In this document: piece after piece, positions 1-64,000 of the stretch
Numbering within the stretch: position 1 is the stretch's first letter
Layout of the letters: every line of letters starts with the position of its first letter
Assembly (NCBI GenBank): GCA_007644065.1
Contig: VJWN01000017.1
Coordinates: 558,001-622,000 of the forward strand
Length of the DNA stretch: 64,000 bases
From: Margaritispora aquatica
Lineage: Eukaryota; Ascomycota; Leotiomycetes; Helotiales; Discinellaceae
Direction of reading: 5' to 3'
Position numbers and translations under genes: made by a program
Notes under the pieces: model-generated
Databases searched by the model: none
What the model saw: only the letters and a program-made list of their open reading frames with translations
What the model was told of the DNA's origin: nothing

Positions 1-883
1 CCACAAGCCCGTTAAGCGAATCCAAACTACCACAAGCGCGAAAGTAACTTGATATGAACCTTTCCGTAATTGATGGATAACGAATGAGTTGAGGAATATT
101 CTGACGAATATTTAAGAATATCATGGATTGAATTCATAGTATTTCTGATTGATGTTTCTCGTAGAAGTGTTCCTTTTTTCACAGGCTTGGGGAATTATGC
201 AGTAGCTTCAGCACACTTGCAAAATGCTAAGTTGAGAGTCCTAAATTTAGCCTCTTTTCTTGAATCTGGGGTTCTATACTGATCATCTCTAATCAGTACG
301 GTCTGCTATCATTGAAAAGCTTAATTTCAATATTTCTTTCTGATGCAGCGAAATACTTGCAGATACTCGCATTTCAATACCTTAATTTTACGTGAAGTAT
401 ACGCAAGAAAGCCGTGACAATCATTGACTCGGCCGCTCAAAAGAACATATTTCTTTTTCATTAAACTGGGTGTGTTGTATGGAAAAAGTGACAGTGTAGT
501 GATGTGGATCGAGTGAAGTGTTGAAGGAAGGTTCATGTAAGTTGGTGTCACCAAAAAATGACTAACGTTGCCATCTCATCGAAAAAACCTCTCGAACATC
601 CAAAGTCCAGGAAGCTTTCAAGACAGGATACCCATGGAGAGAAACATGAGGACTTGAGAACAAAGTCAAAGGTTTCGAGATCATAGCTGGAGGGAAAGGC
701 GTCTGAATACCAAGACATGCAGTGGCGGTGCAAGCGAAACTCAGCCACCACCTTTCTGAGTGTCAGTATCGTTGCCTGCAGTCCTTCAATTTCAACACAA
801 TTCATAAAGAATCACTCGAACATTGTCACTACAATCTCCAGAAATCTAACAATTATTCCATACCCAAACCTTCACCATTCACA
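1..883. other. Left-edge intergenic region, no gene recognised
   Basis: Only short open frames without family signature occur here. The last 150 bases are presumably promoter and 5' UTR of the first 2EXR-type gene at 884. I see no RNA gene or mobile element. Confidence 0.6.
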
Positions 884-1868
884 ATGGCATCACAGAATGG
901 CACCAGACCGGAAAAGGCATCTTTCCTCACCATACCCCTTGAAGTACGGCGCATGATCGTAAGCTACAACCCTCTTCATCTATGAGTTTACATTCTCATC
1001 CAAAAATCAGTACAAGATCGTCCTCGAACCCAGAGAGGAGGCTCCCAACTCCACACTCCCCCCTCTTCCCCACGGCCATGACCCCCGCGTTCTACCCCTC
1101 GCCATCCCCGGTGTCCGCCTCATGCCGATGGTAAAACTCTCGCAACCAAGCAAACAGAACGCTGCATGTAGTAAGCCACGCTACTACGACTACTACCGTA
1201 TCGACCCCATGCTCTCGGCCATACGTTGCGTGAGCAGTCAATGCTACCACGAGACTAGTGATCTTGTCTCGTTTCCCAAGTATCGCGTGCGTATCACCGT
1301 TGACGACGAGCTGGCGGGCAAGAAGCTGGAGGGCGTGTTGAAGGTGTTGAGGTATGAGTTTGTGGCACGGAATGCGGAGGAAGTTTGCTTCCAATTTGCG
1401 GGAGATCTTGTTTTTGCAAGGAATTGGGAGGTGGTTAAGGAGGGCTGGTGGAGATGGATGACTTCCACGATGCTAGGGTGGTGGAGAAGCACCAAGCAGA
1501 TTTCTGACACAATTACCTTTCAGCCGACTGGGGATTCCCCATTGAAGAAGATGGTCGAGATTATGAGCACGTACCAGAACCTCAAGACTATGAATATGAA
1601 GACGTATGAGACGGATATGTTTGGGGTGTGGAGGACACCGACACAGGATTTACCAGCGTTCAAGCCGCTGTTGGAGAAGGGAGTAAAGATTAATATTGAA
1701 GCTGGGAGAGAGGCGAGAAACTTAAGATGGTTGTCACGAAGGAAATTGCTAGGGGAGTTAACCAGTGGAAAACGTGATGTGTTTCTTGAGGAGCAGGATA
1801 TGAAACCTTGGGTTGGAGCCCCGGAGGGTGCACAGCTATATGCTGCGAAATTACGGACTCTGACATAG
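884..1868 (+). CDS. 2EXR/F-box-like protein, paralog 1 (intron-containing or frameshifted)
   Basis: The N-terminus (FLTIPLEVRRMI) is the F-box-like/2EXR-type motif shared by ten other genes in this window. The frame opened at 884 stops at 985, while the rest of the protein (1011-1868) lies in another frame. A GTAAGC...CAG intron at 959-1010 (52 nt) joins them in phase, giving join(884..958, 1011..1868), 310 aa. The second family motif is present (IRCVSSQCYHETSDLVSFP), as is the C-terminal PLLEKGVKI motif. The proposed intron has no clear CTRAY branch site, and the skipped bases still resemble family sequence (VSYNPLH then YEF), so a one-base indel in a decaying gene is the alternative. No biochemical function is known to me for this family; by analogy with F-box proteins it could be a protein-interaction adaptor (inference). 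Confidence 0.6.
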
Positions 1869-2358
1869 AGGTCTTGAGGATGCAATTACGAGAACTACCT
1901 GATAGACTACCCCAGTCACTTCGACAGCAACTATAGTCCCGCTAGTAGAACTCTTGACCCAGATCTTTTGGTGTGCGTTTTGCCTTGGATATTTAGGTCA
2001 ATTCTGACTTCAATGCACTGATGAAAGTTGGTCTAGCGCCATTGGATTCCTCGCCTGTTAGCCTGCCAAATTGTGGAGCAACATTCAAAGACACGAAGGC
2101 TTATATTCCGTTTGAGAACATACATCTAACAGGTCTTGCCTATGTGGACTAGAACCCGGATTGTTTGAGCCTCAATAGTTCGAACGCAAGGCTGAGAGCA
2201 GATTATGGTGGTGATTGTGGTGGTGGCTTTACTACGCCACCAAATTAACCCCATGTGCCTCAGTCAACCCAATATCTCACATAGAGCCACCTCACTCGCA
2301 CCAATATTTATCTCAACATTCAAACAACAAACCACACCTCCCTGACAGTATCTCAGCA
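1869..2358. other. Spacer between 2EXR-type paralogs 1 and 2
   Basis: No gene seen. It holds the presumed 3' end of paralog 1 and the promoter of paralog 2. A CA-rich stretch precedes the start at 2359. Confidence 0.6.
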
Positions 2359-3048
2359 ATGTCTTCACCAGCCACAGCCTCTTTACTCACCATACCACTC
2401 GAGCTCCGTCGCATAATCTACTCATACATCACACATGAATTTGTCGCTCGGCCTTACCCAAGTTACGTCTCCATTTGCGTCTTATACCCCGAGACCTCCT
2501 ATGGCATCAACATGTATCGCTTTGGCTATCAACCTCAACACAGGGTTATGCTCATCGGCTCACTCCGCCTCACATGTCAACAGGTCTACGACGAGACACG
2601 AGACTTGATAGTTTTCCCAGAGCTGAGCATGGATCTCGAGTTCCAGGATTGGCCGGGCCTGGAATACTTGGATACCACAGCGGCAGAAGCTATTCTGAAC
2701 TCAAGATTGACGAGGGAGAATGTTGTCACTCTATGGCTTAATTTTGAGTTTTCGGCAAAGGTGTTGTTCGAGGGACGGAGGCATGGTGTGGGGAAGTTCG
2801 CAAGAAGAACACTGGAGAGAATGCTTGGGAAGAAAAAGAGATCAGAAGGAGATGTTGCGAAGTTACAAATCTCGCGATGGGACTGTGTGGTCACTGTAGT
2901 GAGGATGTTGGAGAAGTTTTCGAGGCTGCGTTTCGTCGGTGCGAGATCTGCTCTTGGAGATCCATTGGATGTCCACCTTGGTGATCTGTTAGAGCTGTCT
3001 GGAGACAGTTTGCAGTTGGAAAGATACTTCAGAGCACGACTGAAATGA
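2359..3048 (+). CDS. 2EXR/F-box-like protein, paralog 2 (short subfamily)
   Basis: Single-exon gene of 229 aa. The start was placed at MSSPATASLL because family proteins begin 5-25 residues before the F-box-like motif (here LLTIPLELRRIIYSYI); an upstream ATG in the same frame at 2215 would add an atypical leader. The second family motif is LRLTCQQVYDETRDLIVFP. The middle part (RENVVTLWLNFEF) and the C-terminal part (VRMLEKFSRLRFVGA) match paralogs 3 and 4. It lacks the C-x-H and HGDLxEWF motifs of the longer paralogs further right. Function unknown. Confidence 0.82.
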   Translation: MSSPATASLLTIPLELRRIIYSYITHEFVARPYPSYVSICVLYPETSYGINMYRFGYQPQHRVMLIGSLRLTCQQVYDETRDLIVFPELSMDLEFQDWPGLEYLDTTAAEAILNSRLTRENVVTLWLNFEFSAKVLFEGRRHGVGKFARRTLERMLGKKKRSEGDVAKLQISRWDCVVTVVRMLEKFSRLRFVGARSALGDPLDVHLGDLLELSGDSLQLERYFRARLK

Positions 3049-3523
3049 CTGAAGATACTGTCTGAGATGGAATTGTTGCTCGATGAAGTTGCTGGCGGTG
3101 TGGGAACTTTAAGCGAGATATTTTATTTAGTTGCCAATCATGCAGGGACAGTTCATTTACATGAAATATATTATTTCTTGATACTTCAAGAACTGAACTG
3201 CTTTAGATGTCTGTACTATCAAGGTCGCTAGCAAGGCAGAATCTGGTATTCGTGCATATCCAGTCCAAGTACTCTTTACTACCATCAATCCAAATACTCA
3301 CAGCGTCTATCGATTAGATTAGCTATGTTTATTGCAGAATAATACAGTCTCGGAGATTTGGATTATTGGTCTAGCAATTGGGTCTTATGTCTTCTCACCA
3401 AAGCTGACGTTTCTGCCACAGTCTCAGGCAAGCCAGTGCTATCCCTGCTCCTTGTCGCACTCGGCATTCACCCCGCACCTGAATCCTCCTCCTCAAGATC
3501 AATCCTCCATTACCATCCACACA
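3049..3523. other. Spacer between 2EXR-type paralogs 2 and 3
   Basis: No gene seen. An open frame runs into paralog 3 from 3332, but its N-terminal extension does not look like the family and is probably 5' UTR. Confidence 0.6.
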
Positions 3524-4198
3524 ATGGCAACTCTTCTCTCTCTTCCTCTTGAACTACGTCAACAAATCTATCGTTATCTAGCGTGCCCGCCATATATTCG
3601 CACACCCTTCAGTAACACTCCACCCTCAGAGTTTCCCTTAATCGTCGTTGCCTTCACTACCAGAGACAGGCCTTTGCATTACGCAACTCCAATCGCTCCT
3701 CTTCGCGCAACATGTCGCCAACTACATCGTGAAACCCTGTCATGGATCAAATTCCCGCTCCTTATCCTCTACATCCGGGTTCACATACGGTCTTCTTTCA
3801 CAGCCCAAGAAATTGAGGAAGTTAGGACTTTGCTGCGCTACCCGTTTATCACGGAGAACGTCACGCAAATCTGGCTGCTTGACTTGGACCTCAAAATACT
3901 CTTCCCGCTACCAGAAAGTAGATGGAAGCGAAGTGGTGCTCGAGCTGCGGTTCGCAAATTTTTCGGGAAAGAAGTAGTGCAGGCAGACGTTGAGGATGGA
4001 AATATCTCGAGTCTTGAAGTTTTCATCATCATTTTAAGAATGCTGGAAGATTTTGGAAGATTGGAATGGATATTTATTACCCAGGGAGTTTTCGGGATGA
4101 CCAAACTGAAGTGGTCTGATTTGAAGCCTCGGATTAGTGGGGACGAAGAATACTTGAAGAGGTTTTTCATGTATGAGTTGCTGGCACTGTTAGAATAA
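3524..4198 (+). CDS. 2EXR/F-box-like protein, paralog 3 (short subfamily)
   Basis: Single-exon gene of 224 aa starting MATLLSLPLELRQQIYRYL, with the F-box-like motif only three residues after the start. The second motif is LRATCRQLHRETLSWIKFP. It shares ITENVTQIWLLDLDL and ILRMLEDFGRLEWIF with paralogs 2 and 4, so it belongs to the short subfamily without the C-terminal HGD/GGGE module. It is in tandem, same strand, with paralogs 2 and 4. Function unknown; a protein-interaction adaptor role is only an inference from F-box likeness. Confidence 0.82.
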   Translation: MATLLSLPLELRQQIYRYLACPPYIRTPFSNTPPSEFPLIVVAFTTRDRPLHYATPIAPLRATCRQLHRETLSWIKFPLLILYIRVHIRSSFTAQEIEEVRTLLRYPFITENVTQIWLLDLDLKILFPLPESRWKRSGARAAVRKFFGKEVVQADVEDGNISSLEVFIIILRMLEDFGRLEWIFITQGVFGMTKLKWSDLKPRISGDEEYLKRFFMYELLALLE

Positions 4199-4527
4199 CA
4201 GCAGTTTCGGAAATCTCGAAGAATTCGACTGCGTGCTGCTTCTGATAGACTACGAAAAAGTTTGTCATAGATCGTTCAATTCTCCAACATCGAAGCACAT
4301 TCAATTATCGCAGCCAAAATGACATCAATATAGTGTTCGTTACATCACAAATCTGGTAGGATTGGACTACATTTTCAGCGTCGAAGTGTCCACTCACCGC
4401 CATGATACTAAGCCACTTATATCCCGGTCAGCGGAGCTGCATCCTTCCAACTACAACCACAGCGACAACGACAACGACAACCATCTCGAACCTTCAGCAG
4501 CTAGAATACCGACTCCCCAACAGCATC
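4199..4527. other. Spacer between 2EXR-type paralogs 3 and 4
   Basis: No gene seen. An ACAACGACA-like microsatellite lies near 4450-4485, just before the start of paralog 4. Confidence 0.6.
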
Positions 4528-5238
4528 ATGGCATCTACTCCCTGTATATTCACTCTCCTCATCATACCTCTCGAGATCCGACACCTAATCTACACCTACC
4601 TAACTCACCAATACACACGCAATGTACAATACCCCAGCCCACTGAGCAACACAGCATATCCCCAAATATCCCTCCGACACTCCATCAAGGGCGTCAAATC
4701 AAGCAGTGAAATGCTCCTGGCACCTCTCAGACTCACCTGCCGGCAAATATACCACGAAACACTCTCCTACATTGCTTTCCCGGACCTAGCAGTACACCTC
4801 ACAGCCAATGGCTACCATGCGCCTCTCCTCTTCCTGGATCCAGGACCAGCAAGACGCGAGCTAGAGAGGAGCTTCGTGAAGGAGAATACCATCAAATTGG
4901 TGGTAGTGGTGTCGGGGGGCGTGACTCCATTATTTGACAGAGAAATCAAGCCGCTGGTCCCAGTCAAGCAAAGTAAAGTACGTCGCATCATGCAGCGGGT
5001 ATTCGGTGGAATGACGGGCGATACATGGCACACTAGTTACTCCAGTGCTATGAGGATTGATACTATGATAACAACGATGAACATGCTACAGGAGTTTCCA
5101 AGGCTAGCAACTTGTTCTATTGTGTTTTCAAATGGAGGGGCAGAACAGGAGTGGAATGTTGAAGTTCAGGAAATGTGGCGCATTTTCAACGGGAGTCAAG
5201 ATTTCCTTGAGGCATACTTGAGGTTTAGGAGTTGCTGA
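4528..5238 (+). CDS. 2EXR/F-box-like protein, paralog 4 (short subfamily)
   Basis: Single-exon gene of 236 aa. The start MASTPCIFTLL was chosen because it lies directly before the motif LLIIPLEIRHLIYTYL. The second motif is LRLTCRQIYHETLSYIAFP. The tail has FVKENTIKLVVVVS and MNMLQEFPRLATCSIVF, aligning with paralogs 2 and 3. The ACAACGACA-rich leader before 4528 reads as poly-Thr in the same frame but is probably untranslated. This is the last gene of the + strand tandem block. Function unknown. Confidence 0.8.
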   Translation: MASTPCIFTLLIIPLEIRHLIYTYLTHQYTRNVQYPSPLSNTAYPQISLRHSIKGVKSSSEMLLAPLRLTCRQIYHETLSYIAFPDLAVHLTANGYHAPLLFLDPGPARRELERSFVKENTIKLVVVVSGGVTPLFDREIKPLVPVKQSKVRRIMQRVFGGMTGDTWHTSYSSAMRIDTMITTMNMLQEFPRLATCSIVFSNGGAEQEWNVEVQEMWRIFNGSQDFLEAYLRFRSC

Positions 5239-5560
5239 ACAGCTATGGAGTGTATAGTATTAAAGAGTGAAATTTGGATGCACACTTCATGGAGATTACT
5301 CGTTACTCATATCGATACCGAACCAAAATGAACAACAGTGCTTTAAGATTTAGACAAGTATTTGAGTTTGGAAACTAAGCTCAAATTAGCTTACACCGAC
5401 TCGCTTATTCCATGTCTCCTTTCGGAGATTTTCCGGATGTATCTTCCCCACACCCAACAACGCCGTAGGTAATACTATCACAGACAGATTGCAATAAAAA
5501 GGAAAACTCCCGGTGTCATAACTGCTTTAACAACCTGACCCAAATGCTGATACAGCGTTC
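5239..5560. other. Spacer between paralog 4 and the tRNA gene
   Basis: No gene seen. The right end adjoins the T-runs that would terminate the tRNA-Trp transcript on the opposite strand. Confidence 0.6.
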
Positions 5561-5574
5561 AAAAATATAAAAAA
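5561..5574 (-). terminator. Pol III terminator of the tRNA-Trp gene
   Basis: On the - strand, 16 nt after the mature 3' end, there is a run of six T (5574-5569), then ATA and a run of five T (5565-5561). Runs of four or more T terminate RNA polymerase III. Confidence 0.7.
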
Positions 5575-5585
5575 TGGACCTGAGA

Positions 5586-5596
5586 GGTATTGAACC
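5586..5596 (-). promoter_or_regulatory. Near-consensus B-box straddling the mature tRNA 3' end
   Basis: On the - strand the sequence GGTTCAATACC matches the TFIIIC B-box consensus GGTTCRANNCC. The normal B-box position (T-arm) is split by the 54-nt insert, so this element, formed by the 3' acceptor strand plus five downstream bases, could replace it. It lies about 113 nt after the A-box (TGGCGCAACGG, 5709-5699), a permissible spacing for Pol III genes. Use of this box is an inference. Confidence 0.5.
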
Positions 5597-5716
5597 ACAC
5601 CCGACTGAAGAAACTGTTAGAATAATATCTACATCATATGATTGATAGATGAACTCACTTTGAACGGATAACCTTCCGCTCTGGAGGCGGACGCGCTGCC
5701 GTTGCGCCAGCGGTCC
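5591..5716 (-). tRNA. tRNA-Trp(CCA) with a spliceosomal-like intron in the T-loop
   Basis: Exons 5716-5659 (58 nt) and 5604-5591 (14 nt) give a 72-nt tRNA. After joining, all stems close: acceptor GGACCGC/GTGGTTC (two G-U pairs), D-stem GCGC/GCGC, anticodon stem TCCGC/GCGGA, T-stem ATCCG/CGGGT (one U-G pair). The anticodon loop is CTCCAGA (anticodon CCA, Trp), the discriminator is A73, the variable loop has 5 nt, and A15-U48 can form the Levitt pair. Without removing 5658-5605, neither the T-arm nor the acceptor can form correctly. The anticodon loop itself has no intron. The A-box is canonical. The alternative is a decayed tRNA, but the exact restoration of 12 base pairs argues against chance. 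Confidence 0.82.
5605..5658 (-). other. 54-nt intron in the tRNA T-loop with U2-type splice signals
   Basis: Read on the - strand, the insert starts GTGAGT, contains TTCTAACAG with a CTAAC branch-point motif (5620-5616), and ends TTCTTCAG. These are the signals seen in protein-gene introns elsewhere in this window (45-60 nt, CTAAC/CTGAC, YAG). It interrupts the T-loop between nucleotides 59 and 60, whereas normal eukaryotic nuclear tRNA introns sit at 37/38. I could not draw a good bulge-helix-bulge for the tRNA endonuclease across the junctions. Actual splicing is inferred. Confidence 0.75.
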
Positions 5717-6545
5717 CATCTGATGTTGGAAGCCCCTGTCCCACGTCAGTTTATGTTTCCCTCACTTTCATATAGCCGAACTTTACCCGGCAATTGTCTC
5801 TCCACGAATGATCACAATATGGCCAAGCAAAAAACACTTCATTCTTGTTCTTTACTGGAACACTATCCACCCCTTTTGGTCGACTAAGCGTTGATGATTT
5901 CCTTGGAAATTTCACAAAGTACATCGTGTGGATTCAACCTGCCCTAATCAGAGGTGTAATCGCTGGTGTCCAGACCGCCCGCTTTAGTGGTTCGTTGTTG
6001 TGCCTGGGAAGTAAAGGTCAGATTGGACTTCCTGTCTTGAGTCTGAACGACAACAACAATCTTGTCAAAGTTTTGAAATAGTAGCATTATATATGACGTC
6101 TTGGTTGTATTCTCGACCACTATATAATCTAGAAACCCTTGCTAAATCAAAGTTTCAAATATCAGTTCGCGTGACCATGAAATAGATTTGTACTATTATA
6201 TGACTTGCAAAACACACTACCAAAAGAGCAAGATGTTTGAGAAGCGTTATATGGAACAACTTCGAATTTAACTATCGGGAAAGGTATAAATCAACTCTTT
6301 CATTGAGTTTTTGCTTCTGAACAAGGAAGACTATCAAGTACAGATATATTCCAAGAACTACACACGAATTTTCTCTACACCAAAATCCTCACATCGAGGC
6401 CCAAGAACACTGTAACATTATCCCTCACGCCTTCTATATCTAAGTGTCTTTGATCTACAAATAGGCGGCACTACTACTTCCTGGCCTTACCTCGCTTCTC
6501 ATCTATGTCTGATGTCTATAATCTATATCCAGAAACATTGGTGCT
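5717..6545. other. Intergenic region between tRNA-Trp and the permease 3' end
   Basis: AT-rich, with two short open frames on the + strand (5702-5887, 5845-6081) that resemble nothing I know. The right part is probably the 3' UTR of the permease. Confidence 0.6.
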
Positions 6546-8518
6546 CTAAAACAAGTAATAATAGAGACGCTTCCAGGCAGCCATCTGAGCGATTCTTTCG
6601 CGCTCAGCTTTGATCACATCCCAGTTCACAGGTCTGAGATCAGTGTGAACGTCGATCTGGGAAACCTTTAGCCATCCCTTGCCCTTCCAGAAATAGCCGC
6701 CGACCCAGAAAACCAAGACAACTGGGAGAGCCAGGTAGCTCATGAAGAAATCTTCAGCGGTACCAACACCGTCGACACCGAGAGGCGAGATTGCAGTGTA
6801 TAACTTTAGAATTGTCAGTGGCATATAGATTGGAAGGATGGTGAGAACATACCTGAGCAATGAGGACGAGAACAATGAGAATCAAACCAATCCAAGAACC
6901 GGTAACACCCAAGGCGGCCTGGAAAGGAATCTCATCGACAGTATGGCCTTGTAACGCCCACGCCTTTCTAAAGCGAATGTGCGACACACAGATTGATCCC
7001 CAAGTGAACAAAGCTGACAGACCCGATAATGCGAGTAGCCAGTCGAAGATCAAAGCACCGCTGCTGGCAAGATTAACGTAGGCCAAAGCTCCGAAGATCA
7101 GGATAGCCATCGTAGAGAACAGAGGGCGTCCGGAACGGTCGATGTAGGTAAAGAATTTTGGTGCGTAGCCCTGTTCAGCCAAGGCAGTCAAGGTACGAGA
7201 TCCGCCGTAAACTCCAGAGTTTCCAATCGAGATAACAGAGACGAGAATGATGAAATTCATGAAACTGTCATAGCCTGTAAGTCCGGCATCTTTCGCTGCA
7301 ATGACGAACGGCGAAGTAGCAACGTTGATAAAACCGTTATCCGAGTCTGAGCCAAGCAAGCGAGGGTCGGTGGAGCTGACAAGAAGACCAACAAACATAA
7401 GACCAACAATGTAAAACAAGGTAATACGCCAGAAGACTTGCTTGATGGCCCCAGGTAAAGCTTTTGCCGGATTCTCCGACTCGGCTGCCGCTAGACCTAC
7501 AAGTTCAGTACCGGAGAAAGCGAATGCTGCAGTAACAAAGACGGAACAAACGCCCTTGAAGCCATTCTTGAATGCCCCAGGGTCGTACCAGAGGCGTGCT
7601 CCCCAGTACTCGTCGTAAATTCCCTTGCTTGGGCCACCACCAAGAACTACGGTACCAGTTAATAGGTAGCAGATTAGGCACACGGAAACACATACCCAGG
7701 ACCAGTCCAATAATCATGAAGCTGATAACAGCACCAAGTTTGAGAACGCTGGACCAGAATTCTTCTTCTGCGAAACCAAGCACACCAAAAACATTGATCA
7801 GGACAATAAAGATCAAGAAGAGAGAAATCCAAACGGAGACGTTGATTTCATCGTTCCAGTATCCCACAGTAAACCCAGCCACGACCAATTCAAGGGGAAG
7901 AACGATAGCCCATTGGAAGACGTAATTCCAGCCCATAGCAAAACCCCAACTAGGGTCAATGAACCGGGTTGAAAGGGTATAGAAACCACCAGAGACAGGA
8001 TACATGACAGCCATCTCGCCTAACGCATAGACTACGTTGAATATCATGACTCCCATGATCGCAAAATCGATCAGAAGAGTAGCAGGTCCCTTCATAATTG
8101 TTAGTGGAGTTCATGGATGGCCTTTGGTAAATTTAACGTACACCTCGGTTGAGAGCACTTCCAGAACCCACGAAGAAACCAGCACCAATTGATCCACCGA
8201 TGGCAATCATGTGCAAATGGCGTGGCTTCAAGGTGTGATTGAGGACGTCTCCAGCTGATCCGGCTTGTCGACGTTTGAACGAATCGATGGTACACCCCAT
8301 CCTCGTCCTTTGTGGCAGTCAGCATAAGAATTAACGGTGAAGTGCTTGTAAGACACCGAATTGGAGAGCAATTGTCTACACTGGGGACCATACCAAAATT
8401 TCTCTTGGTGGACCTCGTGGCTGACCACGATGTCATCGCTCCTTCCATCATCGTGGGCATTATTCTTTAAGCCAATGTCTTTCTCGGTAAAGCTGTCCAC
8501 AACACCATTGCCTGACAT
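6546..8518 (-). CDS. Amino-acid permease (APC superfamily, yeast GAP/AGP type)
   Basis: Plasma-membrane proton/amino-acid symporter of the fungal AAT family. Five exons, complement(6546..6803, 6853..7646, 7696..8089, 8142..8307, 8394..8518), 578 aa, with introns of 49-86 nt and phases that all agree. The start MSGNGVVDSF gives a soluble acidic N-tail; TM1 carries GGSIGAGFFVGSG, followed by GGPATLLIDF after an intron and by PVSGGFYTLSTRFIDPSWGF, the amphipathic signature of this family. About twelve hydrophobic segments follow, and the C-tail runs from DVHTDLRPVNWD to the end. The last intron uses an AAG acceptor, so that boundary is less sure. One GATAAG element (8784-8789 reversed) lies upstream, compatible with nitrogen control, but a single site is weak evidence. 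Substrate range cannot be read from sequence. Confidence 0.9.
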
Positions 8519-9648
8519 GATGGCGATGATTGCAGAGCAATCAGATGAACAAGCAAAAAAGAAGGAGGGAATCGCAATGAGAAGAGAGCACTGGAGAAAT
8601 GAATACAATGGGCGAGGACGTCACTTTATAGCACTGGCAGTAGTGCTCTCAACTACTGTTTGCTCATCAGTGCGGGGGAGGGGCTAAGGGAATCAGTTCC
8701 CTTCGAGCATTATGCTTTTTTTTATATTAGCCAATGCTTCTAGAAGAACGAAAGAAGGGATATCATGCACATCATGGGTCTTTCTTATCATGGCCAAGGT
8801 CTTCAGCACATTACCAGTTTTCCACAATTGATATGAACGCGCAGAAGGCAGCCAATTGTTCGACTGGCGATGTCGTGTTTCTGAGCTTATAACATTACGT
8901 ATCTTCGGATGCTTGATGGATCTTGAAGAGCACCAAGATATTTGGTCTACTTGGCCTACACCAAAGTAGAAGGCACTAAGACCAAGACGCGCAAAGGCTC
9001 TTGGTTGTTCTTGGTATTCTTTGGGCGAGACTTCGGATAGTTTATGAGCCCCATTTTCGGGGGGATGATTCGGGACGTGACTGGACGGGGGCCACAGAAT
9101 CTCGTGCCCAGACTGCCCAGACTGCCCAGAGATTCGAAATCGCCTTGTTGAAGTCCATTTGTGGGTAATTCCCTAAGTTGCAGTCTCCAGGTAAGTGGAA
9201 ACCTCGGAGGGAGCGAGTAGAGTGATGGGTGTATTTGATCAGCGAGAAGGAGATGAGGAGAAGGACCAAAACACTACCTGTAAAGAGACACATGAGGGGT
9301 CATAGATATAACGCATACTTTGCCATACTTGGTATCTACTTTAGTGCTGCACAACACCCGATGATGACGCCTTGGAGGCTATCACATATATCTGGAAGCT
9401 AGAGGACACTAATACCTCTTGGATCAGAACTCTTGGTACACCTCTCTAGATAACATCTCGCCCTCGAAAGCCAAAGGAGAAATCTCGGCACAAACTTTCT
9501 CTGCCACATCGCCAAGCAATTATAAGAAATTTCGAAATAACTGTATCAGATTTTACTCTTTAAGATTCATATGGAATGCTCAACCGGTGAAAGAACCATG
9601 CCCAAACTCCATCGCTATGCCTCCTTAACTTCTTTGTCCTTGTGATAC
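8519..9648. other. Intergenic region upstream of the permease
   Basis: Holds the permease promoter and the CFD1 3' end. A short tandem repeat of ACTGCCCAG lies at about 9106-9130. No gene recognised. Confidence 0.6.
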
Positions 9649-10629
9649 TCAAATTCCTGCTGCACTCCTTGCCTCGACTGCCGCCATCACATCTTTTGTG
9701 ATTGCCTCGAATATAGGACATAGAGAACAACTCTTGTATTTTTCAACAAGCAGTCCAGGCTCTTTGGTATCCATAGACGGGTTGGTATCAATAGTATTTT
9801 GGGTGCCCATATCTTGCCCATTGACTTGTGTGCCCACGGGATACACTGGTCTCCGTCCTGTCTCGACCAGCATCACGAACTGAGGATCAATTGGCACACT
9901 TGCCAGAAATTTGACATTGAAGTCTTGTGCCATAACTTTGCCACCACCAGAGCTGAACACATTTGTGCACTCTGAGCAATTTGGGCAAACAAAACCACTC
10001 ATGTTCTCAACTACTCCAATGACATTAATGCCAGTCTTTGTGCAGAAGTTCAACTCCTTTCTCACATCAGCCGTAGCTACTGCTTGTGGAGTTGTAACTA
10101 CAACTGCACCGGAAACTTGTCCAGGAAACGCGTTCTTCATCAATGTTTCTGCCAGTGATATGTGTTCGTCAGATGTCCCAGGTGGAGTGTCGATCAAAAG
10201 ATAATCCAACTCTCCCCAAAGCACATCCGTCAAAAATTGACGCACCATGGCAGTCTTCTTCGGTCCACGCCAGACAACTGCGTCTCCTCGCTGGCGGAGC
10301 AGGAAGCCCAAACTCATGCAAGAGAGCGATCCAATTCCAGCAGCGGGGTTGGCGGCATGTACAGGTACCGGTACCCATCCTCCGGGTGCTTGTGTCACTT
10401 TTGCAGATTCAATTCCGAATAAACGTGGTATTGAGGGCCCAGTGAGATCTATATCCAGTATCCCAACCGAGTGACCAGCAAGAGAAAGCGATAGGGCGAG
10501 TTGAGTTGTGATCGAGGACTTCCCCACGCCACCCTTGCCTGAAAGGACCTTGAAACATTAGCTGTAACCTTAGAGTCGAGAATGGTAGTCGCCTACTAGC
10601 ACGATATGTTTGACCTTGTCGAGAGACAT
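9649..10629 (-). CDS. CFD1: Cytosolic Fe-S cluster assembly factor Cfd1/Nubp2
   Basis: P-loop NTPase of the Mrp/Nbp35 family that forms the cytosolic scaffold with Nbp35 for Fe-S cluster assembly. Two exons, complement(9649..10548, 10597..10629), with a 48-nt intron and 310 aa. The short first exon [11 protein letters not shown] joins the deviant Walker A motif [10 protein letters not shown] in exon 2. [14 protein letters not shown] (switch I region), [10 protein letters not shown] and the CPNCSEC motif (the C-x2-C that binds the bridging cluster) are all present. It has no N-terminal four-Cys ferredoxin-like region, which separates it from Nbp35. The C-terminus contains an insertion rich in Thr, Asn and Asp ([20 protein letters not shown]). 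It is an essential conserved gene sitting inside the 2EXR array. Confidence 0.93.
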
Positions 10630-10926
10630 AGTGATGTGTCGTAGCTGGTACGACTGTTTGGAATGCTTATCGTAGAATCATCTCTGGAATGTAAGAACTC
10701 GAAAAAATCATGGTGGTGGTGGTGGTGGTGGATTAGCAATCGAAAAAGCAACAAACTCCGGTTGTCACGCCTGGAACTCTGACGCGCTCCGTAACAGCAC
10801 CTACGCAGGGGACTTTTTACCGGTGCCTGGAAATGTCACATCATCATTGGCACTGCAACATCAATCACTGATATGCTACAACTATCTTGAAGCATTTTTG
10901 CAACATGATAAACCTTTCCTATTTCT
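10630..10926. other. Divergent promoter between CFD1 and the 855-aa gene
   Basis: Contains a (TGG)7 microsatellite at 10711-10731. It would serve both CFD1 (- strand) and the 855-aa gene (+ strand). Confidence 0.55.
10711..10731 (+). repeat. (TGG)7 microsatellite
   Basis: Seven perfect TGG triplets in the CFD1 upstream region. Confidence 0.95.
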
Positions 10927-13494
10927 ATGGAAATGGACGACCCTTGGGGCTCTCCGTGGGCAGAAGAAGAAGCACAAATACACCATGATATCAAACAAAA
11001 CAAACCCATCCAGGATCCGAGGCCGACAACTCCGGTTCGAATAACACCATTGGCATTGCAAGACAAGGCACCTTCACCATGGGATGATTTGAGCGATGAA
11101 GGGTTTGGAGACTGGGCGGAAACTTCTGGTGAAAACGAAGTATCATTGGGAATCGATGGAGCTGGAGTTGTGTGGGGAAAGCAGGAGGAGGATGGCATCA
11201 AAGTGTCTACTCAATTAAAAGAGAATCTATCCTCAACTCTGTCTTGGGACAATACGCCAGCTTCTCAAACTCAAAGCTTTTCCACACGATCGCCGACTCT
11301 GACGCCAAAGCTCGTAAATATCCCACGACAGCCTTCACCAGATCCATGGGCGACTCCATTCGAGAATGATAACAGTAGCACAGTGCCTGGAAGTGGTGAT
11401 GGAGAGTACAGTGTCGATGAAGGTTCTGCTGCTACATACAGTGCAGAAGAAGTTAGAGAGGGTACACAACAAACACAGGGATTGGCTGAAGATGTGTTAT
11501 CGAGAACCTCCACGACGCCGACAGAAATACCCTTGAAGTTGGAAGAAAAGTGTGACCACAACAGTTCCAAGCAAGAAACATCAGGGCCTGCTTTAGTCGT
11601 AGCAAAATTACGAAGCTTGCAAGAGGCTCCCGATACCGACGTTGTTTCTTCAAGGCCTTCGTCGTCCCCATCGGAGCATAGTGTTCACGAGGAAAGCTAC
11701 CATGAATCACCAAGGACATCTTTAGACGAGGAGCCAAAGAGACCATATGTTACCAGAAAGGTGTCGGCAAAGATTCAAGGATTAGTACAACATTTTGACA
11801 GTCTTGGTCAACCTGTCGAAAACTCCGAAGAAATGCGTGTTAAGCCTGATGATAAATCACTAGCGGTAAAATCTTTAGCAGTGGAGACTGTAAAATCTCT
11901 CAAGCCAGAAAATAGCGCGGAGCCTGATGATGATATAGATGATTTTGGGGAATTTGAGGAAGGTGATTCTGAGGATGAGGAGTCTAAAGAAGTGCAGGTT
12001 GTGAATAGTCCCGAAAAAGATGCTTTGCCAGCGAAAAACAGCCTTGTGAAAAGGATTACGAAGGAAAACTTGGGTCCCGTTTCCTTTGAAGTGAATCCTG
12101 AGGCATTGAATGGCCTGTTTTCGAACGATGAATTCAGGGCTTCAACAGAAAGAGTGTTTATCCCAGAAAGAGTGTTTATCCCAGATAGAGATTTAGATAA
12201 CACTCTGGCGTCAACAGAACAACGCAAAACCTGGTATCGAATCTCAAGATACGGCACTATGAGAAAACACGACGCTGGCGATGATGAGAACTATATCAGG
12301 GTTAGCTGGGCACATTCAAATATTCGTGAAGATACTTTGAAGATTGTAGCGAGGTGGATGGAGGAGGACCGAATTAGTGGGCGGGTTGTGCTTGGAGGTG
12401 CCAGCAAAGGCAGCTCGGTCTTCGGCTGGAATGATATGAAGGCTAAACCAGAACCTATTGCTCAGGCTTTCGCAACTAGCCGAAGCAAAAAGCCAGAACC
12501 AAGTATTCCCGTATCTCTGCCAGAGGTACCAAGAGAATGGCCCAAAGGACTAGCCCGGAGCAAGTCGTCCTCAAAAAGTCGCTCACCCTCTAGTACTCGT
12601 CGACGTCGCAGCTCAGTCAAGTCTTCGTCAATATCTGGGGATGTGCCTACACCAGAAAAGCCTACAGCTAACTTTGGGTGGAATTCCACAACATCGACGG
12701 AGGGCATATCAAAAATTACTCCACAGACTACACCTGCCGCTAAGCTAGAACTATTGACACATCAATCGAAGGTGTCTCATAAATCGACGTCTTCACTCTC
12801 ATCAGTCTCCACAACAAGAACTCGCAAAGAGCTGCCAATGGTGGTAATACCAGCTGCGGCATCCTCCCTTGGCAAACCTCCTATTGTCGCCTCGCCCAAT
12901 CCTGTCGTTGCTCAACTTAAGAGTGAAGAGCAGGATGATGATGAATGGGGTGAGATGGTTGATTCTCCAGTGATTGCTCTTGCTCCAAAGACGCCAATTA
13001 CATCTCACTCACCAGATTGGGAGGAAACCTCAAACTCTGGCAGACCAGAGCCAGCACCTGTAGATGTGCCGCATTCAACAATCCTAACATCCCAGCCCAC
13101 TGCAAGCCTAGAAAGTCTGAATGCGCAAACAACCCTACCAATCTTTCTTCCACGAGCCATTGACTCTAAAGTTGTGATGACACCGATCAGTCCATCCCAA
13201 AATTCAGTGGCTACTGCTTTCACACCACATTCCACCACAAGCAGCGATCCCTGGGCGGCAGCAGATTTTTCATTCTTCGAAGCTCCCGTTCCCACAGCGA
13301 AACCTGCTCAGGTCACTGTGACGCAAATCAGCTCAACCAAGCCACATCCTTCCAAAACAGTGAAGTTCAGTGACATTATCCCTTCAAGTCCTGTGAGAAG
13401 CACATGGAAATCCAAAGAAGAAGCTGAGCAGGAAGCGATTGTAAAAAATGTGATAAAAGGGCTGCCAGACTTGTCATATATGTTGAGAAGATAG
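10927..13494 (+). CDS. Large low-complexity protein with DFGEF-type motif, possible trafficking accessory protein
   Basis: Single exon, 855 aa, start MEMDDPWGSPWAEEE. Most of the chain is Ser/Thr/Pro/Glu-rich and probably disordered. Short acidic-aromatic motifs recur: DDPWGSPW, GFGDWAE, PDPWATPFE, DDFGEFEEG (nt 11938-11964), DDEWGEM, SDPWAAADFSFFE. The DFGxFxx form resembles peptides of aftiphilin-like proteins that bind the AP-1 gamma-ear, and DPW/DPF-type motifs bind AP-2 appendages (established for animal and yeast adaptors). A more ordered block at residues 430-490 (RKTWYRISRYGTMRKH to VARWMEEDRI) and the conserved C-terminus (VKFSDIIPSSPVRSTW, IVKNVIKGLPDLSYML) are probably the family core. 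The direct repeat PERVFIP...ERVFIPDRD near residue 410 is a small in-frame duplication. The trafficking role is an inference; I do not recognise the family. Confidence 0.85.
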   Translation: MEMDDPWGSPWAEEEAQIHHDIKQNKPIQDPRPTTPVRITPLALQDKAPSPWDDLSDEGFGDWAETSGENEVSLGIDGAGVVWGKQEEDGIKVSTQLKENLSSTLSWDNTPASQTQSFSTRSPTLTPKLVNIPRQPSPDPWATPFENDNSSTVPGSGDGEYSVDEGSAATYSAEEVREGTQQTQGLAEDVLSRTSTTPTEIPLKLEEKCDHNSSKQETSGPALVVAKLRSLQEAPDTDVVSSRPSSSPSEHSVHEESYHESPRTSLDEEPKRPYVTRKVSAKIQGLVQHFDSLGQPVENSEEMRVKPDDKSLAVKSLAVETVKSLKPENSAEPDDDIDDFGEFEEGDSEDEESKEVQVVNSPEKDALPAKNSLVKRITKENLGPVSFEVNPEALNGLFSNDEFRASTERVFIPERVFIPDRDLDNTLASTEQRKTWYRISRYGTMRKHDAGDDENYIRVSWAHSNIREDTLKIVARWMEEDRISGRVVLGGASKGSSVFGWNDMKAKPEPIAQAFATSRSKKPEPSIPVSLPEVPREWPKGLARSKSSSKSRSPSSTRRRRSSVKSSSISGDVPTPEKPTANFGWNSTTSTEGISKITPQTTPAAKLELLTHQSKVSHKSTSSLSSVSTTRTRKELPMVVIPAAASSLGKPPIVASPNPVVAQLKSEEQDDDEWGEMVDSPVIALAPKTPITSHSPDWEETSNSGRPEPAPVDVPHSTILTSQPTASLESLNAQTTLPIFLPRAIDSKVVMTPISPSQNSVATAFTPHSTTSSDPWAAADFSFFEAPVPTAKPAQVTVTQISSTKPHPSKTVKFSDIIPSSPVRSTWKSKEEAEQEAIVKNVIKGLPDLSYMLRR

Positions 13495-13745
13495 TCATTC
13501 TCATGGTCAGAACTATGACCTGCTGTATTTGTTATGGGTACTCAGGTTATCGATGCATTTAGCGACGGAGTATCATTTGAAAGCAAGGAATGCGTTTGTA
13601 TATTACTCACGGGCAGGTTTATTGGATGGAGTTATCGTTTTTGTATTATCGAATATTGCACGTTTAGTGGAAAGAAAGCTATAGAACAAGTGCTCTTCCT
13701 CCTCTGACTTTTGTGATACTTGCTGCGATTCAAGGGCTAATCCTT

Positions 13746-14648
13746 CTACTTTGATTCCTCGGTTTGCTTCGTTCGCAAGTGGAACTCGGCAGCAATATAG
13801 CCAGTATCATTATGCCGCCTCCTAATCTCCAAAACCACATCTCCACCCCCCACCTCCAACGCATGCAAAATCCCGTCATAAACATCCCTATACCGTCCCC
13901 GCCTATCAAAATCAATCGAAACGTACACAAAAACCTTCACCCCCTTCCTCAGCAACGGGACCAGCGGCGCAAAATCGCTCGTTGGATCCCTAAACCAGTC
14001 CCCCGCATTCCCATGTCCCAAATCCAAATACAGCATCTCCAACTTTGGGCATTCGTGCAGCGCGACGAGCATCGCTCTGTACGACGGCCCGTCGATCCTT
14101 GTCCACCGCTCCGCGTCTGAGCTGCTCGTTGCCATTTGGCGCAGCGACATGAGTAGTAGTGAGTTTGGTAGTGGCCAGACTTTTGGCCTGAAGCCTGTAT
14201 GGTGGTAGCATCGCGAGCCGGTGAGCGCGCATGAGATGTACAGCACGACGTGAACGAGATTCTGAGCAATGAAGCCGTTTTCCGGAGCCGCGAACACGGC
14301 TGTGAACTGCGGAATGAGCTCGTCGGTGCGATGGTTGTTGACATTGCCGTAGAAGGCCATTTGGAAGGCGGGGAAGGAGAGGTAGGGCCGGGTTTCATGC
14401 CAGAGCTGTCGTGAGGTGGCGCGAAGGGAACAGAGGTTGTGTTGGACCATGTGGGAGCGTAGACTATAGTGCTCCCATTCCGGGTGGCGGGTTTGGCGAA
14501 GCAAGTTGGTGGGAGAGAGGGGTAGAGTCGAGGTTCCCCCTGGAAGGGTCGAGTAGCCGGTGGAGAGGTAGTGGTAGATCATTTGTCTTAGTTCTAGAGG
14601 GAGGGTGAGGAGATTGAGTGGTGGTGAGGCCGTGTTTGTGGCTGCCAT
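13746..14648 (-). CDS. 2EXR/F-box-like protein, paralog 5 (long subfamily)
   Basis: Single exon, 300 aa, start MAATNTASPPLNLL directly before the motif LTLPLELRQMIYHYL (residues about 14-28). The second motif is LRATSRQLWHETRPYLSFP. The central part has CALTGSRCYHH, the family C-x6-C-x-H element; then LGHGNAGDWFRDP (variant of HGDLxEWFxxP), PLLRKGVKVFV and a terminal GGGDVVLEI. It starts the right-hand block of seven long paralogs after the permease/CFD1 interruption. Function unknown; the Cys/His element could bind metal (inference). Confidence 0.83.
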   Translation of the reverse strand: MAATNTASPPLNLLTLPLELRQMIYHYLSTGYSTLPGGTSTLPLSPTNLLRQTRHPEWEHYSLRSHMVQHNLCSLRATSRQLWHETRPYLSFPAFQMAFYGNVNNHRTDELIPQFTAVFAAPENGFIAQNLVHVVLYISCALTGSRCYHHTGFRPKVWPLPNSLLLMSLRQMATSSSDAERWTRIDGPSYRAMLVALHECPKLEMLYLDLGHGNAGDWFRDPTSDFAPLVPLLRKGVKVFVYVSIDFDRRGRYRDVYDGILHALEVGGGDVVLEIRRRHNDTGYIAAEFHLRTKQTEESK

Positions 14649-15286
14649 GGCTGTAAGCAGAGTAGTGAATATTACAAGTAAAGTTTGAGGATGAAAGGTT
14701 GGAGTGTTGTTGTTTTTGGCACGAGTATGCTTCTCTATATAGGTCGCCCATTTTTCGCTTAGGTGGATGGCTTATGCAAGTTTGGGGCTGGGAAATGCAG
14801 GCTCAGGCTCAAGTAGGCAGACTTATCAATTGCTTGAATATCACAGCTTATGCAAGTTACATAATACACAACTCCTCTGATTTGGCTGTTTCTGTCAAAT
14901 GCTTCGCAGAAGAATAGAGTAGCTTTTATCATTCTTCTCTGTTCTCTGTTCTCTGTTCTCTGTTCTCTGTTCTCTGTTCTCTGTTCTCTATAAAGTGTCC
15001 TAAACCTAGTGAGCCCAGTCAGGGGAATTTTTTACGGAAGCTTGTTTGGCTTCTCTCCAATCTCTAGCTTTGCTGACTACTAGACAGATCTGCTGGTTCT
15101 TCTCTCCCTGGTAAATAATTTCTGTGTACTGTTGGTGGAAACAATAAGGAGGTAGTAAACTTTCAATTTTGTTTCGAGAGCCACTGCACTAAGGAGTGGC
15201 CCTGAGCTAGGACGGAGCATGAGTAATTTTGTGATTTACATACAATGAGTGAAGGAAAGGAAAATAAGGGGTATCAATTTATCAAC
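14649..15286. other. Spacer between paralogs 5 and 6
   Basis: No gene seen. Contains the 7-bp tandem repeat at 14935-14990 and presumably the promoter of paralog 5 on the left and the 3' end of paralog 6 on the right. Confidence 0.6.
14935..14990 (+). repeat. Eight-copy TTCTCTG tandem repeat
   Basis: Seven perfect TTCTCTG units (14935-14983) followed by TTCTCTA (14984-14990). Confidence 0.95.
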
Positions 15287-16222
15287 CTACGCCGGCGAAG
15301 TTACAGCTACAACTCCAGGAACTCCTTGCTCTGCTCGCAACACAAGCTTCATCCCATACTTCTCTCTATCGAACTTCTCCAGCACAAGTTCGCCGCCACC
15401 TTTCTCCAAACACTCAACTGTTTTGGAGTAAACGTCGTGTTTGGTGCCCTTGATGTCCAAATCATAATCTACCGCGATGGTCACCAGAACTCCTTTCTTG
15501 ACCCATGGTAGGAGTGTCTTGAACTCCTCCACCGGATCAACAAACCACTCCATCAAGTCTCCATGGTTCACAGAGACATGGAACCACTCCAACTTCTTGA
15601 AACCTTCCATATCCAGCATGCCCTTAGCCCAAGCTTCTTTATGCACCGGCGCAGGTGCAACGAGCGTCGAAATTGTCCGATCGAAAGCGTGCATCAACTT
15701 CGGATACTTCGGCCTCTTATCCCCAAACATCTTATCATTCTTCGTCTTATGCCTACAGCCCCATATGCCCTTCAAGCACTTGTTATACAACGCCACGGCG
15801 ACCGTGTAATCCGGCGCGAAGCTATCCTGCAAGCAATCGGCAATGGCCTCGGAGAGCATGGGCTTAACGGCATAATCAACGACAATACACAAACCCAGAC
15901 GAGGATATGTGACGAAGTCGGCAATCTCCCGCGACATCTGCTTATTGCACCGTCGGATGGTGCATAGGATATATTCCAATGTCTTCTTGTTCTCGATCCA
16001 CTCCTCCAGCTGCTCAGCCGAACAGTACGGCCCGAGCACGCCTTCGGGCATCGTTTGCTCCTCGTGCACATAGCGCGGGCCCGTGAGCGGCTGTAGCTCT
16101 TTGGCGAGGAGTGAGTAGATCATCAGCCTGATCTCGAGTGGGAGGCCCAAGAACTCGATTTTGGGCTTTAATGTGGGCTGCGTTTCAGTCGTAGTTGGGA
16201 TCGACATGACTGCTGTCTCCAT
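15287..16222 (-). CDS. 2EXR/F-box-like protein, paralog 6 (long subfamily)
   Basis: Single exon, 311 aa. The start METAVMSIPTTTE was preferred to an in-frame ATG 57 bases upstream because other paralogs have short leaders. Motifs in order: FLGLPLEIRLMIYSLL; IRRCNKQMSREIADFVTYP; CLKGIWGCRH (C-x6-C-R-H); VNHGDLMEWFVDP; LPWVKKGVLVTI; CLEKGGGELVLEKF. It has an extra segment after the first motif (GPRYVHEEQTMPEG). Function unknown. Confidence 0.83.
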   Translation of the reverse strand: METAVMSIPTTTETQPTLKPKIEFLGLPLEIRLMIYSLLAKELQPLTGPRYVHEEQTMPEGVLGPYCSAEQLEEWIENKKTLEYILCTIRRCNKQMSREIADFVTYPRLGLCIVVDYAVKPMLSEAIADCLQDSFAPDYTVAVALYNKCLKGIWGCRHKTKNDKMFGDKRPKYPKLMHAFDRTISTLVAPAPVHKEAWAKGMLDMEGFKKLEWFHVSVNHGDLMEWFVDPVEEFKTLLPWVKKGVLVTIAVDYDLDIKGTKHDVYSKTVECLEKGGGELVLEKFDREKYGMKLVLRAEQGVPGVVAVTSPA

Positions 16223-17538
16223 CTTGGAGGTCGATTCGCGTGGTGGCTTTGAAATGTAGATGTTGCGTGGTCGTTGCACAAAATAGGTGGTGGTTGAGAT
16301 ATATCATGAGGTGCGGGGTCCTGACAACCCTTTATCTACGCCCGAAAACATGGCAAAAAGCAATATATCGGAGCCTCACCGAGTTCAGACCCCAGAGAGA
16401 GAGCCTTGCCGGCTTTTCTATCCTATGGGATGTGTGATGGGGAAAGTCTTGCATGAGCTGAGCTCAGCCTCACCCCCACCTAGTCAGTTATGCGCTGTTG
16501 GACACACCAGGGCCTCCCCAAGTTCCAGATAAGGAAAAGTGTTCCAAGGAAGTGTTGCAAAATTGACGAGGCTCTGCTGATTCGTATTGGGGATTGGGCT
16601 TTGTGGGAGGATGGTGAAATGTTACCATGTGCTTGTGTTGGTGGGACAGACTTGGCAAAGTCTGTTACGCTCCGAGGCATTTGCCGAGTCTGGTGCTGAG
16701 ATATTTTCTTTGGCTGCAGACCATTTGCTGCCACTTTTGGTGAGCTGCATACGTTTTAGCCTTCATTAGTCACCTTTTGTTGTCGTTTAGATCTTTTTGT
16801 TTCGTCAATTCTCAAAGCTTTGCAGCCAGTGAGGAGAGAAAGAGCAATAACCTTGCAGCGCAGCGCAGCGCAGCGAGCGTGGCAGTGGGAGGTCTCTTTC
16901 TACTACGGTTCGAATTCTTCAGAAATAACTATCTGCTTTATAAGTTCAAGAGGCTAGGTTCATTACCCAAAGGTTAACTAAGAAATGACTTTCTCCTGCT
17001 GTGGTTTCAGTCTAAGTGTTGCTAGCTTCTAGCATAAAGCAAAGTTGATATACGATCTATATACCATTACGTTCTTTTAAATACAATGAATACATGTATC
17101 AGAAGCAATATATAAGAAAAAATGATCCTCAAAGCTCTACCTTCTTCAATTACTAGAAACAACCTAGATATTGTGAAGTCTACTATCGATTTCTTGATAT
17201 TTAGAGTATAAGACCTCAATACTCTAACTTAATATTATGGAATATGTCTACAGATTAGTGTTGGCAAACATATGTGGCCTATAGAATTGCATTCAGTCTC
17301 AAGTAGACAAGTTTAAAATACCAAAAAATGGTGACACAAGACTTTACGAGGTACGAATCTGCCTGTGCTCATCGGGATCCAGACCTGGCGATGGCCACAC
17401 GAAACATAAATCCTGCGGGCTGTTCCCCGTATTTGTCCTAACAAAAGCACTTGTTCGTCCATTTGTTCCAAGACCAAGGCTTGAGTTTCCTTGACAAATC
17501 CAACACAAAACATAAGATATTTCTCCAAATCCCTCAAA
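16223..17538. other. Divergent intergenic region between paralogs 6 and 7
   Basis: No gene recognised. Holds both promoters, a CAGCG microsatellite at 16856-16875 and an AT-rich stretch near 17040-17250. A GGTTCGAATTC B-box-like string at about 16907 has no tRNA around it. Confidence 0.6.
16856..16875 (+). repeat. (CAGCG)4 microsatellite
   Basis: Four perfect CAGCG units, followed by a partial AGCG. Confidence 0.9.
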
Positions 17539-18336
17539 ATGGAGCAGTCAACATTGCAAACATCATCATCTCCGCAACCAACTCTGCTTACTCTCCCCTT
17601 AAAAGTTCGCCACAAAATATACACCCTCTTAGCTCACCAACCTCCCAATACACATGCTCTCCTTGCCAGTCCCAACAACGACCCACAACCACCCACGATT
17701 CCATTCCCCGTCCTCGCAAGCGAGGCGTGGTGGGGATACGATTACGCTACATACCGCCCCACACTCCTCGGTCCGGTACGTGCTACTTGTCGTCAACTAC
17801 TACGAGAAACAGTGCCATTCATCTCATTTCATCCAATTCGGCTGCAGTTCAATGCCGAGCCGAAAGTTGGGAGTGAAATGGCCCATGTGATTACTCGAGA
17901 ACAGGACACTGTGTGTTGTAGCGATGTCGTTGCTGTGTTACTCATGTACAGCTGTTGTCCCAAGACATTTTATCCTTGCCCACATTCTCCTGAAGAGCCA
18001 TTAGAAGAGACATATTCAATTGATACGGCGTCTTTTCATGCTGCTCTCGCTGCTTGTGTGGGACAGTTCCCACTTTTGAGATCTATCGCCATCGCTACGG
18101 ATCATGGGGATTTGTCTGAGATGTTCCAGAATCCTACTGAGTCGTTGAAGGTGTTGAAGCCTCTCTTGGAACGCACGATGCAGGTTACTTTACACGCGTC
18201 TTCGCCTTCTCAGAAGTGGGGGAAGAAGTACAAGCCTTGTGAGAAGATAGAGAGTGCTTTGGAGGAAGGGGGAGGCGAGATTTTGTTGTTGTTGAAACCT
18301 TGTGAGCTTAAATGGGGGACACTTTACTTGCGATGA
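17539..18336 (+). CDS. 2EXR/F-box-like protein, paralog 7 (long subfamily)
   Basis: Single exon, 265 aa, start MEQSTLQTSSSPQPTLL. Motifs in order: LLTLPLKVRHKIYTLLAHQ (the usual E of EIR/ELR is K here); VRATCRQLLRETVPFISFH; CCPKTFYPCPH (Cys/His element); TDHGDLSEMFQNP; LKPLLERTMQVTL; ALEEGGGEILLLL. Its 3' end is 80 bp from the 3' end of paralog 8 on the opposite strand (tail to tail). Function unknown. Confidence 0.83.
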   Translation: MEQSTLQTSSSPQPTLLTLPLKVRHKIYTLLAHQPPNTHALLASPNNDPQPPTIPFPVLASEAWWGYDYATYRPTLLGPVRATCRQLLRETVPFISFHPIRLQFNAEPKVGSEMAHVITREQDTVCCSDVVAVLLMYSCCPKTFYPCPHSPEEPLEETYSIDTASFHAALAACVGQFPLLRSIAIATDHGDLSEMFQNPTESLKVLKPLLERTMQVTLHASSPSQKWGKKYKPCEKIESALEEGGGEILLLLKPCELKWGTLYLR

Positions 18337-18416
18337 TTGAGAGTTGAAAGTTATATTGTCTGGAAAGCAGAAATTATTACAAAATTTTCTTAACATCTGA
18401 ATATGAAGCCACTCTT

Positions 18417-19322
18417 CTACAATTCTTCGTCATCTTCGTTTCTGAATTCCAACACCGCGCTCGACCAATAATTACTACTCAACACGAGCTCGCCTCCTCC
18501 ATCACGCAAAGTCTTCCAAAGCGTAACACAAGGCTGATGCATATATCGCACCCCTTCTTCCCGATCTCTGATGCCAATTACCACATTTACTCCCTTGGCA
18601 ATCATTCCCTCCAGCACTGCCAGATCCTCAACCGGGTTTTCAAACCACTCCAACAAATCACCATGACTAAACCAAATGCACAAATGGGTCAACTTAGGAT
18701 ACTTCTCCACGGCAGCTATCGTAGCACGGAACGACTTGCTATGCAAAGGCCGAGGTTTTCTGATTTTGGAGAGCACCTGGTTGAATGCCCGAGGAACACG
18801 GTGGTGTAGGGGTTCCACGGACGTGAGAAGCATGTACCGTGGATTAGGCGTCATGGTATGTCTACAACTCAGGCTTTCAGAGCAACATGTGAAGCATAAA
18901 CACACAGCTGCCACTTCGCCCCTCACTGATCTGCTCTGCGCCTCGGAGATCATATCGACCATAGCGCTCTTCTTTCTGCCACAGCCATGCTCAACTTCAA
19001 AATAAAAGTTCACTGCTGGGAAGGCGATAAATTCTGCTGTTTCGCGAAGAAGCTGGGAGTTGGTCGCTGACAAATCACCCAGGCAAGTTCTGTACTTCGA
19101 GTAGTAGCTGTGCCCCCAGTCGAGCCTCCATGGGAAGACGGTCTTGACGAAAGGATTAAGGGCGATCTTAGGAATGACAGTGGGTGGCCCGCCAAAACGC
19201 AGGTTGTTTGGTGTGGGCGGTGGTTGTGCGAGGAGTTTGTAGATCATGAAACGTATCTCGATTGGAAGTGTCAGAAATGTCACTTTTGATTTTATAATTG
19301 TAGACTTGTTGGTTGACGCCAT
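18417..19322 (-). CDS. 2EXR/F-box-like protein, paralog 8 (long subfamily)
   Basis: Single exon, 301 aa, start MASTNKSTIIKSKVTFL. Motifs in order: FLTLPIEIRFMIYKLLAQ; LSATNSQLLRETAEFIAFP; CFTCCSESLSCRH (Cys/His element with an additional Cys pair); FSHGDLLEWFENP; GMIAKGVNVVIGI; LRDGGGELVLSS. The region before the Cys/His element is basic (GRKKSAM). Convergent with paralog 7. Function unknown. Confidence 0.84.
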   Translation of the reverse strand: MASTNKSTIIKSKVTFLTLPIEIRFMIYKLLAQPPPTPNNLRFGGPPTVIPKIALNPFVKTVFPWRLDWGHSYYSKYRTCLGDLSATNSQLLRETAEFIAFPAVNFYFEVEHGCGRKKSAMVDMISEAQSRSVRGEVAAVCLCFTCCSESLSCRHTMTPNPRYMLLTSVEPLHHRVPRAFNQVLSKIRKPRPLHSKSFRATIAAVEKYPKLTHLCIWFSHGDLLEWFENPVEDLAVLEGMIAKGVNVVIGIRDREEGVRYMHQPCVTLWKTLRDGGGELVLSSNYWSSAVLEFRNEDDEEL

Positions 19323-20179
19323 GATCTTGTTCCAACGTACTTATCGACAAGTGTTGGGCTTGAGGGATAGCTTTGTATTTCGAATATTTCGAAATTTACG
19401 ACTGGTTCGATTTCGATAGCGAGAAAATATATGGGGCTAGCGCCTAGAAAGACTGTTGTCGCTGTAGGAGATTATGATAAATGGTTGAGAAATGTTGAGA
19501 GTCGCCATGGCTGGTTGATATCTAAGCCACATGTGAAACAACAATCTGCACAGCCCCAGCCTCTTTGTCTCGGGGAGGAGTACATATGGTTGTTTCTAGC
19601 AATGTGTAAATGAGATATGAGGAATCGGATCAATGTCCAGGGCTATACAGGCTTGAATCGCATGTTTATACCAAATCATGAGATTATTTATCCTCACTCA
19701 CATCCATCCCCCTTTTTCGTTCGCCTAATTGGCTCGGCAGAACTCGTGATCTCCTTATTAATATGGCCGTCAATAAATATTGTTTCTCTTCTATTGACGA
19801 GACCTTTGACAAAGAGACTCTATATAATAAAAATTACTAACTCATATAAATTCAGCAAGGAAACAACGAACTCAAAGTGCTTGATCACGTGTCAAATATC
19901 ATTGCGGTGGGTGCTCAGCCTTGATCATCCCTGATTCCCTGATTGAGACATGATCCACTTTCCTGCATTTATTGGCTGGCATTTGAGAGCCTACATCGTA
20001 TCTCCAGGCTTTCTTGCTTGCGGGGGGAGGGGGGGGTTACCAGCCTTACCTTTGTGAACAACCACCAAATAATTTCATGAGAAGCTCTAACTGTCCTAAC
20101 TGTTGAGAAGTAGATTATATTTATCATCTATCTTTGCTTTTCTATCGATAACAAGCATAACGTCTCAGTCAAGTCCAGC
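19323..20179. other. Divergent intergenic region between paralogs 8 and 9
   Basis: No gene recognised. AT-rich with short open frames only; a G-run lies near 20021-20037. Presumably holds both promoters. Confidence 0.6.
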
Positions 20180-21058
20180 ATGGCTCACCTCGAATCGAAG
20201 CCAGCTCCAACACTTCTCACTCTTCCCCTCGAGCTCAGACTCGAGATCTACTCGCTTCTCGCCCATCAATCGTACCGCCCACCAAAACCTGTCTCCACGC
20301 CCATCGGCCCACTGCCTTACGTGATTGCTGCTCCATTCTACGCATCTCAGAACATAAATCCCCAGCAATGGAAATGTTACATGTCACCATACAGACCAAC
20401 CATGGTCCTCTGCACGCTTCGAGCCGTGAACCGGCAGCTCCGCAACGAGTTGCGAGGGGTTGTGGCATTCTATGATCTGGCGTTGGAAGTCACAGCGGAT
20501 TTTAGAGCCAAAAACGGTGAGGGAATGGTGGATGGAGTTAAAAAAGCTGTGGCACAGGATGTTTTGAGAGAAAATGTGGTTGCTGTGGGATTGTATTACC
20601 AGTGCATGGCCAAGGGCCTGGCGTGTCGACATAACACGAAGGATTATTCAGCATATTCACCCAAATGGAAACAAAATCCATTCGACAATATCGTCAGCGG
20701 CTCTGACCGTCTCTACTCGCGCCTCTGGCCACCTCCATCGATCCCCAGGGCATCATTCCAAAGTGCGATTCTCGCATTGGAGAAGTTGGAAAGCTTGAAG
20801 TACCTGCATGTGTCTTTTAGTCATGGAGATGTGCTAGATTGGTTTGAAGGTTCGGTCGAAGAGACGCTGAAGGTTTTCGTGCCGTTTTTGAGGAGGGGAG
20901 TGCAAGTTAGTCTAGGATCAAAGTCTTTTTTCGATAGGGCTGGGAAGCATGTTGATCCTTGTGCAAAGATGACCGCGTTGCTAAAGAAAGGAGATGGGCT
21001 GTTGGATGTGAATTTCCCTCATGGACCTTTAGGCAGGGGACTCATCTTGAAGAGATAA
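20180..21058 (+). CDS. 2EXR/F-box-like protein, paralog 9 (long subfamily)
   Basis: Single exon, 292 aa, start MAHLESKPAPTLL. Motifs in order: LLTLPLELRLEIYSLLAHQ; LRAVNRQLRNELRGVVAFY; CMAKGLACRH (C-x6-C-R-H); FSHGDVLDWFEG; VPFLRRGVQVSLG; a weakened terminal motif LLKKGDGLLDVNF in place of GGGE. Closest in layout to paralogs 6 and 8. Function unknown. Confidence 0.84.
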   Translation: MAHLESKPAPTLLTLPLELRLEIYSLLAHQSYRPPKPVSTPIGPLPYVIAAPFYASQNINPQQWKCYMSPYRPTMVLCTLRAVNRQLRNELRGVVAFYDLALEVTADFRAKNGEGMVDGVKKAVAQDVLRENVVAVGLYYQCMAKGLACRHNTKDYSAYSPKWKQNPFDNIVSGSDRLYSRLWPPPSIPRASFQSAILALEKLESLKYLHVSFSHGDVLDWFEGSVEETLKVFVPFLRRGVQVSLGSKSFFDRAGKHVDPCAKMTALLKKGDGLLDVNFPHGPLGRGLILKR

Positions 21059-21421
21059 CAGCTTGGCTTTATAGGGGAATTTTGATAAACCAAAGAATTT
21101 GCGCTGGAAACTGTAACGAATGAGGAGGTAAAGCATTGGCTTGGTTGTCAAAACACCAAGTAGCTTTAAATTGAGGGACACTTGAAGCACTAAGCCTTGT
21201 CTTCGTTATACAAAGTCTCCAGCCTGCCGCGCCTAGGCAGCTGAATGTCTCGCTTACAGACGCTCACTAGGCTGAGTGTGAGAACTCCAAATTTAACAGT
21301 CTCTAAAGGCTGCAAACCCCCTCCCAGATAACACACACTCCGAGAAAGAAGAGAGAGAAAGTCTCAGCTTTGTTCATTGAAATATTCGAGTGCTCGCACC
21401 AACTTCACATGTCCATCGGTC
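21059..21421. other. Spacer between paralogs 9 and 10
   Basis: No gene seen; short promoter-like region before paralog 10. Confidence 0.55.
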
Positions 21422-22333
21422 ATGGACAGCATAATACAGACCCAGCCCACCACGCCAAAAGCAACTCTGCTCACCCTACCCCTCGAAATTCGACTCCTTA
21501 TATACAGCTTTATACCACCAACAAACACAAGACGCCCCCATTATTTTCGCCACTACTGGAGACTTCCTACCGAAGCCTATCACAAATCCACAAATCCCGC
21601 CGACCTACCCCCCTACCGACCCACTCCCATTCGTCTGCTATTCAGGCCCGTTCCGTACCAAACCCGCTTCCAGATTTCTCTCGTGAACCGCCAGCTCTAC
21701 CACGAGACCAAGGCCTTCAAAACGCATCCCGAGCTCACCTCTTCCTTCACCATTGACCTAAACGATGAGACAAGAATCATCCGTGCAGCAAATTCAGCAA
21801 TGGCCGATGGCTCCCCAAAGGAATGTTTTGTCAGAGCGGAAGTGCTATTTATGTGTCTCAAGAACAACTGTCGGCATGTCAAGTTGATCCATCGATTGCG
21901 CCCACTATCGAGGTTCAGTCCTGTTGATCAGTTTGTTCGCTTCAAGAAACTCTACGTCTCCTCAATACTTCAAGCGTCGCCTCGATCTATACCATCTAGC
22001 ACTTTCCAAACACTTACTGCACTATTAAATGAATACCCGAATCTTCGCGAGCTTCATCTTTTTGTCGACCATGGTAGCTTGATGGAGTGGTTCACAACGC
22101 CAAGTAGAGAATTTGACCTCTTGGTCCCTTTGCTGAAACGTGGAGTGCACGTGTCGCTTCGTGTTAACGATGTGTTTAATTCGCCGACGACGTGGGACAA
22201 TAGGAATTTTGTATATAGGGAGTTTTGCGAGTCTTTGAGGCTGGGTGGGGGAGATGTTATTGTTCGGGGTGATGTTCCAAATTTCCTTTCCAGCATAAGG
22301 CTCGTGTTGAGATCTGAAGCAGGACCTCTATAG
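21422..22333 (+). CDS. 2EXR/F-box-like protein, paralog 10 (long subfamily)
   Basis: Single exon, 303 aa, start MDSIIQTQPTTPKATLL; an in-frame ATG at 21377 would add 15 atypical residues. Motifs in order: LLTLPLEIRLLIYSFI; ISLVNRQLYHETKAFKTHP; CLKNNCRH (a shorter C-x4-C-R-H); VDHGSLMEWFTTP; VPLLKRGVHVSLR; LRLGGGDVIVRG. Same strand as paralogs 9 and 11. Function unknown. Confidence 0.84.
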   Translation: MDSIIQTQPTTPKATLLTLPLEIRLLIYSFIPPTNTRRPHYFRHYWRLPTEAYHKSTNPADLPPYRPTPIRLLFRPVPYQTRFQISLVNRQLYHETKAFKTHPELTSSFTIDLNDETRIIRAANSAMADGSPKECFVRAEVLFMCLKNNCRHVKLIHRLRPLSRFSPVDQFVRFKKLYVSSILQASPRSIPSSTFQTLTALLNEYPNLRELHLFVDHGSLMEWFTTPSREFDLLVPLLKRGVHVSLRVNDVFNSPTTWDNRNFVYREFCESLRLGGGDVIVRGDVPNFLSSIRLVLRSEAGPL

Positions 22334-22844
22334 TTTAGCGAAAAGAGAAGACTCGAAGTTTATTGTACAGTCAAGGTACTAAGGATATGTAATTTTCCGG
22401 CCCAAGGATTAATTACATGGTCATCTACCTCAAAGTGAACTGGCTTCCACGAAAAAGAACCAACAAGCGAGCAATCTTTCGCTATTTCTTTCCTTTCAAG
22501 ATTTGAACTTCTCAGCTCCTTGTCGTGGGATGTGGCAGCAATGCAGAGGGTTATCAAAGGAAGCCGCGGACAGGTAAGACACTGTGCTCAGCAGTTGTTG
22601 AGTTCACCTGCAGCCACGAGCCTCGGCCAGCGTAGCGTCGAAATTACGCCTAGCTATGTCTCAAGCTCAAGACATGTAGGGCCTTTCTCAATCCATATAT
22701 CCTCAAAGATGACTTCTTCGTCCATGTTAATCTTACCTGTTAAAGATCCATCTATCAATCTAACTATACACAGACCAATCTATTGCCTAGAACTTTTCAC
22801 GCCAGCTATATTCCTTTCTTACCTCCAACAACTAGGCGAGAACC
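22334..22844. other. Spacer between paralogs 10 and 11
   Basis: No separate gene supported. An open frame from 22520 runs into paralog 11 in another frame and looks like a shadow. Confidence 0.55.
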
Positions 22845-23897
22845 ATGTCTTCACCAGCCACAACGACCATCACCACAAAATCAACCTTTCTCACCCTTCC
22901 CCTCGAGATCCGGCTACTAGTATACTCCATATTAAGGGAATGGCAAAGGAACACCCCAGTCTTCATGCGCGACGACAGATCCGGGCACTCATCCAGCAGC
23001 AGCATCCGCGTAACTGGCTCCAAATTCAAGTTCCCACCCTACTACATCACCGACTCGCCATACGGACACTACTTGGAATCACTCAACCGCCATCAGCCCA
23101 GCAGACCCACAATTGAGCTCTCGATGACTTGCCAACAACTCCACCACGAGATTCGCAGTTACAATTACATCACCTTCCCTAGCACCCTGATGCTGTACCT
23201 CAGGCTCCGCATCGACCACCACCAACCCTCAGTTGCTATGACTGCGGCTGCGAAGGTGGCAAGCTCAGATGCGGATTTGCGAAAATGGTTTTCCGGCGCG
23301 TTTATCATGCTCACGTGTGATTCGCGCTACGAATTTCTGCATCTGGTTCCAGGAAAAGTGTCACTCTCCTTGTACAATATCTTGAGGCGAGGTCTTGATG
23401 ATTCTCTCCGGTATCTCCAAAGGGTTGGGCTGAAATGGGAAAGAGACGAAACGACACCACTCATTCCTACCCTCGCTTCATTGCAAGCCCTCATCACCTC
23501 CCTCTCTAAAACAAACTGCCCCTCTCTCCAGTCCCTCTTCCTCAGCACATGCTACGACGATACGCAGTCCTGCCTCCGCAATCTCTTCACATCCCCCTCC
23601 TTCAGCACAATTCTCGCACCGCTTCTGCACCGCAGCGTCGAAATTTCGTTTCGTATCGATTACCCATGGGAATATGCGGGGATCTCCCCCGATGCAGAGT
23701 ATTACCGTATAGCAAACATGCTAGAGTATGGGGGTGGCGAGGTCGTCATGCGCTGGACGCGAAGGCCGATGCTTACACAATACATGGATGAGGAGAGATA
23801 TATGTTTGTATTGCGAGCTGATGCCAGGGGCGTTGCTTGTGCCATTGCACCTTCTAAACCTCAGCGAGATCATTATTCAGAACCAATCGCTACCTGA
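22845..23897 (+). CDS. 2EXR/F-box-like protein, paralog 11 (divergent long member)
   Basis: Single exon, 350 aa, the longest and most divergent copy. The start MSSPATTTITTKSTFL precedes FLTLPLEIRLLVYSIL; its first residues MSSPAT are identical to paralog 2. The second motif is LSMTCQQLHHEIRSYNYITFP. The Cys/His element is not recognisable (only MLTCDSRYEF), and HGDLxEWF is replaced by YDDTQSCLRNLFTSP, but APLLHRSVEISFR and MLEYGGGEVVMRW remain. It is the right-hand end of the array. Function unknown. Confidence 0.82.
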   Translation: MSSPATTTITTKSTFLTLPLEIRLLVYSILREWQRNTPVFMRDDRSGHSSSSSIRVTGSKFKFPPYYITDSPYGHYLESLNRHQPSRPTIELSMTCQQLHHEIRSYNYITFPSTLMLYLRLRIDHHQPSVAMTAAAKVASSDADLRKWFSGAFIMLTCDSRYEFLHLVPGKVSLSLYNILRRGLDDSLRYLQRVGLKWERDETTPLIPTLASLQALITSLSKTNCPSLQSLFLSTCYDDTQSCLRNLFTSPSFSTILAPLLHRSVEISFRIDYPWEYAGISPDAEYYRIANMLEYGGGEVVMRWTRRPMLTQYMDEERYMFVLRADARGVACAIAPSKPQRDHYSEPIAT

Positions 23898-24382
23898 CAA
23901 GGGATCCAGTTTGAAGACTGGACACTGTTTTTTCAAGCGCAGCGTGAGAAAATAAATCTTAATAATCGACTAGATCATGATCAAATCACGATTAATATAC
24001 TTTGATTCGATTAATGACCAATCCCCAAATCATATTAATCATGTCATCACGCTGTGCAGGCGGATATCTCTTATCATGCTTGACGAGCTCCCATTTATGT
24101 ATTTATATTTGGGCGGCCTACATTGACTTGCCCTTTCATAAAAACTTCATAGTCACGAGTAAAAATCTTCAAGACGAGAATATCGAATCAGATAAGGATT
24201 TCACTTCATTTCTCGATAGGGAAGAGAGAATGTATGAGGAGATCCACCCTTTATATGATCTAGTTTGCTCCGTCATCCACTCTAAAAGAAAATGGTATCA
24301 TAGTAAACACGACTTTGCACCACGCACCACGCTCGAACCAAACCCAACATCATTAATCATCCTTTCTTCCACTTAGCCTCAC
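23898..24382. other. Spacer between the 2EXR array and PTR2
   Basis: No gene recognised. An open frame at 24002-24376 (+) is antisense to the presumed PTR2 3' UTR and has no family resemblance. Confidence 0.55.
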
Positions 24383-26416
24383 TCATATCTTAATCTCCTC
24401 GCTCTTCTTCTCACTCTCGTCATGCATAACCGGCTCTTCCACATCTTTCCCCACAGCGTTCAAATGACCAGTAGGTAGCATGTTCAGCCTATCATCATCC
24501 TTATCCAACGCTCTGTACTGGAGATAAAAGCATGTTCCACCGATAAAGGACAAGACAGCCATGACACCATAGTTCCATACTAAAAGCGGATCTATCGCAA
24601 TATTAGCATTGTGTTGTTTGCAAAAACCCGGAGGAAGGAAGAACGTACCCGCACTTAAAGTAACAAATGCCTCCCCCAATGCAGCAGAAATAGCACTCAT
24701 AAAGAGATTGAAGCTCATGACCAAAGATCTCATGTTCTTAGGCGCCTTGCTGAAAGCGTATTCCAAAGTCGTGATACTAGCAAGAATCTCACTGATAGCA
24801 ATGAGCACATATGCGCCAGTTTGAGCCCAAACATTGATATCAACTGGAGGACACATCATATCTCCATCGCCACCTAGAGATTCTGGAAGAACACCTGCAG
24901 CACCAGTGCCACAGATAGACTTCTTGTAGATATATGCTTGAACAACGGCAGCCCAAATCATAGCCGCTGAACCAGTGTAGAAACCGAGAGTGATTTTCTT
25001 GATTGGAGAAAAGTTGATCTTGTTTCTGCGGAGGAATGGGTAGAGCCATAAATCGCAGATTGGGATGAGAATAATCAAAGCGAAGGGATCAAGATTGGAG
25101 AGGACATCGTTAGGAAGTCCGTGAAGTTGCATGACTGCAGCTTGCGAAGTAAGATTGTTGTTCAGTTGGTTATACGTAAGCCAGTACAGAGGTACCCAGC
25201 AGAACACAGAGCAGGCCGCGAATCCACGACCAACTTCATCAACCCATTCATCGTCAAATGTCATCCAAGATGGGCGACTTTCGGGTGCGATCTTCGATGG
25301 CTTGACGGAATCCCAGAATGTGCCGTCGTTGATGTGCTTATATGTCGCAACAGGATTGATGTGCCATCTGCCAGAGTTGGCCTTGAAGAACAAGTGCATG
25401 GCTTTTCCTAAGACAGAGCCTTGTGGTGGCATCATGCTATATTTATCTCGGCAATACCAGACCACGAGGGGGCAGATACAGAGGAGGATTGTGGGGAGAA
25501 GATAAGCGAGCCAAAAGCCAACCCATTTCTCAGCATAAACCATTCCTACTTGTCCAACAAGCGCTCCGATGTTGATGAATAGATAGAAGTAGTGATAAAC
25601 TCTGCTTTGCGTGACAGTGGGATCCATGATCACTCGTTCACCACTCTTGAGTTCTTTCACAATCATTTTCGTGAGAGGAATTTGTTCGGCAATCAACGGC
25701 GAGATATTGGGTTTAAAACTACCAGTTCCAACACCCATAATGATGAGACCAATAATGAATGCTGCCATTGAGCTTTCTGGTTTCGTAATGACAGGTGGGA
25801 TTGCCGAGATAACCAAGATAATATGACCTGTAATGGCAATGGCAAGTGCAACGCAGATTGTCTTGTATCGACCGAGATACTTATCGGCGACATAGGCACC
25901 GAAGAGAGGAACAAGATATACCCAGAATTGATTGAAGGTTCCGATACCAGTTGAGGCTTGTTGACCCTTGTTCAGAGCCCCAGACTGTCCACTTTTACCT
26001 GCACCAGTCCTCGATCCTTCTGGGAGGGGTTGCTGGATGAAATTGGTGACTACAACGTGTCAGCGAAACATTCGTACTCTAAGCAATAACAACATACAAA
26101 CAACTGTCGTTCCATAATAGCTGAAGCGTTCACAAAGCTCGACGAAAGCAAGTGTATATGCCTTCCAGGGAATCCGTCCGGCTACTCTTCGAAGCGAGTG
26201 AAGTTCCTCTTCAGTTGGGTACTCTCCGTTATTTTCTTCGTCGGATAATTCGTCGTGAGTGTAGAAATTGTGCTGCTCTGTAGGCTTTCCCTCAAGGACA
26301 GGAGGAAGATCAACTTCATGGTTGACAGTTGGACCTTTGTGAAGCTCATCAGGAGGAAGAGCTAGAGCTGGATCATGCTTCGCGCCCGCAAAAGCATCAG
26401 TAATGTCTCCAGGCAT
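24383..26416 (-). CDS. PTR2: PTR2-type di/tripeptide proton symporter (POT family)
   Basis: Plasma-membrane proton-coupled importer of di- and tripeptides. Two exons, complement(24383..26049, 26098..26416), with a 48-nt intron and 661 aa. The cytosolic N-tail (about 95 residues, acidic) is followed by ELCERFSYYG in TM1, the ExxERFxYY motif that couples protons in POT proteins. Then come FTNFIQQPLP after the intron, FGAYVADKYLGRYKTI (PTR2 signature 1) and GTGSFKPNISPLIAEQ (signature 2 region). The C-terminal tail is charged. The promoter holds a TACCTAAGGTA palindrome and a 9-bp inverted repeat. The only other open candidate is a close POT paralog with the same activity. Confidence 0.94.
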
Positions 26417-26585
26417 GGTTGAGGTTCTTCGTAAATTTTGTGACTACGAACAAGTGTATGAAGAAGTTTATGATTCTATCAGACCCAGCAACCAAAGGGG
26501 TGACGGCGGAGCTATATATCCGTGGGAGGAGGACCCAAAGGGTGGAACTACCTAAGGTAGCTACCATGTGTTGCAAATTGCAACT

Positions 26586-26625
26586 ACGGAGGTAGTACCA
26601 GGGCAAGGTATTCGAGTACCTCCGT
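26586..26625. promoter_or_regulatory. 9-bp inverted repeat upstream of PTR2
   Basis: ACGGAGGTA (26586-26594) is mirrored perfectly by TACCTCCGT (26617-26625), 170-209 bp upstream of the PTR2 start. Each arm ends in a CGG/CCG triplet of the kind bound by Zn2Cys6 dimers. A palindrome TACCTAAGGTA lies beside it at 26549-26559. Confidence 0.4.
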
Positions 26626-27763
26626 CGACCTTGCCGTGCATAACACACGACACACTACTTTGCTTCCATGCAGCTGAGAGAAGGAACCACCCCCACCAAC
26701 CTGGTCGGTAGTGAGTCTGGTATCTCAGACCAATGATGGCTTGCGGTGGTGGCAATAATCATGGCCACACCCTCTCTTCCCTCATCTGAACAAATGAAGC
26801 TTTGATGATCACCCCATATTGAACAGGGTCGGCCGCTAAGCTACCAGGTCTGAGAGATGTTTGTGCTTCCACCTTCCTTCTTCTATCGGCGCCTCCCTGA
26901 CCAGACAATGGTCACTACCGAAGCAAGCTTTCGATTCGCAATTATCAGTCGCTATGGGAATATCAATAACAGGTGAGCTGTTCTCGAAGCTAGGGGTGTC
27001 CGAGCCGAGAAACAGACTTCGCGAGCTAGAAGGCCCGAAGAAACGTTAATCTGGGGCAAAGTGGCAAACTTCCCAAGACCGGTATTAAGCGGGGCCTACA
27101 GTATTCTGTGTCTTGTTTGTCGTTGTGATTTGTGATTTGAGGTTTGAGGTTTGATGATCGAAGCAGCCAACCACATTGTCAAATTTCCTAAGCTGCACAT
27201 TCCTCCTTTCGGTTAGCCCCCTGTAGTACCAAATGCCCTGTCCAACGGAATACGCCAATGACGTGACTCTCCATCTTCAAACAACTTTGTATCTTGCAGG
27301 GCAAGTTGCATTGCTCTTCGACCTCAGGAACGCGACTCGTGGGAAGGAATATCAGGTAGCTCGTCCGAAAAATTTTAATGCGCTTGCAGGTATTCTGATC
27401 TTGGATCCTCCTTTGATTTGATGAACCGTAGTCAAATAATAGTGGTGTGACCTTAGCCTCACCCTTTGTCGAGAAGGGCTCTTCACGCCAGAGCATGGGG
27501 AGGATGCCACGACCAACAGGTGACAGGCTATGGACCAATGTAAAAGTATCATACGAGTTAGGGATGTGGTACCGATCCATCGTATGCTGCCAGAAGCCCA
27601 AGAGGGATAACGATCATCCATGCCAGTCGCTGGAGATAAGAAGATTAACACTGACATCTGCGGCGTGAAATGTCTGGCAAAGAGGCTTTTCCTCAAGAAT
27701 TAAGCGTCATCCATTGCTTCTTTCCCCAGCCTGAAGCCTCAATGCGCACCCGAAGAAAACATT

Positions 27764-28539
27764 TCAAGAGGCAAATTCCGGGCCACGGCTATCGGCTTGA
27801 AACCGATAGAAGGCGGGGAAATCAAGCATGTAAACTTGAGCTGGTGAATTTGAGCATCCTAAGCCGAGCATCGAGGTCGATGAGAGCTTCCCAAGCTGGA
27901 TAGGATCGAAGCCTTTTGGAGTTCTGAAACGTAAAGATGCATTATACTTGTAGCTGCAGGCAGAAGATGAATCACCCAATGGTAAACTGGTACTCGGAGG
28001 CGTAGTATCCCCATGTTGCATCCAGATGCAGAGTTGACGTGAATTGAATCGATACAGCCTGAATCTCTCGACGACGGTTGGTGGCTGAGCTCCCCAACCT
28101 TATCTCAAAAGCTTCATTGCTTCCTGTACAAGATCTAGCGCCACCATTGTTTCATCTGCGAAGTACCGTATGGAGGAGACCGATGCTGCCCAGTAGAAAT
28201 TTATGTTGATGAATGATCAGTATGAGAACTCGTCCTCGATTCAAGGTGGTAGCGAGAAGAACATTTCCACACCAAGGAGTGGTTTTCGATGGGCTGCACA
28301 ACTGCGCTGACTGTATCATTAATCATACTCGAACCAGGACCAGTATATGAATAGGAAAGCCTCTTCAAGCCTCTACGGTCCCAAAGAGGAAGGTCGAAGT
28401 TAGGATTCCTGAACATGCAGTGAGCCCAAGATGGCCGGAGGGAGGTTGGGAGTTCCCGAAGAAAACAGGTGAAAGCAGAATAGATGCTGTTATGCGGAAA
28501 GTTGTACTGTACTGGATCAAAGATGTCGAGAAGAGACAT
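27764..28539 (-). pseudogene. Unassigned protein-like open frames, possibly a broken gene
   Basis: On the - strand an ATG-initiated frame at 28539-28201 (112 aa, start MSLLDIFDPVQ) and another at 28021-27764 (85 aa) have balanced amino-acid composition, e.g. NPNFDLPLWDRRGLKRLSYS. I do not recognise the family, and I found no convincing splice pair joining them. They could be fragments of a decayed gene or chance frames. Confidence 0.22.
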
Positions 28540-28761
28540 GATGTCTTTTTAGAGTCGACTGACCCACCACATATCGGACATATTGGACGGGGTTTGAAAT
28601 GCTTGAAATGCTTGAAATGCTTATTCTTCGATGGAAAGATATAGGTAGTATCTTGGTATCTTGGTATCTAACCTGAATCAGGAAGGTGGATGATATTGAG
28701 TCCAGGTAGGTAAGGTACGTGGAGGGGGTGAATCATGTGATATGTGCACCAAAAATTTGTG

Positions 28762-28914
28762 TACCTTAAGGTAACCTAGGTGATATCAAATCTCCCTTTC
28801 AAAAAAAAAAATTCACGTAAGAAAGACTCATCGAATGGACGCAAAAACTCCAAATAAAAGCATTAAATGATTAAAATAGCGAACATCGTAAGAACTACCT
28901 ACGTACCTTAGGTA
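28762..28914. promoter_or_regulatory. Palindrome cluster upstream of the Zn2Cys6 regulator
   Basis: Perfect palindromes TACCTTAAGGTA (28762-28773) and ACCTAGGT (28774-28781), and the near-perfect TACCTTAGGTA (28904-28914), lie 150-305 bp before the regulator start at 29066. GTACCTTAGG follows at about 28983. Confidence 0.45.
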
Positions 28915-29065
28915 ACTCTTCTAAGGCACGTGTCTCTTGGCTAGAAACCTGAAGTATCAGGTTAATATTTCTCAATAGTTAGGTACCTTAGGCATAACGC
29001 GTTTCTCCACCTTATATATAATTGTCCGAAGATGGACCCTCAACTTTCATATCAAAGTCTTCCTC

Positions 29066-31847
29066 ATGAATATACTGTCAAATGCGAGCTCTGGTCCTCA
29101 GAGCCGCGTCAACGAGGATGAGATTAGCCCCTCAAATATTGTCCAAACTGAGAAGACGGGTGGAAATCAGAGAAATCGACCCCAACTGAGTTGTGTTAGC
29201 TGTCGGTCTTCAAAGCTCAAATGTGATCGAAAGGCTCCTTGTGCACAATGTATCAAGAAGGGCAAAGCATCACAATGCACCTTTCCTATCCCAATGACGC
29301 GCCGGAAACAGGCTGGGAGCATGCAGAGTCGATTGAGGCATCTGGAGAGCCTGGTTAAAAATGCCATGACTGCACAGAGTCTGGATGCTCAATATGCGAA
29401 AACGAACCAGAGTGATAGCGTCGACCATGATACTGAAATTCTTCTAAACCATTCCACAAATCCTAGCTTCAATTCTAAAGAAACCGAGGTTCCTGTGTTA
29501 AAGACTGGGCAAGTTCTTCAAGGAATAAATGAGGCGACATACCTTGGAGGATCTAATTGGGCGGCTATTTTCGAGAATGTGAGTTATACTTAAGTTATAC
29601 CTACAAAGAATGGAACAGTTGAGACTGATCCTACCAAGATAGAAGAAATTCAGAATTATTTCAATGAGGATGATGAACCAGAACTAGCTGATACCGTTAC
29701 CTCATTCACAAATCTCAATTTTACTACCAGATCAGCCACAACCAAGAGCCAGCTCCTGGCTATGCTACCTGATCGCACCGTTGTTGATCGACTTGTCTCA
29801 ATACACTTCAATTCAAATAGTCCTGGCTTGCGTAGGTATGGTCTAGGTATGGTGAGACATGGCTGACGATGCCTAGAAATCATCCATCGACCTACGTTCG
29901 AAAAACAGGTAAATCTTCCTTACCCCCATCGCTTGAATTTGAGTGTGCTTCCAGTGTAGGTAAGATGCGATTGCAGGATAATTAACTCTATATGAAGAGC
30001 ACATCAAACGTCACTTCAAGCTCACTTTAGTCATCCTTAAGTTTTATTATTTCGACAAGACAATTGCTCCTCTCACCCAGTCTATGTGTCTTGATTTCGC
30101 TAATACGGTCGTAGTATCAAACTTTCTGGAGAGATATGGTTGCCACGCCTGTCTCATGGCTAGGCCTCCTCTTCTCGATCTTATTTCTTGCTAGCATCGG
30201 AACTCTGGCCACCACCGAAGAGAACTCCGACCAGTATACAGAAATCATAAGCTCAATTCAAACTTACCGTGAAGCTTGCGTCCAGTGCTTAATTTTGTCC
30301 AACTATACTAGACCTGGACTGCACACCATAGAAACCTTGGCGAAATACATGGAAGGTGATTTTTTGTTAAGTAAAGAGTACGAACTTCCCAACCTCCTTC
30401 CATCCACACTTGCTCAAAACTTTACTGATAAGCGCTTAGTGACCAGGTTCATCTGTATCTCTTGGTGGGCAATACCATCCGTCTGGCAATGAGAATGGGT
30501 CTCCACCGGGACTCCAGCAAGATCAGAGGAAATATTACACCATTTCAAGCAGAAATGCGTCGACGAGTTTGGCATCATCTCTTCCAAATTGACATACTTA
30601 GCAGCTTTCAAATTGGACTCCCTGGCATGACGAGTACCGTAGAAAGTGACACCAGATATCCTTCAAACTTGCGAGACGAAGACTTCAACGAAGACTCGGT
30701 TGAACTGCCTCCACCTAGGCCAGATACAGAGCTCACTACAATGACGTACACAATCAGCAAAAGTCACATTTCTCACATTGCAGGAAAGATAGCTGCCATC
30801 ACCAATGGGTTAAGGCTACCTCCTTATGAGATGGTGTTGAGACTTGATGAGCAGCTTGACGCAGCATATTCAAAGGTTCCTACCTTCTTTCAGCTTGGAG
30901 ACCAGACCTTCATCACCGATGCACCAGAGAGAATTATCAAACGTTTCAGTCTTGCTTTTCTTTATCAAAAGAGTCGCTGCTTGCTCCATCGATCTTTCAT
31001 GTTGAAGGGACACCGGCATCCAGAGTTTACTTACTCAAGGAAAGCCGGTCTTGACGCTTCCATGGAACTTCTGAGATTTCAAACCCTTATTCACGAAGCT
31101 GCTTTGCCAGGCGGGGCGTTGTCTAAAGATCGGTGGTTCCTGTCCTCGCTTTCTATGCATGATTTTCTGCTTGCAGCTATGGTCGTTTATATGAGCGTTA
31201 TGCAATCAATCACAGATGGTGTACCAACTGGTTATTCACCAATGATCGAAATGATTGCGTCTCTCACAAAATCTCAGAACACATGGACAAAGTATTGGAC
31301 TAATATATCCGAAGCAAAGAAAGCTGCTTCAATACTTGCTGGTATGTTGAGCAAGGTTCAGATTGCAGCTGGCAAAAGTGCTGGAATACATTCGGCCGCC
31401 AACTCTATCGTTGGCGGGCTAGCTTATGGTAACGATCATGGGATCAGTGAAGCAGATGTTAATGCTGGGTTGGCATTAAATAGTAAGTACGGAAAATCCA
31501 AGATGCCGTGTACAGTCACTAAACTCCCAAGATCACTTACTTCCATCCGATCCATATCAGCCTACGTCCCATTTTACAAATTGCACATCTAGCGACAGCG
31601 CAAGTCCATCCACTGGCTTCACACCACATCTTCCTACAGAATTTGATGCTAGCATGATACCTCTCGAGGGCTTCACTGACTTCCCTACCGAGTTCGACTG
31701 GGTAGGTGGGCGATCAGCATGAAATGGGATTGTGCTAACAAATAATAGGAATTATTCGACAGTGAATTGCGTCCTCCACAGACATCCAACCAAGCATGGC
31801 CAGTCATCAATGACAATTTCCTCTCAAGCTTTGACACATATTACTAG
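29066..31847 (+). CDS. Zn2Cys6 transcription factor with fungal-specific TF domain
   Basis: Nuclear DNA-binding regulator. Seven exons: join(29066..29578, 29639..29831, 29877..29908, 30115..30377, 30440..31482, 31532..31701, 31749..31847), 770 aa; all phases agree. The zinc cluster is C43-x2-C46-x6-C53-x5-C59-x2-C62-x8-C71 with the basic stretch RSSKLKCDRKAPC. A coiled-coil-like linker (MQSRLRHLESLV) follows. The middle homology region starts around IIHRPTFEKQ, split by introns, and continues through ATPVSWLGLLFSIL and NTIRLAMRMGLHRDSS with RRRVWHHLFQIDI, the hallmark of the fungal_trans domain. Intron 3 is unusually long (206 nt; others 45-62). The C-terminal exons are Ser/Thr-rich. It lies next to the SDR gene on the same strand; a control link between the two is plausible but unproven. 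Confidence 0.87.
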
Positions 31848-32296
31848 CTGAAAAGTGATGATGATAGAGTCCCAGTTACCTCCGATGTTCCTCGCACATA
31901 AGGGAAAACGTTGTTCCGGTTCGGACATAGGCTAAGTCTTGGCAATCCGGAGAGCCTACAGTTCACAACACATCCTTCTATCATACACTGGAATGGCTTC
32001 AAAGGAAATGAGACTCGGACATAGCTAGCAGCTCAACGTTCCGATATATTGAATTTTAGCTATCTACAAGGCTCCCCATGATGTTAAGCAGAAATCTCAT
32101 CAGACCTCCGAACCCGAACAACTATATACATGCCTCCCTTTGACCAGTCTTTTTCTCTATCATCCTTTCAATCCACTGTCTCCGCATTCTCGACATTCTA
32201 TTATCTCTCTCTTACTCTATCTCTTTTTCTCTTTTTTGTGATTTGTATCCAAATCTTCTAATCTCAGTAACGTCTCGACCAAAATCAGACAACAAA
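31848..32296. other. Spacer between the regulator and the SDR gene
   Basis: No gene seen. The right part is pyrimidine-rich (CTCTCTCTTACTCTATCTCT near 32200), typical of a fungal promoter just before the SDR start. Confidence 0.6.
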
Positions 32297-33715
32297 ATGG
32301 CGCCAGCTACCACTTCCAAACCCAAACAACCCTCCGTTTTCTCGGCTTTCTTTCCTCCTGCACCGCCATTTACCTCTCTCCCGGCGCCCATCATTGGTCG
32401 AGTGGTGATCATCACCGGCGCTGCATCAGGTGCTTAAACCTCCTTCCTGTGTCTCCAACCCTTCCAATTCACTTCAATACCATCCTCTAACCCGTTATTC
32501 CTCAATAGGAATGGGCCACGACCTTGCCAAGATGCTCTACCACGCGGGGGCAACGGTTTACATTGGTGCACGCTCCGAATCTCGCTGCGCTGGTGCCAAA
32601 GCTACCATTCTCGCGTCCGCAAACCCGAATCCGAAGCACTGCACCGCTGCTGGAGCCGGGAAGGTCGAAAGCTTAGTCATGGATCTAGCGGATCTGGACA
32701 GTGTAAGGAGTGGTGTGAATGAATTCTTAGGCAGGGAGACAAGACTGGATTTGTTGGTGCATAATGCCGCAGTCATGATCCCTCCGAAGGGATCGGTTAA
32801 TGCTGTTGTTCGTTGACCTCTCTTTTTCTCCTCTCTCCTAGCACCTCGCTTCACTTATTTGTCCGTCTCCAATTCCAACAACAGAACCAACCTCAAATCT
32901 CAATTAACCAACTCCTCCAATAGGGTCGCGACCTAACTCTCGCAACCAACACCCTCGCGCCCTACGTGCTCACCGCATTGCTCGCCCCCATCCTGGTCTC
33001 CACCGCAGCTACGTCGCCCACAGACAGCGTGCGCGTCGTTTTTGTCGTCTCGCTGCTGCAAGTCAGCACGCCCGAGGACGTGATGGTTTTTGATGAGAAG
33101 ACGGGTGAGCCGGCGGTCCGCGAGAACCCGTTTCATAATTACGCGCAAAGCAAGTTTGGGTGCTCGTGGATGGCGGCTGAGTTTGGAAGAAGGTTGAAGG
33201 GTGTGGTTTGTGTGGTGAGTTTGTCTATCCTTGGGGTTGGAAGCTTGATGATTTGTTGTGGTGGTGAGGTGAAAATTCATGTAGAAATGGAGGGAGGAGA
33301 GCGAAAAAAAAAAAAAGGATGCTAATGAAGTGATGTATAGTCTCTTCACCCAGGAATCGTCCCCACGGATCTACAGCGCCACTTCCCTGCTCCTGCTAGA
33401 GCTTTGGTCGTACGTCTCCCTTTTCGTCACTCTGCTCCATGACTCTATCCTCATTGCCAACTCTGCCTCCACACAAAACAAAAACTAACACCTCCACCAA
33501 TACAGAAACTATTAAGCAAGCCCTCGATCTACGCTACCTACTCCGAGCTCTACGCTTCCTTCTCACCCGAAGTGACGAGCGCGGATTCGGGCGCCTACCT
33601 GATGGCGTGGGGTAGAAAGGGCATCTTGCCTGCTGATGGCCTGAAGGGCATGGAGGATGGGAGGATGGAGAGATTTTGGAAGTGGTGCGAGAAGGCTGGC
33701 GGTGTTGTTATTTGA
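32297..33715 (+). CDS. Short-chain dehydrogenase/reductase
   Basis: NAD(P)-dependent oxidoreductase of the classical SDR fold; substrate unknown. Five exons: join(32297..32429, 32509..about 32807, 32924..33214, 33341..33409, 33506..33715), about 333 aa. The end of exon 2 is uncertain (32795, 32804 or 32807 all keep phase). Seen: ITGAASGMG (cofactor-binding TGxxxGxG, residues about 39-47), VMDLADLDSV, LVHNAAVM (NNAG variant), and YAQSK, the catalytic YxxxK, at about residues 217-221. PGIVPTDLQRHF follows after an intron, as in retinol-dehydrogenase-like fungal SDRs. The N-terminal extension (FSAFFPPAPPFTS) is hydrophobic and Pro-rich. Downstream of a Zn2Cys6 gene on the same strand. Confidence 0.86.
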
Positions 33716-35842
33716 GACTGTGTTGGTTGGAGTTGTGGTGTGTAGGAGGTGGCTACATTAGTGAGAGGCAAACGAGAGTAGTTGGTGTCGCATGTGGTAA
33801 TTTCTTTTCAATTTCGTTCTAGACGGTGTAAGCAATAGTGAGGATTTTAGAGACAAGACAATAGCAATAGAAAGGGACCTCGCATCTCAATTCTCATTCC
33901 AAGTCCCACATATCTTCAATTTCACCCTCTGTTCACCCCCCAGCCCTTTCCCATCTGACAAAAAACCAAACACAGCAACTCAACTACCCAACCCCTCTAG
34001 CCGTCAGTATTCTCATCTCTCAACTCTTCCGACAGCATGAATACAATTGAACTCCTGCCCGGTTCTTGGCTTACCCCAACTGTGATGCCAGTAAAGCTCC
34101 TACTGGTGCTATATTGTTCGAGCGATCGGCTCTTAAAATGTTCAACTGGATTATTAGTGAGCCGAGAGGTGTAGCTGACAGCAAGAGAGCAGGTCTATCC
34201 AGGAAGAGGTTGACAGTAGTTGGATGTCGACCGTGGAGCAGTGAGCGAGATACAGTAGAGACGTCCCTGATATTCAACCGTGACCAGGCTATGTGTGGTT
34301 GAGAATCGTGTTTAAGATCGAGGTATTTTTTTCTCAGCTGATTGAGTTTGCTGGTCGGCGTTCTCCTCATCTAAAGCCTTTCGATTGCAGAGTGTTTCGG
34401 AGATTTCGAAAATATAAAAGGTGTTGAGAATGTACGGTATTTACACACGTATACGAGGTAAGGGGAGCCGAAGGAAAATTGGTGTTCGTTCAAATGGGTA
34501 AACGATCAAAGTGGGACTAAGTGGTAAGCAAGGAGAACTAGTGCTAACTCGAGATGCACAGTGCTTGGTTGGCTGGTTTTGTTGGTTCTTGATGGAGTTA
34601 ATCTCGAGCTCTTATAAATATTTGCGCGTGCTTGAAGTCATTGATGATTGGTAGTAAGAATAGAGACAGATATGGTCAGGGCGTCGGATGTGAACTTGTG
34701 ATATATCTCGTTTCTTGTGAGCGAAAGGAATGATGGTATGAGGAGAATTGGTGGTGTTTTCAACAGGGAGTGAGAAAGGGGAAACGGGGTATGAAGCAAT
34801 AAGCAGCAACAGATTTTGGGATCAAGGAATCAAGCAGCTATCAACAGATGACTGCAACACCAACAGAAAACCCACATCTCATTCCCGTTTATTTCGCAGC
34901 ATCTCCACACTTGGATTCTTCGAAATGACAACTCTCACACGCCGAAATTTGTTAGAAGAATATCTTCTTTCTCCACAACACTGATTATTATTACAATAAG
35001 CTTTGGAAAACTGCCTTGCAGCTGAAATCTCTCGAGGTGGTTTCTGTATACAAGCTAAAATTCATTTGAAGGTTCAAGGGCGTTTTATACCTCAATGCTA
35101 CTTGGAGTAGTGGGAAACTCCAGATCTAATAAAGGCTTTTTTGGTGAAGTACATCGTTTTGAGTTGTTAATTTAGAGTGTGGTGAAGTAAAGGCTTCAGA
35201 AGAGATTGAGACGTTGGTGTCTAGTCGGTTGCGATGATCAATTCATTGAACACCACTTCTTATATACATATATAAGCTACACTTCCTGAGGACTCAATAA
35301 GATTTCACGAAATCACGCAAAACACCAAGCGCTCATGATGGAAGATTGTTGTGTAGTGAATTTAGCTGGGGGATATGTTCGCATTGTGACTATTAGCTTG
35401 TCTTATGGCATTTCATCAAGAGATCTCTGGCTTTATTCAGAGATAGAAAGAGAATTGATGACGACAGTGGCGAAAAGAAACTTGACAGTATAAGCTACAG
35501 CGCATACTGTTGCCTTTGTCTCAACTTCATAAGAGAATTGAGAGTTTGAATCTGTAAAGTTATGGGCGGAGATACTGCTATAACAAATTGTAGTAAGGCT
35601 ATCTACTCACACTCACCTCTCAGCAGACTGATGAACATCCCATAAAAAGCCGAGGCCTTACCGGCGCACCACCAACCACCTCACCGTCGCCAAAAGTATA
35701 TCCTCATCCCCACAACTTCCCAACCCAACGCGAAAAAATAACCCACCAACCCCTCTCAAGGTGTCTAATCCAGAACTCTCTCCTCTTCTCCTCTTTTCTA
35801 TTGGGCGTCAAGAAACAAGCCAGCAGAAAAAACGGTCAAAAA

Positions 35843-36040
35843 ATGCAAAACAGCAGAGTGAGCTCTTTTGACTCACTCCTAATTCCAATTGCTATCTCGC
35901 TTTTTGCCAGCATTTTATGCCACGGAATTTCAATTTTTTTTCTCTTTGTGTACGATGTTTTTGCCAACACTTTATGTTGCTGTACTTGCTGCATGGAAAA
36001 GAAGCTGATATGTTACAAGGAAAATACATCTTGCCCGTAG
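35843..36040 (+). CDS. Putative 65-aa single-TM Cys-rich peptide (weak)
   Basis: An ATG-initiated frame encodes one long hydrophobic stretch (SLLIPIAISLFASIL, then ISIFFLFVYDVFA) followed by a cysteine run CCCTCCMEKK. Such a juxtamembrane Cys cluster could be acylated. There is no family match I recognise, and the frame may be chance coding in an AT-rich intergenic region. Confidence 0.15.
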   Translation: MQNSRVSSFDSLLIPIAISLFASILCHGISIFFLFVYDVFANTLCCCTCCMEKKLICYKENTSCP

Positions 36041-36954
36041 GCGAAAGCGAACGCGTTTGCTGGATTTATATACCTCGCGAATGGAAGTGGGATCCAGAAT
36101 CACATGATTGAGGTTGGCTCAGGCTGAGGCTGGGTTTGGAGACCTGGACGTGGAAATGGACATGGACATTGAGGCTGATCATGGTAGGTTGGTTGGTAGG
36201 TGGGTAGGTAGGTGACAGAGTATCTTAGCACTTCCGCACTGTATTGATCCAGCTTACCTGCAATGTGAGTACTGAGCAGATTTGCTCGCATCCGCACTAC
36301 CTTCATCAAGCAGTGCGGTACAGCAAGTAAGAAGCAAGAAACAACTATTGGGCTCAGTAGATAAAGACAAAAGTCACCGAAGCAAGGACACCAGAATCAA
36401 ATCACTTCGAAGCTCGAACAACTTCCCTACAAAAATCCCGCCACGACATCACGCAATTGAATCAAGGTAAGAACAAATCAATCCAAAATCGAGCAGATTT
36501 TATTATTATAGAAAGGATAACAATCTTGTTACTACCTTCTGCGCTGCGCTTTAATACTCACAAAGTCTCTACCATAAGTGCTCTTCTTCGGTCCTATACC
36601 CTGACATAATCTGCACGCTCTTTCCATGCAAAAGTATGTCCATAACTGTTTATGTGTACTGACCAGGAAAGAGAAAGTCTCGTTTTAGAAGCAAGATGAA
36701 ATTTATGCCTGCCAAATGAAAGCCAAATGAATCGAAAGCGAGGTCAAGATAGAGACTGAGAAGCTGCGAGACGTGTCTCTTGCCGGCATGCTCATTCCCT
36801 TGAGCAATGTGATGCTAAACTGATGGCTTAAGTATTCGTAGTAAATTCCGGTTGATTCTTTTCATGTCGCATGTAATTCGTAGTCCTCATAGCAATCACC
36901 CCAGCTTCCAAACCCACTCATTAATATCCACCACTCCTAGACCTAGATAAAAGA

Positions 36955-36982
36955 TTTTTTTTTTTTAAAAAAAAAAAAAAAA
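36955..36982. repeat. T12/A16 homopolymer palindrome
   Basis: Twelve T (36955-36966) directly followed by sixteen A (36967-36982), ending 12 bp from the stop codon of the BCS1-like gene. Confidence 0.95.
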
Positions 36983-36994
36983 GTAACCTAGACC

Positions 36995-38896
36995 TTACTG
37001 GACGCTCAAGAGCTTCGTCCCAGTCCTCTTCTGCTCCAGCATGCCCTCCACCCAAGCCTCCACCTCTCCCAATGCTTTGCGTGGATCCTTCTTTCGCTTC
37101 AACAAGAAGCCCTGAATCTCAGCTGGACTGAAGAGATCATTCGGCACCTTCCTTGCAAAATCTGCCGCAATTTCACTGAGCTCCTCCTCACTTAAGTCCT
37201 CTTCCTTCACCTTCTCACTCACAGTGGAGGTGCTGGATATAGCCACACCATTGCCGTTCATAGTTGGTGTAGCAGGAGGTGTGAGATCGAGCGTTTCGGA
37301 GATTGAAGCTAATTTGGGCACTGCCTTGGCAGGCGTTGAGTCGGATGGTGAAGTGGTAGCGGAGATGACGAGTTTCGTTCGAGGCATGTCATTGGTATAC
37401 ATACGCTCGAAGAGTTCTTTGATTTGCTTCTGGGTGGCATTGGTGAATGCCACTTGGTGATCTACTCGACCGGGACGGATGAGTGCTTCGTCTAGCTTTT
37501 CGGGATGGTTGGTTGTCATTACGAGGACTCTGCCTTCATGAGATGCTACGCCTACAGAGAATTAGTGAAGTGCACCGGAAAAATTGAAGCAAGACTTACC
37601 ATCAATGATATTCAGCAGACCTGACAATGAGATACCCTTCTTCTTCTCTTCCTCGCTCATCTGATTAGCCTTCTTCAACGCCTTCGTCAAGTCTTGAACA
37701 TTGAAGTCATTACTGGCAGGTCCATCTGCTGCTGCTGGTGGATTTTTCTCGTCTTGACTAGGCTCACGCACCAGCCCAGCTGTATCGATATCCTCAAGCA
37801 AAACGATACATCTAGCAGGCAGAGTGGTGAATAACATGCCCAGATCTTCCTCTGTCAAAGTCGGCTCCAAGAGAGAGATAACATGAATGTCAAGTCCAAA
37901 GACACCAGCTAGCGCGAAGGTCAAAGATGTCTTGCCTGTGCCTGGAGGGCCATAGAACAAGTATCCGCGACGGTATGGGATACCTCGATTGGCATACCAT
38001 CGAGCGGTGGCTGGATTGAGGTATTCGTTGATATCAGAAAGCACATCAAATTTACGTTCTTCGTCTAGAACAACAGTTTTCATAGGCCGGCAAGGACGCT
38101 CAGCAACCTTGAGCCAAGAACCACGTCCTCCATAGCGTCGTAAATCCTTATGTGCTGGTCGTTTGATGATAGTCTTGACGTTGTGTCCCTGATGGTAATG
38201 TGCTTTCGCATGCTGCATAAGGTTCTTGATTGGCTCGGTTGATCTCCCGAAGCAGGACAGCGTCAGCACCTCTTTATCCTTTAGCGCACCGTTCCCACTG
38301 CTGGCATCGTCAAACACAGTGACCTCCTTTCTCTTCAGTTGGAAATAAGTACCCTTATGCCAGAAGTTATGAGATCCGATAGCTGGAGTAAAGCGAGGTT
38401 CTGTCTTTGCCTCTTGGTTGGAAAAGTTGAGCCATCGAATCCTGCCCTTCTCATCAACACCGAGAGAAGTTTCCTGTCTCGTATCCTCTTTGTCTAATTC
38501 CCAAGCAGACTTACTAGGCGTCTCGGCCATTAAACGCCGACTTGAACTGGTTTTGTATTGATTTGCCAAGAATGCAATGATGTGGCCGTGGATCTCATCC
38601 GTACTGCTGACTGAGATCTCTGAAATGTAAAGATTGTTCAACAGAGCATAAATAGTGCTCCAGAATGATCTCACAACCCTTGCACTCAACCAACAGACTG
38701 TTCCCACTGCAACAAGAACTGTAACGTCAAAACCAAGGAGGTCCAGGACAAGCTTGTGTAGCGGAGCATATCCAGGCACGAACGACTCCAGAAGACTGGT
38801 AGGCGACAAGACAGTCGAATTGGCAGAGAGGTTGCCTCCATTATTTGGCGTGAGCACTGATTGAAGGAGGCTATCCAGGCCTGTTTTTCGTCCCAT
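36995..38896 (-). CDS. BCS1-like AAA ATPase
   Basis: AAA ATPase with a BCS1 N-terminal domain. Yeast Bcs1 sits in the mitochondrial inner membrane and inserts the Rieske protein into complex III; fungi have many paralogs whose roles are unknown. Two exons, complement(36995..37551, 37600..38896), 48-nt intron, 617 aa. Seen: one TM segment (FDVTVLVAVGTVCWLSA, residues about 54-70), a BCS1_N region, Walker A GPPGTGKTSL, Walker B CIVLLEDIDTAG, an insertion rich in Ala/Asp/Glu before LSGLLNIIDG, and MTTNHPEKLDEALIRPGRVD (sensor 1 and arginine finger region). The region after the AAA core has an added Ser/Thr/Glu-rich stretch. The divergent N-terminus and the insertion suggest a BCS1-like paralog rather than the Rieske chaperone itself. 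Confidence 0.9.
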
Positions 38897-40497
38897 GGTG
38901 ACTTTAGTTCAAGAGACCAAACGTATGTTTTTGTTTTGTTGCCTTGCTCCTTCACAAGTTAAAATAATCACTCTTTGCCTGACTCGTGGGTAAATCCCGT
39001 TTGTTCTCTCAACCCTCGCAATGAAGATGAACCTGAGAAGAAATCTATTCTTTTGGATTGTTAGAAGAAAATAGATTTCCACAAATAGTGCTTAAGCGAG
39101 GAAACGTCACACAGATGATGCAGGTTCCTTCCCTCTCCACTGATTGCTGGCACCTTTATGCACAGTTTATGTATTTGGAAGAAACCTTGACAGTGGTACT
39201 CGCCCTATGTAAGGACGGATGGCAAACAGATAATCTTGAGATGGGAAGTACGCAACCTTTTATACTCAGACAAGCAGGCAGAGGAAAGGTCATGAGTCAG
39301 TCTTGAGAAATCTCTTCTAGACCTGCCTTCCTCACAGGGTCATCTGTGATATAGGCAAACTTGGAATGTGATGATGATCCATCTAGAGCCGCTCGGGGGC
39401 GAGGTTCTCAAGTCCAATGATCATAGCTATAAGACCTTAATACTGAGAAAAAATGGGCGGTTGATTTGAAGGGTCCCTCTTCCCCAAGGCACCGATTCAA
39501 GCAAGGTAAAATCAGACTGCTGTACGGTATAAAGTGTTGGATCTGCCTGGAGGTGGCGTACAAGATGTAATACGTGCAGTACGTGATGGTGGGGTGGATC
39601 AAATCGAGGCAGCATTCAACGCCACGTAACGAGGTGTGCTGAAGGTGCATATTGGAACGGAGAGCATTAGATTGAATGGAATTCGAAGTGGGAGGACAAA
39701 TGGAATGTTGCTAGCTTCCTGGAGACCTATCTCAAGCCATAAGAAGTAGTATAACGTAGCGCGAGCATATAAAGTACCCAATTACTTGATATTTTATGGA
39801 GCTGAAAGTGCTGAACTGTCTTGGACATCAGTGCATCTGCACACAGACCATACATGCCAGATTCCGCTCCTATAGGCAAGCAGCTCTTCATCCATCAGAC
39901 AGCACGTCAATAATTAATCAATTAATCTGCAAGCAATCGAAATCTAGATCTCAACTTCCACCGCATACAGATCATCTTGCACATATAGCAAGGGCAAATC
40001 CATCCACCAGACCAACCAAACCTCTCTCACCAGCAGCTAGCCGCATACTTGTTCCCTCAGCCTCGTCCCCAATCTGGACAGCAGCACAGCTCCACGACAA
40101 ACGATACAGTGTGTGGAAGCACGTTCCGACCAGAGAATATCAACGCCCTGCTAAGCGTATCTGCAAAGAGCCTCAGAAGCGCATTGCATCGCATATTATA
40201 TCCGGGGAAGCCACGAACGCATACCCATCTTAGATCGCAGGGCGCACCGTTGGGCTATCAAGCGGATAGGAAGGGCAAGGTTGTAAGGAGGAGCTATTTT
40301 GGAGGCGCTGCCCAGAAATTGAGGACAGGCTTTGTGAGGCTCAAGATTTTGCGTGGTTGAATACGAGTGTGGGAACACGTTAGCACACTAAGTTGAGATC
40401 TAGGACTCAGCTCGTGCAGGGAAATATTGAACACTTGGGGCGCAAGCATTATCAAGCACACAATTGAGCCTCATCTACCCTTCCAACACCGATCAAG
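38897..40497. other. Intergenic region between the BCS1-like gene and TLG1
   Basis: No gene I can name. Overlapping open frames at 39796-40233 (ATG, 145 aa) and about 39988-40360 (no ATG, preceded by a possible TAG acceptor) have no family resemblance; one may be an exon of an unidentified small gene. Confidence 0.45.
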
Positions 40498-41296
40498 ATG
40501 ATGTCCTCTACGAACGAAGAGGACCCTTTCCTCCAAGTCCAAGCGTGAGTCCTGGCACCCCATGCCCTAGCGAATGAATACTAACACCACCCACAGCGAC
40601 GTCCTCTCAGCACTCTCCCACACCCGACCATTATTCACATCCTACCTGCGCATCCGCTCCCTCCCCTCGTCGCAAAACTCACCGACCCCCTCTCCAGAGC
40701 TCCTCTCCGCACGACAAGATCTTACCGATTCACTCTCGTCCCTAACCGAAGACCTCGCAGACCTCTCCCTCGCCATCCAAGCTGTACAGTCAGATCCATA
40801 CAAATATGGTCTTGAGATCGAGGAAGTCGCGCGACGGAAACGGCTAGTTGACGAGGTGGGCGGGGAGATAGAGGATATGCGAGAGGAGCTAGAACGGCCG
40901 TTCGATTCTGTCTCTGGAAAGGGCAAAGGGAGGTCGAACGGTGGTAGCGGGTACGGAGAAGCTGACGAGCGGGGAGGGGAGGATAATTACGCTGAGTTTG
41001 AGCAGCAGCAACAGCTTCACATGATGGCCGAGCAAGACCAAACTCTCGATAGCGTCTTCCATACCGTTGGCAATATACGGCGGCAAGCGGATACGATGGG
41101 ACGAGAGCTCGAAGAGCAAGCTGAGATGCTGGAGCACGTCGATACACTTGCTGATCGCGTGGGCGGGAGGTTGAGTACGGGCATGAAGACGATGAGTACA
41201 GTGATCAGGAAAAACGAAGATGGCCTAAGCAGTTGTTGCATTGGGGTTCTAATATTTGTGTTAATTCTGCTGCTGGTTTTGCTGTTGATCTTATAG
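40498..41296 (+). CDS. TLG1: Tlg1/syntaxin-6-type Qc-SNARE
   Basis: Tail-anchored SNARE for endosome-to-Golgi fusion. Two exons, join(40498..40544, 40597..41296), 248 aa. The first exon MMSSTNEEDPFLQVQ joins ADVLSALSHTRPLF, giving the EDPF...V start of the syntaxin-6 N-terminal three-helix domain, which continues to about residue 110. A Gly/Glu-rich linker follows. The SNARE motif (about residues 160-215) contains RELEEQAEMLEHVD, whose glutamine can be the zero-layer Q, and the C-terminus is one TM anchor (CCIGVLIFVLILLLVLLLIL) with a Cys pair at the membrane border. A second ATG directly after the first (40501) is an equally possible start. Confidence 0.9.
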
Positions 41297-42909
41297 GCGA
41301 ACAGGGAAATATCAAGTATATTTGAATGTTTCTTTGGGCTGTAAGTGTACGAGGAGCATTAGGGTTATGAGCATGGCGTTTGGGAAAGCTAAATGCTATT
41401 TGCCATGGTAAGCAGCACGGTATGTCATGCAGCAGGATTCTCTCACCTAGGGCAGGGAATCAAATATAGTAATGATAGATCACGATATCCTATGTACTTC
41501 AAAGCCGTCCACGTCCCTTTGATCTCAACTCGCTCGATGGGTACTTTTCAACATGACCTGCCAGAATAGCATATTTTTTTGCACATTAACCTCAATTTCA
41601 AGCAGCACGCATACCTTGGTACTTTTCAAATGAGTTCATCATGAAGACGGATTGGTAAGTATATATTTCTTTATAATTATGTCCACTGCGCTACAGTAAG
41701 TACGGTCAAGGTCAGCGCTGTGAAGATTCGGTGTGCTCAAATTTTGAAGATCTGGAGTCCAATGAAGTTCCCTAATGTCAGATGTGTATACGTATCCTTG
41801 GCGATATTATCTAGTAGAACAAGAGAAAGAGCGTGCTTTTCTCAATATCATTTACCTTAATCGCCAGTGTCTGAGACCACGAGATTATGTGGTCATGCCC
41901 TCTCCCCCTCCACCCAAAAGTGAGCTATTCCAGCGATTTGTCAACAGAAATAATCTGACACATCCATCCGCACTTTATCAAAATGCAGACTTGGGACACA
42001 TGAGAGGCGTAAATCACAGGCTGAGGACAATATTAATCCAGGAAACATCGATATAGTCATAGGTGCGCAAGCTCAAAATAGTCTCACACGCCAAAATACT
42101 TTTCAACCTCCCATTCATTCGTATTTACTTTAATTCTCACAGCACACACGCGCGCTTTGCGCCCATGCTCACGCGGGCGCCCAATAAACAAGCGAGAAGG
42201 CAACTCAACGCAACAAGATCTATCTCATGAAGACCTACTATAGTTCCGTCATACAAGAAGAGCAACCACAACCGCCCAGCTGCTACCCTTATTGCCCATA
42301 AATAGGCAAACTCAAGGTCGAAGAAAAAAGAAAGGTTCCATACATCCAAAGTTCCAAATCCAGGCCAGGACTCCCTCCCATTCGCCAAAACCCTACCATC
42401 TGTGTACCGATCGCCTGTGATGCTCATTCGTTCGTTCGTTTTTGTCGTCCAAAGAAACCTGCTCACTATATGCCCAGTGCATCATGAAAGCTGACTCGCC
42501 TGATCGTCGACAAAGCTGTTCCCAAGCCGATAATCGGAATCCAAATCGGAGGATTCATGCCGTCCGACAACAGCTCTCGTAGATCCAGCACTGCCTGCAC
42601 GATTGCGAGAGCCAGAGGTTCTTTTAGGAGAGGACGATTTCTGAATGAGAGACACATTGTCAATGAAAGATGCTCTATCGCAAAGGACAACGACGCAAGT
42701 GAACTTTTTTTTCCGATTGACAACGCATCGCTCAAGAACTTAAGGTATGATGATAAAGTTGCATGTGAAGAAGAGAAAAAGAGAAGCAAGGAGGTGGTAA
42801 AGATGGTATGCGCGAGCCCAATTGATCTAGTATCACGTGACAATAACTTTCCACAAGCTAGCACCTGGCAACCTAAAATGCAGAAACAAGCGGCATAGTA
42901 CAATGACAA
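41297..42909. other. Region between TLG1 and RTS1 3' ends
   Basis: No gene I can name. Contains presumed 3' UTRs of both genes and short unassigned frames (41775-42056 and 42557-42898 on the + strand). A GTTC tetranucleotide repeat lies near 42428-42441. Confidence 0.55.
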
Positions 42910-45169
42910 TCATCGCTGGCTTCCTACCGAATTTTGCCGATCATGCGTTGGTCTTCGTTCTCTCCTATCTCCATCTTGAAGTTTCAACGAGTCAAGTCTC
43001 TTCTGATTGTCCTCCGTGATTGGATCTAATTCATCAACCTTTTTTGACCTCGAAGGTGATGTAATTGCGGATGGTCGTGCAGCACCATTCGCCTTGCTCC
43101 TATTTGCTTGCTCTGTTAGGGCAGCCCACTTTGCTTCTCTAGCTTGTAATCTAGCCTCAGCGTTGTTTTGGTGTTCAGTGTAATCATGAGAGCAGTCATC
43201 GAACAGTTGAGGGTTTATCTCCATGAAAAGTTTCATGGCGTTGTAGACCATTCCGTGGATTGTTCTTTGATATGTCAGCTATGCTCATATTTTGGCGGTG
43301 ATTTAACTTACCTATTCCAATGGCCCTTGGAATTTTCGTAAAGTGGAGCGAACATGATCGGAAGGATTATCTCAACATTGTCGCTAACCAGGTTGCAAAA
43401 ATACTCGTTGTTCCAGAAGTATAGTGCCCTCTCTGCGACCTGAAAGTGAGGACTTGCAACCGACTTGGCTAGTTGGTGAAAGAGAGGTTCCTGCACTTTA
43501 GCGAATTCGGCAGGGTCCATCACCTCAAATATATCCTCAACTTCGTTCAAGAACATAACTTCCTTTGTACTGTTGACTTTGGGCCAATAACGCAGCAAAC
43601 CGAGAACGACCTAGGACAGTTAGTTTCAGAATACAAACAAGACTTGACAAAACATACCTCTTCGGTAAGAGCAGCATCCTTCTCCAAGAATTGGACGATG
43701 CAGTATGCGAGTTGAGGATGATACATGCTCAAACTTTTGACTTTGTGGAGTGGCATTAGTACCCTGGTTAGAAACAGCTTATGTTCTTCTTTCAATGGCA
43801 AAGCAAAGCCGTTGATGATTGAGCCAAGGATTTCCAATAGCTCAGCTATACCATTGAAACGTTCTGTTTCATAGGTAAACTGAAAGAACACATTGTTAAT
43901 CGACCGTCTAATGTAAGATCGAAGGTTGAGAAATTTCCCGTATATCCTATGGAGGGTGGTTTTCAGGAAATCTCTCTCACGCGGGTCTTCGGAATCGAAT
44001 AACTCCAGAAGCTGAAGCACGAAACTGTGGTCAATATACGCTTTGGCAATGTTGGTATTGAAGTCCTGACTTTCAATGAACCGGAGAAAGAACTCGTAAA
44101 CGACCTGGATGTGCGGCCACGCAACTTCGAGAACAGGTTCATCTTCTTCAGGATCGAAGGCTTCGCCTTGGGGATTTATCGGAGGTGGTATAGGTCGGAA
44201 CAAATTCTTGCTGAACATATCTACAACTCTCGGGTACATAGCTTCTGTAATGACCTGCCTGTTGTTCGCCACATAATCCAGAAGTTCGTGCAATGCTAAT
44301 CGCTTGATCTCCTTTGACTTCATATCCCCACTGGCATCATTGAAGTCAAATATCACGTTACACTGGTCTATTTTCTGCATGAAGAGATCCTGCCTACGAT
44401 TTGGGGGGACCTCGTGGAAACCGGGTAGTTTTTCTAACTCTCTTTGCGGTGAGATATCAAAACGCGACGAATGCTGTCTCTTGGGGGTTCTTATGCCTTC
44501 TGGGACATCCTTTGGTGTGGTCTGCAATCGATCGAACATCAGCGACTTTTGGCCAGCCTTTGGTGGAGCAAGATCATGAGGCATTGTCTCCGCGGATCCT
44601 GGGGGTGGTATATGCTAATCACAGTGCATTAGCAGATAATTCGATCTAAGGCTGGTGTATATTGTAACATACTGGGGCGCTTGGGCTAATGATAACGCTT
44701 GGTGGGAGTTGGCCATGTCGATTTGGGGTACCTGGTCCTCCAGCACTTGGTGGACCTCCACCCATCGCATTGAATCTGTCTGGCCCAGATACGGCACCAT
44801 GGCCTGGATTGAGGGAGCCGATAGAGCCTGATTGTGGCTGTGGAGGAGGGGGCACACCAGGTGTGCTGGAAGCACTCCCTTCATTTGGTGGAAGAGGTTT
44901 GTTCCGGGGGTCATTGAGCTGTGTAGTTGAAGAAGAGGGGGTCGCTACAGGAGATTGAGCCGCTTCTCGAGATGACCCCGCAGGTGAGGATGTCCCATCT
45001 TTGGAATCTTTGTTCTTTGACTTGGAGGATTTATTTGGATCTTTGGCACGCGAAAGCTGTTCATGCTATATGGATCAGCGTATGATCAGCAAGTTGTTAT
45101 TGAAACGCATCAACAGATCCTTGGGTTGAACTTGATATGACTTACCACCCTCTGCCGGAATCCCTTCAT
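42910..45169 (-). CDS. RTS1: Protein phosphatase 2A regulatory subunit B56 (Rts1-like)
   Basis: B' / B56 subunit that directs PP2A to its substrates. Five exons, complement(42910..43264, 43312..43610, 43658..44614, 44673..45065, 45146..45169), introns of 47-80 nt, 675 aa. The first exon encodes only MKGFRQRV. The N-terminal 210 residues are Ser/Pro/Gly-rich and disordered. The HEAT-like B56 core starts near [20 protein letters not shown] and contains [34 protein letters not shown] and [13 protein letters not shown] helices (seen as [20 protein letters not shown]). It continues through [19 protein letters not shown] and [13 protein letters not shown] to the end. The C-terminal tail ([17 protein letters not shown]) is the typical basic end of the family. 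Splice phases all agree. Confidence 0.95.
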
Positions 45170-46288
45170 CTTGATGCTGGCCGAGTTTATGGTTCAGATA
45201 TTCGAGAAGGTTGCAGCTGAGCCAAAGGCACTTGTTTGATTGTGTTTCCGGGAAGCCAGAATGATGTTGACTGTCGCTGCGTCAGGGTATGTTGATAATA
45301 TCCAGGTAAAAGCTAGTCTCGAGGGGCTGAAGTTATTGTCAGTTATTGATGGCACTCCTCACATATATGTGCCACAGTGAAAGTGACGGCCCTGAGCGGT
45401 AAGATAGAGCAGCCTGTAGTGAACATGCGACATACAAAGATGGAGCCGCGCTTGTACGATGTGTGCCGTCTGTTTGCCAAATCACGAGTCTGGCAAGGCT
45501 GATCCGACCTTATTACTAGAATTCCACCACTAAATGTAGGGGCCAATCTCGACGTCCTACAAGAGCCTGAGACAACGCAGATAGAGGTAGTTGGCAGACT
45601 GTTGAGGGAATGGAAATTGTCGCGAGGTTATGGTTTCGTGCCTCAGATTCTGTAGATCTGCATCATAGCAAGTCAGCAAAATATCCGGACAAAGGATCCA
45701 CAATTCTGAGATGACCACGAGAGGTATTCCACGAGGAGATATGCTTGAAGAGAAACATTGGCCAAAGTGAGACTGCTAGACAGATACTAACTTGGAGCTT
45801 CGCAAAACAACGCGGAGCTAGATAGCGGGCGGTGTATTGTCGTCTTGTTTACCCGCACATTCGAGTCGATGCAACAAATGAAATTCCACGCGTAGAGTGT
45901 AATGCCGGGGCTTTCTTTGCTCTAGAAATTGTCTTGAGGTTTTGGGTTGATGCGGAACGGCAGGTCGATCAGGCTTTGAATCAATAGATATCATAGGTAA
46001 CATTCAGGAGCTGAGCTTCCCCTCCAGCCCTCCAAAGCCTAAGACTCGCTAATGCGGCTGACAGCCTTAAATATGAGGCAAGAGATGGCTCAACTCATGA
46101 AATGGCGACTTGACTGTTCTTCCCAATCAATCCTAAACGACTTTTCAATCACGCCGGTAGATCAATCAACAAAGTATTCTGAACGTTTCTATGAAAAACC
46201 ATACCAGAATCGAAGTGCTTTTCTTTAGTTATGTGCCCACGCGCATGAGACACGGCTTCACTCGACTTGTAACGAGCTTTCTATCAGA
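45170..46288. other. Divergent promoter region between RTS1 and the TFIIIC subunit gene
   Basis: 1.1 kb without a recognised gene. The left part is probably the 5' UTR of RTS1, the right part the promoter of the TFIIIC gene. Confidence 0.6.
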
Positions 46289-48624
46289 ATGGACATCCCG
46301 GAGGCCGCGCCAACTTACGAGGTCCCAGATCGCGAAGTCGTTGCAGTTGAACATCCTATGATCATACAAAATGTCGAAAAGGCCATAAAGACATTTGGAA
46401 GCAACCGGCCCTTCGTCAGAGTGAGATCCGCACCAAGATCATAGATATTGCTCATAAGAAAACTTTCAAAACACGTGATGTGATGGTGATACTGATTCTT
46501 CATAGATACTTGAGTCTGCAGATCCAGAACAATGTATACCTCTCTGGTTACGCCAGAACGATCCAATGTGTGTGCCAATCTTGTCTCACAACAGTCCAAC
46601 AAACAATGTTCTCCTAAAGTTCACGGTTCCAAAACGGACAGGCAGAAAACGGAAGCGAGGTTCTGACGGTCCCTTCCTTTTCCCTGGAGGAGAGACGACA
46701 AATGGGGTGAATCTGGCCCAAAATGGAACTCCAGAACAATCATGCTTGATTGTTGAAAAGGCGTCTACGATTTTCAGGAAGATTAACGACAATGTCGACT
46801 CATATCAGGTCGCAGCCGTAGCGGAAATTCGACAGACACATAGATATAGAGGTATTGAAGACCCAAGGACAGCTTTTGGAATAATTTCTAAATAACCCTC
46901 TAGGTTTGGCTGATTTTCATCACTCTACCAGCAACACAGAGTTTGGTGGAAAGTTCGTGGATCACATCGTCGATGGGGATAGTAAGAATTGAAATCCCAT
47001 GTCAAACAATCTCTGTCACTAACAGTAAACAGTTGAAAAGCTTAAGCAGTTTAAGTTCAATCCTAGTCGGGGATGGAAGCCGTTGGAAGACTTTATCCCT
47101 GCTCCAAAGATGACTGTCCATTCTATTCCACAAAACTGGACTTGGCAACAAAATGCGAATATCCATCGGCGAGTCGAGGCAAAGACAGGAAAGCAGGTAC
47201 TGGTCAATGTTTCCAAGCCCAGAAAGTTTGAAGTGTCATATTTGAAGTTCGATGAAGAGCCGGTACCTATGGAATCACCTTTTGAAATACCTGAAGATCC
47301 AAATGTTCAAGAGCTTATTGCTGATCTCAAAACTTTGTTTGAGGAACGGCCGATTTGGAGTCGAAGGGCCATTTTCAACCGTTTGAGCAAATGTCGAGTC
47401 AGATATCTAATGAAGGCTGGCATACAACACGTTGGCTACCAATTCAGAGGCGGGCCATTTCGAGAGTGTGTTATCAAATACGGACTAGATCCCAGGAAAG
47501 ACTCAAAGTACCGCCAATTCCAGACCGTGTTTTTCAAGGTCTACGAGGACCAACGAAATTCGGGGATGCAGTGGCATGATATGCGTACCACTTACAGCAT
47601 GACCAAGAAAGGAGCAATGCAGGGACCTGATGACGGACACACATTCGATGGCAAGAAGGTCACTTTCGATGGCAAAGTGTGGCAATTATGCGACGTTTCT
47701 GACCCACTTCTTAAAAGACTCATCGATAACTCTCCCTTAAACGAGACATTTGAGATATCCGCGGATGGTTGGTATATGAACGGATCAATGGCAAAGATTA
47801 GAGGAATAATGCGAACGAAGATAGTGTCATTATGGCGGAAACAGGATGTCAAGGACGAGGACTTTGATGCAGCTCTCGAATTACCTGATCATGTACCTGG
47901 CAGGAAGAGTTCTCAGATCCAAGTAGCCCTGCCAAATGAGGGAATGACGGCAGAAGACTTCGCAAATATCAACCAAAAAGGTGTGCCCAATATCGTTGAG
48001 GAAAATGGTGTACGTAGGAGGCTTCACAAAGGAAAGATTCGAACACATCGGATACGTGCAAAGGTTGGCTCCCAGAAGGCACCAACTCGCCGGCGAAGAC
48101 GAAAGATGAATGATACACTGGTACCTGCGAATCGAGTTACGAAATCTGGGACTGCGCCTGGTACATCAGAGGCTATAGACCCAGGTCTTACAAATGGAGT
48201 AGCTGGTTCGGAAGATCCTAATCAAGCGATGGAAGGGTCCGAAGAAGAGAGTGATTCAGGAGATGAGGACGACGATATCGAGACCGAAGATGACGATGAT
48301 GAAGATGATCAAGACGACGAGACTGGGCTTGAAAACATAGCAGCTCCAATATTGAAGAGGCCTCTCAGTAGCGGATCCGCATCAACGGGACAGTCATCGC
48401 GAGCGACAACCGGGACGCCTGGCCCAGCTGGTTCAGAGCCTCCACGAAAGAAGCCAAGATTGTCCAAAGGTGCAACTTTAAAGCCCAGGAAACCGCGAGA
48501 GCCTAAAGAGAAGAAACCTAAAGGTGGCAGCGGCAGTTCCTCTGTCAATGGATTCCGGTATACGCCTGCTCCGATTGATATGTCAATGTTCCGCAATATC
48601 CAACCAAGACCTCCTCCGACATGA
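46289..48624 (+). CDS. sfc1: TFIIIC subunit Tau95/Sfc1 (GTF3C5)
   Basis: Subunit of transcription factor IIIC, which contacts the A-box side of tRNA promoters as part of the Tau-A module. Four exons, join(46289..46420, 46506..46851, 46904..46981, 47033..48624), 715 aa, phases consistent. The N-terminus EVPDREVVAVEHPMIIQN is the conserved dimerisation-domain start. The C-terminal winged-helix region has PIWSRRAIFNRLSKC, LMKAGIQHVGYQFRGGPFR and GYDPR-like YGLDPRKDSKYRQFQT, the family signature. A long acidic tract (about residues 587-616) and a Lys/Arg/Pro-rich tail follow, as in the yeast protein, where the acidic tail has been proposed to mimic DNA. The conserved termini support this assignment over other Pol III factors. 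Confidence 0.92.
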
Positions 48625-50232
48625 TGTCGAGATGTATGATGATCAGTGTAGCAGTAGAAATAAAATGATAATGGACAATAAAGACAAAAGCAGGCTTGCC
48701 GTCTATGAACTTACATAGACTTGTGGGAATAGATAAAAAAGGTCCTCAGAATTCAAACCAGCAACATAGGTATCTCTATGCTGCATTCCATTCTCATACA
48801 TCAATCAAGGTTGAATTTCCCCTTCCTACTATCACAGTAGGTCGTCACCAAGTGGTAAGACTCTTTATGTCTCAAATTCTCGATTTGAGACATGCATCAA
48901 GACAATCGAAATCATAGGCTAATACGGTCCGAATATTATCTAAATAAACGACGAGCACATTTGTAGCATATAAGCGACAAAGTGAGGTGGCCTACCTTTA
49001 GGTATCACAGGCACCAGCAATCCTCCAGAGTTGTATAAATCACCTATCTACCTACCTACCTGTAAAAACCTCTTGTCTAAGTAAGATCACAAAACATCAT
49101 GTAACCAGCCAGGTTCCGATTTACGAAATAATAATAGGACAGCCACCCCAATTCCCATATCCAACTCCATCTCTATCTCTATGCGTAGACGATGAACTTG
49201 ACAACAATATCGAACCCTACCTAGGTAGCTCACACGCACATGCAAATTCAATCTTTCCACGGAAGCCATCTCATCTTATTACATCTCATCTCACCGCCCA
49301 AAGAGTACTCATCTATTTACTCCATCTTACAATCCAATCCGGCATTTGGAAAACCCCACCGTGGATAGTTGGTCATTTCCGGGACGACTGGCACGTACCA
49401 GCAAGAATAGCGATAGTGCCTATTCATCGCTTTCCCTCATACTCACTCCATGCCAGCAGATGGGGAGTTCAGATCGTTAGCGACATACCTACCCTTCCTC
49501 GCTGAAAATAAGTAGAGAAAAACAGGCAGCCATCGAAAAGAGAACACTAACTAATACCTACCTTGAAGGAAAGAAAATTACAACTGGAAACTTAGGAGAG
49601 GAATAAGGATAAGATTATAAACGATTAATGATGAGTAAGTATGTAGACCACAACAAACAAGCCAACCACAGCAGTAGCTTTGAGTACAGAAACGTAACTG
49701 AACGATCACAGCAAGAAAATAAGTAGTGTGTCTCTTAAAATGCGTATTGACCCCAAGATCTTCATTGTGCTCTAATGCCCGCTACGCTCTCTCCATCAAA
49801 CGAAGGCTAAAAGTCCTCAGTATTTACTACGCTAGAAAAAAAAACCCCCTTCCAACCCACGCCAAAAAGCTGCCGTAACAATCATCTCATTTCACCATGC
49901 CAATAAATGCATATGGAAAGCCAGAAACCCAATCCATGCATCCACTAAAAACACCCAAGTTCCAAGCCTTGCCAATAAAAGTGCCACTCCAGATCCCAAA
50001 ATAAAAATAAAACTCTAACCTCTCCCGTTTTTGCAGCCTGCCCAAGAATGCCGCCGGCTATGCAGTATATGAAAATCCCGCCCTATGTTTTTGTTTCCGA
50101 TTCGTATCTGGTATTATGGCATGTTGCCTCACCTACGCCCGCCAATAGTCGGGTATATGGTATGATGTTCTGTCGTTGAAAGAGTACCTTTCGCATTCTG
50201 GATGTGGCATGAAAACCGAAGGATCTCCACCT
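48625..50232. other. Region between the TFIIIC gene and NMR1 3' ends
   Basis: No gene recognised. Contains CTAC-CTAC-type repeats and a CTACCTAGGTAG palindrome near 49217, and presumably the long 3' UTR of NMR1. Confidence 0.55.
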
Positions 50233-51687
50233 TCACGCGAGCCAGGTTTCCTCTCTTCTAGCCGGTGTGTTTTCTCCTCCAGTACTCCCACCTCCTCCGC
50301 CTCCCATCATCAATCCATCATCATCCTCACCATCCGCATCCGCATCGGTATCATCGTAACTCTCACCTCCTTGGATCGTCCCATCTTCTCCATCATTGGT
50401 AGTGCCATCGTGCATCCATGTCAAACCATTTGCAGCCTCTTCCAATGGGAAAACTTCCCTAGCATATTCCTCCATCCCTCGGTGTCCCTCCCACAATTCC
50501 ATTGCTTCACCAGGGCAGCTCTTCTCAAGAGCTTGGTCGCCAAAATATGGAGGTTGTAATGAAGGGTCCATAGCACCCAATGCATACATTTTTTCCAATG
50601 CCACCAGTTGATCTCGATATCCATCTGGAATTTTAACCTTGACGTCGATCTTCGGAGCTCGCCTGTATCTAACCCGTCTTCCAACACCCCTTTCAAATTT
50701 TCGACAAACAGATTTCGGCGACATCATTTCATAAGCCAGTGCAATCCTCTCTCCTTTACCCCATCTCGATACGCCATCCTTAATCAGCTGCAGGACTGCA
50801 GCTCCAACGTCGTGTTCGGCATCTAGCCATGGCAGCGGCACATCTGGGTGGAAGGGTGCTGTCCATATAAATGATCCATCTGGTTGGAGCTCCATACAGA
50901 ACAACGGATATGGTAGAGATGTGAAGTTATTGTTGTAGATTCCAGTGTAGAGAAACGTTGACTTCGGGAACAATGTCGGCAAGGATCTAATGTAGGTCTC
51001 GATTGTAGCTTTGCTCGACCACAGTGGCAACGAGGGCCAGCCTGGATTGTGGAGCGAATGGTTCGGCATGGACGAGTATATGAAGTGCTCAATATTCGCT
51101 CCAACTGCTGCATCTGCCAGCGCTTTGCCGATCTCAACTTCATCTCCCCAAAATGTAGTGTTGATGAAGGCTACTTGGGCCCCTCTGTACAAGTTTGCGA
51201 TCAGCTCATGGTTGATCCCGGTTTCGCTTTTTTGTCCAGCGAGAGTTGGGCTCGCAGATGTGCCCGGCGTAGGCTTCGTGTACAAATCTCCCTTTATGAT
51301 TGTAACATTCGGCAGAGATGCAATTTCCGATGCGACGATGCCGTCCAAGTTTCTTAATTGAGCTCGAACCTTGTACCCGACGGCAACCGCAACACGAATG
51401 AAAGAAGCAGCTTGTCTACCCGAAGAGTTCACCACGGCGATCGTCTGTTTAGGCGGCATAGGTCTTTTCTTGGGTCGCTCGAGAGCTTCTTGTGAGTTGG
51501 TGGATGACAATGCAGGATGCTTGACGGCGGAGAACCCTAAACTTGACAGAGCAAGAGCAGAAGCTTCGTTCTCTGGATAAGAATTGCAAGGCCGATGTTT
51601 TAATGTACGCGGAGCAGGATCGTAAGCAACTGGCTTTGAGCTCCGAGGTCTGATTGGAAGAGCAGACTGGGGAGTTGCGGATGGCAT
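50233..51687 (-). CDS. nmrA: NMR1/NmrA-type nitrogen metabolite repression regulator
   Basis: NmrA binds the GATA activator AreA/NIT2 and blocks nitrogen-catabolic genes when ammonium or glutamine is available. Single exon, 484 aa; start MPSATPQSAL (the open frame continues upstream but without another ATG). The NmrA Rossmann fold starts after an 80-residue disordered leader: TIAVVNSSGRQAASFIR, with the atypical NxSGRQAAS loop in place of GxxGxxG, then VRAQLRNLDG and VAFINTTFWGDEVEIGKALADAA. EHFIYSSMPNHS, IETYIRSLPTLFPKSTFLYTG (NMR-type substitution of the SDR YxxxK site) and the PPYFGDQALEKSCPGEAMEL region follow. The C-tail is Asp- and Gly-rich. Length and motifs fit Neurospora nmr-1 type proteins rather than short NmrA-like oxidoreductases. 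Confidence 0.92.
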   Translation of the reverse strand: MPSATPQSALPIRPRSSKPVAYDPAPRTLKHRPCNSYPENEASALALSSLGFSAVKHPALSSTNSQEALERPKKRPMPPKQTIAVVNSSGRQAASFIRVAVAVGYKVRAQLRNLDGIVASEIASLPNVTIIKGDLYTKPTPGTSASPTLAGQKSETGINHELIANLYRGAQVAFINTTFWGDEVEIGKALADAAVGANIEHFIYSSMPNHSLHNPGWPSLPLWSSKATIETYIRSLPTLFPKSTFLYTGIYNNNFTSLPYPLFCMELQPDGSFIWTAPFHPDVPLPWLDAEHDVGAAVLQLIKDGVSRWGKGERIALAYEMMSPKSVCRKFERGVGRRVRYRRAPKIDVKVKIPDGYRDQLVALEKMYALGAMDPSLQPPYFGDQALEKSCPGEAMELWEGHRGMEEYAREVFPLEEAANGLTWMHDGTTNDGEDGTIQGGESYDDTDADADGEDDDGLMMGGGGGGSTGGENTPARREETWLA

Positions 51688-54600
51688 GAGGCTTGTCTTG
51701 CGAGAAGTCACAGAGTATCCCAAGACTTTTGCTTAGCTGGTGAATCAAAGCTCGAAATAGCTCAGCCTCTCTTTTCCTTGAAGGTATTGAGTAATAGTTA
51801 AAGCCCACTATTCCTCTTCTTGACTGGCGATGTCGAAATTAACCCACTCTAGGTACTGCTGCAGCCGGGTAATATATTGCCCTGTTTTAGAATAGTCGAT
51901 AGACAGTATCCCGAAGCAGAAAATTAAGGTTTCGGGGTCCTGAAGGCTTGCCAATTGCGTATGCGCTTCTAGGATGATTGCGGAGAAGGCTCCTGAGTCT
52001 CCCTTTACCCTTTCGAACAACTCCAATCCCTAAATTCCAAGAGACAAAAGATGTCCGAGACCCAAATTATAAAGCTGGTCCAACGCGAGACTTAGAGCAA
52101 AATATAAGTCCAGGTGAAAGTAGTACCTGGATAAAGCTTCGGGACAAAGGTCTTAGCCAATCGCTCAGTTTTGATGACGTTCTTAGTTTTTTAACCAATC
52201 GGAAGCGAGTTTGAATCGAGGGGGAGGGGTATGCAGTCGATATGCGGTATGCACGACCTGGAAGCTCTGGAGGTGTCAAGCAGGATGAAAAGTAAGGTAG
52301 GTGAGTAGGCGGTGAGATGAGACGACAAAGCGAGGACTTGGCGTTCCTCTCGACAAGAGTTTTTGCTCAATTTATTTTGCTTGACGTTTTCCTGGAGGGC
52401 GACAATCCTGCTCTTCAGGGAAAATCTGGCTCTGTGAAAATGGATTGCTTGCTTTAAGAGACGTCTGTTTGTGGAAGTGGCTGGTGATGTATCAGCGTGA
52501 AGCTTGTAAGAAAACGGTTTTCTGCATCAAGGTAGGATGGCGATAGTCCAATATAAGGAATATCAAGTTGCCGTCGAAATCGGAGTAGTGGAAGATCGAT
52601 GTCCAAGAAGAGTTTGAGAACGGCAGTGCACTATGACCGTATATCAATGAGCGCTAGCTTGTATTTATCTGGGGGTTGAAGATATTACGTAGATGGAGGT
52701 GGATTTGATGTGATACAGAAACAGAAAAAGGTGGAATAGGAAGAAAGAGAAAATGTGCTTGAAGGTTAACTTCCAGAATTGTAATAAAAGGGTTCTCGTA
52801 TCAGTTTGAACTTACAGTACCCGTTTTGACCTCTACACCAGTCAGAACGGGCTTCTCTATCCATGGCATCTTACCGGCTTTTCCGTTATCATTTCATCAA
52901 CCTTGACGGTGAGTGTGAGTGTGAGGCAACAAGCCTGTGGTGTTACTGTACCAACTTTGGCGGCTGTATGCGCTTTGCCAGATGCACCAAGCCAACCTGC
53001 GGACCGGGACTGGTTCGAGATTAGGAAAAAAAAATTCAAATTCCTTTTCCGCACTAGTTAGTCAATTTTTCGAATGAGAGTCATGTGCCTGTTTTGAGTA
53101 AGAGCCATCAGTTGTAGATTTCACTCGGCTGCTGGTCGTACGAGCTGGCGATTGGGTCATTCTTATGAAAATGCTCTCATGGGTCCATCCACCGACGGAG
53201 GTATGTCGTCGTTGGCGCAAAATGGGTGGAAGGGTGTGTGAATGTGGAGTATACCTCCGTAAGTATCGTGGATGTGGATAAGATTATGGAGATCTAGGTT
53301 GGATGCCGGTTGGTAAGTTGTGGAGTGAACCCATAGCCCTACTGTACTCCAACATGGAACATCGTGGACGTTCGCTGGTCGATTATTCGAGAAGAGACAT
53401 GCGCAGAGCAATGAGAAACACAAGGACTCCAGCTGAAAGAAAACGTGGTAAAGCTACAGGTGAGTACCTAGGTATGACCATACTGCTGTATGGGTATGTG
53501 GTTGATAACCCTGCCCGTCCCACCGCTGGTGAGATAGCAACTATTTCCGTATGATCGGGCAATTCAATACAGGGCCTGAGACACAGTAGCGTACCGAACG
53601 GACGTGGTATTTTCTTGACCCAGCTCGATGCTGTATCAAAGCCCATCTACCTCCTTGACAGCGCATTGAGAAGGCGTAAGTCCAGACTGGAGGGAGAAAG
53701 TAGTGCATGATTGCCCCGCGTTTGCCCTCAAAACCTGCAGATAGAGCGACGCCTTTGAGGCTCATGGAACGTGTGGCCGCTGAGGAAGTTCCAACTCCAG
53801 GTTGTTCTCTGTTCTGGATTCTCCACCCGGTGCTGCTGTATCATGCCTGTTCATGCAGCGCGTTCTCTGGCTGACATTTGACGAGCATCTGATGCAGGTG
53901 TTGGAGTTGGAGTGGGTTTGAAACTTCCATTGATATGTTTGCTGTACGACACCGCACGAGTGGCGGAGTTCAAAAGCCGTTTGTAAGGTACTGCACACCG
54001 ACTGCGGCCAAGTGCACCTCAACCTGGGAGATAATAGCAAGTAGCGGAGAATTCCAAAAGAACAAAAGAATGATCTCTGCGGATATGATCGAAGGACTGT
54101 GGCACGTTTTCCAAAGAATCGTCAAAATTCTTTCTCCTGTGGGCTTGTCACTTGCCGGAGGAAATGAAAGCTCCCAGGTTAGCTTGGCAACCAATTCTTG
54201 TACGTACTGTTTACGTAAGCATTCTATTCTCGTGTAATTCTACTTTCTAACGAAACCGAACAACTCCGCTATTATATCGGAATTCCATATGCATCTCCGA
54301 CATGAACACTGATGCTTGAAGAAGTCTATGGCGAATTTCATCGGGTTGATGATGCAAATATACTGGCCAATGGCGATTCTGGTGGTATCCCATTAGACAC
54401 GGGCTTCAATAAATTTAGTGCTGATTATTACGCCTCGTAGACACACAGACATCAATCACCCTTTCCAGCCGTGGATTTAATTCTCGAATGGAGTCGCGTG
54501 AAGCTTGATCTCTCTCTTGGCCGACGAACAATACATCTTCCCAACCTCCTTGCGCACATCATTGCAAGGCTTGCGGCCAAGACGGGGCAAGGTACCATAG

Positions 54601-56648
54601 CCCATGTGGTCTAGAAGAAGTTCTCAAGCAACATGCAGATGGTCTTCAACAGCCATTTGGCTCAGTCTGGATCCTGATCAACAAACGGGACTTTCAAATA
54701 ATCTCCCTTTAAGTCTATAAGAGCAAGTGCCAAAATCCTGATGATCGAAATCTGTACAAACAACAAACCTGTCGGATGACTCCGAAGAAGCAAATTGCCG
54801 ATCATACCAACAAGGCGTCCCGACTTGCTGCACTGGTGCGTCCACTAGAGCAATTGTCCTGTCAGAGAAATCCGGGGTAGTCGTTGAGCTAACCCTGAGG
54901 GCTCTAGTGACATTGACCTTGGTAGTCATCGAAGCTGAGCTTCTCCTCCATCAATTGCCGTTTTATTAAATGAATATATTATAAGACAATATCCTTGAAC
55001 ACGAGGCGACCCAGCAATGAAGATCTCCGCGGAAGGGCCCTTCGCTGGGCTACCAGTCTCCTGGATATTTTTACACAAATCGTTTTGTGGCTCTCCTTCT
55101 GGCAAGCAAGCAGCCTGTATCACTACCGAGCGCTCAACCCCGCATTCATGATATTGGTAGAACGATTTACCAAAGCTGCCAAATGGGAAAGAATATCCCA
55201 TTTGCTATTGCTAGCACTGGTGTTTGATTGGATGCTTTTAGTTCATCAGGAGGGTATGGGAAGTGTTGAGTGTAAATTTGCTAACCCACAAAATGGTCAA
55301 ATCGCATACACGAAATATTCAGATCTAATGGTACGTACTAATTCATCCCATGCGCTATGGTGTCATACCTACAGTCTTCCCAATTAGATCCAAACTCGAG
55401 CTTTCCTCGAATTTTTGAGCGATTAGTCCGAACCATGGGTAAGCTGGGGCAAGGATTGTTGCAGCACCTGCTAAGAACAGACTATTACTGGATTCTTTAT
55501 ATTTATGACATGAAAGCACCAGCTTGGAAGGGATAAACACAGCCATTATTGTACCATCACGACATATTGGGCTTAATGATGGTAGGCGAAGGCTATTATC
55601 CCCTGCAAAAGACTTCCAGAACGTCAAATTCCAATAATTATCGTGACACACCCATAACCACCACATGACCGGTGAGCATCACAATGCATACATTGTGCTT
55701 CACTGATTTGACCGGCCCTCAACTTACGTTTACTGCTCAGCCAATATGCCTCGGAAATGAAAATCTGGTTATTCTACCAGTCCGAAGGAAGCATTGTTCC
55801 ACGACAATTATCACGTCTGGTAGTGCATCAAATGTCCATGGGCCGACCTAGACTCCATGGAAGGTCTCGAACTTGTCCATTGATCAGGAGCTGCATTGCT
55901 ATGAAGTTTGTGACTCAGCTGATGGGTTGAGAAAATGGTGATCAGATGTGGTTGCATCAAGCAAAGTAATTTCCATTCGGGAGGCTGACCAAAGTTTTAA
56001 AAATTACAATATGTTACTAAAATGGCATTGCGATTCGAAAATCAAACTGGACAGGCCTCAACTAATTTGTAGATTTCGAAACCCGAAACGGAAACCTAAG
56101 AAGTACGGTTTATAACTGCCTTTATTTTCGAAGGTTTGGTAGATACAATCAGTTGATCGTCGACAGGTACCTAGATGTCGAATTGAGGATTTAATATCAG
56201 TATGAAGGAGACGGCCGTGGACAAGCAGATTCTGGATCGATTAGTATTAGTACCTTAGCTTTGACCGTGGGTAAAATGTGCAAAAGGAAGTTACTTGAGG
56301 GATGAGGAGGTTGAAAAAATTCGCTTAAACCTACGAGCTTGAACCAAATACTTCCATTGTACAGCGCTCTCGAATCATAAATATCACTATAATTTATGAA
56401 CGCTCCAATCTTTCGTGACTTAGCATAGATACTTTACTATATTTCGTGAGTATAACACCATATGTTAGGTGTTCTAGAGAGTCGGTGACGTGATTTTGAT
56501 AACGAACCCCCTTGCAAGGGTTAAAAATAGGCCAAGCTTGCTTATCAGATTTCCCGGTCTCGTATCGAAAAGATCACCATCTAAAAACCTACTTACCAAC
56601 TGCAACGATGCGTTTCAACACTTTCCCTTTCTTTGACAGTACCTTAAC
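51688..56648. other. 5-kb region without a convincing gene
   Basis: The left part is the NMR1 upstream region, which may include a long 5' UTR. A protein-like - strand frame lies at 51808-52026 (no ATG). Between 53 and 56.5 kb only short, overlapping frames are seen; the best is 54929-54678 (-, 83 aa from an ATG). A TACCTAGGTA palindrome lies at 53465-53474. No complete transposon signature was found. Confidence 0.5.
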
Positions 56649-57962
56649 ATGGCTCGGATATCCATTGCCAGGATTCGGGGCGATGTTGAAAAGAATTCTC
56701 TCTTACCAAACCGAAGATCTTTAAAGCCCTCATGGACCTCCCGCATTGGACGACTTTCACGCCGGACTCTCTGCGGATTGATTCTTGGTCTCCTACTTGT
56801 GCAAGCTTCAATTACATATTTGAAGCTGTTCTACGAACCGCCTTTGCTCCAGGCATCGCCGTACGATATTGCGGAGACGGTGGAGTTGGTTACGAAGTAC
56901 TATGAGCTCCTGGTCGAGATGCGGTATGTTGGGAAGGGAGCCATTGCATATGCGCCACATACAGGGGAGAAGGCTATCAACGTCAGCCTGGCACGAAGCA
57001 TGGGGTTGCACGAGAAGGTCATAGAGACAATGCTCTTGTTGCCTTATATCGATCGCACAGAAGGCGAAGGAGGATGGATGGGCGACCGAGATGTGATTTT
57101 CCGAGATGGCAGATTCGTGGATTTTCGCAAGGACAGAGACCTTTACATGGCTCGCGATCCGTTCGGTCACTGGCCCATCTACAACGAGAAGCATACAGAC
57201 AAGACGTTCGAGGAAGATATGCTGGACTGGGAGGACCTTTATCCGAAATCTGCGTTTCCAATTACAATGGTACGAGGAGGCATGTATGCTACAGGCGACG
57301 CAATCATTATCGATACGGCATCAAATCGAGCACATGTTATTTGTACGCAGGGAGATGGAAATCGCGATCCGTTCTTTGCGAATGGATACGGTTATAAGGG
57401 GGCTATTCCTAGGGAGTACAAGATCCGGACGGCATTCTATGGACCAGAGCTGCAGGCAGCAAGAGTTACAAGTGATTTTTTGAGGGATATGCTCGTTCAA
57501 ACTGCTGGTTTGGTGGGAGAGTGGGTGCCTGGAGGCCCTTACTTGAGTGTAGGATACGACGTCGAACTATGCCCTCCGAAATGGGTGGCTTGGGTTCGAG
57601 ATCTGTACAAGAAATTTGGCTGGCCATCTAAAACTGAGATGGAAGGTTATCTCTTCCCTAATAATGGTACAATCTCGAATCCTTTGGACAACTTTAGAGC
57701 AGAAGATTTTGAGAAGGAGATGTTAGAGCTACGACACAAGATCAGTATAAGATATATGCCGGATTGGTATATGCCAGTACCAAGGGATGAGGAGTATATT
57801 ACCTGGTTGGAGCAGCTGGGGCGTATCAACGCTGAGCAGATTGCGTATGGTAAAGGTAAGGAAGAAATCATCCCGTTGACTTTGCCGCCATTCTCGGAAA
57901 ATTGGGGCAGGACGAAGCTTTCCAGGCACTGGGAATTGTACGGAAAGGGGAACTGGGATTGA
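56649..57962 (+). CDS. Type II membrane protein of unknown function
   Basis: Single exon, 437 aa, start MARISIARIRGDVEKN. One signal-anchor TM segment (LCGLILGLLLVQASITYLKL, residues about 41-60) follows a basic N-tail, so most of the chain should lie in the secretory lumen or outside. The lumenal part has no motif I can name; repeated features are ETVELVTKYYELLVEMRYVG, an acidic/aromatic stretch (RDPFGHWPIYNEKH), DWEDLYPKSAFPI and a Trp-rich tail (ENWGRTKLSRHWELYGKGNWD region). One N-glycosylation sequon occurs (NGT in FPNNGTISN). It may be a fungal-specific enzyme or structural protein of the secretory path. A short out-of-frame upstream ORF (from 56608) overlaps the start. Confidence 0.8.
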   Translation: MARISIARIRGDVEKNSLLPNRRSLKPSWTSRIGRLSRRTLCGLILGLLLVQASITYLKLFYEPPLLQASPYDIAETVELVTKYYELLVEMRYVGKGAIAYAPHTGEKAINVSLARSMGLHEKVIETMLLLPYIDRTEGEGGWMGDRDVIFRDGRFVDFRKDRDLYMARDPFGHWPIYNEKHTDKTFEEDMLDWEDLYPKSAFPITMVRGGMYATGDAIIIDTASNRAHVICTQGDGNRDPFFANGYGYKGAIPREYKIRTAFYGPELQAARVTSDFLRDMLVQTAGLVGEWVPGGPYLSVGYDVELCPPKWVAWVRDLYKKFGWPSKTEMEGYLFPNNGTISNPLDNFRAEDFEKEMLELRHKISIRYMPDWYMPVPRDEEYITWLEQLGRINAEQIAYGKGKEEIIPLTLPPFSENWGRTKLSRHWELYGKGNWD

Positions 57963-58536
57963 AGTGGCCTAGGTGTTTGGTCCTGAAGGGTGCAACTTTA
58001 CCATAACTTATGTGTCCAGAGACACCCGAAAGGGATCAAGATACATTCGCAAGCCTTGCACTCCGCTGAATTCGAAATAACTCAGCTTTGAGTAGCCACG
58101 AGAGAACTGCCAACCTTGCTAGCTCGAAGCGGAAGCTTTTGGAGTCAAGCAGCATAATACAAAGCACTCTCAAGCTGCAATACAGGCACTTCATAGATCT
58201 AGACATGATCACGACCATAGAGATGAATAATTCATATTTAGAGAAGCATTAAGAATACAAGTGGAATCTCTTTCGTCGTCCTTATTCTAATTCGAAACTA
58301 TTTAACCGAATATACAAAGCAAACAATCTGCTAAGACACACCTCTAGCATTCGTATCATCGCTCTAGTCGGGGTCGATTTGTTCGTATCTAATGGTTATG
58401 AAAAGCAATAACTCCAACTCCTCTGCAACCAGCCGAGATTCTATCTCCAACCCCTCTCCCTATAAAATACAGACAGCTAAACCCCACCAGTTCAGAAAAT
58501 ACCAGCATCTCTCGCTTTCACCTCCTTCAAAGCCGC
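57963..58536. other. Spacer between the type II protein and the RTA1 gene 3' ends
   Basis: Convergent 3' ends; no gene seen. Confidence 0.6.
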
Positions 58537-59593
58537 TCAAGCCGACTCATACGACTTCCCCGGAGTCACCATACGCAGACGCTCCACATCCCCAGCATAT
58601 CCCTCCAATTGACTCGGATACCTCAGGTAGAAAATGACAGTGACTAAGAACATCAACACGCTGTCGAAGATATACAACGTCCACTCATGCTTCAAAGGGT
58701 ATCCATCCTGACCCATCACGTACTCAATGACACGGAAGACAGACCGAACCATAATCAGCGCGCTGATGGTGTATAGCATGTGTAGACTCTGCTTCCATGG
58801 TAGTCCACCACTGAGAGATATAGGTGTTGGTTGAGACTTCAATTTTCGCTTAGGCAGTGTCAGCCATAACATCCACACTTTCCAGAATCCAAGAAACGAC
58901 AACTTCAATCACCCAACCGACTGAAGAGCTGTCTAGGGGGGGACAAGACGAACCTGGAACATCAACGCCGTGACCGCAAAAAGCCCAAACATGATAATCT
59001 GCACCGCCAAACCCGCAATGACCATCATCTCGCCCATCTTCACCGTCGAGCTGTTGAACATGAGCCCCGCGCTGCCGCCCTGGATCATGAAGCTCATCAC
59101 GTCGCCGATCACGAATGTCTTGGTCAGTCTGCCCACGCGGATGAGCGACAAGTGCTCGCCGTTCACTGAGCGGATGATGCGCCCCAGTGTCATGTAGATG
59201 CTAGCTGCAAAGAGGGCGGGCGCCACGAGGATGAAGAAGTTTTGAATGATGTAGGGCATCAATTTTCCGGTTTTCTTGTTTGCTGCGGCGCGGGCAATGT
59301 AGCCTACTATTTCAACTGGTGGGTGAAGATGTTAGTTGTGCTTTAGTTGAGCTTGTATTGGTTTGGGTTGGCTTGTGACAGCTTGGAGTATGAAGAGGAG
59401 GGCGTGGATGCCAAAACTTACAGAAACATCCTAAGGCGAAGGGAATGCAAAACTTGGTGCGTTCTTTGTGAATTCGCCAACTGTGAGCAAAGAAGGCGAG
59501 GATGAAGAGTGAGGCGAAGATGGCAGCTGCTGGGACGGAGGGGAGGTATTTCCAGAGGTAATAGTCGTCTTTGTATGGTTCGAGAATTGCCAT
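58537..59593 (-). CDS. RTA1-family seven-TM protein
   Basis: RTA1/Rsb1/Pug1-type membrane protein; yeast members help export or tolerate lipids such as sphingoid long-chain bases and 7-aminocholesterol. Three exons, complement(58537..58848, 58954..59315, 59422..59593), introns of 105 and 105 nt, 281 aa. Seen: YLPSVPAAAIFASLFILAF (TM1), FEIVGYIARA after intron 1 (conserved E and GY), LLxP-like LVAPALFAASIYMTLGRII, FVIGDVMSFMIQGGSAGLM (TM4 with the family D-x-x-S-x-x-x-Q-x-x-G pattern), and MVRSVFRVIEYVMGQDGYPL, the family signature with R and E in the membrane. The C-tail is short. Splice phases agree; the second intron acceptor (CCTAAG) is slightly unusual. The promoter has five CGTAT cores. 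Confidence 0.9.
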
Positions 59594-60405
59594 GTTTTGA
59601 TATTGTTGTTGTTGATTTCAGTGTGAGGCAGATAGACCACTAGTAGTCACGATGGACTTGTGTATTGATAAGACGTTAAAAGAGTGCCAGTGTGCTTGGT
59701 TGGGAAGTGTTTCGCTAGAGAATGAAAGTCGTGAAGTTCAAAGATGCAGATGCAGCGAAAGTGAGAGGTAAAAGCAGGATGGAGATCTCAATTAGATTCT
59801 GAATGAACTGCTCTATATGTATCTTGATGTTCCCACTGTGGATACAATACATGTTCTATTCTCGTTGCTACTGTTACCAGTTGCGTACGATGAAACTTGA
59901 ATACGGTGGATACGGCGATACGGCTCGTTCATCGTATCGAATACCGTATGGCATAACCAGATATGGAGCATGATACGTAAGTATAGGAATGCTGCGCGCC
60001 GTGCACATTTATAAGTGCTTATAACACAATTGCATCTTGTTACTTGGGCGTGTCAAATATTACTGCGTTGGTGAAGGAGAGTCCTTGATGAAGATTGTCT
60101 GTAGTGACATGCTCAGTTTGGCTTCGTGAGTGTGGTGACATTCCGATCACACTTTTGATGATCGTTTCACCCATGAGCAGAGTTGGGTTGTTCGTGACGC
60201 TGGGTATTATGATAAAGATTTTGTTTAGAAAATTTCATTTTCTCAAGTTATCTCGTACTCATTAGATATTGCCAAGTCTTGCATTAAGATGTTTTGCTCG
60301 CTAAATTGAAAAAAAAACATCAATTAGTATTGGACACATCTGGTTATTAAAGATCTCATCTCTCGTTCTACTAGAAAGAAAATAAGCCTGTCAATTCTAC
60401 ACGAT
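59594..60405. other. Intergenic region upstream of the RTA1 gene
   Basis: No gene seen. Contains the CGTAT cluster at 59901-59949 and, on the right, the presumed 3' UTR of the Upc2-type regulator. Confidence 0.6.
59901..59949. promoter_or_regulatory. Five CGTAT cores in the RTA1 promoter
   Basis: ATACG at 59901, 59910 and 59918, and CGTAT at 59933 and 59945, all within 49 bp and 308-356 bp upstream of the RTA1 start. CGTAT is the core of the yeast Upc2/Ecm22 site TCGTATA. Confidence 0.4.
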
Positions 60406-61838
60406 TTAAGATGGGATCCAGCCAATCTCTTCAATCGGCCACCGAATCCACAGTCTATGCTCCCCAACCAACGACCCATAAATCTCCCCCATCAAGTGGT
60501 CCACCCATCCTTTTAACCACCAAACTGAACCCAAATCATGCAGCACGACGCAAAAATGCGCAAAGATGACCAATGCTACCGGCTCTCTTCGCTGCAAGCA
60601 ATCTGTATAATCGTCGTCCAACTTGTATAGCCAGGTAAAGACAGACTGACTCGCATTGACACCTCCTCGAGGCATTCCCTCCATGGGAAAGGCCTTCTGC
60701 AGTTCCTCTAATGGCCCCAAGTAGATAGCCTTCTTCTCCTGCTCGAGGACAGTCTCGATGATATGTTCTCTCAGTCGAAGGAGATGTGGGTTGTCGCTTG
60801 GTTCGTTCCGTATCGAGCGGATGGCAACCTCAAACATGGGCGCCAGATCACTGCTTCTGAGAAGCCAGGGGTTGGCTTCTATGATTGCTCTCACACCTTT
60901 GTAGAGAGCTCGCCACTCGGCTGGACCGGAATCAGTGAAGAGGAGGAAATCGCCCCTTTGCGGACCCATTGCCATGGTGTAGGTGGAACAGAAGGTTGCG
61001 AAGATGTAGATCGCAGCGCAGTTATGAACACTAATGTTAGAGAGGAGAGAGGTTGCTGTCTGGAGGGAAATAGAGTAGTGGGCCTCTGCTTGATGGACGT
61101 AGAATTCACGAGCGTCCTTCTTGAAATGTGCCATATGAAGAGCAGATACAGCGAGCAGACAGCTAACTTCTGTTAGTGATGGACTCCTACTCGCATTTGC
61201 GTTGGCTATATACTTACTGGATAACAAAAGGATGCTCGAGACCAAGTCGAGGCAGGTCGACTCTCATGAATTGCTGCAATTCAGGGATACCGGATATTGA
61301 ACCACACGTCACCGTCGAGTAGTTGTGAAAGAGCTCAATGTCGACCAAGGAGAACATAGGTTGTAACCTCGGATCTCCTGATAACGAGACATTGGAATGA
61401 AGAGTGCTAGGTACTGATCTCGGAGTATCGAACACAGTGCTGGGTATTGACTTTGGTGTGCCAAATGTGTCTCCAGGACTTGTAGCTTGAGATTCAATCC
61501 CAAAGCCATCCATCCTCTCATTGAGGCTTGGCATTGAGAAGTTGCCATCTTTTTCACTCCCACTATAATCGGGAAGACTTGACGATGGCTTTGGAGGTCT
61601 TATTGAGAAGCTGCATTGATCGGAATGCTTGATGCAGTTGGAACATCTTGGACCAAGCTCATTGCACTGTGAATGTGTCAGATGCTGGCTCGAATTGAAA
61701 AATGGCAAAAGAAAAGAACAAGAAATATACCTTTATCCTCCTCCGTTTGCAATTATCACATCCATTTCTACTCTTTCTGTGTGATTTCCTGGAAATCTTG
61801 TGCTTCTCTGCCTCATTAGGAGTTACGGCACGTGTCAT
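60406..61838 (-). CDS. Upc2-type Zn2Cys6 transcription factor
   Basis: Nuclear regulator. Three exons, complement(60406..61162, 61218..61666, 61731..61838), 437 aa. Exon 1 ends inside the zinc cluster: C27-x2-C30-x6-C37-x6-C44-x2-C47-x6-C54, preceded by SRKSHRKSRNGCDNCKRRRIK. The H-x-KSRxGC..CKxRRxKC form is that of Upc2/Ecm22-like proteins, which in yeast bind the sterol response element TCGTATA and, through a C-terminal ligand-binding domain, sense ergosterol. The C-terminal half (HPFVIHCLLAVSALHMAHF onward, helical) fits the Upc2-like activation/ligand domain. It is transcribed away from a sterol-glucosyltransferase-like gene with which it shares 537 bp of promoter holding four TCGTAT cores. 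Sterol sensing itself is inferred, since many filamentous-fungal homologs have other roles. Confidence 0.87.
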
Positions 61839-62375
61839 GGCAATGTCTTACACTGAATGCCCGTTCATAAGAGAGATAAGAGATGTACGATTACGATGAA
61901 AACGATGAGCGAGCGGTAGGATATGTAAGATAATGGATGAGAAGTAGAGCAGGGCGGACCACTAATGTAGAATCTTTCCCAGGCAGTGCATGAATGCATG
62001 AAGACGGGGCTTGTCGTATATCGTACTCAGCCGAATACGGTGCCAAGAAAGTCTAATCCAGAACTGCCGGTCGGGTTTACGACTTATGAGCCAAAACATA
62101 CCCTCCGTACAGTGACAGGCTGCTAGTCAGGACAGCAAATTGTGAGACAACGATGGATTTTCAGCTAAATGACAGGAAACACTACCAAGTCTTAGATCAA
62201 AAGATAGATGCCTATTTTAATCCATTCAGATTCATACTTATACGAATACCATTTCCCCCAAGTCTTTTACCCGTCATTCCATTACCTTATTATTCTTATC
62301 CAATCCAAAACGTGATCTGGAACACGAATACGAGGTTCCTTTACATTTGGACGTACCTAACATACGAGGTTTGCA
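61839..62375. promoter_or_regulatory. Divergent promoter with four TCGTAT cores (SRE-like)
   Basis: Region between the Upc2-type gene (-) and the glucosyltransferase gene (+). TCGTATA at 62014-62020 and its reverse TATACGA at 62239-62245 are exact matches to the yeast sterol response element; ATACGA at 62328-62333 and 62362-62367 are six-base cores. About 0.26 occurrences of this 6-mer (both strands) would be expected by chance in 537 bp of even composition. Confidence 0.5.
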
Positions 62376-64000
62376 ATGGATCATAAAACTGAGACTCCGC
62401 CTCCATACGAGCTTTCCGATGCTTCGGAGCTGATCGAAGAAGCTGTCCAGGTTACGAGTAAGTTGCACTGATCAAACCGTAGTTCAATTCTCCCATGTGA
62501 CTCGTCAGCTGACTTTTGCAGATGATGGTCGAATTGGAGTTGATCTCAATTCGAAGCTTGCACGAGGTCTCTCAGTCTTTCTTCCGAGCCCCCCTGACTA
62601 CAGCTCTTTGGCTACGCCCGGTGAATTTCCCGAGAAGATCAAGCACATACAATGGTCTCTAGCACTCAACATCGTGATCCAGGTCGTTGGCTCGCGAGGT
62701 GATGTCCAACCATTCATCGCATTAGGGAACGAGCTTCAGAAGTATGGCCATCGGGTGCGAATTGCTACGCACAATGTCTTCCAGGACTTCGTCACGAAGC
62801 ACAACTTGGAATTCTATCCTATTGGTGGTGATCCGGAGGAACTCATGGCGTACATGGTGAAGAATCCAGGTGTGATCCCGAGCATGAAGAGTATGCGTCA
62901 GGGCGATATACAGAAGAAGCAAGCTATGATCGCGGAAATGTTAAATGGCTGCTGGAATTCGTGTATTGAACCAGATCCAATATCCTCGCAGCCATTTGTT
63001 GCAGATGCGATCATTGCGAACCCGCCTAGCTTTGCTCATGTGCATTGTGCTCAAGCTTTGGGCATTCCTGTACAGTATGTTACCCAGCATCTATCCTTTC
63101 TGACTCCTTTGAATCTTATGACCAAATGTTGATTATTGATCTAGCTTGATGTTTACAATGCCTTGGACTAACACACGAGCGTTCCCTCATCCTCTTGCAA
63201 ATTTAAAAAACGTAGGAAAAGATCCTACAGCAGCGAACTGGATTTCATACAGCGTTGTGGAATGGTTAACTTGGCAGGGGTAAGACACATGTCGCTTTCA
63301 TCGTGTCTCTTTGGCTGACTGATTGTCTCCAGACTAAGTGGAGTTATCAACAAGTTTAGGCAAAGCATTGATCTCGAAGAAGTCGGCATGATGGAGGGTC
63401 CTAACCTAGCCAGTACACTCAAAATTCCGTTCACATATTGCTGGTCTCCAGCTCTGGTACCGAAGCCACTGGATTGGCCATCTCATATTGGTAATTTCTC
63501 CTTGAACTTTTTCATTCTCTGCTAATAGTCTTTAGATATTTGTGGATTTTTCTTCCGTGATGCCCCAAATTACACGCCTCCACCAGATCTCGATGCGTTC
63601 TTGAGAGCTGGTCCACCACCAGTATATATAGGGTTTGGGAGCATCGTGATCGAAGACCCAGTCAAGCTGAGCTCAATACTCATAGAAGCTGTTCAACGCT
63701 CCGGTGCAAGAGCAATTATCTCGAGAGGTTGGAGCAAGCTCGATGGACCTCCGATGGCTAACATCTTCTACCTCGGCGACTGTCCACATGAGTGGCTATT
63801 TCAACATGTTGCAGCTGTGATCCACCACGGTGGAGCCGGAACAACAGCATGCGGACTACTAAATGGACGCCCTACAACTATTGTGCCATTCTTCGGAGAG
63901 TAAGTCTTACTAATACCCTGGTTCCATAGCACAGCGATACTGACAGATACAGTCAACCGTTCTGGGGCAATATGGTTGCTGCCGCAGGCGCTGGACCTCA
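62376..64000 (+). CDS. Sterol 3-beta-glucosyltransferase-like protein (GT28/UGT80 type), cut by the window end
   Basis: Glycosyltransferase expected to add glucose from UDP-glucose to a sterol or other lipid. Exons seen: 62376..62457, 62522..63074, 63145..63279, 63333..63490, 63536..63899, 63953..64000 (continues past the window). The N-terminal GT28 domain has [20 protein letters not shown] and [12 protein letters not shown], the acceptor-binding signature of UGT80/Atg26-type enzymes. The donor domain has VYIGFGSIV and [18 protein letters not shown], the UDP-sugar-binding PSPG-like motif. The PH/GRAM region of Atg26 is absent: only about 27 residues precede the first intron and about 35 more precede the GT28 start. 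Introns are 45-70 nt and phases agree. Substrate is not proven. Confidence 0.87.

Follow-up and report, generated by a model that had tools for sequence, protein, structure and literature searches.

Can a nuclear tRNA gene carry an intron of the kind found in messenger RNA precursors and still give rise to a working tRNA? Established teaching holds that the spliceosome is not part of tRNA splicing. The question is raised by a short locus on the minus strand (5716-5591) of the DNA analysed here, a window of 64,000 nucleotides which corresponds to C9:558001-622000 of a 42.4 Mb genome in 49 contigs (contigs are denoted by C followed by a number). Our reading, to which we give a probability of roughly 0.83, is that the locus works as a nuclear gene for tRNA-Trp(CCA) and that its T-loop is interrupted by a spliceosomal intron.

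Structure of the interrupted tRNA-Trp gene

Scanning of the window with Rfam models (cmscan) yields a single match at gathering score. This match, to the tRNA model RF00005, covers exactly 5716-5591 of the minus strand with 38.3 bits (cut-off 29) and aligns 54 nucleotides as an insertion in the T-loop. ARAGORN, which was run with bacterial settings, reports no tRNA in the window, and comparison of the gene with prokaryote and viral contigs gives no match, as expected for a fungal tRNA. In a protein search, the named best hits bear Leotiomycetes-type names throughout (Acephala, Phialocephala, Cadophora and others), and the best hit of all is an unnamed protein at 44% identity. Deletion of 5658-5605 leaves 72 nucleotides that fold with 21 of 21 cloverleaf pairs and have a 7-nt T-loop, the anticodon CCA and A73. 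The claim of the earlier note that this is a tRNA-Trp gene interrupted in its T-loop is confirmed, both by the Rfam match and by the pairing restored on removal of the 54 nucleotides, and its decisive support comes from other contigs of the genome (see below). Exon 1 (positions 1-59 of the tRNA; 5659..5716, minus strand, as are all other features of the gene) presents CCA in the loop CTCCAGA and is the first part of the RF00005 match, while exon 2 (positions 60-73, with the discriminator A73) lies at 5591..5604. In the neighbourhood of the gene, at 2215-5238, and further away at 13746-23897, the window contains many ORFs with a common LLTLPLEIRLxIY-like start, apparently a tandemly expanded family.

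The 54-nt intron of mRNA type occupies 5605..5658 and interrupts the T-loop between positions 59 and 60. Its 5' splice site is GTGAGT (5653..5658), its branch site is TTCTAAC (5616..5622) with 5617 as the likely branch A, and its 3' splice site is CAG (5605..5607). Ten registers of deletion fit the cloverleaf, and GT...AG ends are present in just one of them, which restores the T-loop TTCAAAT. When the 54-nt insert was shuffled base by base, the combination of GTRAGT, CTAAC near the end and YAG was retained in none of 300,000 shuffles. The signals had been described earlier as exactly like those of protein-gene introns in the window; in the comparison set, which is small and unclean and possibly includes several false introns, CTRAC is found close to the 3' site in 3 of 9 ORF-joining intron candidates.

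Paralogues and the tRNA-Trp genes of the genome

A genome-wide DNA search with the window gene returns four matches at three places, namely the gene itself, C6:279674-279809 (82%) and C11:680240-680318. The last of these is matched in two adjoining pieces (exon 1 at 97%, exon 2 together with 7 nt of flank at 100%), and what is missing between them is exactly the insert. The intronless tRNA-Trp gene located there (C11:680247-680318; 56.3 bits) equals the predicted spliced tRNA of the window at 70 of 72 bases. The paralogue on C6, on the other hand, carries a 53-nt insert at the same nucleotide as the C9 gene, with the signals GTAAGT...TTCTAAC...CAG, and the branch A is placed 13 nt from the 3' end of the intron in both. 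Joined exons of the C6 gene are identical to the C11 gene at 72 of 72 bases, exon 2 is the same in all three genes (14/14), and the two differences of the C9 exons from C6 and C11 fall on positions 20 and 47 (standard numbering), which are both unpaired, leaving the stems unchanged. Nine deletion registers are compatible with the structure of the C6 gene, and GT...AG again occurs in just one, at the same position as in C9. The generic Rfam tRNA model mis-parses the C6 gene and gives it 25.9 bits, below the 29-bit cut-off.

The middle part of the intron presents a different picture, as the C9 and C6 sequences are identical at 17 of 31 bases, where shuffled sequences give 16.3 +/- 2.1. Exon identity next to intron interiors at the level of shuffled sequence indicates that exons and splice signals have been kept while everything between them has been replaced. 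Judged from these alignments, such conservation is the pattern of a spliceosomal intron and not of a pseudogene. The interrupted copies on C9 and C6 might nevertheless be dead tRNA pseudogenes, with the C11 gene supplying the tRNA-Trp, and the existence of an intronless C11 copy speaks for such a possibility. However, the stems of dead copies should decay as fast as the intron interior unless gene conversion mends the exons alone, whereas here the exons stay at 72/72 and 70/72 against introns in which only the splice signals are kept, and the 3' flank is preserved in C9, C6 and C11 as well. Gene conversion could account for part of the exon identity. We consider a pseudogene origin unlikely. 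The spliceosomal intron proposed in the earlier note gains support from the intronless C11 paralogue and from the C6 gene, in which the signals recur and the insert begins at the identical nucleotide.

A pattern running from the A box to the anticodon, with at most one mismatch, identifies four tRNA-Trp(CCA) places genome-wide (C6, C9 and two on C11), though it would miss genes whose A box has diverged further or whose D-loop differs in length. Two of these genes are split (C9, C6), one is intronless (C11:680247-680318) and the fourth, near 664037 on the minus strand of C11, contains an anticodon-loop intron of the conventional kind; it scores 45.6 bits and has one mismatch in the anticodon stem. 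This fourth gene is diverged, with an apparent A-C mismatch at 31-39, and may be a second isodecoder or in decay. Because an intronless and a conventional-intron copy exist on C11, the split genes may be dispensable. It had been argued beforehand that several intact intronless tRNA-Trp copies elsewhere, along with stems decaying rapidly in related species, would mean a pseudogene; one intronless and one conventional-intron gene were indeed found, but no decay is seen between the paralogues.

Promoter elements, 3' flank and terminator

The A box of the gene, TGGCGCAACGG at 5699..5709, is intact by comparison with the consensus. The internal B box is interrupted by the intron and scores -2.5 with a weight matrix built from 26 boxes of 31 genes (five genes were dropped, three with an odd box and two with no match). 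The intact internal B box of the C11 gene scores 8.0, below all 26 training boxes (8.9 to 16.3). A B-box-like sequence, GGTTCAATACC, is present downstream at 5586..5596, where it consists of the 3' strand of the acceptor stem and the adjoining 3' flank. This downstream box scores 11.6 in C9 and in C11, and 8.1 in C6, which is below the training range. The 3' flank that contributes to it is conserved in the alignment of the three paralogues, with ATACCTC in the window (5584..5590), ATGCCTC in C6 and ATACCTC in C11 (ATRCCTC), and beyond these 7 nt the flanks of the three Trp genes are little alike. It is possible that GGTTCAATACC acts as a substitute B box in the split genes, much like the external B box that serves U6 in yeast. 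This promoter reading is soft since the downstream box of C6 (8.1) and the internal box of C11 (8.0) both fall under the training range. We have also considered that GGTTCAATACC forms the second T-arm of a longer tRNA, in which GGTCC(A) further downstream in the window pairs with the 5' GGACC and marks the end, and rejected it, as C6 and C11 are without GGTCCA.

Upstream of the gene, ATAAAC at 5749..5754 (-38) is a weak, imperfect TATA-like element. Among 20 other tRNA genes, upstream TATAWW is perfect in 6 and matched at 5 or more of its 6 positions in 19, a count that stands without a background control. Downstream, TTTTTT at 5569..5574 is a likely Pol III terminator, and a run of six T is found 3' of the C6 and C11 genes too. 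Avoidance of TTTT within introns was tried as a signature of Pol III and is not discriminating (0 of 5 introns, 3 of 14 intron-like control stretches). The broken internal B box makes Pol III promotion less certain, and it also fits an explanation in which the intron belongs to a long Pol II RNA that merely happens to span the tRNA. Against this stand the intact A box, the T6 run shortly downstream in three genes, the possible substitute B box and the unrelated flanks of the copies, and we regard a Pol II host RNA as extremely improbable. Within the same window, an ORF at 47083-48624 of the plus strand gives a match to the Pfam family Tau95, which belongs to the Pol III machinery as a subunit of TFIIIC.

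Interrupted tRNA and U6 genes and their relation to known systems

Introns in other tRNA genes were assessed using a genome list of 61 tRNA matches, which is a lower bound (62 of 1722 candidates were scored) and does not include the gene of the window. The strict set of splice signals is found between the A and B boxes of none of 20 other long tRNA genes from this list (88-154 nt), a much looser pattern being present in 2 of the 20, and in all ten of these genes that were aligned the insert lies within the anticodon loop. On contig C38, several tRNA positions recur every 33,701 bases, which suggests that the contig overlaps itself and represents a circular genome, perhaps that of the mitochondrion. 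Scans for further introns covered T-loop inserts and inserts before an intact B box. Two patterns for T-loop introns gave 45 and 25 matches, below the 59 and 40 of reversed-pattern controls. When pairing of the T-stem and acceptor stem was evaluated at 30 pattern loci (20 of the 25-match scan and 10 of the 45-match scan, some places twice), 12 of 12 pairs were obtained only in the two split Trp genes, and the others reached 11 at most. Inserts before an intact B box gave eight matches compared with six in controls; three of the eight are two Trp genes and a tRNA-Arg gene, and the other five show no tRNA at gathering score. Since C6 was missed by this last scan, it can miss such genes.

The tRNA-Arg gene, at C23:1168604-1168738 (minus strand), matches the Rfam tRNA model with 39.4 bits. 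When 49 nt are removed at 30/31 and another 14 nt at 37/38, a tRNA-Arg(CCU) with 21 of 21 pairs is left, whose anticodon arm resembles that of yeast tRNA-Arg(CCU). The insert at 30/31 has the signals GTTAGA...TACTAAC...TAG. Out of 3328 parses with two deletions, 25 agree with the cloverleaf and also have U33 and a purine at 37; among these 25, only the parse at 30/31 and 37/38 shows GT...AG. The gene probably contains two introns of different kinds, one of spliceosomal type in the anticodon stem and a conventional one at 37/38, although GTTAGA is a weak 5' site and the cloverleaf is also obtained with other parses. Parses with one intron fared less well: a plain deletion at 37/38 gives 20 of 21 pairs with one broken, and a shifted single deletion pairs fully, yet the anticodon becomes AGA, which is of serine type, while the long variable arm is absent from the tRNA. 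A single long canonical intron retains a small residual probability. No second tRNA-Arg(CCU) copy was found genome-wide with the patterns used. The window gene is not an isolated case, as the second tRNA-Trp on C6 shares the feature and the tRNA-Arg(CCU) probably does too.

Removal of a non-canonical T-loop intron could alternatively be the work of the tRNA splicing endonuclease, cutting at a bulge-helix-bulge (BHB) motif as in archaea or red algae. The position would suit this enzyme, 59/60 being a known junction site in disrupted archaeal tRNAs (PMC3978253), and conventional anticodon-loop introns are present in the genome. However, the central 4-bp helix of the motif has 0 of 4 pairs in C9, 3 of 4 in C6 and 1 of 4 in the Arg gene (one register, without a positive control), and the elements that have been kept, GTRAGT, TTCTAAC and CAG, are not needed by the endonuclease. 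We find cutting at a BHB very unlikely and favour spliceosomal removal of the intron.

The same genome offers a precedent in the two U6 genes found in it. The U6 gene on C48 (near 1672708-1672815) has an mRNA-type intron, GGTC/GTAAGT...GCTGAC...TAG/AATTTG, and so has that on C23 (near 2147951-2148056), GGTCAATTTG/GTAAGT...GCTAAC...TAG/AAACG, where slashes mark the exon-intron borders. The two intron positions are six bases apart, neither gene has the intron of the other, and once joined, the two sequences are the same from GCCTTCGGGC up to and including the T-run. Because the Rfam U6 matches start inside the introns, both the 5' ends and the introns were assigned by visual comparison with yeast U6. 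SRP RNA is represented by one gene with an end-to-end match over 280 bases. The premise of the earlier note that Pol III transcripts do not normally meet the spliceosome has to be corrected for fungi, as fungal U6 introns are known (references in PMC5832005) and both U6 genes found here appear to bear introns.

In the scheme that we propose, a Pol III precursor would be made from the A box, perhaps the upstream TATA-like element, and the substitute B box overlapping the 3' end and flank. The major spliceosome would read GTRAGT, TTCTAAC and CAG, and 53-54 nt would leave as a lariat. T-arm and acceptor stem would fold only after this removal, and tRNA end processing would follow. In the Arg precursor, the spliceosome would act before the tRNA endonuclease, which would otherwise face no proper anticodon stem. 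Transcription by Pol III, lariat splicing, the order of the steps and use of the tRNA in translation are what we infer from the DNA of one genome. With moderate confidence we extend the scheme to a third nuclear route of tRNA splicing, in which the spliceosome would mature tRNA-Trp from two genes and the one tRNA-Arg(CCU) gene found would depend on it, the anticodon-stem intron of the Arg precursor having to be out before the cut at 37/38; the Trp B box would have shifted to the acceptor end with the adjoining 3' flank, a move made tolerable by G-U pairs of the acceptor stem.

If confirmed at the RNA level, such splicing would give nuclei a third route of tRNA splicing. It would mean that a Pol III precursor, though short and tightly folded, can be processed by the spliceosome before entering the tRNA pathway, and that introns of mRNA type can find their way into tRNA genes as into those of U6. 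Intron gain through reverse splicing into abundant small RNAs would become testable. The treatment of C6 by the Rfam model suggests that generic tRNA models may overlook genes of this kind or parse them wrongly.

Among the papers listed by full-text searches, in which subscription journals are mostly not covered, none deals with a spliceosomal intron in a nuclear tRNA gene. The available portions of PMC4090602, PMC4494063 and PMC13130702 contain nothing on spliceosomal tRNA introns, and a 2026 review, in the part available, places tRNA splicing outside the spliceosome (PMC13149111). Introns of mRNA type in Pol III RNA genes are already known, and it is the tRNA as host that would be new. According to PMC5832005, frequent interruption by an intron was at that time known for no small structured RNAs other than U3 snoRNA and U6 snRNA, and Tani & Ohshima 1989 and Canzler et al. 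2016 are cited there for mRNA-type introns of fungal U6 snRNA genes. The fungal U6 introns resemble the present case in that a Pol III transcript and structured RNA is interrupted by a short spliceosomal-type intron, and U6 genes of this kind were found here too. In contrast to U6, the host here is a tRNA, the intron disrupts the T-arm and the internal promoter, and splicing should precede tRNA end processing. Fungal U3 snoRNA introns are likewise spliceosomal, lie in a small structured RNA and are recurrent in fungi, but differ in the host RNA (same source). The canonical introns of eukaryotic tRNAs, which the tRNA splicing endonuclease cuts out, also interrupt tRNA genes, and occur in anticodon loops of this genome, whereas the introns described here are at 59/60 (or 30/31), have spliceosomal signals and show no consistent BHB. 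The ectopic introns and permuted tRNAs of archaea and algae, some with junctions at 59/60, share the T-loop position but depend on the BHB according to PMC3978253, unlike the tRNA-Trp introns of this genome, which carry the signals of mRNA introns.
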